Below are positions 1 to 51,976 of a stretch of DNA of 51,976 nt, piece after piece; the first letter of the stretch is position 1; each line of letters begins with the position of its first letter. The notes beneath the pieces were generated by a model, which was not told where the DNA came from, did not search any database, and was given only the letters and a program-made list of their open reading frames with translations. Position numbers and translations under genes: made by a program. Source of the stretch: an uncultured Lachnospiraceae bacterium (GTDB taxonomy: Bacteria; Bacillota; Clostridia; Lachnospirales; Lachnospiraceae); contig CALWPY010000014.1 of the NCBI GenBank assembly GCA_944383545.1, forward strand, positions 1 to 51,976, read 5' to 3'.

Positions 1-170
<170 letters not shown>

Positions 171-208
171 TCACCTCGTTTCTGTTTGTCGTGTTTGGTT
201 CTGGAAAT

Positions 209-256
209 AGAAAAAGCCGCCACTACTTTCTTGAAAAAAGAGTGACGGCTTTTTCT
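209..256 (-). terminator. Strong hairpin terminator upstream of parA
   Basis: Arms at 209-224 and 241-256 pair over 16 positions with one non-Watson-Crick position, which becomes a G-U pair in the leftward transcript. The leftward RNA continues into a U-rich tail. It would insulate parA from transcription entering through rpsI. Confidence 0.7.
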
Positions 257-287
257 GATCCCGGAACATTAGTCCCCGGAAATGCAA

Positions 288-317
288 AAAGCGCCCAGCA
301 GGAACACTGAGCGCTTT
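288..317 (-). terminator. Second hairpin terminator in the element end
   Basis: Arms 288-298 and 307-317 (AAAGCGCYCAG type) pair over 11 positions with one G-U in the leftward RNA, an 8-base loop, and a following run of five U residues. Two terminators in tandem suggest strong insulation of the element. Confidence 0.6.
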
Positions 318-438
318 CGCAATAAAATCATATTCATTTGTTCAGATTTGGTCAAACTCTGCCAAACCGATTTTGCATAAAAATTCGGAGGGGCAAAAAT
401 GCAAAAATGACCTCATGGGAGGGTGCAGGGGCAAAAAA

Positions 439-500
439 GTTGTCCTATAATTTAACCCATTGGCCCTCATTTTAGGGGTGGTTGTCCTTTATTTAACCCA
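439..500 (+). repeat. Pair of ~20-bp direct repeats near the element end
   Basis: GTTGTCCTATAATTTAACCC (439-458) recurs as GTTGTCCTTTATTTAACCC (481-499), with one substitution and one missing base, about 42 bp apart. Their place just inside the element end fits arm-type recombinase, excisionase or partition-protein sites. Function is inferred. Confidence 0.5.
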
Positions 501-509
501 TAAAAATCG

Positions 510-608
510 GTTCAAAACAGGTCAGACCATGCCAAAACAGGCCAAACAATCTGAAAAGGAAAAACCCCGAAAACCGCATGGTTTCGGGGTTTTTGAGCTG
601 TTTTGAAC
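510..608 (+). repeat. Direct and inverted short repeats flanking the attachment site
   Basis: CAAAACAGGTCAGAC (513-527) is repeated 20 bp later as CAAAACAGGCCAAAC (533-547). The 11-mer GTTCAAAACAG (510-520) occurs again inverted at 598-608, next to the rpsI stop codon. A weaker relative lies at 341-368. The arrangement resembles recombinase and accessory-factor sites of an ICE attachment region. Confidence 0.45.
560..594 (-). terminator. Rho-independent terminator of the rplM-rpsI operon
   Basis: AAAAACCCCGAAAACC (560-575) and GGTTTCGGGGTTTTT (580-594) form a near-perfect stem with a 4-base loop and A/T tails on both sides, so it can work in both directions. It is the first terminator after rpsI and lies inside the element, so the element seems to supply the terminator for the ribosomal protein operon. 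Confidence 0.85.
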
Positions 609-613
609 TGAAA

Positions 614-1009
614 TCAGCGCTTGCTGAACTGCGGAGCGCGACGGGCAGCCTTGAGGCCGTATTTCTTTCTTTCCTTCATACGAGGATCTCTTGTAAGGAA
701 GCCTGCCTTCTTAAGTGCCGGACGATACTCAACATCTGCCTTAACTAAAGCTCTTGCGATACCGTGTCTGATTGCACCGGCCTGACCTGTGAATCCACCG
801 CCGTGTACATTTACAAGAACGTCATACTTTCCTGTAGTTCCTGTAACTGCAAATGGCTGTCTTACTATTACCTTAAGAGTATCCATTCCGAAATAATCTT
901 CTACATCTCTCTTATTAACAGTTATCTTACCTGTACCAGGTGTAACATATACTCTTGCTATACTGCTCTTTCTTCTGCCTGTTCCATAAAATCTTGCACT
1001 CTTAGCCAT
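614..1009 (-). CDS. rpsI: 30S ribosomal protein S9
   Basis: This is a complete S9 of 131 residues, starting [14 protein letters not shown] and ending in the conserved SKR tail that reaches toward the P-site tRNA. An upstream ATG at 1015 is in frame, but GGAGG sits 9 bases from the ATG at 1009 and only 3 from the other, and most S9 proteins start MA-(K/R), so 1009 is preferred. It follows rplM by 18 bases in the usual L13-S9 operon. The last 15 codons (TAC GGC CTC AAG onward) have about 80% G/C at third positions while the preceding codons are AT-biased (AGA, CTT, GTT). I infer that integration of the neighbouring element replaced the native 3' end while keeping the protein sequence. Confidence 0.98.
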
Positions 1010-1027
1010 GAACATTTTCCTCCTTTA

Positions 1028-1462
1028 TTAATACTTAATTTCCAATGCTTCTGGCTTCTGAGCCTGATGCTTGTGCTCTGGTCCAGCGTACACGAAAAGC
1101 TTCTTAATCATCTGTCTGCCAAGAGGTCCCTTTGGAAGCATACCCTTAACTGCAAGTTCAATTACTTCTTCAGGCTTCTTGTCCATCTTCTCTTTAAGAG
1201 TCTGCTCTTTCATTCCTCCGACATAATCTGAGTGATGATAATAAATCTTATCATTAAGCTTGTTTCCGGTTACTTTAATCTTTTCAGCGTTTACTACTAT
1301 AACATAATCACCTGTGTCAATGTGAGGTGTAAATGTAGGCTTGTTTTTTCCTCTTAAAATGCTTGCTATCTCTGATGATAAACGACCTAATGTATGTCCT
1401 GTAGCATCAACTACGTACCACTTTCTTTCAATTGTTTCCGGGCTTGCCATAAAGCTCTTCAT
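1028..1462 (-). CDS. rplM: 50S ribosomal protein L13
   Basis: The 144-residue protein has the L13 signature throughout: [10 protein letters not shown] near the start, [24 protein letters not shown]-type core and the [11 protein letters not shown] segment near residues 107-117. Length is normal for the family. L13 is an early-assembling large-subunit protein. The start at 1462 has an AAGGAGG site 10 bases upstream. It is first in the operon, with rpsI 18 bases downstream, and is preceded by a consensus promoter and a structured leader. Confidence 0.98.
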
Positions 1463-1477
1463 TGTGGTAATTCCTCC

Positions 1478-1586
1478 TTAAAAATTCATTTTAAAAAATC
1501 AAATCTTGATAAATAATTTATAAGTTATTTATAAAAATGCATCCTACTCCGGGGCATGGTTAGGACACCTTTTCAACTTGTCACAG
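1478..1586 (-). promoter_or_regulatory. rplM leader, candidate L13 autoregulatory RNA
   Basis: The transcript from the promoter at 1593-1621 has a leader of about 125 bases. It contains a hairpin at about 1538-1567 (GUCCUA pairing with UAGGAU around a C-rich loop), followed by a long A/U-rich stretch and the ribosome-binding site. Firmicutes rplM operons are known to carry an L13 leader RNA. Location and hairpin fit, but I did not match the full consensus. Confidence 0.5.
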
Positions 1587-1592
1587 TTTTTT

Positions 1593-1621
1593 ATTATATT
1601 ATATGAATTTATGCATGTCAA
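1593..1621 (-). promoter_or_regulatory. Sigma-A promoter of rplM-rpsI
   Basis: On the minus strand the -35 box is TTGACA (1616-1621) and the -10 box is TATAAT (1593-1598), both perfect, with a 17-bp spacer. The expected start is near 1586. Confidence 0.9.
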
Positions 1622-1682
1622 TAAATTTTTCCAATAATTTTGCCATAATTTAACCTGAAAATATCTTTAATGATTACCTTCT

Positions 1683-2867
1683 TTAAACTTTCTCATGAGG
1701 CATGGAAGCATAGCTCGAATCAACCGTAATAATACAGTTATAATAAGGATATTTTTTTCTCACCCTCGTGCAAATTTCAGCCTTGAGCAGTGCTTCACTT
1801 ATTTTAACATCCGACGGTACCACGCAGTCAAAATAGACATCATTTATTTTATCACCCGGAACTATTTTTACATCATGAACGGTAAGACGACGGTCAATCT
1901 TTGTTATTTCCTTTGAAAGCCAATGTCTGAAGTCTTCTCCCGTATCATCGGTAATAATAGGGTCATAATGAATTATCATGTTGATATTATCATTCTGCAA
2001 AAAATCCTTTTCAATATTATCAATAATCTCATGGCTTTCTACAGGATTTTTCTCTGCCGCCATCTCAATATGAACACTCGCAAACTTTCTGCCCGGACCG
2101 TAATCATGAATCATTAGGTCATGGGTGCCGAGAACTTCAGGATAACTCATAATTTTATCATGAATATACATGACGGTTTCTTCATCAGGTGCCTGCCCCA
2201 AAAGAGGGTCCAATGTCTGCTTTATAAGCCCGAATCCGCTATAGAGTATAAATAATGCAACAAAAAATCCCATCCAGCCGTCCAGCTGAAGCTCCGTAAA
2301 ATACGAAACAACTGCTGCCACAAGTACCGCTGACGTTGCAATCGCATCATTTCTGCTGTCTGCCGCCGTTGCTATAAGCGTATTTGAATTTATAAGCTTT
2401 CCGATTTTCTTATTAAATAATGTCATCCATACCTTAATAAGTATGGAAATAACAAGTATGGATGCAGTTAAAACACCAAATTCCACATCGGCAGGATTTA
2501 TGATTTTTCTTACACTGCTCTCCAAAAGGTTAAATCCTATAGTCATGATAATCACTGCCACAAGAAGTGCAGAAAGATATTCATACCTGGCATGACCGTA
2601 AGGGTGTTCCTCATCAGCCGGCTTTTCTGCCATTTTAAAGCCCAAAAGACTTATAATACTTGAAGATGCATCGGATAAATTATTTATTGCATCTGCCATT
2701 ATAGAAACCGAAGAAGAAATCATTGCCGCAATCATCTTTCCGGCAAAAAGAATCAGGTTGCAAAAAATTCCAACCGCACCCGAAAGTTTTCCATATTCAC
2801 TTCTTACCTTTGGATTTCCAGTATCCTCAGACTGATTCACAAATTTCTTTACCAACCACCCGGTCAT
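1683..2867 (-). CDS. Cation diffusion facilitator (CDF) family metal transporter
   Basis: The 394-residue membrane protein carries the CDF hallmarks: a metal-site segment with two aspartates (ADAINNLSDA, residues 58-67) and HPYGHARYEYLS (residues 88-99), about six hydrophobic segments in residues 30-220, and a cytoplasmic C-terminal domain. CDF proteins export Zn, Mn, Fe or Co in exchange for protons. It is about 90 residues longer than a minimal CDF because of a second alpha/beta-like tail, as in many clostridial members. It follows the kinase gene by 12 bases in a regulator-kinase-transporter operon, suggesting the two-component system senses metal or envelope stress. The metal cannot be told from sequence. 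Confidence 0.9.
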   Translation of the reverse strand: MTGWLVKKFVNQSEDTGNPKVRSEYGKLSGAVGIFCNLILFAGKMIAAMISSSVSIMADAINNLSDASSSIISLLGFKMAEKPADEEHPYGHARYEYLSALLVAVIIMTIGFNLLESSVRKIINPADVEFGVLTASILVISILIKVWMTLFNKKIGKLINSNTLIATAADSRNDAIATSAVLVAAVVSYFTELQLDGWMGFFVALFILYSGFGLIKQTLDPLLGQAPDEETVMYIHDKIMSYPEVLGTHDLMIHDYGPGRKFASVHIEMAAEKNPVESHEIIDNIEKDFLQNDNINMIIHYDPIITDDTGEDFRHWLSKEITKIDRRLTVHDVKIVPGDKINDVYFDCVVPSDVKISEALLKAEICTRVRKKYPYYNCIITVDSSYASMPHEKV

Positions 2868-2879
2868 AGTTTTTACCTC

Positions 2880-4124
2880 TTATAATTTATTAAAACTTAC
2901 CGTAAACCTTGTTCCAAATTCCGGTCTTGAAAGTATTTCTATTTCCCCATTATGCGCGTCTATAATCCATTTTGCAATAGAAAGTCCAAGACCCGAGCCT
3001 CCTGTCTTGCTGTTTCTTGCACTGTCAGATCGGTAAAATCTTTCAAACACATGCACAACCTCAGATGACTGCATACCTACGCCCTCGTCCTGTACATAGT
3101 ATACTGCTTTTCCGTTTTCACTCTTTACACCTAATGTTATCGTATCACCTTTATTAGAATATTTAGATGCATTATCGGTAAATATTCTCACAGACTGCTT
3201 AAGCATGGCAAGGTCGCCGTACATTGCTACATCTTCATCACCTTTAAATTGATATACATGATTTTCATCAATCATCATGGACTCCTCACACACCTCACGC
3301 ACAATATCCGTAAGATTTACCGTTTCAAATTTAAGCGTATTTCTTCCGCTGTCACCTCTAGCAAGGAAAAGGAGCTGTTCCACAAGATTTTTCATATGCT
3401 CCGATTCATTTTTCAAAGCTTCTATTGACTCATTTAATATATTTTCATCTTCCTTGCCCCATCTGTCAAGCATATTTACATAACCCTGAATTACGGCAAT
3501 AGGAGTCCTCAGCTCATGCGACGCATCAGATACAAAACGGTTTTGCTGTCTCTGACTTTCCCTCATTCTGTCCAGAAGATTATTTAATGCAACCTCTATG
3601 CTCTGCAATTCATGGTCCCCGGTAGATACCCTTGCACCCGGCACGTCAGGCCTTACATTTGATATGGCATGCTCCAGGTTTTCAAGCTTTTCAGGGTCAT
3701 AAGAAGCACTGCTAAGCTCTTCAACCTTAATCGCCAAATCATTTAACGGTTTCAGTTTTCTTCTAATCCTGCCGGTATAAAATATTCTAATAAATAATAT
3801 AAAAATCTCAGCTCCGATAAGAACTAAAGCAGGCGCTATAAGATAATCCAGATAATCATGTATAAAATATACATATTCATTTTCATCCGAGCCGGTTATA
3901 ACATATATTAAATTCTCATATTCATTTATGCCTTCATAAAACTCAAAATGCCTGTCTGACACATATATTTCCTGAGGGAGTTTATCCTCGCAAATAAAAA
4001 ATAAAACAACTGCACAGAGAACTATTATTATTAAATTTATAAATAAAAAATCTCCAAATTCCCTCAGCCAGAATCCCCAGTTGATTTTTCTGGCTATGGA
4101 TGTCATTCTTTTACTTTCATTCAT
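2880..4124 (-). CDS. Membrane sensor histidine kinase
   Basis: A 414-residue class I histidine kinase. Membrane segments at about 27-45 and 95-115 enclose a short sensor loop of about 50 residues. A HAMP-like linker with an unusually long insertion leads to the H-box SHELRTPIAV with His203. The ATP-binding domain shows DNASKYS (N box), DEGVGM (G1) and SGLGLSIAKWI (G2), followed by a short beta-strand end. It lies 48 bases after its response regulator and 12 bases before the CDF transporter, so the three are probably cotranscribed. Such kinases autophosphorylate on the H-box His and pass phosphate to the partner regulator. The signal is unknown. Confidence 0.93.
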   Translation of the reverse strand: MNESKRMTSIARKINWGFWLREFGDFLFINLIIIVLCAVVLFFICEDKLPQEIYVSDRHFEFYEGINEYENLIYVITGSDENEYVYFIHDYLDYLIAPALVLIGAEIFILFIRIFYTGRIRRKLKPLNDLAIKVEELSSASYDPEKLENLEHAISNVRPDVPGARVSTGDHELQSIEVALNNLLDRMRESQRQQNRFVSDASHELRTPIAVIQGYVNMLDRWGKEDENILNESIEALKNESEHMKNLVEQLLFLARGDSGRNTLKFETVNLTDIVREVCEESMMIDENHVYQFKGDEDVAMYGDLAMLKQSVRIFTDNASKYSNKGDTITLGVKSENGKAVYYVQDEGVGMQSSEVVHVFERFYRSDSARNSKTGGSGLGLSIAKWIIDAHNGEIEILSRPEFGTRFTVSFNKL

Positions 4125-4172
4125 AACTCAATCCTCTTTTAAACCGTACCTCTGTCCGGACATACATCAGTT

Positions 4173-4844
4173 TCAGGCATCCTTGATAACATAACCCACA
4201 CCTCTTACCGTGTGAATTATCTTTACGCCAAACCTGTCGTCTATCTTTGTACGAATATATCTTACATAAACATCAATGATATTCGTTTCTCCCGTATAAT
4301 CATAACCGCATACTATATCCATCAGCTTATCCCTGCTCATGACAATATTTTTATTAATAAGAAGGGTGTGAATCAGTTCATATTCCCTGTTTGTAAGCTC
4401 TATTTCCTCACCATCGTATGTAACTTCATGCCTTGCACAGTCCATTTTAAGACCTTTTACGGTCAGGATATTTTCCGATTTAGTCCTCTTTTTAAGAGCT
4501 ACCCTTATTCTTGCCAGAAGCTCCTCTATGGCAAACGGCTTTGTAATATAGTCATCGGCTCCCGCATCCAGTCCCGAAACCTTATCCATTACAGCATCCC
4601 TCGCCGTAAGCATGATAACAGGAACGTCCTTTTCTTTCCTCAGCCTTCTCAAAACCTCAAGCCCGTTTAACTCAGGGAGCATTATATCTAAAAGGACAAG
4701 GTCAAAATCCTCCTCTGTGGCAAGGAGAAGTCCGTCACGTCCATTATAAACTTTCTTAACCGAATAACCTTCATGAATAAGCTCAAGTTCTATAAATCTT
4801 GCTATCTTTTCTTCATCTTCTATAATTAAAATCTTAGAATCCAT
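4173..4844 (-). CDS. OmpR/PhoB-type response regulator
   Basis: A 223-residue two-domain regulator. The receiver domain has the acidic pair ED at 9-10, phosphoacceptor Asp53 (LLDIMLPEL) and the conserved Lys in ITKPF. The C-terminal winged-helix domain includes LTNREYELI and ends HTVRGVGYVI. It is the first gene of the regulator-kinase-CDF operon and has a perfect 17-bp palindrome 50 bases upstream of its start, a possible self-regulatory site. Confidence 0.95.
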   Translation of the reverse strand: MDSKILIIEDEEKIARFIELELIHEGYSVKKVYNGRDGLLLATEEDFDLVLLDIMLPELNGLEVLRRLRKEKDVPVIMLTARDAVMDKVSGLDAGADDYITKPFAIEELLARIRVALKKRTKSENILTVKGLKMDCARHEVTYDGEEIELTNREYELIHTLLINKNIVMSRDKLMDIVCGYDYTGETNIIDVYVRYIRTKIDDRFGVKIIHTVRGVGYVIKDA

Positions 4845-4893
4845 TTCAACCCTCCGAACATAAATCCTTAAAATATTAAAAAATTATATCACT

Positions 4894-4910
4894 GCCATAT
4901 AAAATATGGC
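4894..4910. promoter_or_regulatory. Perfect palindrome upstream of the response regulator gene
   Basis: GCCATAT-AAA-ATATGGC forms a 7+3+7 perfect inverted repeat. In the leftward direction it is followed closely by TATAAT, and a related half-site (ccatatttt) lies about 40 bases farther upstream. It is placed where an operator would overlap the promoter of the regulator-kinase-CDF operon. Binding by the adjacent regulator is only inferred. Confidence 0.4.
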
Positions 4911-4975
4911 CTGCCTTAAACATTAGTATATCAGCAAACCATATTTTCCGCTTTATTAATTTATAATGAATTTAA

Positions 4976-5506
4976 TTACTTATTTCCAGAAATATCATTC
5001 TTTATATTGTCACATGCTTCAGAAGCCTTATCACATACCTCATTTATATCCACCTTATTTGATATCGGTCCTCTAAAAGAATACTTAAAGTCACAGAAGA
5101 GACCTATAATTAAAAGCGGAAGCGTTACCCAGAATGCAAAAATCAAGAGCAGAACAAGTATGATAAACGGCATACTCATAAGTCTTTCACCATGTCTGTT
5201 TACTTCAAATGTACTCTCACAACCCTTTTTAACTACATTTCCGAGCCATGTAAAAACACCCTTCATCACATCTCCAAAAGACTTTTCATTTTCCTCGTAA
5301 GTCTTCTGAGTTTTCTTAAATTCCTCAGACTGTTCCGCCTTTGTGGTATATACAGATACCTCCGGTGCCTCTACTTTTCCGTTTTTCTCAAGATACACGA
5401 TTGCATCCAGTACATCCCAGTCACATATCTCAAGAGCATTTTTTGCTTCCTCGTAGCTCACTCCTGTTTTTTCTCTGATTTTTTCTACCTTTTCCAAATT
5501 ATCCAT
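4976..5506 (-). CDS. UBA-like/DUF4342 membrane protein
   Basis: This 176-residue protein begins with a helical module of about 45 residues (EKTGVSYEEAKNALEICDWD) typical of UBA/TS-N folds, as in the start of EF-Ts. A charged linker follows, then a domain of the DUF4342 type with two adjacent hydrophobic segments around residues 112-138, and a charged tail with two cysteines. Function is unknown; the UBA-like module suggests a protein-protein contact in the cytoplasm, with membrane anchoring by the hydrophobic hairpin. The start at 5506 has AAAGGA 9 bases upstream; a TTG 9 bases earlier is less likely. It lies between two two-component operons and looks monocistronic. Confidence 0.75.
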   Translation of the reverse strand: MDNLEKVEKIREKTGVSYEEAKNALEICDWDVLDAIVYLEKNGKVEAPEVSVYTTKAEQSEEFKKTQKTYEENEKSFGDVMKGVFTWLGNVVKKGCESTFEVNRHGERLMSMPFIILVLLLIFAFWVTLPLLIIGLFCDFKYSFRGPISNKVDINEVCDKASEACDNIKNDISGNK

Positions 5507-5553
5507 ATAAATCAATCCTTTCTTACATTTATATACTCTTCAGCCCCAAATTA

Positions 5554-5609
5554 AATTTTCGTGCACTCTGTTTCCTTAGCTGATATCTGAATGATACATC
5601 ACGAAAATT
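5554..5609. repeat. 10-bp perfect inverted repeat with 36-base spacer
   Basis: AATTTTCGTG (5554-5563) and CACGAAAATT (5600-5609) are exact reverse complements. They lie between the second kinase gene and the DUF4342 gene, in the promoter or leader region of the latter. They could be two operator half-sites or the foot of a long hairpin; neither is established. Confidence 0.35.
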
Positions 5610-5635
5610 AATATAAAATGCATAAAAGATTAAAA

Positions 5636-6547
5636 TCAGATTAAAATTTTAAAGGAAACTTTTATTTCAAATATATTTTCATCCAGTGAAGCCTCTATGT
5701 CACCGTTCATTGCCATTGTAAGACCCTTTGCTATTGCAAGGCCGAGTCCGGTAGAATTTATGCTTCTTGCCGTGTCCGCCTTGTAAAACCGTTCAAATAT
5801 CTTATCAATATCAATTATATCATTATCTTTAATATTATTTCTACATAAAAATACCACACGCCCGTTTTCTTTTTTTAAGAATACAGATACGTCACTTTTA
5901 CAATGCACCATACTGTTTTTTATTATATTCTGAAAGATTCTGCTCATCGCAGTTTTGTTGCACAGTACAAAAACCGGCTCTTCAATAAGGTTTATATTAA
6001 TATTTATATTTTCCCTGTTAAACTCCTCATAAAAGGCAACCACACTGTCAAACACAAGCTGGGTTACGTTTTCACTTTCCATATCCAGTCTGTAGGCATT
6101 CTCCTGCAGCTTGGTATAAGTAAATAAATCCTCAAAAATATCCTTTAAACTTCCTATCCTCTCCAGTATTATACCCATATATCTCTTTCTTTCCTCTTCG
6201 TCTTCCGTCTCAGAAAGAAGCTGGATATATCCGCTAAGAGATGTAAGAGGCGTCCTTATGTCATGAGAAAGGCTCGTAATTGTTTCGCGCAAAAGCAAAT
6301 CCTTTTTCCCATACTCCGCTATTTTTCTTTTTGCCTCCTCATTAAGCTTATTTATCTCTTCCGTCAGTGATATTATATCCTTTGATGAAATTATGTCAGA
6401 AGCCGCCTGCATGTTTGTATCATGATTTCTTATAAACGACACCTGGCGGCAGATGTCTCTTATCTGCCGCCTGTAAGATATAAGCATATATACGGATATT
6501 ATAATTATTAAAATAAATAACACTGTAATTATTGCATAAACTTCCAT
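5636..6547 (-). CDS. Sensor histidine kinase of ABC-exporter operon
   Basis: A 303-residue kinase with one N-terminal membrane helix (residues 4-24) and no extracellular domain, a coiled linker, and the H-box TSLSHDIRTPLTSL with His95. The catalytic domain has IIKNSM (N-box variant) and STGLGLAIAKGL (G2). This small type often senses through the partner ABC transporter rather than directly, as in bacitracin- and lantibiotic-response systems. It is the last gene of the operon response regulator-ATPase-permease-kinase and starts 25 bases after the permease stop. Confidence 0.92.
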   Translation of the reverse strand: MEVYAIITVLFILIIIISVYMLISYRRQIRDICRQVSFIRNHDTNMQAASDIISSKDIISLTEEINKLNEEAKRKIAEYGKKDLLLRETITSLSHDIRTPLTSLSGYIQLLSETEDEEERKRYMGIILERIGSLKDIFEDLFTYTKLQENAYRLDMESENVTQLVFDSVVAFYEEFNRENINININLIEEPVFVLCNKTAMSRIFQNIIKNSMVHCKSDVSVFLKKENGRVVFLCRNNIKDNDIIDIDKIFERFYKADTARSINSTGLGLAIAKGLTMAMNGDIEASLDENIFEIKVSFKILI

Positions 6548-6572
6548 ATATCAAACGTCCTCTGTAACCAAA

Positions 6573-7442
6573 TTATACGATATCTCTTTTTTGTGTCAGG
6601 ATAACGCTTGTCATAACACAAACTAAAATCCATACCGTCTCTACTGCCAGAACTCTTATTATATCATCACTTCCCATTGAAAGACTCAGGGAATTGATAT
6701 TTGGAGTTATCATATATCGTGATATGTCTATCCGACTTGAATCAATAACTTTGTTTATCAGTCCTGCCAGAACATAAGTAACTCCACACAATTCAAAACA
6801 TCCCACCGTTATTCCTATTACCGAACTTTTAGATATCACCGTAATCAGTCCGATAAAAGAAGAAATAGCCATTTGAATCAGTATCAGACCGGCCATAAAT
6901 ATTGCTGCTTCTTTACCTAATCCCCATTTTTCAGGTCCAATTATAAGCTTTACGGAAATAAGAGAGGCTCCAATATAAGCCAGATTAAGAAACACGGTAT
7001 ATATTATTGCAACCATAAGCTTTGCAAGTACAGGCTTAAACTTTCCGTTTTTTGCCCTCGCTATATTCTTAATATATCCGCTGCTTACCTCTGCATTAAT
7101 AAATAATACGGTAAATATCATTGCAAAAAGCTGTACCATTCCCGAAGTTACATCACTGGCAACGTAATCCATTACAGAAGGTATAAATCCGTCATGCTCA
7201 TATGGTGTATCAACAGAAATTCCCAAAGATATTTCTTCAGTATTTTCATCAGTAACAACATTACCGTCATCATCAGTATAGGTTTCCGTCTCAACCAAAT
7301 ACGCCTCTGCTTCCATAAGCTCCTTATCTGATTTCATAAGAGCCGCCGAAATGACAGCAAAAAATATAGCCAAAGCTAAAATCACCCATGTACATGTACT
7401 GTGTATAAGGCGATAAAAATTCATTTTAATAAGATTATTCAT
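6573..7442 (-). CDS. ABC-2-type exporter permease
   Basis: A 289-residue membrane protein with about six hydrophobic helices. Between the first helix (residues 18-32) and the second (around 105) lies an acidic segment of about 65 residues rich in Asp, Glu and Thr, probably outside the cell. Layout matches ABC-2 permeases of the bacitracin/lantibiotic immunity type. The start overlaps the ATPase gene by 8 bases, so translation is coupled. The substrate is unknown; antimicrobial-peptide resistance is the usual role of this gene arrangement. Confidence 0.85.
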   Translation of the reverse strand: MNNLIKMNFYRLIHSTCTWVILALAIFFAVISAALMKSDKELMEAEAYLVETETYTDDDGNVVTDENTEEISLGISVDTPYEHDGFIPSVMDYVASDVTSGMVQLFAMIFTVLFINAEVSSGYIKNIARAKNGKFKPVLAKLMVAIIYTVFLNLAYIGASLISVKLIIGPEKWGLGKEAAIFMAGLILIQMAISSFIGLITVISKSSVIGITVGCFELCGVTYVLAGLINKVIDSSRIDISRYMITPNINSLSLSMGSDDIIRVLAVETVWILVCVMTSVILTQKRDIV

Positions 7443-8343
7443 TTTCCTTACCTCCCGTAACCTTCACAAAGTAATTTTCAAGTTCCTCAGCCACAAGCTG
7501 TATTGAGGAAATTTCACAGTCCATCTTCGCAAGCCGGGAGTTAAGCATCGGCACTCTGTCCAGCCATTCATATACATACAAGGTATTTTTATCAATCACC
7601 TTAAATTTTCTTATATTCAATTCTTCCAGAGAGGTAGTTATCCTGTCAATATTTTCTGATTTTATTTCAATATAATTTGTACATTTTTCCATGAGTTCTT
7701 CCGAAGAAATCTCTTCCACCAGACGCCCGTTATTAATAATACCGTATGTATCTGCAATTTTTGAAACTTCTTCAAGAATGTGGCTGGATATCATTATCGT
7801 TATATTTTTTTCTTTATTAAGTCTGAGCAGGGTTTCCCTTACCTCTATAATTCCCTGAGGATCCAGTCCGTTAATAGGCTCATCTAAAATAAGAATATCC
7901 GGCTCTCCCGCCAGCGCCATGGCTATTCCCAACCGCTGCTTCATCCCAAGGGAATATTTTTTTACATGCTTTTTACCTGCATCAGTAAGCCCTACCAGGC
8001 CTATCAGTTCTTCTATATATCCTTCTTTCCTGATACCCATGCATATACATTTCATCTTAAGATTTTCATATGCATTCATATTCGGATACAGTCCCGGAGC
8101 CTCTATAAGACTCCCTATTCTGCTGAAATACCTGCCCGTCTCTCCTTCGCCGAAGAGCTTAATCTCTCCCGAATCCGGCTCAGATAATCCGCAAAGCATT
8201 TTCATGCAGGTAGTTTTTCCTGCTCCGTTTCGCCCTATAAATCCGTAGATTTCGCCCTTTTTAATATGAATACTGACACTATCCACAGCTTTATGGTTTC
8301 TGAATTTTTTTGTAAGCTGATTTGTTTCAATTAAATAGTCCAT
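7435..8343 (-). CDS. ABC transporter ATP-binding protein (BcrA-like)
   Basis: A 302-residue ATPase with Walker A GRNGAGKTT (residues 38-46), signature YSLGMKQRLGIAMA, Walker B ILILDEP and a switch His in SSHILEEV. Its C-terminal extension of about 80 residues is typical of BcrA/CcmA-like exporters. It energises the membrane partner encoded immediately downstream. The pair is flanked by a response regulator and a kinase in one operon, a layout used for inducible resistance to peptide antibiotics. Confidence 0.92.
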   Translation of the reverse strand: MDYLIETNQLTKKFRNHKAVDSVSIHIKKGEIYGFIGRNGAGKTTCMKMLCGLSEPDSGEIKLFGEGETGRYFSRIGSLIEAPGLYPNMNAYENLKMKCICMGIRKEGYIEELIGLVGLTDAGKKHVKKYSLGMKQRLGIAMALAGEPDILILDEPINGLDPQGIIEVRETLLRLNKEKNITIMISSHILEEVSKIADTYGIINNGRLVEEISSEELMEKCTNYIEIKSENIDRITTSLEELNIRKFKVIDKNTLYVYEWLDRVPMLNSRLAKMDCEISSIQLVAEELENYFVKVTGGKENE

Positions 8344-8440
8344 ACTTTTCTCCTTTTCCTTTATTTCCGTTTTCTACATTATGCAATTTACATATCAACA
8401 AATCGCAAAGAAAAGTTTAAGAAATGTTAAAGACTTATTT

Positions 8441-9112
8441 TTATTTTGCCAGTCGGAATCCTATTCCCCATATCGTTTCTATATATTCCTCATCCGTAAT
8501 TTTTTTAATTTTCTGCCTTATATTGCTTATATGTACGTTAATTGTCTTATCTTCACCTATATAATAATCATCCCATGCGCAGGAATATATTTCCTGCTTG
8601 CTGAATACCTTATTAGGATTTCTTAACATAAGCTCAAGAATTTTATATTCCTGAAGCGTAAACTGTATAACATGTCCCTCCAGCGAAATTTCATGGCTGT
8701 CGGTATCAAGGGTAAGCTCTTTATATTTTAATATATCCGGTGTTTCTGCTCTGCTGCTTCTTCTTAAAGCTGCGATAATACGAGCCTTCAGTTCCTTTAA
8801 GTCAAACGGCTTTGTTATATAATCATCAGCTCCGAGTGTCAGCATATCCACCTTGGTATCCAGTTCATCTTTTGCAGATATTACTATAAAAGGCGTATTT
8901 GTGATTTTTTCCGCTTCCCTTAAAAGCTCCTCACCGCTGATTCCGGGCAACATTAAATCGAGCAGGATAATTGAATATTTTTCCTGCCCGATTCTAAGCA
9001 AACCTTCCGTTCCGGAATATGCGCTTACACATTCATAGCCTTCCTGGGAAAGCGCCTCCTTTATCATTCCATTTATATCTGCATCATCTTCTATAATTAA
9101 TACTTTTTCCAT
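8441..9112 (-). CDS. OmpR/PhoB-type response regulator of ABC-exporter operon
   Basis: A 223-residue regulator with receiver acidic residues at 8-10, phosphoacceptor Asp52 (LLDLMLPGI), conserved ITKPF Lys, and a winged-helix domain (FTLQEYKILELM) ending TIWGIGFRL. It leads the operon regulator-ATPase-permease-kinase; its partner kinase is encoded last, three genes away. A gap of 97 bases separates it from the ATPase gene, which may have its own promoter. Confidence 0.95.
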   Translation of the reverse strand: MEKVLIIEDDADINGMIKEALSQEGYECVSAYSGTEGLLRIGQEKYSIILLDLMLPGISGEELLREAEKITNTPFIVISAKDELDTKVDMLTLGADDYITKPFDLKELKARIIAALRRSSRAETPDILKYKELTLDTDSHEISLEGHVIQFTLQEYKILELMLRNPNKVFSKQEIYSCAWDDYYIGEDKTINVHISNIRQKIKKITDEEYIETIWGIGFRLAK

Positions 9113-9180
9113 ATCGGCACTAAATGCAGGAATTCACATAAAACCACCCTGCACATCCCTTCATATATTTGAGCAATCAT

Positions 9181-9621
9181 TTAATTAATGTTTTTAGTAT
9201 AATTATCTGTGATTGTCACATTTAAATCCGAATCTATGCTCAGACTGTACACTGCTATCTCAGCCCTTATTACTCCGTCTTCCGAGCTGTAATGCTTTGT
9301 AAAGCTCAAATCCGTTTCTCCCTCCTGCACACCAAGAAAACAGAATTTATATAAGCCCGAAACACAGTCCGAATTTTGCAGGAAAAGATGCGTTTTGTCA
9401 TAATCCGTAAGCTCCCATGAGTAATCTCCCGAAACACCTGCATCAAGCTCTATACTTGCCGAATCAGGAACTCCTTCCTCCATAAGCTCAGTGTAAGATT
9501 TAATCACAGGAGTCTTGCCCTGATTTTCAGCATCATCTGTAATTCGGAAATCTAAAAATCCGCACCCTGTAAATAATAACATTATAATAAGCACCGGTAA
9601 AACTAATAATATCTTCCTCAT
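9181..9621 (-). CDS. Lipoprotein with chagasin-like (inhibitor I42) fold
   Basis: The 146-residue product starts with a lipoprotein signal peptide (LLFTGC, lipid-modified Cys20 with the start at 9621). The mature part contains GDYSWEL and, about 30 residues later, GVQEGETDLSFTKHY, which resembles the GYxW and PGTTTLTFEY strands of chagasin-type cysteine-protease inhibitors. The characteristic NPTTG loop is replaced by AGVSG, so inhibitory activity is doubtful. Another in-frame ATG lies 6 bases upstream but abuts the GAGGG site. It lies 69 bases upstream of the exporter-operon regulator in the same direction. Fold assignment is by eye. Confidence 0.55.
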   Translation of the reverse strand: MRKILLVLPVLIIMLLFTGCGFLDFRITDDAENQGKTPVIKSYTELMEEGVPDSASIELDAGVSGDYSWELTDYDKTHLFLQNSDCVSGLYKFCFLGVQEGETDLSFTKHYSSEDGVIRAEIAVYSLSIDSDLNVTITDNYTKNIN

Positions 9622-9737
9622 TTCCATCCCTCTTTTCTTAATATATAATTTGCGCCTGAGTTTACACGCAATAAAGAAAAAACATAAACATTGTGCTTAA
9701 ATCATACTATATTTTTTCCCTTTGTTTTTTAAGAAAA

Positions 9738-9774
9738 GCAGGAGATATTATTAAGATATTCTTAATTCACCTGC
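9738..9774 (-). terminator. Imperfect hairpin terminator after small HTH gene
   Basis: GCAGG (9738-9742) pairs with CCTGC (9770-9774), with inner pairing between TTAAGA and TCTTAA-type segments; leftward the RNA runs into UUUUCUUAAAAAA. It separates the small HTH gene from the lipoprotein gene. Confidence 0.5.
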
Positions 9775-9777
9775 ATT

Positions 9778-9960
9778 TTAAATTTTTTTGTCAAGTTGTA
9801 GTTTATAGTTCAACAAAACCAAAAGATATTCCGAAACCCTCTTTTTTCCGTTTTCCACATCCTCCAAAAGCTCACATGGAATACCGGAATATTCAGAAAA
9901 CTCTTTTCTGTTCATGCCCGCCATGGTACGCAACTTAATTATTTCATCACTCTGGTTCAT
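9778..9960 (-). CDS. Small XRE-family helix-turn-helix protein
   Basis: A 60-residue protein consisting of little more than one HTH: IIKLRTMAGMNRKEFSEYSG then IPCELLEDVENGKKRVSEY matches Cro/CI-type helices 1-4. The ATG at 9960 is chosen; an in-frame TTG lies 15 bases upstream. It follows metY by 56 bases in the same direction, so it may be the last gene of the cysK-Rrf2-metY transcript. Target unknown. Confidence 0.7.
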   Translation of the reverse strand: MNQSDEIIKLRTMAGMNRKEFSEYSGIPCELLEDVENGKKRVSEYLLVLLNYKLQLDKKI

Positions 9961-10016
9961 TCTTTCATATCCCAAATCTGATACTTAATGATTTAAATAT
10001 ACTTGAATTGGGTTAT

Positions 10017-11324
10017 TTAGTCAACATCATGTTCCACTGTTTTAAATGCCTCGTCCAAATCCTCAATAATGTCATCTATATGCTCCGTACCTATAGACAA
10101 ACGAATTGTATTTGGCTTTATATTCTGTTCCTTCTGCTCCTCAGAATTAAGCTCTGAGTGAGTTGTTGATGCAGGATGAATCACAAGACTCTTTACGTCT
10201 GCCACATTTGCAAGCAGTGAAAAAAGCTTCAGGTTATCAATAAATTTCTGTGCAGTTTTTTCATCTCCCTTTATTTCAAAGGTAAAAATAGAGCCTCCAC
10301 CGTTAGGGAAATATTTTTTATATAACCTTTTCTGCTCATCATCACAGGTTACGGAAGGATGATTTACCCTTTCCACAAGCGGATGATTGTTAAGATATTC
10401 CACTACTTTAAGGGCATTTTCCACATGGCGCTCAACCCTGAGCGAAAGTGTTTCAAGACCCTGAAGAAATAAAAACGAATGAAACGGTGAAAGTGAAGCC
10501 CCCGTATCACGAAGTAGAATTGCACGAATTCTTGTAACAAAAGCTGCCGCTCCTGCAGCATCAAAAAAGCTTATTCCGTGGTAGCTTGGATTTGGCTCGG
10601 TAAACTGAGGAAATTTTCCTGACGCACCCCAGTCAAATTTACCTCCGTCAACTATTATTCCTCCAATGGTTGTTCCATGTCCGCCGATGAACTTTGTCGC
10701 AGAATGTACTACTATATCCGCGCCGTATGAAATCGGTCTTATAAGATATGGAGTTCCAAACGTATTGTCAATCACGAGAGGTATACCATGTGCATGCGCA
10801 ATATCCGCAATCGCTGAAATATCTGAAACCTCAGAATTTGGATTTCCGAGAGTTTCTATATATATGGCCTTTGTATTTTCCTTAATTGCATTTTCATAAC
10901 TTCTTAAATCAAGGGGGTCAACAAAGGTTGTTTCAATACCATAATCCACCAGCGTGTGTGCCAGCAGGTTATATGTTCCTCCATAAATGTTTTTAGCCGC
11001 AACTATGTGGTCACCCCTCATCGCCAGATTTTGAATAGTATATGTTACGGCTGCCGCTCCCGATGCCACGGCAAGTGCAGCCACACCTCCTTCAAGAGCC
11101 GCTACTCTCCTTTCAAACACATCCGTGGTTGGATTTGTCAGTCTGCTGTAAATATTTCCCGCATCCTTTAATGCAAATCTGTCAGCGGCATGCTGTGAAT
11201 TTTTAAATACATATGATGAAGACTGATAAATAGGAACTGCCCTTGCATCCGTCACCGGGTCCGGTGCTTCCTGTCCCACATGAATCTGTAAGGTTTCAAA
11301 TCTATAATTTCTTTCTTTGCTCAT
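10017..11324 (-). CDS. metY: O-acetylhomoserine sulfhydrylase (PLP enzyme)
   Basis: A 435-residue Cys/Met-metabolism PLP enzyme of normal length for O-acetylhomoserine sulfhydrylases. PLP-binding Lys211 sits in HSATKFIGGHG; substrate-binding motifs YSRLTNPT (59-66), NIYGGTYNL and the IDNTFGTPYL segment are present. It makes homocysteine from O-acetylhomoserine and sulfide. A MetB/MetC role is less likely given the length and GGHGTTIGG signature. It is downstream of cysK and an Rrf2 regulator with a 63-base gap, so the three form a sulfide-assimilation operon. No SAM riboswitch was seen upstream. Confidence 0.92.
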   Translation of the reverse strand: MSKERNYRFETLQIHVGQEAPDPVTDARAVPIYQSSSYVFKNSQHAADRFALKDAGNIYSRLTNPTTDVFERRVAALEGGVAALAVASGAAAVTYTIQNLAMRGDHIVAAKNIYGGTYNLLAHTLVDYGIETTFVDPLDLRSYENAIKENTKAIYIETLGNPNSEVSDISAIADIAHAHGIPLVIDNTFGTPYLIRPISYGADIVVHSATKFIGGHGTTIGGIIVDGGKFDWGASGKFPQFTEPNPSYHGISFFDAAGAAAFVTRIRAILLRDTGASLSPFHSFLFLQGLETLSLRVERHVENALKVVEYLNNHPLVERVNHPSVTCDDEQKRLYKKYFPNGGGSIFTFEIKGDEKTAQKFIDNLKLFSLLANVADVKSLVIHPASTTHSELNSEEQKEQNIKPNTIRLSIGTEHIDDIIEDLDEAFKTVEHDVD

Positions 11325-11387
11325 AATTACCTCCGTAAATTGAGTATAATAATTGCCATAAAAAATATGACTTTTTGACCCTTGGTA

Positions 11388-11822
11388 TCAAATATTGTAA
11401 TCGTTTACTTTCGCCATCTGCCATTCAACAAGGTCAGCAAGAGTTATAGTATCTACCACGCTTTTAATTGCTTCATCCAGTTTTTCCCACAGTATAATCG
11501 TGGCACATTCACACTCTCTTAAGCATTCGTTTTCATCGCCTTCCATACACGCAACAGGCGCAAGGCTTCCCTCAGTAAGTCTTAAAATCATTCCTGCGGT
11601 ATATTCCTTAGGATCCTTTGTAAGCCTGTATCCGCCCTGAGGGCCCCTGATACTTTTTACAAATCCCGCCTTATTAAGTGTTGAAATAATCTGCTCCAGA
11701 TACTTGCCTGATATTCCCTGCCTTCTGGCTATATCCTTTATTCTTACGGGCTCTCCGCTATTATTAATTGCCAAATCAAGCATGAGCCTTAGTGCATATC
11801 TGCCCTTTGTGGAAATTTTCAT
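11388..11822 (-). CDS. Rrf2-family regulator (CymR/IscR-like) of sulfur metabolism
   Basis: A 144-residue Rrf2 protein: winged helix (STKGRYALRLMLDLA, ISGKYLEQIISTLNKAG, VRGPQGGYRL-type wing) and a dimer helix. Cysteines at 92, 100, 104 and 106 resemble, but do not match in spacing, the three Fe-S ligands of IscR. It lies between cysK and metY. In Bacillus and Staphylococcus, CymR represses sulfur genes in complex with CysK. The protein ends DYNI, similar to the Ile-ended C-terminus by which serine acetyltransferase docks into CysK, which supports a CymR-like mechanism. Start is supported by GGAGG 7 bases upstream. Confidence 0.88.
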   Translation of the reverse strand: MKISTKGRYALRLMLDLAINNSGEPVRIKDIARRQGISGKYLEQIISTLNKAGFVKSIRGPQGGYRLTKDPKEYTAGMILRLTEGSLAPVACMEGDENECLRECECATIILWEKLDEAIKSVVDTITLADLVEWQMAKVNDYNI

Positions 11823-11855
11823 AACCCTACCTCCAAATCATAACAAGTTATGAAA

Positions 11856-12788
11856 TTATTCCGTAAACATCGGTGTGGAAAGATATCTGTCTCCTGTATC
11901 AGGAAGGAGTACAACTATATTTTTCCCTTCATTTTCAGGTCTTTCCGCCAGTATTTTAGCCGCATGAAGCGCAGCTCCCGAAGAAATACCCACGAGTATT
12001 CCCTCAATCTTTCCGAATTCACGTCCTGCCGCAAATGCATCCTCATTTTCTATGGTAATTATCTCATCATAGATTTCTGTATTTAATGTGTCAGGCACAA
12101 ACCCTGCACCTATACCCTGAATCTTATGTGGTCCTGCAGTCCCTTTTGAAAGGACGGGTGAAGCCGCAGGCTCCATCGCCACCACTTTTATATCAGGATT
12201 TTTGGATTTTAAATACTCGCCTGTTCCTGACAAAGTTCCTCCTGTACCTACTCCCGCAACAAAAATATCCACATTTCCGTCCGTATCTTCCCATATTTCC
12301 GGTCCCGTAGTTCTTTTATGTGTTTCCGGATTTGCAGGATTTACAAACTGTCCCGGTATAAATGCATTAGGTATTTCTTTTGCAAGCTCATCTGCCTTTT
12401 CTATTGCCCCTGTCATGCCCTTTGCTCCGTCCGTAAGCACAAGCTCCGCACCATAAGCCTTGAGAAGATTTCTTCTTTCCACGCTCATTGTCTCAGGCAT
12501 TGTGAGTATAATTCTATATCCTCTTGCCGCTGCTATCGAAGCAAGTCCTATTCCGGTATTTCCGCTGGTCGGCTCAATAATTACAGAATCAGGCTTAAGA
12601 AGTCCCTTTTCTTCTGCATCCTTTATCATTGCAAATGCAATCCTGTCCTTTACACTTCCTGCCGGATTAAAATACTCCAGTTTTACAAATATATTTGCTT
12701 TAACACCGTTTCTCTTTTCATAATTTTTAGCATGAAGCAAAGGCGTTCTTCCTATAAGTTCCGTTACATCCTCATAAATTTTTGACAT
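11856..12788 (-). CDS. cysK: Cysteine synthase A (O-acetylserine sulfhydrylase)
   Basis: A 310-residue PLP enzyme with PLP-binding Lys47 in [10 protein letters not shown], the substrate loop [11 protein letters not shown], the [10 protein letters not shown] phosphate-binding loop and the [11 protein letters not shown] segment; the end [11 protein letters not shown] is typical of CysK. It condenses O-acetylserine with sulfide to give cysteine. It is first in the cysK-Rrf2-metY operon, with a perfect promoter 136 bases upstream and an unusual 100-bp structured repeat in its leader. Confidence 0.95.
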
Positions 12789-12801
12789 TTATCATCTCTC
12801 C

Positions 12802-12901
12802 TTAATATCATTTCATGTCGCCTGTCGGCTCCATGTGGGTTTTCGCCTTATGTCGATGTCCGCAAGCGCACATCGCCGCAAGGCTCATTATTTCATATTA
12901 A
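12802..12901. repeat. ~100-bp imperfect palindromic element in cysK leader
   Basis: Both ends read TTAATAT inward (12802-12808 and, inverted, 12895-12901), followed by similar ATGAAAT/GCC segments. The centre is GC-rich and folds as nested stems at 12845-12884 (GCCTT with AAGGC; CGATGT with ACATCG). It is more GC-rich than its surroundings. It could be a MITE/REP-like repeat or a regulatory leader. Whether copies occur elsewhere cannot be told from this window. Confidence 0.45.
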
Positions 12902-12923
12902 CTTAGTAGGTTTTATGGGATTT

Positions 12924-12952
12924 ATTATAGGATTTACATATAGCTTTGTCAA
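12924..12952 (-). promoter_or_regulatory. Sigma-A promoter of cysK operon
   Basis: On the minus strand TTGACA (12947-12952) and TATAAT (12924-12929) are separated by 17 bp, all consensus. Just downstream, over the expected start, lies AAACCTACTAAGTTAATATG (12895-12914), an A/T-rich half-palindrome of the kind Rrf2 regulators bind. The promoter is secure; the operator reading is a guess. Confidence 0.85.
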
Positions 12953-12974
12953 CATCCAAATATTTCATACTGTA

Positions 12975-13002
12975 TTGCGGAAATTTTTATAATATGTATA
13001 AT
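12975..13002 (+). promoter_or_regulatory. Possible promoter of the 5-formyl-THF cyclo-ligase gene
   Basis: TTGCGG (12975-12980) and TATAAT (12997-13002) are spaced by 16 bp, 32 bases before the start codon. A second TATAAT overlaps upstream at about 12988, so the exact boxes are uncertain. Confidence 0.45.
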
Positions 13003-13034
13003 AATTAAATAACCTGATTTTCAGAGGAATTGTC

Positions 13035-13589
13035 ATGGAAGAAAAAAACATAATAAGAAAAAGAATACTCAAAATAAGAAAAGAAATGAACGAAGAAACT
13101 GTTCATTATCTTTCAGAATTTATTTGCGAAAAAATTTGCAATACAAATTCATATAAAAATTCCAAAAATATCTGTCTCTATTTTTCTGTAAATAATGAAG
13201 TAAATTTAAAATATATTATTCCTGAAGCCGAAGCATCAGAAAAGAAAATCTATTTTCCAAAGGTTACAGGAAAAACAATGGATTTTTATCTCTATGACAA
13301 ATCAGCAGGTTTTTCCAAGGGCAGCTTTGGAATCATGGAGCCTGTTTCAGACATCAGACTTATACCTGATGATAAAACTCTTATCATCATGCCCGGAGCA
13401 GTATTTTCTAAGGAACGTGACCGTATAGGATATGGCGGGGGATATTATGACAGATATCTATCCTGTTTTCCAGTGTGTAAAACCATTGCAGCATGCTACG
13501 ATTTTCAAATCGTTGATAAGCTTGCTTCCGAGCCGCATGACATAAAACCCGAAATCATCATAAGCGAAAAGCAATCTGTTTTTTATTAA
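13035..13589 (+). CDS. 5-formyltetrahydrofolate cyclo-ligase
   Basis: A 184-residue protein of the MTHFS family. It begins with the basic helix RKRILKIRKEMN, and has FPKVTG and the ATP/folate-binding signature DRIGYGGGYYDRYL at about residues 133-146. It converts 5-formyl-THF to 5,10-methenyl-THF with ATP. It is one of few plus-strand genes here, divergent from cysK, monocistronic, and closed by a strong hairpin. AGAGG lies 8 bases before the ATG. Confidence 0.92.
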   Translation: MEEKNIIRKRILKIRKEMNEETVHYLSEFICEKICNTNSYKNSKNICLYFSVNNEVNLKYIIPEAEASEKKIYFPKVTGKTMDFYLYDKSAGFSKGSFGIMEPVSDIRLIPDDKTLIIMPGAVFSKERDRIGYGGGYYDRYLSCFPVCKTIAACYDFQIVDKLASEPHDIKPEIIISEKQSVFY

Positions 13590-13593
13590 ACCT

Positions 13594-13649
13594 GATAAAA
13601 GAAGGGACACTCTATATGTTTTCACATATAATATGTCCCTTCTTTTATC
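13594..13649. terminator. Bidirectional terminator
   Basis: GATAAAAGAAGGGACA and TGTCCCTTCTTTTATC form a 16-bp perfect outer stem, extended by a weaker inner ATATGT stem. It separates the convergent cyclo-ligase and GH53 genes and can stop transcription from both sides. Confidence 0.88.
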
Positions 13650-13688
13650 AATATAAAGTATATATTCGCACAGTGTAACGGATAAGTT

Positions 13689-14789
13689 TTAGGTAAAGTC
13701 CCGTATCGTCTTAAGTGCCGGCAATGCATTTCCTTCATAGTCAAACAGAGCTTGATTTGCCCACTCATTTCCGCATGGACCTTTTTCACCCGTATATGCC
13801 AGAGCTTCATCTGTAGCCCAGCCACAGCCCGGTACAGGAATCCATCCCGGCTCCCAGTAATAAAAACCTCTGCCGCCCGGTACAGCTTTTATCCTCTGCA
13901 TAACTTCCTGCATGAAATCCGCCTGTCCTTTTTTGGTCATAGGATATTCAATCTTTTCAACAAGTTCAGGTCTTGTAGCCATTCCTTTTCTCTCATCAGG
14001 TCCCAATTTTTCATATGATGCATAATCATCCATGGTAAATCCCATAGACACTTCGGCAATTACAATTTCTTTTTTGTATCTTTCTGCCATGTCGTGCATG
14101 TTATAATCCAGTTCTTTTATTGTACCATGCCAGAACGGATAATAAGACATTCCTATAATATCAAAGTCTTCTCCGGTTTCAATATAATGGTCAAACCAGT
14201 CACGATACATAACATTATTTCCGCCGTTGTCAAGATGTATCATTATAGGTACCTTGTCATCCACAGCTTTTACGGCTCTTATTCCTGCACTTATATAATC
14301 AGAAATATTTTTATATTCAGGCTTCTTTCCCGTAGGCCAGAGAAGACCGTTTGTAAGTTCATTTCCGACCTGGACCATTGCAGGAGGTACATTCTCTTTG
14401 TGAAGAATTTCCATAACCTCTTTAGTATAATCATATACCGCTTTTTGAAGTTCATCTACACTGTAACCTCTCCATGCCTTTGGAACAGTCTGTTTTCCAG
14501 GGTCAGCCCAGAAATCACTGTAATGAAAGTCAAGCAACACTCCCATGCCAAGAGCCTTGGCTCTTTTTGAAAGAATTATTGTTTTTTCAATATCATTTGT
14601 ACCGGCCCCATACGGCTTTCCGTCTTCACTGTACGGATTATTCCAAAGACGGAGTCTGACAGAATTCACACCATACTTTTTCAAAATACAGAGCATATCC
14701 TCCTCCGTGCCGTTGTCAAAATATTTGGCACCACACGCTTCCTCTTCGAGAAGTGTGGAAATATCCATTCCTTTAATAAATTCTGCCAT
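13689..14789 (-). CDS. ganB: GH53 endo-beta-1,4-galactanase, apparently intracellular
   Basis: A 366-residue (beta/alpha)8 enzyme of family GH53. It begins FIKGMDIS, has VRLRLWNNPY, LLDFHYSDFWADPGKQ, and the acid/base Glu144 in VQVGNELTNG; the nucleophile is Glu246 in IVIAEVSMG. The family cleaves beta-1,4-galactan chains from pectin side chains. There is no signal peptide, unlike Bacillus GanB, and no upstream in-frame extension with one, so it should act inside the cell on imported galacto-oligosaccharides. It is the last gene of the minus-strand gan cluster. Confidence 0.92.
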   Translation of the reverse strand: MAEFIKGMDISTLLEEEACGAKYFDNGTEEDMLCILKKYGVNSVRLRLWNNPYSEDGKPYGAGTNDIEKTIILSKRAKALGMGVLLDFHYSDFWADPGKQTVPKAWRGYSVDELQKAVYDYTKEVMEILHKENVPPAMVQVGNELTNGLLWPTGKKPEYKNISDYISAGIRAVKAVDDKVPIMIHLDNGGNNVMYRDWFDHYIETGEDFDIIGMSYYPFWHGTIKELDYNMHDMAERYKKEIVIAEVSMGFTMDDYASYEKLGPDERKGMATRPELVEKIEYPMTKKGQADFMQEVMQRIKAVPGGRGFYYWEPGWIPVPGCGWATDEALAYTGEKGPCGNEWANQALFDYEGNALPALKTIRDFT

Positions 14790-14814
14790 CTCCGTCCTCC
14801 ATAATTAATAATAC

Positions 14815-15027
14815 TTAATCAAAATCCGTTATCCTGTCGTGCATTCTCTTATAACGAAATCTAATCATTTCATTTTTTTCCAGTACATCTTCTTCTGTGC
14901 CGGTATACTGACAACGGATACAGTAATATTCCTTTTTATCCTTGTCATAAAACATATCGATATCCAAATCACGCATAAAGCAGGAAGGACATCTGTAATT
15001 TAATTTGCCTTTTCCAGATTGAGCCAT
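14815..15027 (-). CDS. 70-aa zinc-ribbon protein of unknown function
   Basis: The small protein has two CxxC pairs, CPSC (residues 14-17) and CIRC (36-39), spaced as in a zinc ribbon, followed by a charged helical tail. It starts inside the preceding gene, overlapping its last 28 bases in another frame, so translation is coupled. It is followed by ganB after 25 bases. I do not recognise a named family; the position suggests a role linked to the upstream barrel protein or simply a conserved small zinc-binding protein. Confidence 0.7.
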   Translation of the reverse strand: MAQSGKGKLNYRCPSCFMRDLDIDMFYDKDKKEYYCIRCQYTGTEEDVLEKNEMIRFRYKRMHDRITDFD

Positions 15028-16841
15028 GTCGCAAATACCTCCTTATTTCTAAGTTTCTTCTGATATCCCAGAGTAAACATAGGAGAGAATGCATAGCCTT
15101 CTCTGATATATGCTTCTCCGTCTTCGGCATCCGTGGTGAGTGAAACCTTTGTTTCAATAGCAGGTATAACGGCTGATGCGCACTTTGCTCCCTCGATTTT
15201 TTCTTCTCTGCACTTATACTCGTAATCGATTGTTTTCTTCTCTTCACCTTTTTCAACTGCGAGGGTAATACCTGTCATATCCTCAGGATATTCCGTTGTA
15301 CCATAGCATGCAACCATGTACTCATTAATTGTAACCTCTGCATCCGGATCACTCATTTCAAGAACTGTACGTTCAATCTTTATATTTGAAGAGCCTTCTT
15401 CAAAATAAAGCTTTGTCTGAAGTTTAACTGTCAAATCATAAAACTCTATATCCACAGGGTCTAAGGTAAGAATTCTCGTCTTACCTTCCTGAGAGAAGGA
15501 AGCATGTGTACGGCATAAGCATAAATCCACTTCTTCACCATTATGGCATATTTTTGCACTTCTTATGGTGCCTTCACCTGCATAATGTGTGAAATATCCG
15601 GCTCTGTACTTTTCCTGAATAAGGAAAGGATAAGATGCATCCTGTACATGCTTTGTGCCTATTCCGACCTCCCACTTAAGCTTTGCAGCATAAGGTCTCA
15701 GGTCTACAATGGCACCTCCCTGGTCCATATTTACGCATGCTCTCATATAAGGGTCAACATACCAGAAAAGCTGCTTATCTGAGCCATATAAAATGTCCCT
15801 CCATAAAGCACATTCAGGCTCGGTATAAGTCTTCTTCTCACGATAGTAGTCGGCAAATTCAGCCATTGTCATATCTACGAGTTTACCCTCTTTTTTGAGC
15901 TGTCCATAATATGCCATACCGTCTTCATATGACTTCTTTAAAAGCTCGTATGGTGCTTCCCAGCGTCCCATCTTATTTAACCAGCCCGGTCCTACAAACA
16001 TCATGTTGTAGGCATACCCGTTATTATATTTCTCCAAATGTCTGTACTGGTCAATAAGATTATATAAATATGGATATTCCCATGTTTTTGTGTCATAAAT
16101 CATACCACGAAGTACGTTCTGAGGATGAGTTCCGAAATTGGAGCCGTTTCCGTCATAGCATGCAATAAGGTCTCTTGAAAGGTGAGGAATTGCTACAATT
16201 CCGCTGTCCTCTTCTTCATTTGCAGCAGGTGCATGCGTGTTCTGTTTGGATGGAATCCACGGATTCCAAGGCCCTCCGTCGAAAAGTGTATACCATGAAT
16301 TATTACAGGTATGATATGCCTTTGGGCCTTCCTCCCAGCATGTAGCTACTGCACACTTAACCATCGGGTATTTTTCCTTAATATAATTTGTCAGGTCTGC
16401 ATCCATGTAGTATGAGCCCGTTGACTCAGGATAAAATCCGAATCTGTCATGGAACTTTTCAAAAACATCATCTACTATCTGCTTTTTGTCCTCCATTGAG
16501 AACATCCAGATACAAAAATCCTTTGTCTTATACTTTTCACGGAATTCCTTACAAGGAAGCCCGAGAAGGGAAAGTGCAATTTCATCACCATATTTTTCAT
16601 GATGCTCTTTAGCAATTTCCACTGCCTCATCATTAAAGAGACTGGCGTAAGTCATATGTATGGTGACTTTCAAGCCGTTCTTGTGTGCAGTTTCCTGCTG
16701 AAATTTAAATATATCCAGAGATTCGGTAAGCAGTGCTTTTCTTCCGATATCCTCTGCTTTTCCCTGTCCGGTAACCTTTTCTGCATATTCAGGTACCATC
16801 TCAGGACGATGAATAATATTTACTACAAATTTGTTATCCAT
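15000..16841 (-). CDS. Unrecognised 613-aa barrel protein (polysaccharide-deacetylase/GH57-like) in galactan locus
   Basis: The N-terminal half (to about residue 340) looks like a NodB/GH57-type barrel: NIIHRPEMVPEY at the first strand, LKVTIHMTYASLFND, FGFYPESTGSYYMD around residue 133-147 and DGGPWNPWIPS further on. The C-terminal half (about 380-613) is rich in beta strands, like a sugar-enzyme sandwich domain. No signal peptide, so cytoplasmic. The match to known families is only structural in flavour; enzyme activity is not established. It lies between permease gene ganQ and the zinc-ribbon gene within the gan operon, so a role in modifying imported galactosides is inferred. Confidence 0.7.
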   Translation of the reverse strand: MDNKFVVNIIHRPEMVPEYAEKVTGQGKAEDIGRKALLTESLDIFKFQQETAHKNGLKVTIHMTYASLFNDEAVEIAKEHHEKYGDEIALSLLGLPCKEFREKYKTKDFCIWMFSMEDKKQIVDDVFEKFHDRFGFYPESTGSYYMDADLTNYIKEKYPMVKCAVATCWEEGPKAYHTCNNSWYTLFDGGPWNPWIPSKQNTHAPAANEEEDSGIVAIPHLSRDLIACYDGNGSNFGTHPQNVLRGMIYDTKTWEYPYLYNLIDQYRHLEKYNNGYAYNMMFVGPGWLNKMGRWEAPYELLKKSYEDGMAYYGQLKKEGKLVDMTMAEFADYYREKKTYTEPECALWRDILYGSDKQLFWYVDPYMRACVNMDQGGAIVDLRPYAAKLKWEVGIGTKHVQDASYPFLIQEKYRAGYFTHYAGEGTIRSAKICHNGEEVDLCLCRTHASFSQEGKTRILTLDPVDIEFYDLTVKLQTKLYFEEGSSNIKIERTVLEMSDPDAEVTINEYMVACYGTTEYPEDMTGITLAVEKGEEKKTIDYEYKCREEKIEGAKCASAVIPAIETKVSLTTDAEDGEAYIREGYAFSPMFTLGYQKKLRNKEVFATWLNLEKAN

Positions 16842-16869
16842 ATCTTACTCCTTAAATATTTGTTATCTT

Positions 16870-17712
16870 CTATCCCTTTACGGAACCTCCGGTTACACCC
16901 TCTACATAGAACTTCTGCATTATTACGAACAGTATGGATATAGGAATAGAAACAATTACACCACCTGCACAGAATATTGAGAAGTATTTATTGATAAGTG
17001 ACTTATCAAGCATATTGTAGAGTCCGATTGCTACTGTCCAGTCCGAAGAAATTCCTGAATTAAGCATAAGCTTTGCCAATACAAAGTCTCCCCATGGAAT
17101 AAGGAATGAACTTATTATTGTATAAACTATAATCGGCTTTGAAAGCGGAAGTACAACCTTCCAGAAAATCTTTGCCTCAGATGCACCTTCAAGTCTTGCT
17201 GCTTCCCTGAGCGAAACAGGAATCGTATCCATAAATCCCTTTGCAATAAGGAATCCGAGACCTGAACCTGCAGAATATACTATAATCATACCAAGATGGC
17301 TGTTTGTAAGTCCGAGAGACTTTAATATAAAGTAAACAGCTATCATGGATAAAACTCCAGGGAACATATTAAGTATGATACTGAAGCTCATTATAAATTT
17401 TCTTCCCTTAAATCTCATACAGCTCATTGTATAAGCAACCATGAGTGTAAACAGGGTTGAAATTATACAGGTAAATATGGCAATTATAAGTGTATTTTTA
17501 AACCATGCAACATACTGCACAACCGAGTCAGGCTCTAAAAACAATGCACTGTAATTACTAAATGACCACGACTGTGGGAAGAAATGCGCTATATTAATTC
17601 CCCGGTATCCGCTGAATGAGGTTGCAACCAGCCATACTATAGGTATAAGCCATATTACTGCAAGTATAAGTAATACCACATGTCTTAAAACTGAATTAAC
17701 TGTTTTTTTCAT
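16870..17712 (-). CDS. ganQ: Galacto-oligosaccharide ABC transporter permease (MalG type)
   Basis: A 280-residue inner-membrane permease with six predicted helices and the ATPase-contact loop EAARLEGA then FWKVVLPLSKP. The end VEGVTGGSVKG is typical of MalG-like sugar permeases. The start codon overlaps the ganP stop (TAATG), so the two are coupled. It pairs with GanP and the GanS binding protein. No ATPase gene is nearby, so a shared MsmX-type ATPase is expected elsewhere. Substrate is inferred from the GH53 and GH42 neighbours. Confidence 0.9.
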   Translation of the reverse strand: MKKTVNSVLRHVVLLILAVIWLIPIVWLVATSFSGYRGINIAHFFPQSWSFSNYSALFLEPDSVVQYVAWFKNTLIIAIFTCIISTLFTLMVAYTMSCMRFKGRKFIMSFSIILNMFPGVLSMIAVYFILKSLGLTNSHLGMIIVYSAGSGLGFLIAKGFMDTIPVSLREAARLEGASEAKIFWKVVLPLSKPIIVYTIISSFLIPWGDFVLAKLMLNSGISSDWTVAIGLYNMLDKSLINKYFSIFCAGGVIVSIPISILFVIMQKFYVEGVTGGSVKG

Positions 17713-19148
17713 TACTGGAAGACCTCCTCTCTGTCACCCTTAATCATTCGGGTAAAGGTTATAAGCGTAAATGCCGCACAGATTATAAATACACAAATAC
17801 CGATTACCGAAGCCATCTTGTAATTGTAATACTCATTGGTCAGTCGGAACAGCCATGTTACAAGCAAATCGACTTCCTTTGCGTTTGAATTTGCAAGAAG
17901 CTGGTCGGATGTAACAAATACGTCCTGTGTAAGAAGATAAATAACATTGAAATTATTAATATTCTTTACAAAGTCTGTTATAAGTGCAGGGCCTTGAATG
18001 AACATTATATAAGGCATTGTAATCTTCCAAAAAATCTGGAAATTATTTGCTCCATCAATCTTTGCACACTCTATCTGGTCCTCAGGAATATTCATAAGTA
18101 CACCGGTTGCTATAAGCATCTGATAAGGTACACCTACCCAGATATTTATAAGAACTATCATTACCTTTGCCCAGTTTGGATTGGTAAGGAAAGGAATATA
18201 TGTAAGGTTTGGACTTACGAGACCTATATTTTTTAGGAAATCCGTAATACCAACATTTGAGCAAATAGTATTTACAATTCCTGAATCAGCAAAGAAGTTA
18301 CGTACAAGAAGAAGTGTTACGAACTGTGGTACAGCAATTGCAATAATAAATAAGGTTCTCCACATTTTAGGAAGCTTTGTTCTCTTGTTATTAATAATCT
18401 TAGCAAGAAGAATACCTCCAAGGAATGTGGTAAATGTTGCAAGGACTGCCCATATAAGTGTCCACACCAAAATTTTTCCAAATGCATAACCAAAGGTGAC
18501 TGTTACAGAGTTTGTAAAGAGATTCTTGAAATTTCTTATACCTACCCATGTAAACAGTGAGTTCGGAGGCATGTGTGCCTGGTCATAATTTGTAAATGCA
18601 ACAGCGATAAGGACAAGTATAGGAAGTATGTTCATAAGAACAACACCTATTGCCGGAAGTGTCATAAGAGTGATGTGGAATCTGTCATTAAACATCGCCC
18701 TTACATCTTCCCTGAAATTATTTATATGTATTCCCTCTTCCTTTTTCTGCTGCAGTTTGTATACAGACTTTATATTCTGTATGTAAACAAACAAGAAAAC
18801 AAGCATTATAAACAATGCCACAATTGAATTAAGTAAAATCAGGAATGAATTGTCATAATCATTCACTGTACTTGTCATAGTCAGAGGATCAAAGGTCTGT
18901 TCAAACTGAACTGTACCTAAGGTTCCGAACTTGGCAAGGTTTGGTGCTGCATAGAATATACACATAAATATAAATGCAGCTTCCACCAAAAGCATGATTA
19001 TACCGTTAATAATCTGCTTTCTGGCAAAATATCCGGCTCCCATAACAACGAGAGAGGATTTAACCCAGATATCTCCTTTTGCCAAGGAGACACCAAAATT
19101 TTTAAAATAATTTCCAATTGAACTAAATAATTTTGATATTTTCTTCAT
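17712..19148 (-). CDS. ganP: Galacto-oligosaccharide ABC transporter permease (MalF type)
   Basis: A 478-residue permease, long because of an N-terminal part with two extra helices (about 45-65 and 105-125) before the usual six. The EAA loop is ECAKIDGANNFQIFWKITMP. MalF/GanP-like proteins form the larger permease half of the importer. It follows ganS by 135 bases containing a hairpin terminator, so it is probably made at lower level than the binding protein. Confidence 0.9.
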   Translation of the reverse strand: MKKISKLFSSIGNYFKNFGVSLAKGDIWVKSSLVVMGAGYFARKQIINGIIMLLVEAAFIFMCIFYAAPNLAKFGTLGTVQFEQTFDPLTMTSTVNDYDNSFLILLNSIVALFIMLVFLFVYIQNIKSVYKLQQKKEEGIHINNFREDVRAMFNDRFHITLMTLPAIGVVLMNILPILVLIAVAFTNYDQAHMPPNSLFTWVGIRNFKNLFTNSVTVTFGYAFGKILVWTLIWAVLATFTTFLGGILLAKIINNKRTKLPKMWRTLFIIAIAVPQFVTLLLVRNFFADSGIVNTICSNVGITDFLKNIGLVSPNLTYIPFLTNPNWAKVMIVLINIWVGVPYQMLIATGVLMNIPEDQIECAKIDGANNFQIFWKITMPYIMFIQGPALITDFVKNINNFNVIYLLTQDVFVTSDQLLANSNAKEVDLLVTWLFRLTNEYYNYKMASVIGICVFIICAAFTLITFTRMIKGDREEVFQ

Positions 19149-19215
19149 CTTAAACTCCTCTCACAGAGTTGCCTCTCAATACATTACGTTTTTTGCAACT
19201 TATTTCATTTTAAAA

Positions 19216-19250
19216 AATGCCCCATATACCCAAAGGGCATATGAGACATT
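19216..19250 (-). terminator. Intra-operon terminator between ganS and ganP
   Basis: Arms AATGTCTCATATGCCC and GGGTATATGGGGCATT (minus strand) pair over 16 positions including G-U pairs around a UUUG-like loop, followed by six U. Partial read-through would give more binding protein than permease, a common arrangement. Confidence 0.8.
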
Positions 19251-19283
19251 CTTTTACACTTCCGATTTAGAATCTCGGCCCTT

Positions 19284-20627
19284 TTATTCTTCAACAGGTG
19301 CTGTGATACCTTCTACGGCAGTATCAAGCAATGTCTGAAGGTCTGTTCCGTCCGGATTTCCTGAAGCAAGTATCTGTCCTAATGTTTCTGCAGGTGTCCA
19401 GAAGTTAGCGCCTACACGCTGAGGTGTTGCATATGCAGCCTGCTCTGCAAGAGCTGCTATAGCAGGGTCAGCCTGAACTGCATCAGATTCTGCTGCTTCA
19501 ATGTTAGCAGGTCCAAGTCCTCTCTGCTCATATCTGAGTACCTGTGAATCATAGTTTGTAAGGTACTCTGCCAGAAGCATTGACCAGCCTACATAATCTG
19601 AGTGAGGATTTACACCAACAAGCTTATAACCTGAATATGAAGACATCTGATAATCCGTACCTCCTGCATTGAATGTAGGAAGCTTGCATGCTGCATAGTT
19701 GTCTCCCCATGCTGCTTCTGCATCAGCTGCTCTCCATGTACCATTTACACAAGCTGCAACAGTTCCTTCTGCAATAGCTGTTGCCATATCCTCATCACCC
19801 ATATCTACAAGTACTCCGGTTGCACAAAGGTCTAAAATTGCCTGTGCTACATCAGTACCGCCTGCAGCATTCCATGTACATGTATTTGTAAGTCCGTCAT
19901 CATTTAATGTAAGCTCAAGTCCTGCGCCCTGGAAGAATGCATATATGTACCATCCGTCTGAGATGTCCATTGCAATCTTTTTGTTTGCAGCCTGTGCAGC
20001 TTCAATCATTGACTCAAGTGACTGTACATCTTCCTCAGTAAATACTGATGCATCATAGAACATGAAGTATCCGTTATCAGCTGTCATCGGATATGCATAC
20101 AAAGTATCGTTTACAGTTGCAGCTTCAATACTACCTGCTACGTTTTCATTTGCCACATCATATGTATAAGTAGCTGAAACAGGCTGGAGTGCTCCTGCCG
20201 CAACGAGTTCATTAATCTGATCATCTGCAAATGCAAATACATCTGCTGCTGCCTCTACATCTACAAGGATTGTATCCTTTGCAGTTGATTCGCTCTGTGC
20301 TCCGAGGGTAATATCAAATGTGATATCAGGATATTGTGCTTCAAATAAATCAATTAACTGCTGTGTGAGAGTCTGGTCTTCTTCTGAAGCCCATACTGTC
20401 AAAGTTACAGTGCCTGTTGTACTGGCTATCAGATTTTGAACAGCTTCAGGATTTGTACTTGTTGCATCTCCTCCGGTAGATGCATCATCGCCGGTAGATT
20501 CCGATGAAGTGTTTTCACCGCTTGCCCCTTCTGTAGTTGTATCATCGCCGCTTCCGCAGCCGAAGAGACTTCCTGCACACATCGTAGCCGCAAGCAGTGT
20601 GGCCAAAAGTTTCTTACTCTTCTTCAT
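19284..20627 (-). CDS. ganS: Galacto-oligosaccharide ABC transporter substrate-binding lipoprotein
   Basis: A 447-residue lipoprotein: signal peptide with lipobox SLFGC (Cys24), then a Ser/Thr/Gly/Asp-rich linker to about residue 65, then a MalE-like fold starting TVTLTVWASEEDQ. Such family 1 solute-binding proteins capture oligosaccharides outside the membrane and deliver them to the permeases. First gene of the minus-strand gan transcript; its promoter carries a LacI-type operator. Substrate assignment comes from the locus, with maltodextrin-like sugars as the alternative. Confidence 0.9.
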   Translation of the reverse strand: MKKSKKLLATLLAATMCAGSLFGCGSGDDTTTEGASGENTSSESTGDDASTGGDATSTNPEAVQNLIASTTGTVTLTVWASEEDQTLTQQLIDLFEAQYPDITFDITLGAQSESTAKDTILVDVEAAADVFAFADDQINELVAAGALQPVSATYTYDVANENVAGSIEAATVNDTLYAYPMTADNGYFMFYDASVFTEEDVQSLESMIEAAQAANKKIAMDISDGWYIYAFFQGAGLELTLNDDGLTNTCTWNAAGGTDVAQAILDLCATGVLVDMGDEDMATAIAEGTVAACVNGTWRAADAEAAWGDNYAACKLPTFNAGGTDYQMSSYSGYKLVGVNPHSDYVGWSMLLAEYLTNYDSQVLRYEQRGLGPANIEAAESDAVQADPAIAALAEQAAYATPQRVGANFWTPAETLGQILASGNPDGTDLQTLLDTAVEGITAPVEE

Positions 20628-20690
20628 TGCATTTCCTCCTTAAAATAAAAAATATAATTTACAGTTACACGTCACGCGCATTTCCTGCGC

Positions 20691-20699
20691 AATCGGTTG
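20691..20699 (-). promoter_or_regulatory. LacI-type operator O2 at the ganS promoter
   Basis: On the minus strand CAACCGATT, with the AAnCGnTT core typical of LacI-family operators, lies just downstream of the -10 box, over +4 to +12. The same nonamer recurs at the lacI-ganA divergent promoter (21939-21947). A GCGCA/TGCGC hairpin (20676-20690) adjoins it in the leader. Confidence 0.7.
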
Positions 20700-20709
20700 T
20701 TCTGATACT

Positions 20710-20738
20710 ATAATACCCACCAACATCGTATTTGTCAA
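20710..20738 (-). promoter_or_regulatory. Sigma-A promoter of ganS
   Basis: Minus-strand TTGACA (20733-20738), 17-bp spacer, TATTAT (20710-20715). Expected start near 20703, so the operator just downstream would block initiation or escape. Confidence 0.88.
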
Positions 20739-20775
20739 GCATTATTTTTATATTTTGCACAATTAATTTTCAAAA

Positions 20776-20816
20776 AAAAGGTGCATTTTAGTAAAACCGC
20801 CTAAAACGCACCTTTT
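20776..20816 (-). terminator. Terminator of the LacI regulator gene
   Basis: AAAAGGTGCGTTTTAG and CTAAAATGCACCTTTT (minus strand) form a 16-bp stem with one G-U and a 9-base loop, followed by eight U. It isolates the regulator gene from ganS. Confidence 0.92.
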
Positions 20817-20860
20817 CATATATATAAATTATAAAAGTCGGGTCATATTTATATGCAAAC

Positions 20861-21886
20861 CTACTTTGTTGAGCCCTTTAAAATCACTTCATAACTAAGC
20901 AATTTTTTGCGCAGCACCTCTTTTCCTTCCATAAAGTCAAACAGGGCCCGGCATGCCACACTTCCCAATTCCTTAGGATCATATTGAAGAGATGTTATGG
21001 CAGGCTGGTTACTTGACAAAATATCGCTGTTATAAAATGAAGCTATTTTTATCTGATCCGGAATTAAAATATTATCTCTCCGAAGCTTTTCCAAAACCTG
21101 AAAACATATCTTGTCATCCATGCAGACTATGCATTCCGTGCCATCCTGTATAAGTTCATCCACTATATGCTCTACAGCGGTTTCATTATCTGAATCCATA
21201 TAAATTTTAATCTGTGAAAGATCCAGTCCCTGTTCTTCAACGCCTAATTCAAAGCCTTTTTTCCTCGTCTGATTTACAACATGATTTGAATCTCCGCCAA
21301 TCAGCGCCAGTTTTTTTATACCCTTCATTATAAGTACTGACGTAAGCTCTTTGCACGCTGAAATATGGTCATTGTCAATCTGTATGGCATCTTCATTCGG
21401 CGAACTTCCTATTACAACATAAGGAATCCCGGAATCTTTAAGAAACTCCACGCGCTCATCATCAATAAGTGTTCTTCCCAGAACAATTCCGTCCACCTTT
21501 TGATTCATAACCGCTCTTTCCAAACTTGACATATCATGGTCAAATACCATAAGCACAAGAACATCATAATTTTCCAGGGCAGCCACCTCGATTACCCCCA
21601 TCATGCATCTCTGAAAAAAAGGTAAATCCGTTATCGTCGAGTCCCCCGGCATGACCCAGCCTATATTGTAAGTCTTTGACTGCACCAGACCTTTTGCTAT
21701 CGGACTGGGATGATAACCATGCTTCTCAATATACGCAAGCACTTTCGCCCTTGTGTCCTTGCTCACACGACCTTTTCCCGAAATTGCCCTTGATACGGTT
21801 GTTTTTGAAACACCTAAAGCTTCGGCCACATCTCCTATTTTAATTCTGTCAGATGATCCGATATTACGAATAACACGTTCATCCAT
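20861..21886 (-). CDS. ganR: LacI-family repressor of the galactan locus
   Basis: A 341-residue LacI regulator. The HTH is KIGDVAEALGVSKTTVSRAI with hinge helix KVLAYIEKHGYHPSPIAKGL, followed by a periplasmic-binding-protein-like sensor domain (DGIVLG, LALIGGD, FYNSDI). The ATG at 21886 has AGGGG 7 bases upstream; the longer reading to 21925 lacks a good site. It is divergent from ganA and sits next to the ganS transcript, with identical operator cores at both, so it most likely represses the whole locus and itself until a galactoside binds. The symbol is by analogy to Bacillus. Confidence 0.9.
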   Translation of the reverse strand: MDERVIRNIGSSDRIKIGDVAEALGVSKTTVSRAISGKGRVSKDTRAKVLAYIEKHGYHPSPIAKGLVQSKTYNIGWVMPGDSTITDLPFFQRCMMGVIEVAALENYDVLVLMVFDHDMSSLERAVMNQKVDGIVLGRTLIDDERVEFLKDSGIPYVVIGSSPNEDAIQIDNDHISACKELTSVLIMKGIKKLALIGGDSNHVVNQTRKKGFELGVEEQGLDLSQIKIYMDSDNETAVEHIVDELIQDGTECIVCMDDKICFQVLEKLRRDNILIPDQIKIASFYNSDILSSNQPAITSLQYDPKELGSVACRALFDFMEGKEVLRKKLLSYEVILKGSTK

Positions 21887-21938
21887 AGTAATACCCCTTT
21901 CATCTTTACAAACAGTTTTTAGCATGTTATAATTTGCG

Positions 21939-21947
21939 CAACCGATT
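21939..21947 (+). promoter_or_regulatory. LacI-type operator O1 between lacI and ganA
   Basis: CAACCGATT sits in TTGCGCAACCGATTAC in the divergent region, identical to the core at the ganS promoter. It lies upstream of the ganA ribosome-binding site by about 75 bases and beside a TATAAC-like -10 for the regulator gene, so both directions could be controlled. Confidence 0.65.
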
Positions 21948-22031
21948 ACTCTAATCTGATTTTAACAATCACTTAACCTGCTGTCAAGAGTTTTTCACAA
22001 GAGATTTTAAAAAATATGGAGGGTTTTATAC

Positions 22032-24107
22032 ATGAAATTAGACAATCTTCTGTTTGGTGCAGCATATTATTCTGAATATATGCCATATGAACGCACAGAT
22101 AAGGACATGCAGCTTATGAAAGATGCATGTATGAATGTAATACGTATTGCGGAATCCACATGGAGCACATGGGAGCCTGCAGACAATGTATATAATTTTG
22201 AAAAACTGCATGGTATGTTAAAGGCGGCTGAAGCTCATAACATGAAAGTTATTATAGGTACCCCGACATATGCCATTCCGCCATGGCTTTATGAAAAGTA
22301 TCCCGACATACTTGCATATACAAAAAACGGAAGGGAACTTTACGGGCACAGACAGCTTACTGATATAACAAATCCACACTATCTTTTTCATGCAGAACGT
22401 ATAATAAGAAAGCTTATGGATGAGATAAAGGACTATCCTCATATCATCGGATTCCAGCTGGATAACGAAACAAGGTCAGCCGGTGCGGCATCTCCTGAAA
22501 CCCAGAAGCTTTTCGTTGCAAAAATGAAGGAAAAATACAAGGACATAGATAAATTTAACGATGAATTCGGTCTCGACTACTGGAGCAACAGAATTACATC
22601 CTGGGAAACATTTCCTGATGTGAGAGGCACTATAAACGGAAGTCTTTCAGCTGCATACAAAAGATTTTTAAGAGACTGTATTACGGATTTTCTCAAATGG
22701 CAGTCGGATATACTCAAGGAATATATGCGTCCTGAACAGTTTATCACTCATAATTTTGACTTTTCATGGATAGGTCACTCATTTGGCATACAGCCGGAGG
22801 TAAACCAGTTTGATGCCGTTAAATGCATGGACATAGCAGGAGTTGACATATACCATCCTTCTCAGGATAAACTCACAGGCGCAGAAATTGCCTTTGGAGG
22901 CGCAGTCGGACGAGCATTAAGCGGCAATGCAGGAGGTATGTACGACAGTTCTTCAGAAAGTGCACTTTCAGACAATGGCAGTAACTATATCGTACTGGAG
23001 ACCCAGTCGCAGGGAAATCTTTCATGGCTCCCTTATCCGGGGCAGCTTAAGCTTCAGGCATACAGCCATCTGTCGTCGGGAGCAAGCGGTGTGATGTACT
23101 GGAACTGGCATTCCATACATAACTCCTTTGAGTCTTATTGGAAGGGTGTTTTAAGTCATGACCTTACGCCTTCCGATGATTATTATGAATTAAAAAGCTT
23201 CGGTCAAGAAATGAGAAGACTGGAGCCGCATTTAAGGAATTTAAAAAAGCTCTGTAGTGCGGCCATTTTGACGGATAACCAGAGCTTAGTCGGGCTTGAT
23301 GAATTCCCTATAAGTGACAAATTGAATTATAATGAGATATTAAGAGAGTTTTATGACTCATGCTATGAATTAAATCTGGAATGTGACATTGTTTCTAAAG
23401 ACAGCGATTTTTCACAATACAGCCTTTTAATCATACCTGCGCTTTACTCTGCTTCAGAGGAGCTTATAAGCAAAATAAAAGACTATGTAAGGTGCGGCGG
23501 ACAGATTATCTTGGGATTTAAGAGCTGTTTTTCAGATGAAGAACTGAAAATTTATCACGAAATACAGCCCTATCTTATGACAGACTGTATTGGCGCTTCA
23601 TACAGCCGTTTTACCAGACCCGAAAATACAGGCCTTCGCTTTACTAAAGATTTTTGTGACACTTCATCCGACATTTCAGACACCGTATATCCTGTCACGG
23701 AATGGATTGAACTTCTCAGGGCAGATTCAGCAGAAGTCTGGGCTTCATATGTTCATAAATACTGGGGAAATTTTTCCGCTGTTACATATAACAAATTCGG
23801 GAAAGGCGGTGCTTTATATATAGCCTGCCATACCACGAAGGATGCCTTAAAGCTCATAATTAAAAAAATGTGCGGACTTTCAAACATAAAGCTTACTGAT
23901 TTTACATTTCCTATCATAAAAAAATCGGGTATAAACGAAGCAGGTAAAATGATTAATTACTATTTTAATTATTCCTCAAATCCGGAAAAATTTGTTTATG
24001 ACGGTCCGACCGGAACTGAGCTTATATCAGGCTCTCCGATTAAAACGGGAGATGAAACCACTCTTCCTGAATGGAGTATTATAATTACCGAAAGCAGCAT
24101 ACATTGA
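22032..24107 (+). CDS. ganA: GH42 beta-galactosidase
   Basis: A 691-residue cytoplasmic enzyme of normal GH42 length. It starts LLFGAAYYSEY, has the acid/base Glu146 in FQLDNETRS and the nucleophile Glu323 in IVLETQSQGN, then a Rossmann-like trimerisation domain (from about 400) and a small beta domain. GH42 enzymes remove galactose from beta-1,4-galacto-oligosaccharides; with GH53 and the ABC importer this completes a galactan pathway. It is on the plus strand, divergent from the LacI gene, with GGAGG 9 bases before the ATG. Confidence 0.94.
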   Translation: MKLDNLLFGAAYYSEYMPYERTDKDMQLMKDACMNVIRIAESTWSTWEPADNVYNFEKLHGMLKAAEAHNMKVIIGTPTYAIPPWLYEKYPDILAYTKNGRELYGHRQLTDITNPHYLFHAERIIRKLMDEIKDYPHIIGFQLDNETRSAGAASPETQKLFVAKMKEKYKDIDKFNDEFGLDYWSNRITSWETFPDVRGTINGSLSAAYKRFLRDCITDFLKWQSDILKEYMRPEQFITHNFDFSWIGHSFGIQPEVNQFDAVKCMDIAGVDIYHPSQDKLTGAEIAFGGAVGRALSGNAGGMYDSSSESALSDNGSNYIVLETQSQGNLSWLPYPGQLKLQAYSHLSSGASGVMYWNWHSIHNSFESYWKGVLSHDLTPSDDYYELKSFGQEMRRLEPHLRNLKKLCSAAILTDNQSLVGLDEFPISDKLNYNEILREFYDSCYELNLECDIVSKDSDFSQYSLLIIPALYSASEELISKIKDYVRCGGQIILGFKSCFSDEELKIYHEIQPYLMTDCIGASYSRFTRPENTGLRFTKDFCDTSSDISDTVYPVTEWIELLRADSAEVWASYVHKYWGNFSAVTYNKFGKGGALYIACHTTKDALKLIIKKMCGLSNIKLTDFTFPIIKKSGINEAGKMINYYFNYSSNPEKFVYDGPTGTELISGSPIKTGDETTLPEWSIIITESSIH

Positions 24108-24263
24108 CGTACACTATGATACTTTGCAGAATTTTATACCACATGCGGATAAACAATGCCCTAAAATGGTATTATATAATTGTGATGTACGATAAAGAAG
24201 CTTTATATCGGCTTCCTTATGAATTTTTTTACAAATCATAATTATATAAAACGGAGATTTGCC

Positions 24264-24437
24264 ATGAAAGAATTAAAATCAAAAATCAGTTTAACACTTG
24301 ACACTTCCCTTATAGAAAGATTGCGTGAATTATCGGAAGAAGATGACCATTCACTATCACAGTATGTAAATATTGTTCTGCGCGACCACCTGAGGAAGCT
24401 TGACGAACAGAGTAATTCATCTTCACAAAGTAAATAA
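24264..24437 (+). CDS. Ribbon-helix-helix (CopG/Arc-like) small DNA-binding protein
   Basis: A 57-residue protein: a beta strand KSKISLTLD, helix SLIERLRELSEEDDH, then SLSQYVNIVLRDHLRKL, the RHH pattern. The ATG at 24264 has CGGAG 8 bases upstream; an upstream in-frame ATG at 24219 lacks one. RHH proteins bind DNA as dimers, often as antitoxins or small repressors; no toxin gene follows, since the next gene is convergent. Standalone gene closed by a strong terminator. Confidence 0.75.
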   Translation: MKELKSKISLTLDTSLIERLRELSEEDDHSLSQYVNIVLRDHLRKLDEQSNSSSQSK

Positions 24438-24452
24438 GTACAGATTACTCAT

Positions 24453-24515
24453 AAAATGAACAGCACTGCATTAAATCAGGAGCATTCCTTGATTTAAACG
24501 GCAGCTGTTCATTTT
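24453..24515. terminator. Strong bidirectional terminator
   Basis: AAAATGAACAGC (24453-24464) pairs perfectly with GCTGTTCATTTT (24504-24515); an inner stem TTAAATCAGG/CCTTGATTTAA fills the loop. It lies between the convergent RHH and DUF4153/4173 genes. Confidence 0.9.
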
Positions 24516-24550
24516 TGCTTTCTGTATTTTTTTAATTTGACATGGCAAAA

Positions 24551-26125
24551 TCACCTTACTTTAAAATAATTGCCTGCCTGATATATGGAATAATTGAAAT
24601 CCTTAATCTTCATATTCCTGTTTTTCACTTCTGCCAGTTCTTCATATGCCGAAACCCAGAATAAATCTTCCTTATATCCGGCATTTTCCTCCATAAATTC
24701 TTCTACTGCCGGAACTGCATCCAGAGAGCTTTCGCTGCCCGTAACTATCTCACTGTAAGAAAAATTCACATATCCAAAATGTTCTAAATTATATTTGGCA
24801 ATCAGATAATCAGGTTTGCAAAATGAAAATATCATATACATTCCCAAAAAGACCACTGCCGAATATTTAAGTATCGGAAACTTATTTATATTAAGCCATA
24901 TAATTATTCCAAGCATTATAAGAGTTATTACAACAAGAGCAAGAATCACCTTGAATCTCAGCCTGCTCATACCATAGGCTGTTATATACATATACATTTT
25001 TATTGCAGATGCACTTATCATAATAAAAGTGCACGCGCATACAATATGCATAAGTATCTTAAGCAGGAGATTTTCCCTGAAATAAATTTTTCCTATTATT
25101 ACAAAAATCAGATTGAGAAAGCACACAAAAAGCAGGCTGAAAAAGCCTTCTCTGGCATATTCCGCATATGTGCAGCCGTCCGGAAGCTGCATTTTTTTCA
25201 GCATGAGCGCGCCTATCTGAATAAATGAAAACACAAGATATATCACTGTGAGCATCAAAAATACGGTTATTGCTATCACAGCATCCTTTTTATTTACTGC
25301 TTTACTTTCACATTTAAGTCTTTTTTGGAGAAGTGCGACAATAAATGAATTAAGATAAATCACAAGACATACCGTCATTAAAATTATGATTTTAAATTTA
25401 TCGGATATTTCCGCAAAATGTATTCCTGATACCATATTTTTAAATACTGCATCTGACGCATTCAGCAGAATAACGATAAATGCCACAAGGGGAATTCCCA
25501 CAATAAGACCTGTCAGAACGCTTTTCATATTTTGTTTTCTTTTTTCATCCCACCTGGCAGAAAATAATCTTTTAAATATTGAAAAAATATCCTTTAAGGA
25601 AGCAAAAATATATTTTAGACAGCCAATAACAACATAGGCTACAGACTCAATAAACATCCCCAGACTCCATTTTTTACAGTCATACAGTGAATTAATAAGC
25701 CATATTGTTGTAACAAGGATAAACATTAAACTATTATAAAAATGCACTTCGCTACTGTCGGTAAGAAACTGTGAAATACCCAATAAAATCATAGAAAGAA
25801 TAAAAATAATATTTATTCTTTTAGCAGAGACTCCCGTGAGCTTTTTTACCGCAAAAAAATAAGCCACGGTTAAAAGCGTAAATAAAGCCGCCATAATTCC
25901 TGATTTACTGTCATAAAGTCCCCATGAATAAAACAAAGAATAGAGAAAGGTTATCAGAATAATAATCGGTAATTTTTTCTTCATTTCTTTTCTGCACTCG
26001 CTGTCATTAAATACAGGCGGTGCATTATTAAATTGATTATCATAATACACCGGAGGAATATTGTTATAACCATTATTATAATCTGCATAGGGCATGCCAT
26101 TGTTATTATTAAAATTATTATACAT
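24551..26125 (-). CDS. DUF4153/DUF4173-type polytopic membrane protein
   Basis: A 524-residue protein. The first 45 residues are soluble, rich in Asn, Tyr and Pro, and repetitive (NNNN, YNNGYNN, PPVYYDNQFNN), then about 12 hydrophobic helices follow, with charged loops at KRLFSARWDEKR and KRLKCESK, and a C-terminal soluble part of about 80 residues containing PDYLIAKYNL, characteristic of DUF4153/DUF4173 proteins. Function is unknown. The ATG at 26125 is preferred over GTG codons upstream. A perfect promoter and a palindromic operator lie upstream, next to an XRE regulator. Confidence 0.75.
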   Translation of the reverse strand: MYNNFNNNNGMPYADYNNGYNNIPPVYYDNQFNNAPPVFNDSECRKEMKKKLPIIILITFLYSLFYSWGLYDSKSGIMAALFTLLTVAYFFAVKKLTGVSAKRINIIFILSMILLGISQFLTDSSEVHFYNSLMFILVTTIWLINSLYDCKKWSLGMFIESVAYVVIGCLKYIFASLKDIFSIFKRLFSARWDEKRKQNMKSVLTGLIVGIPLVAFIVILLNASDAVFKNMVSGIHFAEISDKFKIIILMTVCLVIYLNSFIVALLQKRLKCESKAVNKKDAVIAITVFLMLTVIYLVFSFIQIGALMLKKMQLPDGCTYAEYAREGFFSLLFVCFLNLIFVIIGKIYFRENLLLKILMHIVCACTFIMISASAIKMYMYITAYGMSRLRFKVILALVVITLIMLGIIIWLNINKFPILKYSAVVFLGMYMIFSFCKPDYLIAKYNLEHFGYVNFSYSEIVTGSESSLDAVPAVEEFMEENAGYKEDLFWVSAYEELAEVKNRNMKIKDFNYSIYQAGNYFKVR

Positions 26126-26216
26126 ATTCACACACACTCCTTTTATAACAATCTCTTATAATTAAAAATCCGTATAATACCTGAAAGTTTATACGGTTTT
26201 CATCTCTTTTAAGAGT

Positions 26217-26245
26217 ATTATAAAAGCATATCTGCTGTATGTCAA
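26217..26245 (-). promoter_or_regulatory. Sigma-A promoter of the DUF4153/4173 gene
   Basis: Minus-strand TTGACA (26240-26245), 17-bp spacer and TATAAT (26217-26222), all consensus. A weak hairpin (26170-26196, CCGTATAA with TTATACGG) lies in the leader and is followed by a short U-run. Confidence 0.9.
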
Positions 26246-26249
26246 TATA

Positions 26250-26272
26250 AATTTATCGTTTTACGATAAATT
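26250..26272. promoter_or_regulatory. Perfect 23-bp palindrome next to the -35 box
   Basis: AATTTATCGT-TTT-ACGATAAATT is a 10+3+10 perfect inverted repeat ending 5 bp upstream of the -35 box of the DUF4153/4173 promoter. It is probably the site of the XRE regulator encoded 45 bases away. Its position suggests activation or a steric block at the -35. A transcript stem is possible but no U-run follows. Confidence 0.6.
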
Positions 26273-26316
26273 ATTTATTTGTTACAATATATTACCTTTA
26301 AAGCATCTTGTATTTA

Positions 26317-26526
26317 TTATGACTCATCATCTTTCCACTCCAAAATATCCCCGGGCTGGCATGAAAGAGCTTCGCAGATTTTATTCAGAGTTTCCAGTTT
26401 TATGGCTTTTGCCTTCCCATTTTTTAAAATAGAGATATTTGCCATGGTAATTCCAACCTTTTCTGATAACTCCGTAACACTCATTTTTCTTTTTGCAAGC
26501 ATTACATCTATATTAATAACAATCAT
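26317..26526 (-). CDS. YozG-type XRE-family regulator
   Basis: A 69-residue Cro/CI-type HTH: MLAKRKMSVTELSEKVGITMANISILKNGKAKA with helix 5 LETLNKICEALSCQPGDILEW. This short type is regularly paired with DUF2975 membrane proteins, and here it follows a DUF2975 gene by 84 bases. Its probable target is the palindrome at 26250-26272. GAGGTG lies 7 bases before the ATG. Confidence 0.88.
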   Translation of the reverse strand: MIVINIDVMLAKRKMSVTELSEKVGITMANISILKNGKAKAIKLETLNKICEALSCQPGDILEWKDDES

Positions 26527-26610
26527 GACACCACCTCATAAAATCACGATATACATTCTGAATGAGCCTATACATAAATAAGATGTGAAGCACAGGTAAC
26601 ATTATGTATC

Positions 26611-27084
26611 TTATATCGTCAGCTCATTCTCCTCTTTCATTTCAGCTGCCTTGCTTACCAGTCTGGATAAAATAACCGCGGCAAGACTTACTGCTATACC
26701 TCCGCAGTCTATCACTAGAGATACGGCAAAAACAGATAATGTGCTCATATTCAGTATAAGAAAAACCAGATTACCAATGAAAAAGAACACGGAATCAATT
26801 AGTGCACATTTAGCTATATCATTTAAATAGCGTGTATTTATTTTTGAAAATGAATTATCCCTGCTTATTTCAGTACATATCTTTGCAAATTTATAAAGTG
26901 CCACAAAGCAGGGGATGGCCGCAAGCCATAAGAATACCGCCCACTGCCAGAATACTCTTTTTCCGTCAACAAAAGCTACCTTCCAGCCTACCAGAGGCAA
27001 CACAAGAAAAAAGAATATTATGCAGAATAGCGCTATTATAACTGTAAATATTTTTAATATTTTTGATAAATCCCTATGACTCAT
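26611..27084 (-). CDS. DUF2975 family membrane protein
   Basis: A 157-residue protein with four hydrophobic helices (about 10-35, 50-65, 95-115 and 120-140) and the typical ICTEISRDNSFSK loop between helices 2 and 3. Starting at 27084 it lies 4 bases after the aspS stop, with GAGGA 8 bases upstream; a longer reading into aspS is unlikely. DUF2975 proteins are found with YozG-like regulators, as here, and may control the regulator from the membrane; function is unproven. Confidence 0.78.
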   Translation of the reverse strand: MSHRDLSKILKIFTVIIALFCIIFFFLVLPLVGWKVAFVDGKRVFWQWAVFLWLAAIPCFVALYKFAKICTEISRDNSFSKINTRYLNDIAKCALIDSVFFFIGNLVFLILNMSTLSVFAVSLVIDCGGIAVSLAAVILSRLVSKAAEMKEENELTI

Positions 27085-27088
27085 ATCT

Positions 27089-28891
27089 TTATTCCTCAGA
27101 ATCTTCTGCTTCCTTAAGCTGTATTCCCAGCTCGTCAAGCTGTTTTTTCTCTACCCTTCCCGGTGCCTCTGACATAAGGCATGAAGCATCTTTCATCTTA
27201 GGGAAGGCAATTACATCTCTGATTGAATCCTCCTTACACATAAGCATTACAAGTCTGTCCATTCCGTATGCAAGTCCTGCATGAGGCGGAACACCATACT
27301 TAAATGCATTTAAGAGAAAACCAAACTGCTCGTATGCTCTTTCCTGTGTAAATCCAAGTATCTCAAACATTTTTTCCTGAATGTCATCCTGATGAATTCT
27401 GACGCTTCCACCGCCGATTTCATTTCCATTTAATACTATATCATATGCCTTTGCACGCACCGCACCCGGGTCAGTATCTATAAGTTCAAGGTCTTCTTCC
27501 ATAGGCATGGTGAACGGATGATGCATAGCCGTAAATCGTCCTTCCTCATCGCTCCACTCAAGGAGAGGGAATTCCGTAATCCATACAAAACGGTACTCAT
27601 CCTTATTGAGAAGTCCCTGCATTTCTGCCAGATGAAGTCTCAATGCTCCGAGCACGTCAAGTACAAGCTTGGTCTTTTTATCTGCCGCAAAAAGTAAGAG
27701 GTCGCCCTTCTTTCCTTCCATTCTTTCTACTATCTTATCAAGCTCTTCCTGCTTCATAAACTTTGCAAATGAGCACTTATAAGTTCCGTCCTCATTTATT
27801 GCAAGATAGGCGAGTCCCTTTAAGCCGTAGCCCTTTACAAAGTCGGTCAAGGCATCTATCTTCTTTCTCGGCATGCTTCCCATGCCCTCTGCATTAATAC
27901 CCCTTACTGAGCCGCCTTCATCTATTGCGCCCTTAAATACTACAAAATCGCAGTCCTTTACTACATCAGTAATATTCTTAAGCTCCATTCCGAATCTTAA
28001 ATCCGGCTTATCAGAGCCGAATCTCTCCATTGCTTCCTTCCATGTCATTCTCTGGATAGGAAGACTTACCTCTACTCCTATTGCTTCCTTGAACAGCCTT
28101 GCAAGAAGTCTTTCATTTACATCTATTACGTCTTCAATATCCACGAATGAAAGCTCCATGTCTATCTGTGTAAATTCAGGCTGTCTGTCTGCACGAAGGT
28201 CTTCATCCCTGAAGCACTTTGCAATCTGAAAATATCTGTCATATCCAGAGCACATGAGGAGCTGTTTAAAAATCTGAGGAGACTGCGGAAGTGCATAAAA
28301 TGAGCCCGGATGTACACGGCTCGGCACCAGATAATCTCTGGCTCCCTCAGGTGTTGACTTGTTTAAGATAGGAGTTTCAATCTCCATAAAGCCCTCATCA
28401 GCAAGGAACTGTCTCGTAATATTTGCCACCTTGCTTCTCAGCATAAGGTTTCTTTGCAGGTCAGGTCTTCTTAAGTCGAGATAACGGTACTTAAGCCTTA
28501 ACTCTTCCTTTGTTTTTGAATTCTCTTCAATAGGGAACGGCGGAGTTTCTGCCTCAGATAAAATTCTGATGTTTTCAGCAATAATCTCAATATCTCCCGT
28601 CTTTAAGTTAGGATTTATTCCGCCCTCACGAAGAGCCACCTTTCCGGTAACCGCAATAACAAATTCGCTTCTAAGCTTTTCTGCTTTTTTATAAGCTTCC
28701 TCACCTACGTTTGCTTCCTCAAATATTATCTGAAGCAGACCGCTTCTGTCACGCAAATCCACAAAGATGATACCGCCCTTATTTCTGCTTTTCTGTACCC
28801 ATCCCATAACGGTAACTGTGTTTCCTGTCATGGTATTATCTACTTCGGTACATCTGTGAGTTCTTTTAAGTCCTTTCATTGACTCAGCCAT
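27089..28891 (-). CDS. aspS: Aspartyl-tRNA synthetase
   Basis: A 600-residue bacterial-type class II synthetase. Anticodon-binding OB fold at the N-terminus (TVMGWVQKSRNKGGIIFVDLRD), motif 2 FRDEDLRADRQPEFTQID, the GAD insertion domain around residues 290-420, and motif 3 GLAYGMDRLVM near the end. Charges tRNA-Asp. It lies 48 bases after hisS in the conserved clostridial hemZ-hisS-aspS order. Confidence 0.97.
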   Translation of the reverse strand: MAESMKGLKRTHRCTEVDNTMTGNTVTVMGWVQKSRNKGGIIFVDLRDRSGLLQIIFEEANVGEEAYKKAEKLRSEFVIAVTGKVALREGGINPNLKTGDIEIIAENIRILSEAETPPFPIEENSKTKEELRLKYRYLDLRRPDLQRNLMLRSKVANITRQFLADEGFMEIETPILNKSTPEGARDYLVPSRVHPGSFYALPQSPQIFKQLLMCSGYDRYFQIAKCFRDEDLRADRQPEFTQIDMELSFVDIEDVIDVNERLLARLFKEAIGVEVSLPIQRMTWKEAMERFGSDKPDLRFGMELKNITDVVKDCDFVVFKGAIDEGGSVRGINAEGMGSMPRKKIDALTDFVKGYGLKGLAYLAINEDGTYKCSFAKFMKQEELDKIVERMEGKKGDLLLFAADKKTKLVLDVLGALRLHLAEMQGLLNKDEYRFVWITEFPLLEWSDEEGRFTAMHHPFTMPMEEDLELIDTDPGAVRAKAYDIVLNGNEIGGGSVRIHQDDIQEKMFEILGFTQERAYEQFGFLLNAFKYGVPPHAGLAYGMDRLVMLMCKEDSIRDVIAFPKMKDASCLMSEAPGRVEKKQLDELGIQLKEAEDSEE

Positions 28892-28938
28892 TTCTCTGTT
28901 TCCTCCGATTTATCTTCAATAAATTTTATGTTTGCCAT

Positions 28939-30189
28939 TTAATTAAAATCAATATGTTCTGCAAGCTCGTCCAGCTTAACATCCACCTGCTCACCGGTTT
29001 CCATGTTTTTAAGTCTTGCGGTATTTGTTTCAAGCTCGTTATCACCGATAATTACAGTGTATCTCACATTCAGCTTATTTGCATACTTCATCTGTGCCTT
29101 TACGCTTCTGTCCATGTAATCCGTTTCCACGCAGAGCCCCTTCATTCTTAAATCATAAACTATCTTATATGCCTTCGCCTTTGCGGCATCTCCCATAATT
29201 CCCACATAAAGGTCAGGTCCCTTTTCAGGTGCGAGGTCTATTCCCTCTTTATCAAGGAAGTAAAGAATTCTTTCAATTCCCATTCCAAAACCTACCGAAG
29301 GCTGTGATTCTCTTCCGTCTATTTCATATACAAGATTGTCATATCTTCCGCCGCCGCAGAGGGTAAATCCCTCTGAATTTACGAACTCAAATACTGTCTT
29401 TGTATAATAATCCAGCCCCCTTACAATTCCAGTATCTATTTCAAACGGAATTTCAAGCTCGGTAAGAAGTTTCTTAAGTTCTTCAAAATGTGCACTGCAC
29501 TCCTCACAAAGATAATCTATCGTTCTTGGCGCATCCTTCACAATCTCCTTACAGCCCGGCTCCTTACAGTCGATTACACGAAGCGGATTTTTTACCATTC
29601 TGTCTTTACAGGTATTGCAAAGTCCCTCTTCATGTGCTTTAAGGTACTTTATAAGTGCTTCATTATATGTCTTTTTACATGTAGGACAGCCTATACTGTT
29701 TATGTGGAGCTTTGCGTCCTTAAGTCCCAGCTTTTTTATCAGAGTTGAAACAAGTGTCATAAGCTCAACTTCAGCAAGCGGGCTTTTTGAGCCTACAAAT
29801 TCCACGCCAAACTGGTGGTGCTGTCTCAGTCTTCCGCTCTCAGGCTTCTCATATCTGAATGCCGGTGTGACATAAAACATCTTTATAGGCTGTGGGTCTG
29901 CATAGAGCTTGTTTTCCAGATAAGCCCTTATTGCACCCGCTGTACCCTCAGGCTTAAGCGTGAGACTCCTTCCACCCTTGTCAATGAAGGTATACATCTC
30001 TTTCTGAACAACGTCCGTGGTTTCTCCCACACCTCTCTGAAAGAGTACCGTATGTTCAAATACAGGTGTTATTATCTCTTTTATGTTATAGCTTGTGCAA
30101 AGCTCTCTTGCGAGCTCCTCCACACGCGTCCTTGTCCTCATCCTGTCCTTAAACCAGTCTGCCGTTCCTCTCGGTGCCTGAGTAATCAT
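28939..30189 (-). CDS. hisS: Histidyl-tRNA synthetase
   Basis: A 416-residue class II synthetase of normal length. It starts with the APRGTADW motif, has motif 2 ([23 protein letters not shown]-type segment), the His-specific [12 protein letters not shown] and GGGRYDNL, and a C-terminal anticodon-binding domain. The inserted domain carries two pairs of cysteines (CPTC, CNTC, CKEPGC), as in many clostridial enzymes. Cotranscribed with hemZ (3-base gap) and aspS. Confidence 0.97.
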
Positions 30190-30192
30190 TTT

Positions 30193-31680
30193 TTATGCCT
30201 CCTTACTTTGCAGTAATTTTTCTTTTCTTTCAATCATTTCGTCTATTCTCATGATATATTCATCTACGTTTTTTACATTTTCGGCTCTGTCAACCCTTGC
30301 AACTTTTCCTTCTGAAAGCCTCAGAATTTTTGTGGAAGCTCCCGCACCAGCCGCAAATATATCAGTCTTTTCTTCCATTATAAGAATGTTATACGAACAC
30401 TCTTTACCTTTAACCGCATATCCTATATTTTCAAGATTTCCTGATATGTTCTTCTGCCTGTATAAATAATAAGGCTTAAGTCCCATGCCCCTCGCCGTAA
30501 GATTTACCTGTCCGAGCATCTTATCGGTATCATTTCCAAGCATTTCATAATAGGTGTCCATCTCCTGTTTAAGATTAGCCGCACGCTTTACTGCAAGGGA
30601 ATGAACTGTAATGCTGTCAGGCTTAAGCTCTCTGATAAGTCCTGTGGTATGCTTCATATGATATATATCTTCACCGGGAAGCCCTGCGATAAGATCCATG
30701 TTTATATTGTCAAATCCAAGTCGTCTAGCAGTATAAAAAGCATCCATAGTCTGCTCTGCCGTATGCCTTCTGCCTATTAATTTAAGGGTGTCATCATTCA
30801 TGGTCTGAGGATTTATACTTATCCTGGTCACACCCTTTTCTTTCATCACCTTGAGCTTTTCTTCCGTTATGCTGTCAGGTCTGCCTGCTTCAACAGTGTA
30901 CTCTTTTAACTGTGATAAGTCAAAATACTTTTCTATTTCCGATAATAGCCTGTCTAACTCATTGCTTTCCAAAGATGTCGGCGTTCCACCGCCTATATAA
31001 ATTGCAATAAGTCTTTTATTTCTGCATGTATATGAAATGTACTGAAGCTCCTTTATAAGGGCATCAAGATATTTTCCCACGCTGTCCTTATAAAGCTCTA
31101 TAGGATAGGAAGTAAAAGAACAATAAAGACATCTTGACGGGCAGAAAGGGATTCCTACATAGAGGCAGTAATCCTTTTCCGAATCAATTTCTGAAATAAG
31201 TTCTCTCTCATATTCTGCGACTTCCGCCGCAAGCTTTGCCTTAGGAAAAGAAACCTCATATATTCTCTGATAATCATCAATTATATCATCCTTTGATTTA
31301 CCTGCCATAAAGCCTGCCATGGCAATTTTGGTAGGTCTCACACCCGTAAGACATCCCCACGGAAGTTTTCTTCCCGTATAATCACAAAGCATTTTATATA
31401 CGGCAAGCTTAAACCTGTTTCTAAAGCTCTTTTTATTTTTATAATTTCCTGATATAACCGCACTTTCCTTAACTGCTCCATCCTTTTCTAATTTCAGCCA
31501 AGTCTCCTCCTCACTGAAAATTGCAGTAACCATAAAGCTTATTTCTTCATGCATTTCCCTGGAAATCTGCGCAGCCGTAACAGGCCTTATGCCCTTTATT
31601 TTTTCCTGCGGAAAAAATGCCAGAATCATAGACCGCAAATCATTATTATATTCTTCATTGTTTTGAACAATAAGTATCAT
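30193..31680 (-). CDS. hemZ: Radical SAM coproporphyrinogen dehydrogenase-like HemZ
   Basis: A 495-residue radical SAM protein with the Fe-S motif CPSRCLYC (Cys180, Cys184, Cys187), a GGTPTSL segment and the HemN-like C-terminal region; the 170-residue N-terminal part is that of the HemZ branch. HemZ proteins are named for oxygen-independent coproporphyrinogen III oxidation, but a heme role in clostridia without other heme genes is doubtful. Between an MBL-fold gene and hisS, as in other Clostridia. Confidence 0.92.
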   Translation of the reverse strand: MILIVQNNEEYNNDLRSMILAFFPQEKIKGIRPVTAAQISREMHEEISFMVTAIFSEEETWLKLEKDGAVKESAVISGNYKNKKSFRNRFKLAVYKMLCDYTGRKLPWGCLTGVRPTKIAMAGFMAGKSKDDIIDDYQRIYEVSFPKAKLAAEVAEYERELISEIDSEKDYCLYVGIPFCPSRCLYCSFTSYPIELYKDSVGKYLDALIKELQYISYTCRNKRLIAIYIGGGTPTSLESNELDRLLSEIEKYFDLSQLKEYTVEAGRPDSITEEKLKVMKEKGVTRISINPQTMNDDTLKLIGRRHTAEQTMDAFYTARRLGFDNINMDLIAGLPGEDIYHMKHTTGLIRELKPDSITVHSLAVKRAANLKQEMDTYYEMLGNDTDKMLGQVNLTARGMGLKPYYLYRQKNISGNLENIGYAVKGKECSYNILIMEEKTDIFAAGAGASTKILRLSEGKVARVDRAENVKNVDEYIMRIDEMIERKEKLLQSKEA

Positions 31681-31730
31681 TAGTACTTAGCTCCCGCCCA
31701 TAAAATATCCACCGGCAATATCCGGTACAA

Positions 31731-32366
31731 TTACATAAAAAACATATTTCCTGCTTTTTCACGCTTAATGGTGGTCTTACTGTTATGTCCCGGATAAACG
31801 ACCGTATCATCAGGAAGCGTAAACAGCTTTTCTCTTATGGATTTTATAAGAAGCTCTCCGTCTCCCGTAGGGAAATCAGACCTTCCTATGCTTCCGGTAA
31901 ACAGGGTATCTCCGTCAAACACCATTTTATTTTCTTCAAAATAATAACATATACTTCCCTGAGTATGTCCCGGTACCTCAAGACACTTAATTTCTGTACC
32001 GAGAAGTGAAATAACCTCGCCGTCAGAAACAGCAAAATCAGAATCAATAAATACCGGCTCTCCAAACATAGCCGAAAGATTTGCGGCACAGTTCTTAAGA
32101 AGTGGCTGGTCCTTTTCTCCCACATAAATCTTAACCTCAGGAAGAGCTTCCTTTATCGCATTAACCGCACCTATATGGTCATAGTGCGCATGTGTTATTA
32201 AAATTGCCTTAAGCTTATAATTCTGGTTTTTTACCATATCCAAAAGGAATTTTTCATTTGCGGCAGGGTCTATTATAACCGCTTCTCTGGTATCAGTATT
32301 TACTACCGTATAGCAGTTTGTTCCCAAATCGCCCAGCACGTTTGTGACCACAATAAGATTCTGCAT
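31731..32366 (-). CDS. MBL-fold metallo-hydrolase (glyoxalase II-like)
   Basis: A 211-residue protein with the metal-binding motif THAHYDHIG (His59, His61, Asp63, His64), later ligands in VPGHTQGSIC and the Asp in FDGDTLF, and the final YPGHNS His. It is the small YcbL/glyoxalase II-like type. The substrate is unknown; thioester hydrolysis is the family norm. Its place between rel and hemZ is conserved in Clostridia. Confidence 0.9.
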   Translation of the reverse strand: MQNLIVVTNVLGDLGTNCYTVVNTDTREAVIIDPAANEKFLLDMVKNQNYKLKAILITHAHYDHIGAVNAIKEALPEVKIYVGEKDQPLLKNCAANLSAMFGEPVFIDSDFAVSDGEVISLLGTEIKCLEVPGHTQGSICYYFEENKMVFDGDTLFTGSIGRSDFPTGDGELLIKSIREKLFTLPDDTVVYPGHNSKTTIKREKAGNMFFM

Positions 32367-32402
32367 AGCCTAAACCTCCTTACAATGAAACCGGATTTCT
32401 GA

Positions 32403-34676
32403 TTAACCCGTAGTTCTTTCTATGTCAATTATTCCCTCAATGTTTCTGATTTTTGCAATTATTTTATTTAACTGCTCAACAGACTTTATCTCAAACTGCA
32501 GTGAAAGTGTAGCCTTATCCTGCTTGTTTACTCTTACGTTCATTCCCATAAGATTTATATTTGCCTCGTTAAATATTTTGGATATTTCATAAAGAATACC
32601 CTGTCTGTTGTTTGCATATATATTTATTTCCGTGGTATAAAGTGAGTCACCCTGCTGTGACTGCCACTCCGCGTCAATCAGCCTTGCCCTGTCTGCCTCT
32701 TCCATGCAGAGTATGTTAATGCAGTCTGTTCTGTGAATGGAAACTCCTCTTCCTCTCGTTATATATCCCACTATCTCGTCACCCGGAACAGGCGAACAGC
32801 ACTTGGAAAATCTTACGGCAACATCGTCAATTCCCTTAACTACTATTCCACCCTTAGGAGAATGCTTATCCCTCTTCTGAGAAGAAAAATTATTCAAAAT
32901 ATCCTGGTCTGTTGTTTTTTTCTCGGCCTCCTTATTCGCCTCTTCAACCAGCTTATTTACAACCTGTCCTTCCTTTACGCCTCCGTGTCCCACAGCGGCG
33001 ACAAGTGAATCCCAGTCAGGGAAATTATATTTCTTTAATGCCTTTTCCATATATTCGGGTTTAAGCAAATCCGGCAGATTAATATTTTTCGTTTTACAAT
33101 AAGACTCTATGGCGGCCTTTCCTTTTGCAATATTGTCTGCCTTATGCTCCTGCCTAAACCACTGGTTAATCTTTGTTTTAGCCTGGGAACTTTTTACCAC
33201 GTTCAGCCAGTCCATACTTGGTCCCTTGGAATTATTGGAGGTAATAATCTCTACCCTGTCTCCGCTTTTAAGAGGCATCTCTATCGGCACCTGCCTGCCG
33301 TTTACTCTGGCACCTACCATCTTGTTTCCTACTGCCGTATGAACAGCATAAGCAAAATCAATAGGTGTGGAGCCGCTTGGAAGTGACTTTACATCTCCGT
33401 CAGGAGTAAAACAATATACCTGGTCCTGGAACAAATCCAAATCAGTCTTTACAAAGCTCATGAATTCCTTGTTGTCAGTAGTGTCGGTCTGCCATTCAAG
33501 TATCTGTCTGAGCCAGTTCATCTTTTCTTCTTCCTTCTGATTTGCAGCACCCCCGCCCTCTTTATATTTCCAGTGTGCGGCAATACCGTATTCAGCAGTC
33601 CTGTGCATCTCATAAGTCCTTATCTGAATTTCAAAAGGACGTCCCTCATGTCCGATAAGAGTCGTATGAAGCGACTGGTACATATTCGCCTTAGGCATGG
33701 CAATATAATCCTTAAACCTTCCCGGTATAGGCTTATATTTTTCATGTATTATACCCAGTGCCGCATAGCAGTCTCTTACAGTATTCACTTTAATTCTGAG
33801 AGCAAAAATATCGTATATCTGGTCCAGGGTCTTACCCTGTGTCTTCATCTTTTTATAAATGCTGAAAAAGTGCTTTACCCTTCCGTCAATTTCTGCCTCG
33901 ATGCCTGCTTCATGTATATAATCAGTTACCTCCGCAACCATCTGCTTTATAAACTCTTCCCTTTCAGAAAGTCTCTCATCTATCTGTCTTTTTAAATCAT
34001 TATATACATCAGGATATAAATACTGCATGGATAAGTCATCCAGTTCGATTTTAATCTTGGATATACCGAGCCTGTGTGCTATTGGCGCATAAATATCCAT
34101 TGTTTCTCTCGCCTTTTCAATCTGCTTTTCAGGCGTCTGATACTGAAGGGTCCTTAAATTATGCAGACGATCAGCCAGCTTAATAAGAATAACCCTTATA
34201 TCCTTTGCCATTGCAAGAAACATTTTTCTTAAATTTTCGGCCTGGATTTCAATTTTATCCTGAGACAAATCGAGCTGAGTAAGTTTTGTAACACCATCCA
34301 CAAGCAGTGCTACTTCGTCGGAAAACTCAGCGGCTATCTCGTCAGTTGTCATGACCGTATCTTCCACCACGTCGTGCAGTATTCCCGCAACTATTGTTTC
34401 CTTATCAAGCTCCAGTTCGGCGAGTATTATTGCCACGCACAAAGGGTGAATGATATAAGGCTCTCCTGATTTACGCTTCTGTCCTTCATGTGCCTTTTTT
34501 GCAATATTATATGCCTTTTCTATCTGAGACACATCCTCCGAAGGATGATATTCATGTATTTTTTCTATCAAATCCTTATAAAGCTCCTCAGGAGGTGTAA
34601 AATCACTTGGTGTACTTAAATCATTGGATAATTTTCTTCCCTCGGCATCATATGTTTTTTCATCTAACTCTGGCAT
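32403..34676 (-). CDS. rel: Bifunctional (p)ppGpp synthetase/hydrolase
   Basis: A 757-residue long RelA/SpoT homologue: HD hydrolase domain with ILHDVVEDT, synthetase domain with FKDYIAMPKANMYQSLHTTL, TGS domain (VYCFTPDGDVKSLPSGSTPIDF-type start), zinc-finger/helical region and C-terminal ACT domain. The RFKD signature in the synthetase domain marks the bifunctional type rather than RelA-only EXDD. Start at ATG 34676, with AAGGAAG 8 bases upstream; a GTG at 34685 is too close to that site. It lies between apt and the MBL gene in one transcript. Confidence 0.95.
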   Translation of the reverse strand: MPELDEKTYDAEGRKLSNDLSTPSDFTPPEELYKDLIEKIHEYHPSEDVSQIEKAYNIAKKAHEGQKRKSGEPYIIHPLCVAIILAELELDKETIVAGILHDVVEDTVMTTDEIAAEFSDEVALLVDGVTKLTQLDLSQDKIEIQAENLRKMFLAMAKDIRVILIKLADRLHNLRTLQYQTPEKQIEKARETMDIYAPIAHRLGISKIKIELDDLSMQYLYPDVYNDLKRQIDERLSEREEFIKQMVAEVTDYIHEAGIEAEIDGRVKHFFSIYKKMKTQGKTLDQIYDIFALRIKVNTVRDCYAALGIIHEKYKPIPGRFKDYIAMPKANMYQSLHTTLIGHEGRPFEIQIRTYEMHRTAEYGIAAHWKYKEGGGAANQKEEEKMNWLRQILEWQTDTTDNKEFMSFVKTDLDLFQDQVYCFTPDGDVKSLPSGSTPIDFAYAVHTAVGNKMVGARVNGRQVPIEMPLKSGDRVEIITSNNSKGPSMDWLNVVKSSQAKTKINQWFRQEHKADNIAKGKAAIESYCKTKNINLPDLLKPEYMEKALKKYNFPDWDSLVAAVGHGGVKEGQVVNKLVEEANKEAEKKTTDQDILNNFSSQKRDKHSPKGGIVVKGIDDVAVRFSKCCSPVPGDEIVGYITRGRGVSIHRTDCINILCMEEADRARLIDAEWQSQQGDSLYTTEINIYANNRQGILYEISKIFNEANINLMGMNVRVNKQDKATLSLQFEIKSVEQLNKIIAKIRNIEGIIDIERTTG

Positions 34677-34709
34677 AAGCGTCACTTCCTTATCCTGATT
34701 GGGTAAATA

Positions 34710-35234
34710 TTATTTCCCCTCGTATTTAACGACTGATTCTATATCATATTTCTTAAGCTTTTCCCTGCCCTTTAAATCCACAAGTTCAATTAAAAATATC
34801 ATTTTTACAACCGTTCCGCCAAGCTCTTCTATAAGCTTTGCAGCCGCCTCCATTGTGCCTCCTGTTGCAATCAAATCATCGATAAGCACTACCCTGTCTC
34901 CCGGTTTAACGGCATCCTTATGAATTTCGATAGTAGCAGTTCCGTATTCAAGCTCATAAGTAGCTTCTACTGTCTCTCTCGGAAGCTTTCCTTTCTTTCT
35001 TACCGGAATAAATGCTTTTCCTGCAAGATATGCAAGCGGTGTTCCAAATAAAAATCCCCTTGATTCCGCACCTGCTATGATGTCAAAATCCACATCTTTT
35101 ATAAGGTTATACAGTTCATCAACCGACAGTTTGAAACCTTCCTTATCATCCAATACGCTTGTAACATCCCTGAAAAGCACGCCCGGCTCCGGAAAGTCAG
35201 GAATACTCTTGATATAGTCTTCAACCTTTTTCAC
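34710..35234 (-). CDS. apt: Adenine phosphoribosyltransferase
   Basis: A 174-residue type I phosphoribosyltransferase with the PRPP-binding motif VVLIDDLIATGGT and the adenine-binding FIPVRKKGKLP segment. Converts adenine and PRPP to AMP. The start overlaps the recJ stop by 4 bases (ATGA), so translation is coupled. Its nearness to rel and recJ is common in Firmicutes. Confidence 0.96.
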   Translation of the reverse strand: MKKVEDYIKSIPDFPEPGVLFRDVTSVLDDKEGFKLSVDELYNLIKDVDFDIIAGAESRGFLFGTPLAYLAGKAFIPVRKKGKLPRETVEATYELEYGTATIEIHKDAVKPGDRVVLIDDLIATGGTMEAAAKLIEELGGTVVKMIFLIELVDLKGREKLKKYDIESVVKYEGK

Positions 35235-37033
35235 TGCTTTAGTTCCTCGTTTTCTAAATTTTTTCTGTAGCCCTCTATTTTAATCTGCAGGCTCCTTCTT
35301 CCCTGATATTCATTTATATCAGGTCTGTATGCAATATCTAAAACGATATCGTTTTTTTCTCCATTTAACATTTTATCACATTCTTGCTCTGTAAACCATA
35401 GTTTTATGTTATTTATAAACTCTTCTGCGTTAAAAAATATTCCTTCACATAACTTCCCGTTTCCTGAGATAAGATTAAATTTAACGGTGTTTTTATTTTG
35501 GCCTATTATTCTTGCACTTTTAATCCTTACTCCCTTTTCGGCAAAAACCGGTCTTTCATTACCGGTGCCAAACGGCGCAAGGCTTTCAAGCTGCTCTACA
35601 AGCTCCATATATGCATAACTCATAGGCATTGCTGCATCAATAAAGAGCTTAGGTAAAAGGTCTTCTTTTGATATATTTTCATTCTTATTTATTTTTTCTG
35701 CAAATTTATGAAAATTTTCTTTTTTTATTGAAACCCCCGCAGCCAGCTCGTGCCCTCCGAATTTTTCAATCAGGCTGCTGCAGGCTGTAAGTTCTCTATG
35801 CAGATTATATCCTTCTATGGAGCGCCCCGAGCCTTTTAATATTCCTTCTTCCAAGGAATCCGTAAACACTATGACGGGTCTGTAATATTTTTCTTTTATA
35901 CGCCCTGCCACAATTCCTGCAAGACTTTCATGCAGTCCTGAAATATAAATTATAAATACATTCAGCTTCTCAAGTCCGTTTTCTCTTATATAATTTTCAG
36001 CCTCAAAAACTCCATCTTCCGTAAGTTTTTTTCTGCTGTCATTAAGTCTTTTAAGTTCTATGGCAATCTTTTCCGCTTCATCCCTGTCTCTGCTTAAAAA
36101 GAGAGAAAGGGCCTTGTCTGCTTTATCCAGCCTGCCTGCCGCATTTATGCATGGGCCTATAATAAACCCCAGATGATAGGCGGTAATTTCTCTTCCGTCA
36201 GAAAGCTCTGTCTCTCTTAGCAATGCCCGAAGTCCTACATTTTCCGTTTCTCTTATAAGCGTAAGCCCCTTCTTTACATATATTCTGTTTTCATCTTTCA
36301 GAGGCATTACATCACAAACTGTTGCTATGGCGGCAAATGTAATATATTTATCTTTTTCAAACGAAATACCCATTATTTTATAGAGATATTCAATAAATTT
36401 AAGAGCGACCACAGCGCCGCATATCCCCTTAAACGGATAATTACAATCCGGCTGCTTTATATCTATAACCGCATCCGCAGGAACTCTTATATATTCTGTC
36501 TCCCCCGTCTCCTCCGAAGTTTTATACGGCATCTCATGATGGTCAGTTACAACCACGGTCATATTAAGCTCTTTTGCAAGCTTAATTGCTGATAATGCCG
36601 CAATTCCGTTATCACAGGTTATAATTGTATCAACTCCGTCATTATATGCTTTCCTGATTATCCTCTCATTTATACCATAGCCGTCCTTAATTCTGTGGGG
36701 AATTTCAAAAGACACGTCCGCCCCTGCTTTTTTTAGTCCTTCCAGAAGTATGTAGTTTGACGTCACTCCGTCTACATCATAATCGGAAACAATACGGATT
36801 TTTTTACCTTCCCGAATTTTCTGCATTATTATCCGCACACCCTTATCCATGTCCTTCATAAGCTCCGGCGGATGTGTAATCCTCATGTCGCCATAAAGAA
36901 ATGCCTGAATTTCATCGTCCTCCGTTAAGTCCCTGTTTCTGAGAACCCTCGCTACCACAGGGTCTATATTAAATTTTTTGGCAATTCCAAAGAAATCAGC
37001 CTTCTTGGAATATATTCTCCAATTTAATTCCAT
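35231..37033 (-). CDS. recJ: Single-stranded-DNA-specific exonuclease RecJ
   Basis: A 600-residue DHH-family nuclease. Metal-binding motifs include SDYDVDGVTS (residues 80-89), VTDHHE and the DHHA1 domain with GRSIEGYNLH and FGGHELAAG. Degrades single-stranded DNA 5' to 3' in repair and recombination. Slightly shorter than the Bacillus enzyme, ending after the OB-like domain. Downstream of secDF, separated by a hairpin, and coupled to apt. Confidence 0.94.
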   Translation of the reverse strand: MELNWRIYSKKADFFGIAKKFNIDPVVARVLRNRDLTEDDEIQAFLYGDMRITHPPELMKDMDKGVRIIMQKIREGKKIRIVSDYDVDGVTSNYILLEGLKKAGADVSFEIPHRIKDGYGINERIIRKAYNDGVDTIITCDNGIAALSAIKLAKELNMTVVVTDHHEMPYKTSEETGETEYIRVPADAVIDIKQPDCNYPFKGICGAVVALKFIEYLYKIMGISFEKDKYITFAAIATVCDVMPLKDENRIYVKKGLTLIRETENVGLRALLRETELSDGREITAYHLGFIIGPCINAAGRLDKADKALSLFLSRDRDEAEKIAIELKRLNDSRKKLTEDGVFEAENYIRENGLEKLNVFIIYISGLHESLAGIVAGRIKEKYYRPVIVFTDSLEEGILKGSGRSIEGYNLHRELTACSSLIEKFGGHELAAGVSIKKENFHKFAEKINKNENISKEDLLPKLFIDAAMPMSYAYMELVEQLESLAPFGTGNERPVFAEKGVRIKSARIIGQNKNTVKFNLISGNGKLCEGIFFNAEEFINNIKLWFTEQECDKMLNGEKNDIVLDIAYRPDINEYQGRRSLQIKIEGYRKNLENEELKQ

Positions 37034-37072
37034 TTATTACCTCTTATAATTACCAATACCTGTAATTGAAAT

Positions 37073-37099
37073 AAAGTCAGGGAGATTTTCCCTGACTTT
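37073..37099 (-). terminator. Hairpin terminator after secDF
   Basis: AAAGTCAGGGA (37073-37083) pairs perfectly with TCCCTGACTTT (37089-37099) around a 5-base loop. The leftward U-run is short, so termination may be partial and recJ may be read through. Confidence 0.65.
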
Positions 37100-37113
37100 T
37101 ATTATGTTTTATT

Positions 37114-39321
37114 TTATAAATCTGCCTTTTTTCCTTTTTTACCGATACGTGTCTTCATAAAATACCAGAGTGGTCCGGTAATAAAGACTGATGAATAGGC
37201 ACCGCCTAAGATTCCCACCATAAGTGTAAGTGAAAATTCTTTTATGGAAGCAACTCCCATAATGAAAAGCACAAGCACCATTATATATGTAGTAAGAGTT
37301 GTAAATATATTTCTTGTAAGAGTCTGGTTTATACTGGTATTTACGATTTCCGCATAACCTGTCTTTTCAGGATTCATAATCTTTAAGTTTTCACGTATTC
37401 TGTCAAATATAATGATTGTAGCATTTATGGAATAACCTACAATAGTCAGCATACATGCTATAAATGTACTTCCCACAGAAAGATAACCTACTGAATATAC
37501 CATAAATACTATCATCACGTCATGCAAAAGGGCTATAACCGCACTTGCACCAAATTTAAAGTCTGCAAATCTGAAAGCAATATATATGAGCATAAGTATT
37601 GCCGAAACAATAACTGCAATTATTGCGTCTCTCTGCATTTCGGAACTTATGGTTGAGCTTATGCTCTGGGTATTAATGTCTGATACGGTAAACGCCTCAT
37701 TTAATGCATTGTCAAGACTTTCTCTCTGCTCCTGACTGAGCTCCGGCATTTTAAATATTACCTGATTTGAGTCTTCCACTGTCTGTATCTGTATGTTAGC
37801 CGCAGATATTCCCGTTGATTCTTCTATAACAGGAACTATTTCCTGTTCCGATTCTTCAAGAGTGTAGGCTCTGTCAAAATCAACCGTTACCGATGTACCA
37901 CCAAGAAACTCGAGGCTGTAATTTAAGCTGTGTTCTCTTATCCTGCTGTTTACCGGCAAAAATGCAATTCCCAGAAGTATAAGTACTATGGATAATGAAA
38001 CAAAATATTTAAATTTACCTACATAATTAAACTTAGCCGTCCTTTTAATTGTGCCAAAATACCTTGGTTTATTTACGCCGAGCGCCACAACTGCATTAAG
38101 AAGGAATCTCGTAACCACGACTGCCGTAAACATTGAAAGTACGATACCAAGGATAAGTGTTCTTGCAAAACCCTTGACAGGTCCCGAGCCCATGAGAAGG
38201 AGCACAACACCCGCTATTATCGTTGTTATGTTTCCATCCAGAATTGCCGAAAGCGCTTTTGAAAAGCCAAGTTTTACTGCAGTTTTAACAGACTGTCCGG
38301 CAGTAATTTCCTCTTTGATACGAGTATATATGATAACATTTGCATCCACCGCCATACCTATGGAAAGAATGATACCTGCTATACCCGGAAGTGTAAGGGT
38401 TATGTTAAATGCATTGAGAAGTAAAAGCTCAAGTACAATATATCCGAAAAGGGCAAAGGTTGCTATAATTCCCGGTATTCTGTATGCCACTATCATAATT
38501 ATGCATACTATAATCATACCTATAAGGCCTGCAAGAAGCGAAGTAGAAACTGCCTCCTGTCCAAGCTTTGCACCTACTATCTGTGAGCTTACCTCTGAAA
38601 GTTCCAGAGGAAGAGCGCCTATTTTAATGGTATCTGCTAAATTTTGTGCATCTTCATAGCTTGATATACCGTTAATTTCAGCATTTCCCTCTGTGATTGC
38701 AGACTGCACGGTCGGATAACTTACAACCTCGTCATCATATAAAATATAGATAATCTTACCTATATTTGCAGCGGTTGCCTCCGCAAATTTAGCCTGTCCT
38801 TCCTCAGTAAATGTGAGGATTACCACGTTGTCATTTGCTCCTGTTGCCGTATTCTGTGTTATCTGTGCCTCTGCATTTCTTACGTCTGAGCCTGTAAGGA
38901 CCGGCTCATATTCTGAGCCCGCACTCCAGAGTGCATAGTTATCTTCATCAAGGAACTCCAGTTTACCCGGCTGTCCCATTTCCTCAAGAATTTCATTTGC
39001 ATCTACCCTTGAAGTATCCACCGGAAGTTCTACCGTAAATCTGGTGTTTCCCTCCATATATACTTCTCCGTCAGGGCTGTAGGAATCCACTCTTCTCTGT
39101 AGTTTGTCCAAAGTTGCAGAAATCTCATCACTTGTAGGATTTTCATCTACAATATCATAAGTAATGCTCACTCCACCCTGTAAATCAAGTCCAAGGGTAA
39201 TGTTCTTTGCACTGCCCGCATTCTTTGCTCCTACGCCGGCCACAGTCACATATACACCTGCCGCCAGAAGAATAAGGAAAATAACAATAGTTATTACCGC
39301 ATTTCTTTTTGCTTTTTTCAT
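37114..39321 (-). CDS. secDF: Fused protein translocase subunit SecDF
   Basis: A 735-residue fusion of SecD (to about residue 430) and SecF (from about 440). SecD features: GLDLQGGVSITYD near residue 44, the periplasmic P1 domain and six helices with the AVDANVIIYTRIKEE segment; SecF: NYSLEFLGGTSV and a second six-helix set with YSINATIIIFDRIREN. SecDF uses the proton gradient to assist Sec export. Gap to the SCIFF maturase gene is 22 bases, as in other Clostridia. Confidence 0.96.
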   Translation of the reverse strand: MKKAKRNAVITIVIFLILLAAGVYVTVAGVGAKNAGSAKNITLGLDLQGGVSITYDIVDENPTSDEISATLDKLQRRVDSYSPDGEVYMEGNTRFTVELPVDTSRVDANEILEEMGQPGKLEFLDEDNYALWSAGSEYEPVLTGSDVRNAEAQITQNTATGANDNVVILTFTEEGQAKFAEATAANIGKIIYILYDDEVVSYPTVQSAITEGNAEINGISSYEDAQNLADTIKIGALPLELSEVSSQIVGAKLGQEAVSTSLLAGLIGMIIVCIIMIVAYRIPGIIATFALFGYIVLELLLLNAFNITLTLPGIAGIILSIGMAVDANVIIYTRIKEEITAGQSVKTAVKLGFSKALSAILDGNITTIIAGVVLLLMGSGPVKGFARTLILGIVLSMFTAVVVTRFLLNAVVALGVNKPRYFGTIKRTAKFNYVGKFKYFVSLSIVLILLGIAFLPVNSRIREHSLNYSLEFLGGTSVTVDFDRAYTLEESEQEIVPVIEESTGISAANIQIQTVEDSNQVIFKMPELSQEQRESLDNALNEAFTVSDINTQSISSTISSEMQRDAIIAVIVSAILMLIYIAFRFADFKFGASAVIALLHDVMIVFMVYSVGYLSVGSTFIACMLTIVGYSINATIIIFDRIRENLKIMNPEKTGYAEIVNTSINQTLTRNIFTTLTTYIMVLVLFIMGVASIKEFSLTLMVGILGGAYSSVFITGPLWYFMKTRIGKKGKKADL

Positions 39322-39343
39322 CTTTTTCTCCTCTATTGATTAT

Positions 39344-40705
39344 TTATTCGCTCAGAGCCGCTTTAATCATAAGGGCACATTCTATACGCTTTCTTTCCAG
39401 CTTACATCCGGTTTCATATACATCAAATATATTCCCGTGAAACTGGTATGAATTTGCAGCACATCCTCCACTGCAATAAAATCTTGCAAAGCAGTCTCTG
39501 CATTTTTCTTTGGCATATACATTACAAAGCTTGAAATCGTCGGTAATATCCGGTCTTTCTATACCGTTAAATACATCACCAACTTTAAATTCCTCATTTC
39601 CGACAAACTGATGACACGGATAAAGGTCTCCCCAAGGCGTAACTGCCAGATACTCCGTACCCGAGCCGCAACCCGAAAGTCTTTTATATACACATGGTCC
39701 ACCCGTAAGGTCAATCATGAAATGAAAGAAGTTTACAGGTTTTCCTTCTTTATGTCTCTTTATGAGATACTTCGCCAGCTTGTCATATTCCTCACAGATA
39801 ATATCTATATCCTCATCCTTTATTGCATAATCACAGGAAGGGTCAGCCACCACAGGCTCTATGGAAATCTGGTCAAAGCCATTATCAGCAAGCTCCTTTA
39901 CGTCTTCAGAAAAATCTAAATTGTAATGTGTAAATGTACCTCTTACATAATAACTTTTATCGCCTCTCATCTCTGCAAATTTCTTAAATTTCGGCATTAT
40001 TATGTCATAACTTCCCTGTCCGTTTCTTGCAGGGCGCATCATATCATTTATCTCTTTTCTTCCGTCAATGCTTAAAACCACATTAGCCATTTCTTTATTG
40101 GCAAATTCCATTATCTCGTCATTTAAAAGAATTCCGTTTGTTGTAAGCGTGAAACGGAATTTTTTATTTGCTTCCTTTTCCCTGCTTCTGCCGTATTCCA
40201 CCAGGCGCTTCACCACATCAAAATTCATGAGCGGCTCGCCGCCAAAGAAATCCACCTCAAGATTTACCCTGTTTCCTGAATTTTCAATCAGAAAATCAAG
40301 TGCCTGTTTTCCTACTTCATACGACATAAGAGCTCGTCTTCCCTTGTACTCGCCTTCTTCTGCAAAACAGTATTTGCAGGCAAGATTACAGTCATGTGCA
40401 ATATGCAGGCACAAAGCCTTTACAACCGTTTTTCTTTTCTTAAAATCTATAATTGCATCACGATACACATCCTCAGTAAAAAGCATGCCATTTTTTTTAA
40501 GCTCTGTTACACTGTCATATGCTTCTTCTATTTCCGCATCGCTTAAATTTTCTGTTTTATTTTTTATAATCTCAACAATCTCTGCTTTTGTATGATTTTC
40601 ATACACTTCTATAATGTCATAAACCAAATCGTCCACAACATGTACAGAACCGCTGCACACATCCAGCACCATGTTATATCCGTTATTTTTATACTGATGT
40701 ACCAT
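39344..40705 (-). CDS. scfB: SCIFF peptide radical SAM/SPASM maturase
   Basis: A 453-residue radical SAM enzyme with a short N-terminal peptide-binding (RRE-like) part, the Fe-S motif CNLACKYC (Cys106, Cys110, Cys113) and a Cys-rich SPASM domain (CGSGTEY, YPCHQF, CRDCFARFYCSGGC). Such enzymes form thioether links from cysteines to nearby alpha-carbons in the SCIFF peptide, here encoded 86 bases upstream. Order SCIFF precursor, maturase, secDF is a clostridial hallmark. The biological role of the product is unknown. Confidence 0.95.
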   Translation of the reverse strand: MVHQYKNNGYNMVLDVCSGSVHVVDDLVYDIIEVYENHTKAEIVEIIKNKTENLSDAEIEEAYDSVTELKKNGMLFTEDVYRDAIIDFKKRKTVVKALCLHIAHDCNLACKYCFAEEGEYKGRRALMSYEVGKQALDFLIENSGNRVNLEVDFFGGEPLMNFDVVKRLVEYGRSREKEANKKFRFTLTTNGILLNDEIMEFANKEMANVVLSIDGRKEINDMMRPARNGQGSYDIIMPKFKKFAEMRGDKSYYVRGTFTHYNLDFSEDVKELADNGFDQISIEPVVADPSCDYAIKDEDIDIICEEYDKLAKYLIKRHKEGKPVNFFHFMIDLTGGPCVYKRLSGCGSGTEYLAVTPWGDLYPCHQFVGNEEFKVGDVFNGIERPDITDDFKLCNVYAKEKCRDCFARFYCSGGCAANSYQFHGNIFDVYETGCKLERKRIECALMIKAALSE

Positions 40706-40724
40706 AATTTCTCCAACGCATTAA

Positions 40725-40752
40725 AAGAGGACTATCGCCTGATGGTCCTCTT
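40725..40752 (-). terminator. Hairpin between SCIFF precursor and maturase genes
   Basis: Minus-strand AAGAGGACCATC and GATAGTCCTCTT form a 12-bp stem with one G-U and a 4-base loop, followed by UUAAUG. The U-run is short, so it is likely an attenuator or RNA-stabilising stem giving more precursor than enzyme. Confidence 0.65.
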
Positions 40753-40791
40753 AAATCATTCTTATATTCGTTTTTATAACAATTTACTTAA

Positions 40792-40932
40792 TTACTTATT
40801 TTCACAGCTCTGATTTCCTACAGTGCATGAAGTCTTGCATGCAGACTGACATGAAGTCTGGCACTCACCACAGCCGCCCTTTGTCATAGTATTCTTTAAT
40901 GTGTTATTTGTTAAAGTCTTTATTCTTTCCAT
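40792..40932 (-). CDS. scfA: SCIFF ribosomal peptide precursor (46 aa)
   Basis: This short gene encodes 46 residues with six cysteines in the C-terminal half (positions 21, 24, 28, 32, 36 and 43), starting MERIKTLTNNTLKN and with the GGCGECQTSC core: the six-cysteines-in-forty-five-residues (SCIFF) family. The cysteines alternate with Thr/Ser acceptor residues (for example CQTSC, CKTSC) at which the maturase forms thioethers. AGGAGG lies 8 bases before the ATG. It directly precedes its maturase gene and follows a small membrane-protein gene. Confidence 0.95.
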   Translation of the reverse strand: MERIKTLTNNTLKNTMTKGGCGECQTSCQSACKTSCTVGNQSCENK

Positions 40933-41043
40933 TTTATGTATCCTCCTAAAATATTTTTTCTCATGATTTATATACCATCAGGTACTGCAATGCATTTATT
41001 GTATCATAATTATAATTTAATTAAAAGCCTTAATTTAGCTTTT

Positions 41044-41406
41044 TTAACTTAGCATTCCTCCAAGCGTGCCGCCTCCGAAACAAAGCAGAAATGCACTTAT
41101 AAATTCACTTCCTGCCAGGCTGAAATTTCCTTCTGCTATTGCAGATACTACAATGATTATTGCTATGTACACAATACCAAGCAGTGCTCCCCATAAGAAT
41201 TTTTTCTCTTTTATCATTTTTCCGAGAGAAAAAGCTCCTATGAATGACGCTATGACGTATATAAATATAATGCATAGATTTACTGTGCTTTCAGTAAGCT
41301 CAAGCTTATATACTCCAAATGCAAGAATTACAAGAAGTATTCCGGTAATCACATATGCCGTCACAAGTGCTTTCATTACACATGCCGCCTTAAAGCTGTT
41401 TGTCAT
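41044..41406 (-). CDS. Small four-helix membrane protein (TIGR04086-like)
   Basis: A 120-residue protein with four hydrophobic helices, the basic loop GKMIKEKKF between the second and third, and a glycine-rich end (CFGGGTLGGML). It matches the small membrane family found upstream of the SCIFF gene in Clostridia (TIGR04086 as I recall it). Start at the second of two adjacent ATGs (41406 or 41409) with GGGAGG upstream; a longer reading to 41442 lacks a site. Function unknown; link to SCIFF export or maturation is inferred from position only. Confidence 0.7.
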   Translation of the reverse strand: MTNSFKAACVMKALVTAYVITGILLVILAFGVYKLELTESTVNLCIIFIYVIASFIGAFSLGKMIKEKKFLWGALLGIVYIAIIIVVSAIAEGNFSLAGSEFISAFLLCFGGGTLGGMLS

Positions 41407-41512
41407 CATTTCCCCTCCCTGATAATATATTTTAAGGTGCAAAGACAGCCTGCCCCTGCACCTGCTTTTATAAATATATATTCATTTCGGGACAAATTTA
41501 TGACAAATTATC

Positions 41513-42163
41513 CTACTGAAACAATTTCTTTATGCTTATTATTTCACTGTATATTTCCGAAGCTCTTTTTTTCACCTCATCATTCGGCTGTATCAGGTCC
41601 ACTACCATTACGGTATAAAGTCCGGCTGTACTTGCAGATATTACACCGTTTATGGAATCCTCAACACCTATTGTCTTTTCAGGTTTTACCTGAAGCAGTT
41701 CACATGCTTTAAGATATATATCAGGTGCCGGCTTCCCGTTTTTTATCATATCACCATATACCATTTCGTCAAAATATTCGTAAAGACCATGTGCTTTAAG
41801 ATGTTTTTCCGCCCTTTCCCTGTAAGTAGACGTTGCAAGCGCAATTTTAATGCCTCTTTCAGAAAGAAATTTAAACAATTTTTTTACGCCGGGTTTAAGC
41901 TCCATTCCATGTACTGAGGTATAAGCATCCATTTTAGTCATAAATTCCGAACGGAACTCATCATAGCTTATTTTCGTGCCCATGATTTCAGCAAATACAT
42001 GCCTGTTGCTCTCTCTGGTACCACCCGCCAGCCTGTCACTCAGCCTTGAGAGAGTTTCGTCGGAAGCTCCAAGCCTTTTTCCGACCTCTCTCTCAAATCT
42101 TCTGTAAAGCTTTTCAGAATCAAAAATCACTCCGTCCATGTCAAATACTACAGCATCAAACAT
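41513..42163 (-). CDS. HAD-superfamily phosphatase/phosphomutase (beta-PGM-like)
   Basis: A 216-residue HAD hydrolase: motif I DMDGVIFDSE (nucleophile Asp8), a helical cap after it (residues 15-80), motif II ATSTYR (Ser/Thr), conserved Lys in KNGKPAPDIY and motif IV GVEDSINGV. The form resembles beta-phosphoglucomutase and small sugar-phosphate phosphatases; substrate not predictable. It starts 1 base after the stop of the giant Ig-like gene and is last in the kinase-phosphatase operon, which is an unusual place for such an enzyme. Confidence 0.9.
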   Translation of the reverse strand: MFDAVVFDMDGVIFDSEKLYRRFEREVGKRLGASDETLSRLSDRLAGGTRESNRHVFAEIMGTKISYDEFRSEFMTKMDAYTSVHGMELKPGVKKLFKFLSERGIKIALATSTYRERAEKHLKAHGLYEYFDEMVYGDMIKNGKPAPDIYLKACELLQVKPEKTIGVEDSINGVISASTAGLYTVMVVDLIQPNDEVKKRASEIYSEIISIKKLFQ

Positions 42164-42164
42164 A

Positions 42165-45100
42165 TTATTTATCCTTTTTTCTTCTCTTTAATAAAATTAT
42201 AAATATTATCAATGCAGCTACTAATACTACGCATATGATAATTATCCATATTATACTGAAGTTGGAGCCGTATTCAAAATTTATCGTCTGTTCCGCGGTA
42301 TTTCCTGCTTCGTCATGAGCTTTTGCAACAATTTCATAGTTTCCTTCACTGCTTACGGTAAATGTTGCAACATTATTTTCAATACTCTGTTCCACTCCGT
42401 TAAGAGTTACTGAATCCAGTGTATCCTCTTCAAGCTGTAGAGATACCATGACAGTAACTGCATCCTCAATATTATCCCCGTCTTCAACCCCGGTAATCAT
42501 AATATTAGGAGCCTTTGTATCTATGATAAACTCTATGGTTTTCTCAACCTCATTGTCCATTTCATCTATTGCCACTACTCTAAGAACATGTCTTCCGTCA
42601 GATACTTCAGAGAGTCCGTCATATTCAACACCGTCCAGATATACTGTTACATCACATACCGTAAGGTCGCTTACAAGGTCATCATATTCATAATTCCAGT
42701 TAAAGCTGTTTAAAACCTTTCCGTCATAATCTGCAAAGTCAATGATTACAGGCGGTGTTTTATCTATGGTAAAGTGTATAACTTTGACTGTACTGTTTCC
42801 TGCCTTATCTGTAGAAGTAACATTTATATCGTAAATTCCGTCCTCAGTAAATTCCCTGGAAACAACTGAAGTTCTTGAAGAATTTACATTATAATCGCCA
42901 AAGTCAATCTCATGCATTGTTCCGTTTATGTCAGTACGTGTTCCACTCAGCGTAAGATTGTTTGAGGTATAGAAATCCTCTATTACACTTATATTAAATA
43001 TTACTGAATCTCCGGTAACATCAAAATTTTTAACTCCTGAAAGTGATATCTCAGGCGCATTACGGTCAAGTATAAATGTATATGACCTTGTAGCACTGTT
43101 TCCTGTCCTGTCTTCTGCAGTAAATTCAAATCTGTATTCACCGTCTTCCGTAAAGGTCTGGGAAAGTGTATCATCGGCAGAATCCGGCGCAAAGTCTATG
43201 GTAGTAACCAGACTTTCCTGTGTACCGTCTATTGCCCTGTATACATCAATACGCCCTGCCGGCATATCCCAGTAAAATGCCTCTTTTATGCCAAAGGTCA
43301 TTGTTACCTGACTTGTCGAAGTCCCGCCTTCTGTAGTTCCCGTAATGCTTAATTCAGGTGCCGTTTTATCAACTCTGAAGTTTACTGTCCTTACTTCACT
43401 TGCATTTCCGGCTCTGTCAACTGACTGGTAGCTTATCTCATAATCAGCTTCTGTAGTATATGTACCTGTACCTTCTCCCACCTTCTGAGTGGTTGTAACC
43501 GTCTGCTGACCCGGCTGAGTAACCCTCACCGTCTGTGTAAGGTCATCTGAATCTTTATTTGTATCAGAAACGCTTACGTTGAGCGAAGCATCTGCTGCAA
43601 GATACCTTACTCCTGTAGAGTTAGTGAGCGTCGTACCATTAAGTACTGTTGTAATTTCAGGAGCTGTCCTGTCAATCGTAAATGATACACTTCTGTCCGC
43701 ACCCGAATTATCTGCAGAATCTGTACTGCTTAAGCCGATGGTATGTGTTCCCTCAGGCATTACTGTTACTGTCGCTTTATAAACGCCATTTATTAATGTC
43801 CATTCAGGATTTATTACATTACCGTTATCCGTAACGATAATATTACATTCATTTACATCTGACACACTTAAGTCAAGTGTTACATTTCCTGCATAATACT
43901 GTCCATATACCGCACCATTATATGAAGTATTACTGTATTTGCTGATTTTAGCAGGCTGACCTGCCGTAACAGTCATTTCGTTTACAGGATTTGTATTATC
44001 CAGAGTAAATGATACACTGTCTGTCGCTTCATGTTTTGCACGGTCTTTTGCGGAAACAGTAATCGTATATTTTCCGTCAGCAGGTGACGCACCGATAAGC
44101 TCACTTAACTTCTTTTCGCCCTTATAGCTGTCATTTGTAATAGTTACTCTGGTATCATCAGGCTTTATTATTACCATACTTCTCTCATCAACTAATATAT
44201 TGTCACTGTCAGATGATGATATTACAGGGTCTCCGTTTAATATGGAATTATCGTTTTCATATCTTTCATCTGTAACTGAAACGCCTGCTTCCGGATTTTC
44301 ACTGTCTACAAGGAAGTGATATGTATAAACTTTGTAATTACCCTGTTCATCGTATACAGTTAATTCTACTTCAGTGCCTTCATTGTTTGTGGAATTAAGT
44401 ATGGTTACTTTTGCAGCAGCTGTATCAACACCTTCAAACACATCCTGCTTCGTATCTTCATCTGTAGTCTGATTAACCACAATCTTTGAGACTTCCGATG
44501 TATCATCAGTTACATTAAATGTAACATTAAGCTCTTTTCCGTTATAGCCGTCAAAGCAATGATTTTCAGCTTCATAATCGCTTATATTGTCGATAGTTGC
44601 CAAAATGTCACCACTGCCGTTATTTAACAATATTTCTGAAATTTTCGGTGCCGTATTGTCAATGGTTATCTCAAAGGTTTCTGGTCCTACGGAGCCTATG
44701 TTATCACTTGCAGTAAGCGTTATTTCATATGTACCATCCTTAGGCATTTCGTTTTCTATCATATTGCCATTAAGTAATTGTGATAATTTTGTATTAATAC
44801 TAATATCTGCACCATTGGTATTACCATCATTATACACTATCGAGGAATTTCCATTACTGTCTGTATATCTTATGGTTATCCCCGCACTTCCGCCGAGTTC
44901 ATCGCCCTGCTTTATGGAAGCATTTATCACCGGATTTCCGCTTACTGTCTGTCCTGTTAATATTTCATCTGCATTTTCAGTTGTAACTTCAATACTTAAT
45001 TCAGGCGCGGTATTATCAACCTTATAGGTCTCAACCGCATTCTCATTGTTAGCTTCAGGCCAGTAAATAACATTTCCTGCATTATCCACAGCTTTGACCT

Positions 45101-47480
45101 TAACAGTTGTTCCGTCTGTAGTGTCAGATTTTTTAACCTCAACCTGATATTTTCCACTCGAATCTGCTGTTACCGCTGAATATTCACCATTATCCTGACT
45201 TACTGCAAGGGTTTGTATGCCGGAATTATAATTTCCTGAAGAGTCACCTGCAGTAAATATTATTGTCAAATTACGATACCAGTCATTATTTTGTGCACTA
45301 GATGTCACTCCATTATAACTGATAGAAGGATTTGTTATATCCACAAAGAGAATTGTTGCATCTTTGCTTCCTTCAGCCCCATTAGTGTTTTTTGCAGTAA
45401 ACTTATAATTTCTTTCCATAGAGGAAGTTTCAGTCATATTATATACTATATCAGTAGTATAATCCGTCTCGCCCTGCTTTATATATGACTGTCCTTTGTT
45501 TACGGAAGATGTATCAATCGAGCCCGTTTTGTCAGTTAATGATACTGTATCTGTATCTATAGGTACGTCAGAGGTTATGGTTACCTTTATAGAATAAAAA
45601 GTAGCATTCGTAAGTATACCTACCTTTTCTCCTACCACCCAGTTATTATTCTGAGTACTGTCTCCATATGCATTATTCATTGAATTTGAAAAATCAAATT
45701 CAATCTCTATATCTACATTATCCTTATAATACTCAAGACTTGTAATTTGCTCATCACTTAGCACATTACCTGCTTTATCTTTTAAGGTGACATAATATGT
45801 AACTGTTTTTCCCTTAAATTCTTCATTATCTACAGGTACCGGTATATTTATATCCATGTTACTACCGTTTACAGTTCCTGATACATTGGAAACAGTCGTC
45901 GTCCCTTCACTTCCCGAAACGGTATAATATACCTCATAACTTTCTACTCCCGAAATATTATCTGTAGCTGTAAAGTTAATATTGTATGCTTTTTTATATG
46001 TACATTTTTCGTCTTGACCTAATTCCTCTGACTGTCCGCTTTCTGTTACTTTTACAGAATTTTCTGCTATTTTAGGAGCTTCTGTGTCATAACATACACT
46101 GAAAACAAATGAAGCCTTTTTTCCCACTCTATTGTCCGCTGTTATTTTATAATATTTTATGCAATCATTACTCGGTCTTTCTATACTGTAAGATTCTGTG
46201 GATGTGTACCATGATTGCATGTCAACCCATTCATCTCCATCATCACTTGACTCTAATTTTATATACATGACATCTGTTGCAGAAGTTATATCCCATGTCA
46301 CATCAACATTGCCCGTTGTGCTATAAAGCAACGCGTTCTCCTTTATAGCCAGTGCATCGCCTCCGTTTACAGTAACATTCACATTGCTAATAGTTATATC
46401 TGAAGATAAATAACTTATTATTACCGTTTTTTTATCAGACTCGTTTCCTGCGGAATCTTTAACAGAAATTTCATAAGTAACTTTTTTTCCTGCATCCTGC
46501 TCTGAAGGATTAATAGTATATTCGTATTTATACTGACCATCTGCTTCACTTCCGGTGATATTTACGTTTTGCTCCGTTCCGTCCTTTTTTACCACCAGCG
46601 TTCCGTTTTCACCTGCCGTAACTGAAACTGTGTGGGGTATTATAATTAATTGATCTGACAGCGTTGTTTCATTTCCCGTTACAGAGCTTCCGTCTATCTG
46701 AAAATCACTTATTACAGGTGCTTTATTATCACAATCCGCAGTAGCAGAAGATACTGCCTGTGTATCAGGGTTTCCGTCACCGTTAGAATCCAAACCTATA
46801 TATCCGTAATAAGCTGCCTCTGTACCGTCATTAATGTCAAAAGTATTTTGTGACTGCCATTCAAGACCACTGTCAGCATTACTTTGAGATATTGAATAAT
46901 AAATATCTCCGTAATAATATGTTCCTGCATCAGAAATACTTGAAACACTGTTTACAATGCTTTCTGTGGTTGTAGTGCCACTTGTAACTGAGGCTTTTTT
47001 CGTTGTGCCGTCATATGAAATTTGAACACTTCCTGACAGCCACTCTGCCTCTGTGTAGCCGTCTGCCGTTAATTCGATTGAAGGGCTCAAGTCCGCTATA
47101 CTGTCCTCCTGCTTACATACGTATATGTATAAACTTGATGCATTTATAGTACCGGATGTTATCTCACTGGATTTATCGGCACTGTATTTAACCACATAAC
47201 CCTGACCGTCTACAGTATCGCCTAACTGTGCATTAATATTGGAAATATCATAAGTAATATTTCCCGAAGAATAATACTTCAAAGTAATTGTTTTTGTAAC
47301 AGTATCTGCCGTACTTGCTTCATTTATAACTAACGTAGGAATAGAAGTTACTTCGGTATCATCAGCTGCTTCCGCCCTCTCATTCCTGTTATCAATATAA
47401 ACAACACCAAGCACCATAACAATCGCCATTACTATGGCGGTTACTTTTGATAAAATTTTTCGTCTTACAGTTCCTTTCAT
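42165..47480 (-). CDS. Giant membrane-anchored surface protein with Ig-like repeats (1,771 aa)
   Basis: The protein starts with a signal peptide (basic start, hydrophobic 13-28, likely cut after AEA near residue 38) and ends with a membrane helix (WIIIICVVLVAALIIFIILL) and KRRKKDK, so it is anchored in the membrane with almost all of it outside. From about residue 250 it has about 12 units of roughly 100 residues, each opening with a D-x-T/K-APE-type strand (near residues 250, 462, 710, 817, 937, 1053, 1157, 1270, 1370, 1471, 1570 and 1650), as in bacterial Ig-like surface domains. No LPXTG signal. Role in adhesion or envelope scaffolding is inferred; it is fourth gene after a kinase in one operon. 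Confidence 0.88.
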   Translation of the reverse strand: MKGTVRRKILSKVTAIVMAIVMVLGVVYIDNRNERAEAADDTEVTSIPTLVINEASTADTVTKTITLKYYSSGNITYDISNINAQLGDTVDGQGYVVKYSADKSSEITSGTINASSLYIYVCKQEDSIADLSPSIELTADGYTEAEWLSGSVQISYDGTTKKASVTSGTTTTESIVNSVSSISDAGTYYYGDIYYSISQSNADSGLEWQSQNTFDINDGTEAAYYGYIGLDSNGDGNPDTQAVSSATADCDNKAPVISDFQIDGSSVTGNETTLSDQLIIIPHTVSVTAGENGTLVVKKDGTEQNVNITGSEADGQYKYEYTINPSEQDAGKKVTYEISVKDSAGNESDKKTVIISYLSSDITISNVNVTVNGGDALAIKENALLYSTTGNVDVTWDITSATDVMYIKLESSDDGDEWVDMQSWYTSTESYSIERPSNDCIKYYKITADNRVGKKASFVFSVCYDTEAPKIAENSVKVTESGQSEELGQDEKCTYKKAYNINFTATDNISGVESYEVYYTVSGSEGTTTVSNVSGTVNGSNMDINIPVPVDNEEFKGKTVTYYVTLKDKAGNVLSDEQITSLEYYKDNVDIEIEFDFSNSMNNAYGDSTQNNNWVVGEKVGILTNATFYSIKVTITSDVPIDTDTVSLTDKTGSIDTSSVNKGQSYIKQGETDYTTDIVYNMTETSSMERNYKFTAKNTNGAEGSKDATILFVDITNPSISYNGVTSSAQNNDWYRNLTIIFTAGDSSGNYNSGIQTLAVSQDNGEYSAVTADSSGKYQVEVKKSDTTDGTTVKVKAVDNAGNVIYWPEANNENAVETYKVDNTAPELSIEVTTENADEILTGQTVSGNPVINASIKQGDELGGSAGITIRYTDSNGNSSIVYNDGNTNGADISINTKLSQLLNGNMIENEMPKDGTYEITLTASDNIGSVGPETFEITIDNTAPKISEILLNNGSGDILATIDNISDYEAENHCFDGYNGKELNVTFNVTDDTSEVSKIVVNQTTDEDTKQDVFEGVDTAAAKVTILNSTNNEGTEVELTVYDEQGNYKVYTYHFLVDSENPEAGVSVTDERYENDNSILNGDPVISSSDSDNILVDERSMVIIKPDDTRVTITNDSYKGEKKLSELIGASPADGKYTITVSAKDRAKHEATDSVSFTLDNTNPVNEMTVTAGQPAKISKYSNTSYNGAVYGQYYAGNVTLDLSVSDVNECNIIVTDNGNVINPEWTLINGVYKATVTVMPEGTHTIGLSSTDSADNSGADRSVSFTIDRTAPEITTVLNGTTLTNSTGVRYLAADASLNVSVSDTNKDSDDLTQTVRVTQPGQQTVTTTQKVGEGTGTYTTEADYEISYQSVDRAGNASEVRTVNFRVDKTAPELSITGTTEGGTSTSQVTMTFGIKEAFYWDMPAGRIDVYRAIDGTQESLVTTIDFAPDSADDTLSQTFTEDGEYRFEFTAEDRTGNSATRSYTFILDRNAPEISLSGVKNFDVTGDSVIFNISVIEDFYTSNNLTLSGTRTDINGTMHEIDFGDYNVNSSRTSVVSREFTEDGIYDINVTSTDKAGNSTVKVIHFTIDKTPPVIIDFADYDGKVLNSFNWNYEYDDLVSDLTVCDVTVYLDGVEYDGLSEVSDGRHVLRVVAIDEMDNEVEKTIEFIIDTKAPNIMITGVEDGDNIEDAVTVMVSLQLEEDTLDSVTLNGVEQSIENNVATFTVSSEGNYEIVAKAHDEAGNTAEQTINFEYGSNFSIIWIIIICVVLVAALIIFIILLKRRKKDK

Positions 47481-47492
47481 TCTCTCACCCCT

Positions 47493-48221
47493 TTAAATGT
47501 TTTCATTCGTATGAACTATCTTTACTTCATAAACTACCGAAATTTTTCTGCCTGATTTATTTACGTCTGAGACAGGAGCGTCCATACTTCTAAGTACTCC
47601 TGTTTCCTCAGGGCTGTAATTTCCAATAATTGTGTTATCTCTGTATTTATCTGATGCCTGACTTAATACATCGGTTACTGACTCAGAAGTCAGTACATCA
47701 GTCTTTTCTGAATCAGCCAGAACATCAGTAGGCTCTTCAGATACCGCTGCAAGTACATCTGTTTTTTCATCATCTTCTGATGAGAGAACATCAGTTGTCA
47801 CATCGTTTCCATTATCATATCCTAAAACATCGGTCTTGCCGTCACCAGTGTCATATCCCAAGACATCAGTTTTATCATCATTTCCCTTAGCTCCTGTGTA
47901 TCCAAGCACCTCAGTACTTTCTTCATCCACGGCCGAGGATTTTTTTCGTAAGTTTTTTGTCCTATGCTTTAAACCGTCCGAAGTTGTATCTACGGCATCT
48001 CTTACTGTAATCCTGCTGGTTTCTGCCTTTATGGCATCCTGCTTGGATTTTGCCTCATAACCGGTTTTTTGTATTGCTTCAATACTCTTTCTTTGTGTAT
48101 GTCCGGTCAAATCTCCAAAGACCTTAGGAATTTTAAGAACAAAGAACAGTACGACCGTCACTATGAGAAACATTATGGCAAGTACCAGACCACCGTAAAA
48201 TAACACTCTGTATAATCCCAT
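47493..48221 (-). CDS. Membrane protein with TDVL-repeat cytoplasmic tail
   Basis: A 242-residue protein with one N-terminal membrane helix (about residues 4-28), a basic stretch after it, and a disordered acidic tail. The tail holds eight T-[DE]-V-L motifs plus one TGVL, spaced 9-24 residues (three as TxVLGY), suggestive of repeated phospho-acceptor sites in a kinase operon. Positive charges after the helix place the tail inside the cell, on the kinase side. The ATG at 48221 is chosen; a longer reading runs into the kinase gene in another frame. The gene starts 4 bases after the kinase stop. I recognise no named family. Confidence 0.8.
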   Translation of the reverse strand: MGLYRVLFYGGLVLAIMFLIVTVVLFFVLKIPKVFGDLTGHTQRKSIEAIQKTGYEAKSKQDAIKAETSRITVRDAVDTTSDGLKHRTKNLRKKSSAVDEESTEVLGYTGAKGNDDKTDVLGYDTGDGKTDVLGYDNGNDVTTDVLSSEDDEKTDVLAAVSEEPTDVLADSEKTDVLTSESVTDVLSQASDKYRDNTIIGNYSPEETGVLRSMDAPVSDVNKSGRKISVVYEVKIVHTNENI

Positions 48222-48225
48222 CTTC

Positions 48226-50373
48226 TCACTCTCCCATCTGTTCCGAAATTCCTGCAGCCCCGTCTTCTGCAGTACTGTCTTCTTCTGTACCTTCTGTTGA
48301 AACAGAATAATCATGTGACTTAAGCTTTTCCATTGTAGCCATTCTCTTTGCCCATGTAGCATTATTCGTTATATTTTTAACAGAACTTCCTTCTTCATAT
48401 ACTGTAAGTATCATCACTGCCTGAGCTTCAGTCCATTGTTCAGGGTCTGATTCAATATCTTCCAGATATTCATATATATAGTTCAAATGCTCTGCATATA
48501 TTCTGTTGCTGTAATCACTGTCCTTCCCGATTATGCCTTCTGCTTCCTCGTATATGGAAACAGCTTCGTCATAATCGCCTTTTATACCATAAATTTCAGC
48601 AATCTTGCACATTTTTATCACATATGCCCTGTTATACGCCTGCACATTTTCATTGTTACTGTTCGTTCCCAAAACATCTGCAGGTATCTGATTTATAACA
48701 TTCTGACACGCCTGAACAGCCATGTCATAATAGGTTTCATCTTCCTTTTCTTCTGCCAATGTCTCATAAATCACGGAAAGACTGTCATTGTAGCTGTAAA
48801 GATACTTAGATGCATCTTCGCCCGTATATTCATCCAAATCCTCTAATGCCTGAGTCATGGTTTCTTCTGCCTTTTCAGCTACCCCTTCTGTCTGAATATA
48901 TGTGGTGTAAATTCTTCCCAATGTCTCATAATTTACAAATTTTTCTTCATCATCATTTGAAAATCTGCTTATATTATACGAAGCAAACCCGTCGACATTC
49001 TGCATAAGCTCACTTACATCTACGTTTGTACTTGAAAGAATAAGTGAGATACTTCCGTAATATGCCGCCAGCTCACCATAATCCTCGTCGTTTTCGTCTA
49101 CCATTCTGAAATACTGGGTTGCAGCGCTGTAATCTTCAAGCTCCACAAAATAGGTTATACCCATTTTATATAACACTTCATTCTGTTTATCTACGTTGCC
49201 GTAACCGTTTTTTATTCTGTTTGCAATCACATTCAGTCCGTCTTCAAGAGAAAGCTGTGAAACTCCCTCTTCATTTACGTCATGTTCCGAGTCTATGTAA
49301 AGGTCTATGTATTTTACATAAGCCTCTGATTCTTCTCCTATTAAATCAAATGCAGATTTATACTCATCAGCCGCCTGACGGTAATCCCCTTCTGCTTTTG
49401 CTTCATTTCCTGATTCTATGTATGCTGTATAATTTTCGTTTTCAATCCTTTTTATTCCGGTGTAACCCACTATAGTGGTTGCCGCCGCAACAATAGTAAG
49501 CGCCGCCGATACTGCAAATAATGTCATTTTCTTTTTATTTGCCCTGCGGTATGAATCATCGAGCTCCGTATAATGGTCAAGGGCATATAAAAGTTCCGAA
49601 CACGACTGGTATCTGTCGTTCGGATTTGGCTGTGTACACTTTAAAATTATTTTTTCAAGCCCTGTTGAAAGAGCCGGATTCCACTGTCTTATCGGCTTCA
49701 TTTCATAAGGCGGCTCACATGGATTTTTTCCTGTAACTATATGATAAAGAGTTGCACCGAGATTATATATGTCTGTTCTGGCGTCAGTCTTATAAAGACC
49801 TCTTCCCTGTGCATCGCCAAACTGCTCAGGTGCAGCATAGCCTCTCGTTCCTAATGCCGTGGTGTCAGCGTTGTTTTCTATTGTATATTCTTTTGCCGTT
49901 CCAAAGTCTATCAGCTTTACGCCGCCCTCCGGCTTGAGCATGACATTGGAAGGCTTCATGTCCCTGTATATTATAGGCGGATTCATGGAATGAAGATAGT
50001 CCAGAGCACTGGCAAGCTGGCGTCCCCATTCTATGACTTTATCCTGGGGCTGTGCTCCCTCTTCTTTTAATACCTCTGCCAGATTTGTTCCCTCAATGAA
50101 ATCCATTACTACATAAATGATACCCTTCTGGTTAATGATATCAACTATTCGCGGAAGTACGGGGTGGTCAACATTTTTTAATATGTTAGCTTCTCTTTCA
50201 AGTCCCTTGAGGAGAGTTTCAGCGCTTTTGGAGCCGTCATTTTTTATTTCCTTGACCGCCCACTGCTTATTTAATCTGTTATCTCTCGCAAGGTATACAA
50301 TTGACATTCCACCCCTGCCGATTTCCTTTAATATTTCATATTTTCCGTCTAAGACCATACCTTCTTTAGCCAT
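48226..50373 (-). CDS. Transmembrane Hanks-type Ser/Thr kinase with helical-repeat ectodomain
   Basis: A 715-residue kinase. Residues 10-270 form the kinase domain: glycine loop GRGGMS (19-24), Lys41, catalytic loop YRDMKPSN with Asp138 (the usual His is Tyr), DFG Asp156, and GTRGYAAPEQF activation segment. A membrane helix spans about 283-303. The C-terminal 400 residues are helical and acidic, with repeated short motifs like TPR units (EAKAEGDYRQAADEYKSAF), and are placed outside the cell. The kinase is active-looking. It lies 12 bases after a PP2C phosphatase gene and 4 before the TDVL-repeat gene. Confidence 0.95.
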   Translation of the reverse strand: MAKEGMVLDGKYEILKEIGRGGMSIVYLARDNRLNKQWAVKEIKNDGSKSAETLLKGLEREANILKNVDHPVLPRIVDIINQKGIIYVVMDFIEGTNLAEVLKEEGAQPQDKVIEWGRQLASALDYLHSMNPPIIYRDMKPSNVMLKPEGGVKLIDFGTAKEYTIENNADTTALGTRGYAAPEQFGDAQGRGLYKTDARTDIYNLGATLYHIVTGKNPCEPPYEMKPIRQWNPALSTGLEKIILKCTQPNPNDRYQSCSELLYALDHYTELDDSYRRANKKKMTLFAVSAALTIVAAATTIVGYTGIKRIENENYTAYIESGNEAKAEGDYRQAADEYKSAFDLIGEESEAYVKYIDLYIDSEHDVNEEGVSQLSLEDGLNVIANRIKNGYGNVDKQNEVLYKMGITYFVELEDYSAATQYFRMVDENDEDYGELAAYYGSISLILSSTNVDVSELMQNVDGFASYNISRFSNDDEEKFVNYETLGRIYTTYIQTEGVAEKAEETMTQALEDLDEYTGEDASKYLYSYNDSLSVIYETLAEEKEDETYYDMAVQACQNVINQIPADVLGTNSNNENVQAYNRAYVIKMCKIAEIYGIKGDYDEAVSIYEEAEGIIGKDSDYSNRIYAEHLNYIYEYLEDIESDPEQWTEAQAVMILTVYEEGSSVKNITNNATWAKRMATMEKLKSHDYSVSTEGTEEDSTAEDGAAGISEQMGE

Positions 50374-50385
50374 CTCAATCCCTCA

Positions 50386-51156
50386 CTAAATTGTTTTTAT
50401 TACTGCTACCGAAATATTATCAGTTTCTTTTCTGTTCTTAACAAGCTCTGTAAGATATATACAGCCGTATTTCATCTCATCCTCATTGGAAACTGCTATA
50501 GGTCCTATTTTTTCTATCATCTCTTCATCTGAAATCTGATGTCTGAAGCCGTCCGAACAGAGCATATATACTGCATTTTTACTAAGCTGGCCTTTTACGA
50601 AATCCGGCTCAACCACCTGTGAAGCCCCCACACACTGAAGCAGGACGCTTCTTCTCGGGTCAACCTTTGCCTCTTCTTCGCTCATTCTCCCCATTGCCAC
50701 CTCTCTGGCAATAAAAGTCTGGTCCGTTGTGAGCTGTTTAACAACATTTGTCATTTCATATATACGGCTGTCACCCACATGCACGATATGATATTCCCCA
50801 TTAAACATAAGAATGGCAGATACCGTAGTACCAAGCATTATATTGTTGCTTGCTCCATAGCTTCCAAGACGTTTGTTCTGTGTCTGTATTATTTCATTCC
50901 ACTGCTCCCTTAATGTCGTAAATGAAAAATTGTTATTTAACACGTCTTTTGTAAATACTTCATCAAACCATTTTATAAAAGCTATAAGTACCTCTTTGCT
51001 TGCCAGTTCGCCCTTGGACAGACCGCCCATTCCGTCACATACAATCCCCAGAGCGGCCATTCCCGAAGGCGTATTTATTATTTTTATTGCAAGCGAATCC
51101 TGATTGGTCTCTTTTCTGATACCCACATCTGTATTATAAGCTGCTATGAACTCCAT
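50386..51156 (-). CDS. PP2C-family Ser/Thr protein phosphatase
   Basis: A 256-residue PP2C/Stp-type phosphatase. Metal-binding acidic residues occur in NQDSLA, VCDGMGG, the VGDSRIYE strand and the MLCSDGF motif, the last near residue 200. Such enzymes reverse Hanks-kinase phosphorylation. ATG at 51156 follows AAGGAG and is 1 base after the FHA gene stop, so translation is coupled; a longer reading to 51186 would overlap that gene. Next gene is the kinase. Confidence 0.96.
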   Translation of the reverse strand: MEFIAAYNTDVGIRKETNQDSLAIKIINTPSGMAALGIVCDGMGGLSKGELASKEVLIAFIKWFDEVFTKDVLNNNFSFTTLREQWNEIIQTQNKRLGSYGASNNIMLGTTVSAILMFNGEYHIVHVGDSRIYEMTNVVKQLTTDQTFIAREVAMGRMSEEEAKVDPRRSVLLQCVGASQVVEPDFVKGQLSKNAVYMLCSDGFRHQISDEEMIEKIGPIAVSNEDEMKYGCIYLTELVKNRKETDNISVAVIKTI

Positions 51157-51157
51157 A

Positions 51158-51976
51158 TTATTCTCCTTTTCTAAGAAGGAATACAAATTCCTCGTCCCCT
51201 AATTTTACTTCTGCATTGTTTTTAAGCAGAACTTCTTCTCCCTGACTAAGTTTCTTTCCGTCAACATATGTTCCGTTTGTTGAATCGTTATCCTTTATAT
51301 AGTTTACTCCGTTTCTTTGAATTATTATACAGTGCACTCTGCTTATGGCCGCATTATTATCTATGGAATAATCTGCATTTACATGAGATTTTCCGATTTT
51401 AAATTCTGGTTTTGTTATATATATTTCTTCATTATTCTTCTTTCTCACCAAATGAGGTCTCTGCTGCTGAGACACAGACTGTGGTGCGGGCTGTGGCGCC
51501 GGTGCAGGTGCAGGCTTCGGCTGCTGCATCTGCGGTGCAGGCTGTGACACAGGTGCCTGTGTTAATTTTGATGTTGATGCAGGTTTTTCCTGCTGCATCT
51601 GCGGTGCAGGCTGTGGTATCGGTGCAGGTTTCGGCTGCTGCATCTGCGGTGCAGGCTGTGGTATCGGTGCAGGTTTCGGCTGCTGCATCTGCGGTGCAGG
51701 CTGTGGCATCAGTGCAGGTTTCGGCTGCTGCATCTGCGGTGCAGGCTGTGGCATCGGTGCAGGTTTCGGCTGCTGCATCTGCGGTGCAGGCTGTGGCATC
51801 GGTGCAGGTTTTGGCTGCTGCATCTGCGGTGCAGGCTGTGGTCTCATCTGCGGTTGTTGCGGCATTGGACCTCCCTGCATCTGTGGCATACCCTGTGGTC
51901 TCATCTGCGGTTGTTGCGGCATTGGACCTCCCTGCATCTGTGGCATACCCTGTGGATTCGGCTGGAAATTATTGCT
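51158..51976 (-). CDS. FHA-domain protein with Pro/Gln-rich repeats (5' end cut by window)
   Basis: The reading frame is open to the right edge, so the start lies beyond it. The visible part has a Met/Pro/Gln-rich repetitive region (two 19-residue units, then about six PAPQMQQPKPA-type units of 15 residues) and, in the last 95 residues, an FHA domain: FKIGKSHVNADY, ISRVHCIIIQ, DNDSTNGTYVDGKKL and a final ...FVFLL strand. FHA domains bind phospho-threonine; Rad53-FHA2-like types prefer Leu/Ile at +3. First visible gene of the kinase operon, so a reader of its phosphorylation is the natural role. Confidence 0.93.
   Translation of the reverse strand, partial: SNNFQPNPQGMPQMQGGPMPQQPQMRPQGMPQMQGGPMPQQPQMRPQPAPQMQQPKPAPMPQPAPQMQQPKPAPMPQPAPQMQQPKPALMPQPAPQMQQPKPAPIPQPAPQMQQPKPAPIPQPAPQMQQEKPASTSKLTQAPVSQPAPQMQQPKPAPAPAPQPAPQSVSQQQRPHLVRKKNNEEIYITKPEFKIGKSHVNADYSIDNNAAISRVHCIIIQRNGVNYIKDNDSTNGTYVDGKKLSQGEEVLLKNNAEVKLGDEEFVFLLRKGE
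51588..51857 (-). repeat. 45-bp tandem repeat in FHA gene
   Basis: The unit GGCTGCTGCATCTGCGGTGC recurs at 51633, 51678, 51723, 51768 and 51813 in exact 45-bp steps, with a diverged unit near 51588. It encodes the 15-residue Pro/Gln/Met-rich units of the FHA protein; near-identity suggests recent expansion. Confidence 0.9.
51841..51954 (-). repeat. 57-bp perfect tandem duplication in FHA gene
   Basis: 51841-51897 and 51898-51954 are identical, encoding two 19-residue Met/Pro/Gln/Gly-rich units. The array may continue past the window. Confidence 0.9.

Follow-up and report, generated by a model that had tools for sequence, protein, structure and literature searches.

A repeated T-x-V-L tail as a candidate phosphothreonine scaffold in a kinase-phosphatase-FHA unit of Lachnospiraceae

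Five adjacent genes of a Lachnospiraceae contig, encoding an FHA adaptor (J), a PP2C-type phosphatase (F), a transmembrane kinase (D), a membrane protein with a repeated T-x-V-L tail (K), and a giant Ig-like protein (I), probably form a membrane phosphothreonine module. We put the probability of this reading, in which the kinase writes on the threonines of K, the FHA domain reads, and the PP2C erases, at roughly 70%. By sequence, the five genes match the J-F-D-K-I components of the type VII secretion system (T7SS) variants T7SSe and T7SSj. The unit is already known from some T7SS loci, and the K tail of repeated motifs is the new part.

Gene organization and conservation

The window, meaning the whole stretch of DNA analyzed, is the entire contig C14 (G000:C14; 51,976 bases), and the FHA gene is therefore truncated by the contig end. 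A first-pass annotation had described a tightly packed six-gene operon, and the recomputed coordinates bear this out, with six co-directional genes separated by gaps of 1, 12, 4, 12, and 1 bases (Table 1). The assigned identities also hold, as Pfam returns FHA, PP2C_2, Pkinase, Big_13, and HAD_2. Scans of the window found promoter-like sites at the chance level (36 versus 35.8 expected) and eight terminator-like sites versus 6.1 expected.

Table 1 Positions of the genes and features of the unit
Feature	Position	Strand	Basis
HAD-family hydrolase; adjoins the unit, outside the conserved set	41513..42163	-	Pfam HAD_2
Giant Ig-like protein (I), 1771 aa	42165..47480	-	Pfam Big_13, hydropathy
TDVL protein (K; TsxK/TsxH-like), 242 aa	47493..48221	-	Hydropathy, charge
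Conserved element at the C-terminus of K, perhaps a beta strand, KISVVYEVKIVHTNENI	47496..47546	-	Loose pattern
Nine T-x-V-L motifs of K (1 TEVL, 7 TDVL, 1 TGVL)	47592..47915	-	K tail sequence
Transmembrane Hanks-type Ser/Thr kinase (D), 715 aa	48226..50373	-	Pfam Pkinase, hydropathy
Activation loop DTTALGTRGY, includes T-x-x-L-G	49837..49866	-	Kinase D sequence
PP2C-type Ser/Thr phosphatase (F), 256 aa	50386..51156	-	Pfam PP2C_2
FHA adaptor (J), C-terminal part, open at contig end	51158..51976	-	Pfam FHA, TRF
FHA domain with phosphothreonine-site residues GKS, SRVH, STNG	51197..51400	-	PF00498, 62.4 bits

Relatives were collected in two ways. The whole TDVL protein, and so also its tail, was the query for the first 35 loci (L056-L090), of which 27 have a called K, and this set is thus biased toward the motif. 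A second set, reported apart, was chosen by the kinase and comprises the best 80 of at least 578 confirmed stretches (L091-L170). Genes of relatives come from a simple ORF script that missed or mis-started some, and the K and J motif counts refer to called genes. In the kinase-chosen set (best 80 of at least 578), where K, PP2C, and FHA were scored on six-frame ORFs, a K homologue follows the kinase in all 77 testable loci; a PP2C precedes it in 76 of 80, and 59 of 64 have an ORF of 600 aa or longer downstream. The TDVL and Ig-like genes are thus regular rather than rare neighbors of the kinase, and this three-gene grouping, picked out in the first-pass annotation, is stable. A point against the proposed reading is that no FHA was found within 6 kb upstream in 19 of 75 of these loci.

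The giant protein I has a hydrophobic N-terminus, Big_13 domains, and a C-terminal transmembrane (TM) segment followed by a short basic tail. Its association with the module had been put forward as unrecognized, but T7SSe and T7SSj contain such a protein (PMC11217815). The HAD gene is ruled out as a member: among the called genes of 115 neighborhoods, several of them shortened by contig ends, a homologue (E<1e-10) occurs in L056 alone.

Kinase and phosphatase

Kinase D consists of an N-terminal cytoplasmic kinase domain that retains its catalytic motifs, a single TM segment near residue 283, and an ectodomain that is helical and TPR-like by Pfam and by a structure model. The kinase domain finds its best sequence matches in StkP and PknB. 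Assignment to the PASTA kinases was rejected, with 215.6 bits for PknB_PASTA versus a cut-off of 450 and no PASTA match by Pfam. Phosphatase F scores 159.5 bits with the Stp1/IreP model, below the cut-off of 230. The structure model has low confidence over the kinase domain (mean pLDDT 63), and the matches listed for a search with it are generic kinases. We also considered that the activation loop carries the very same word as the K tail and dropped the idea, as T-x-V-L-G occurs in one of 106 loops; T-x-x-L-G is present in 103 of 106 and may be generic.

The T-x-V-L array of protein K

Protein K has no Pfam match over the cut-off and no NCBIfam match. It begins with a hydrophobic stretch, which the hydropathy script counted as two adjacent windows, and positive charge is greater after than before this stretch in 84 of 91 K proteins; the C-terminal tail is thus predicted to be cytoplasmic. 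Against the nine T-x-V-L copies in the window K tail, 20,000 shuffles gave 0.12 on average and never more than 2. The loose pattern for the C-terminal element is found in 66 of 91 K proteins versus 12 shuffled.

In 91 non-redundant K tails (7 of 98 were removed), T-x-V-L occurs 192 times versus 5.4 in shuffled sequence, whereas S-x-V-L stays at chance (4 versus 4.2). The same contrast appears in the 63 K proteins of the kinase-selected subset, drawn from the best 80 of at least 578 loci (T-x-V-L 110 versus 3.5, S-x-V-L 2 versus 2.7), and with one representative for each of 44 clusters at 40% identity (72 versus 2.3 and 2 versus 1.9). Selectivity extends to the +3 position. Specifically, threonine followed by leucine at +3 is found 403 times versus 86 shuffled, while isoleucine (72 versus 78), valine (53 versus 78), and aspartate (47 versus 71) are not enriched there, nor is serine with +3 leucine (77 versus 68). 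The 1454 other neighboring proteins, used as a control, contain 199 T-x-V-L and 211 S-x-V-L, with no threonine bias. On these counts, Thr and +3 Leu are both required, which is the pattern that a phosphothreonine ligand of an FHA domain should show, although the +3 selectivity rule is called controversial in PMC4037201. The K motifs resemble sites where a phosphothreonine-binding protein would dock, and the proposal that the TDVL tail is a dedicated ligand of this kind gains sequence support. Against it stand the 32 of 91 K tails that lack T-x-V-L and the 12 that lack even T-x-[VILM]-[LIVM].

The word is often extended to E-T-x-V-L-G. A literature search on the motif strings, covering open-licence papers only, returned unrelated matches only.

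The FHA adaptor J

The J fragment in the window comprises a proline/glutamine-rich repeat linker, with Tandem Repeats Finder (TRF) repeats at 51578-51955, and the FHA domain. Contig C11 begins with an open frame (L019:2-949) that shares the MPQ repeats of window J and contains DUF6382 (27.0 bits, just over the cut-off of 26.7). The full protein is therefore probably DUF6382-linker-FHA, with its gene split between C11 and C14. Relatives display two architectures, with either DUF6382 or a trypsin-like domain at the N-terminus. A model of the J protein of L145 is confident (pLDDT 86); its motif linker is disordered, without a docked peptide, a point against the docking model. Structures near the FHA domain of this model include EmbR, GarA, OdhI, and DgcB-FHA bound to its own phosphopeptide, and in both searches with this model the matches were filled by the FHA domain and not by DUF6382. 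A kinase-like fold for DUF6382 is without support, as its sequence profile gave a single chance-level match against the PDB and 0.3% probability when compared with the kinase domain.

The phosphate-site motif SRxH is retained in 65 of 71 J proteins; this count, the word counts, and the doublet tally took in all 71, while enrichment was computed on the 66 left after five redundant ones were removed. In the linkers of these 66, T-x-V-L occurs 81 times versus 5.1 shuffled and S-x-V-L three times versus 5.1. The word is present in 43 of the 66 linkers and in both architectures (27 of 39 and 15 of 21), usually as a doublet, and its last threonine lies 46-54 residues before the S-R-x-H of the FHA domain in 37 of 42. 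J-like proteins from genomes lacking K carry it in 2 of 17 cases (p 9e-5), a control of 20 loci taken from the best-scoring DUF6382 matches of K-negative genomes rather than a random draw; three of the 20 yielded no usable linker, and several of the remaining 17 are short.

The placement of the doublet at a near-constant distance before the FHA domain suggests a switch in which J may bind either itself or K, as in OdhI/GarA. In the window subclade, the word is absent from J and K carries 2-10 copies of T-x-[VIL]-L; with the word confined to K, J there should act in trans only. Some comparisons between the two proteins count against the proposed reading. T-x-V-L is in neither member of 8 of 59 J/K pairs (3 of 59 for the broader T-x-[VIL]-L), and motif counts in K and J are weakly correlated (Spearman 0.23, p 0.08). 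We also looked for co-loss of the FHA gene and the K motif, and none is clear: K keeps a mean of 2.6 words in 32 loci where no J was called, contig ends having truncated some of them, versus 3.5 in 59 loci with J.

Proposed mechanism and alternative readings

In the proposed module, the hydrophobic N-terminus of K would anchor it in the membrane beside the kinase, leaving the tail on the cytoplasmic side. Kinase D would phosphorylate the threonines of the T-x-V-L repeats, the phosphorylated words would become docking sites for the FHA domain of J, as their Thr and +3 Leu specificity suggests, and the PP2C would clear them. If every phosphorylated word docks J, K would be a multivalent scaffold gathering J at the membrane by the kinase and the giant protein I. 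The N-terminal domain of J probably contacts a machine for secretion or pili as the regulated output, which is the least certain step. In the first-pass model, the kinase ectodomain would sense the envelope, and FHA recruitment would tune the surface protein or a machine. A wider generalization is tentative, and we would hesitate to bet on it: a single T-x-V-L phosphothreonine-FHA code, comprising a doublet in near-fixed register in two unrelated kinds of J adaptor, a K array of up to 17 copies, and a looser T-x-x-L-G form in the kinase activation loop, might shift adaptors between self-bound and scaffold-bound states and steer T7SS and Flp/Tad machines in Bacillota through interchangeable adaptor N-termini.

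The module could instead be strictly a T7SS part, serving as an in trans kinase for the EssC loci that this genome has on contigs C7 and C17, with the pilus links coincidental. We regard this as unlikely, if still a serious contender. Its components match T7SSe/T7SSj, and EssC is commoner in K-positive genomes (18 of 35 versus 32 of 165 others; odds ratio 4.4, p 2e-4), as is YukD (14 of 35 versus 19 of 165), where K-positive means a K match at E<=2e-9 and six weaker matches are counted as negative. Within this genome, YukD is over the cut-off on C7 and just under it on C17, and the C17 T7SS locus encodes a trypsin-like/TM/FHA protein with SGETSVLG ahead of its FHA domain. However, EssC was not found at E<=1e-60 in 17 of the 35 K-positive genomes. 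Most of 90 K loci have neither kind of machine nearby; at least 15 are close to Flp/Tad genes and at least 7 to T7SS genes, in fetched stretches of ~10 kb each way on contigs that are sometimes short. Near the unit on C14, a contig that ends inside gene J, we saw none of the genes for a T7SS ATPase, WXG100, or YukD.

Improbable, in our judgment, is a role for K as a phosphate sink or decoy, in which its sites would compete with the J doublet to set a threshold without recruiting J for an output at the membrane. Numbers would suit such a role, with up to 17 T-x-V-L sites in one K (L157) versus usually two in word-bearing J. Yet the J of the window clade has no word to compete while its K keeps the array, and the giant ORF following most kinase-chosen loci (best 80 of at least 578) suggests a localized output. 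We give still less credit to T-x-V-L as a linear docking motif that works without phosphorylation, for instance for the kinase, the PP2C, or another partner: valine and leucine are conserved along with threonine, as in many hydrophobic docking peptides, but serine replaces threonine no more than chance predicts, and the word is found together with FHA adaptors and lies at a near-constant spacing from the FHA phosphate site. That the repeat is a functionless low-complexity or duplication artifact is very improbable, for although K tails are short, acidic, and, from their sequence, probably disordered, the codons for Thr, Val, and Leu differ while the word stays the same and TRF (score 40) finds no DNA repeat inside the window K tail, which rules out DNA duplication, and the Thr/Ser contrast and the enrichment hold across the 44 clusters.

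The phosphothreonine module would bear on a question left open in PMC11217815, as far as its available text goes, namely the kinase target and FHA ligand of the T7SS variants. The K and J words offer a testable answer in the form of predicted phosphosites, a reader, and a switch. If true, phosphothreonine control of secretion, known from T6SS, would also operate through a multivalent scaffold in the envelope of Gram-positive bacteria, and such a signaling unit would be linked to Flp/Tad pilus loci as well.

Comparison with known systems

The closest relatives of the unit are T7SSe and T7SSj of Bacillota, variants described in 2024 with components D, F, I, J, and K, for which PMC11217815 already suggests phosphoregulation. 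Their TM kinase D with an N-terminal cytoplasmic kinase domain and the adjoining PPM/PP2C phosphatase F are both present in the window, as is the DUF6382-FHA protein J, here split over C14 (FHA) and C11 (DUF6382). The single-TM protein with an unstructured cytoplasmic stretch is fitted by the window TDVL protein, as either K or H, and the giant Ig-like protein I, with a signal peptide and a C-terminal TM, by a window protein with both hydrophobic ends in hydropathy. The T7SSj subtype combines a TPR ectodomain on the kinase, as in TsjD, with the lack of an H component and an ATPase of the T7SSj clade; the unit may belong there, with TPR-like kinase helices and one small TM protein only. In contrast to the K and J motifs described here, the strings 'TVL', 'TDVL', and 'trypsin' do not occur in the main text of PMC11217815. 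Tad-pilus neighbors are reported there for T7SSg and T7SSh and, as far as its available text goes, not for the kinase unit, whereas some unit copies here have them.

PASTA kinase/Stp pairs such as StkP and PknB differ in the kinase ectodomain, which is PASTA there and TPR-like in window D.

We know of no counterpart of the J N-terminal domains, DUF6382 or trypsin-like, in the OdhI/GarA system. The near-fixed spacing in most word-bearing J may reflect an OdhI/GarA-type site that binds the FHA domain in cis; window-clade J lacks the word. Here, the word repeats up to 17-fold on a separate membrane protein, and the unit also encodes a PP2C and a giant Ig-like protein. In OdhI/GarA, a short ETTS motif N-terminal to the FHA domain is phosphorylated by the kinase, whose own autophosphorylated threonines recruit the FHA protein (PMC8546545).

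The T6SS PpkA-TssL-Fha pathway follows a similar logic, in that a membrane component is phosphorylated by a kinase on a cytoplasmic threonine, which an FHA protein then binds to switch on secretion (PMC3953482). It uses one site (Thr 14) where K has an array, and it belongs to another machine in another phylum.

Relationship of the operon to described secretion components

The genes lie in the order FHA adaptor (J), PP2C phosphatase (F), transmembrane (TM) kinase (D), small TM protein (K) and giant Ig-like protein (I), and correspond to components J, F, D, K and I of the type VII secretion (T7SS) variants T7SSe and T7SSj, in the available part of PMC11217815. In that account K crosses the membrane once and has a brief cytoplasmic segment without structure, and phosphoregulation is suggested. 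The window kinase has TPR-like helices following the TM, a feature given there for TsjD. The operon as such is therefore already described, and the first-pass annotation, whose operon coordinates and intergenic gaps proved exact on the sequence, was mistaken in treating the joining to a giant surface protein as unrecognised. Its interpretation is supported in part: the tail motif is specific for Thr and +3 Leu, as would fit an FHA ligand. The strings 'TVL' and 'TDVL' are absent from the main text of PMC11217815, as far as available, and the literature searched by motif strings and component names yielded no description of the K tail motif or its twin in J linkers.

The source assembly measures 2.26 Mb, and the window is one complete contig, at whose end the J gene is open. 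An open frame at the left end of contig C11 of the same genome encodes a DUF6382 domain and MPQ repeats as in the window J, so the complete adaptor is probably DUF6382, repetitive linker and FHA, with its gene split over C11 and the window; the two portions were treated separately, unjoined. Further on, C11 encodes a zinc-ribbon protein, another protein of DUF6382-FHA type and one that is YceG-like. Genome-wide there are 12 FHA matches, three kinases and two EssC-type ATPases, on C7 and C17.

Coordinates of the operon and of features in the window and in fetched loci
Feature	Location	Strand	Observation
Operon	window 41513-51976	-	FHA gene at contig end
FHA linker repeats	window 51578-51955		PQ-rich, near-identical, at contig break; C11 frame ends in same repeats
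Cysteine-rich ORF	window 40792-40932	-	46 aa, six Cys; SCIFF-like
Neighbour of this ORF	window 39344-40705	-	taken to resemble a radical-SAM maturase
Hydrophobic protein (example)	L102:12206-12712		~155-170 aa, about four hydrophobic segments; often between K and giant protein in relatives, absent there from window
Tad-type adaptor	L130:7886-9160		TadZ-like receiver, DUF6382 and FHA in a single protein; a direct link of Tad-type and FHA domains
C17 FHA protein	L020:8428-10065		trypsin-like/TM/FHA protein of T7SS locus; SGETSVLG 60 residues ahead of SRxH

A threonine-specific motif in K tails

Across 91 non-redundant K tails (13,008 residues, 1247 Thr, 1007 Ser), T-x-V-L (TxVL) occurs 192 times versus 5.4 after shuffling (maximum 16 in 500 shuffles), whereas SxVL occurs 4 times versus 4.2. 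Thr with Leu at +3 (T..L) is found 403 times versus 86 shuffled; T..I, T..V and T..D fall under their chance means. K proteins from loci selected by the kinase alone (n = 63) give 110 TxVL versus 3.5 shuffled and 2 SxVL versus 2.7, with T..L in 61 of the 63, and one representative from each of 44 clusters at 40% identity gives 72 TxVL versus 2.3. Among 1454 other neighbouring proteins, TxVL (199) and SxVL (211) are about equal. The Thr codon varies among copies in 32 of 42 K proteins with at least two TxVL, counted over whole proteins. The contrast between TxVL and SxVL, the +3 Leu enrichment and the codon variation make Thr and +3 Leu look selected at the protein level.

FHA domains bind phosphothreonine and discriminate against phosphoserine, with a debated +3 preference (PMC4037201, in part). 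By its sequence, the K motif has the features expected of an FHA ligand, and we predict it to be one; its absence from 32 of 91 K tails counts against this reading. As to the predicted K topology, 84 of 91 proteins are more positively charged behind their hydrophobic segment than ahead of it. The last 20 residues hold a conserved element, often IHTDEVI-like, possibly a docking strand; 52 of 91 proteins fit its strict pattern [ST]-x-E-x-[IL].

The same motif ahead of the FHA domain

TxVL recurs in the linkers of 43 of 66 non-redundant J adaptors (81 copies versus 5.1 shuffled; SxVL, 3 versus 5.1; 84 versus 5.0 for TxVL in all 71 J). Two unrelated architectures share this operon slot: 39 of 60 full-length non-redundant adaptors are DUF6382-linker-FHA and 21 have two hydrophobic segments, and the motif is present in 27 of 39 and 15 of 21, respectively. 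The four of the latter examined by Pfam (L084, L093, L096 and L142) all consist of trypsin-like domain, TM, linker and FHA; such an extracellular protease might relay external events to the phospho-network. In 37 of 42 adaptors the last motif Thr is placed 46-54 residues ahead of the Ser of S-R-x-H, the FHA phosphate-site motif, and the last two motifs are spaced by 10-12 residues in 31 of 35. J-like proteins from genomes without K carry the motif in 2 of 17 cases versus 43 of 66 (Fisher p = 9e-5).

The window subclade is an exception: the motif is absent from all seven of its J (two identical) and from both window J parts, but its K proteins have 2-10 copies of T-x-[VIL]-L, a pattern that fits a trans mode. 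Kinase activation loops resemble the motif loosely, since T-x-x-L-G is found in 103 of 106 and T-x-V-L-G in one; this likeness is perhaps a feature of Hanks kinases in general.

Conservation and machine association

A kinase-alone scan of named genomes gave at least 578 confirmed stretches, of which the best 80 were used; by title these are mostly Lachnospiraceae and other Clostridia with a few Bacillus-type species. Within these 80, the kinase is followed by a homologue of K at all 77 testable loci, and 59/64 have an ORF of 600 aa or more in the next 4 kb downstream, bearing out the proposed association of tail protein and giant ORF with the kinase; PP2C precedes the kinase in 76/80, and an FHA domain lies no more than 6 kb upstream in 56/75. 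The K profile had no matches among 1698 upstream ORFs. K occurs in 35 of 200 genomes of the window's family (E ≤ 2e-9).

Within the fetched stretch, 15 of 90 K loci have Flp/Tad genes nearby, seven have T7SS genes and 68 have neither. In the family set, 192 of 200 genomes carry DUF6382 and 192 the Flp-linked DUF5702, and the same eight lack both; DUF6382 thus goes with the Flp cluster across this family. EssC is found in 18 of 35 K-positive versus 32 of 165 other family genomes, with no match in the remaining 17 K-positive genomes. We conclude that J-F-D-K-I forms a semi-autonomous module for signalling that is enriched alongside T7SS and not tied to it. The C17 locus also encodes its EssC ATPase and a YukD-like protein slightly below cut-off; the C17 FHA protein is a plausible trans target of the module.

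Proposed mechanism and known analogues

Gene order, conservation, motif specificity and placement, catalytic and phosphate-binding motifs and predicted topology are what the sequences show. Beyond these, we propose that D would phosphorylate the motif threonines, J would bind the phosphorylated motif and F would take the phosphate off, the network acting on a secretion or pilus machine. Modelling of the adaptor from locus L145 gave a disordered motif linker, and near-top solved FHA folds in the structure search include DgcB with its own phosphopeptide, EmbR, GarA and OdhI. OdhI/GarA is one analogue: in the available part of PMC8546545, phosphorylation falls on an ETTS motif ahead of an FHA domain, and phosphothreonines on the kinase draw in the FHA protein. 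TssL-Fha of T6SS is the other (PMC3953482, in part).
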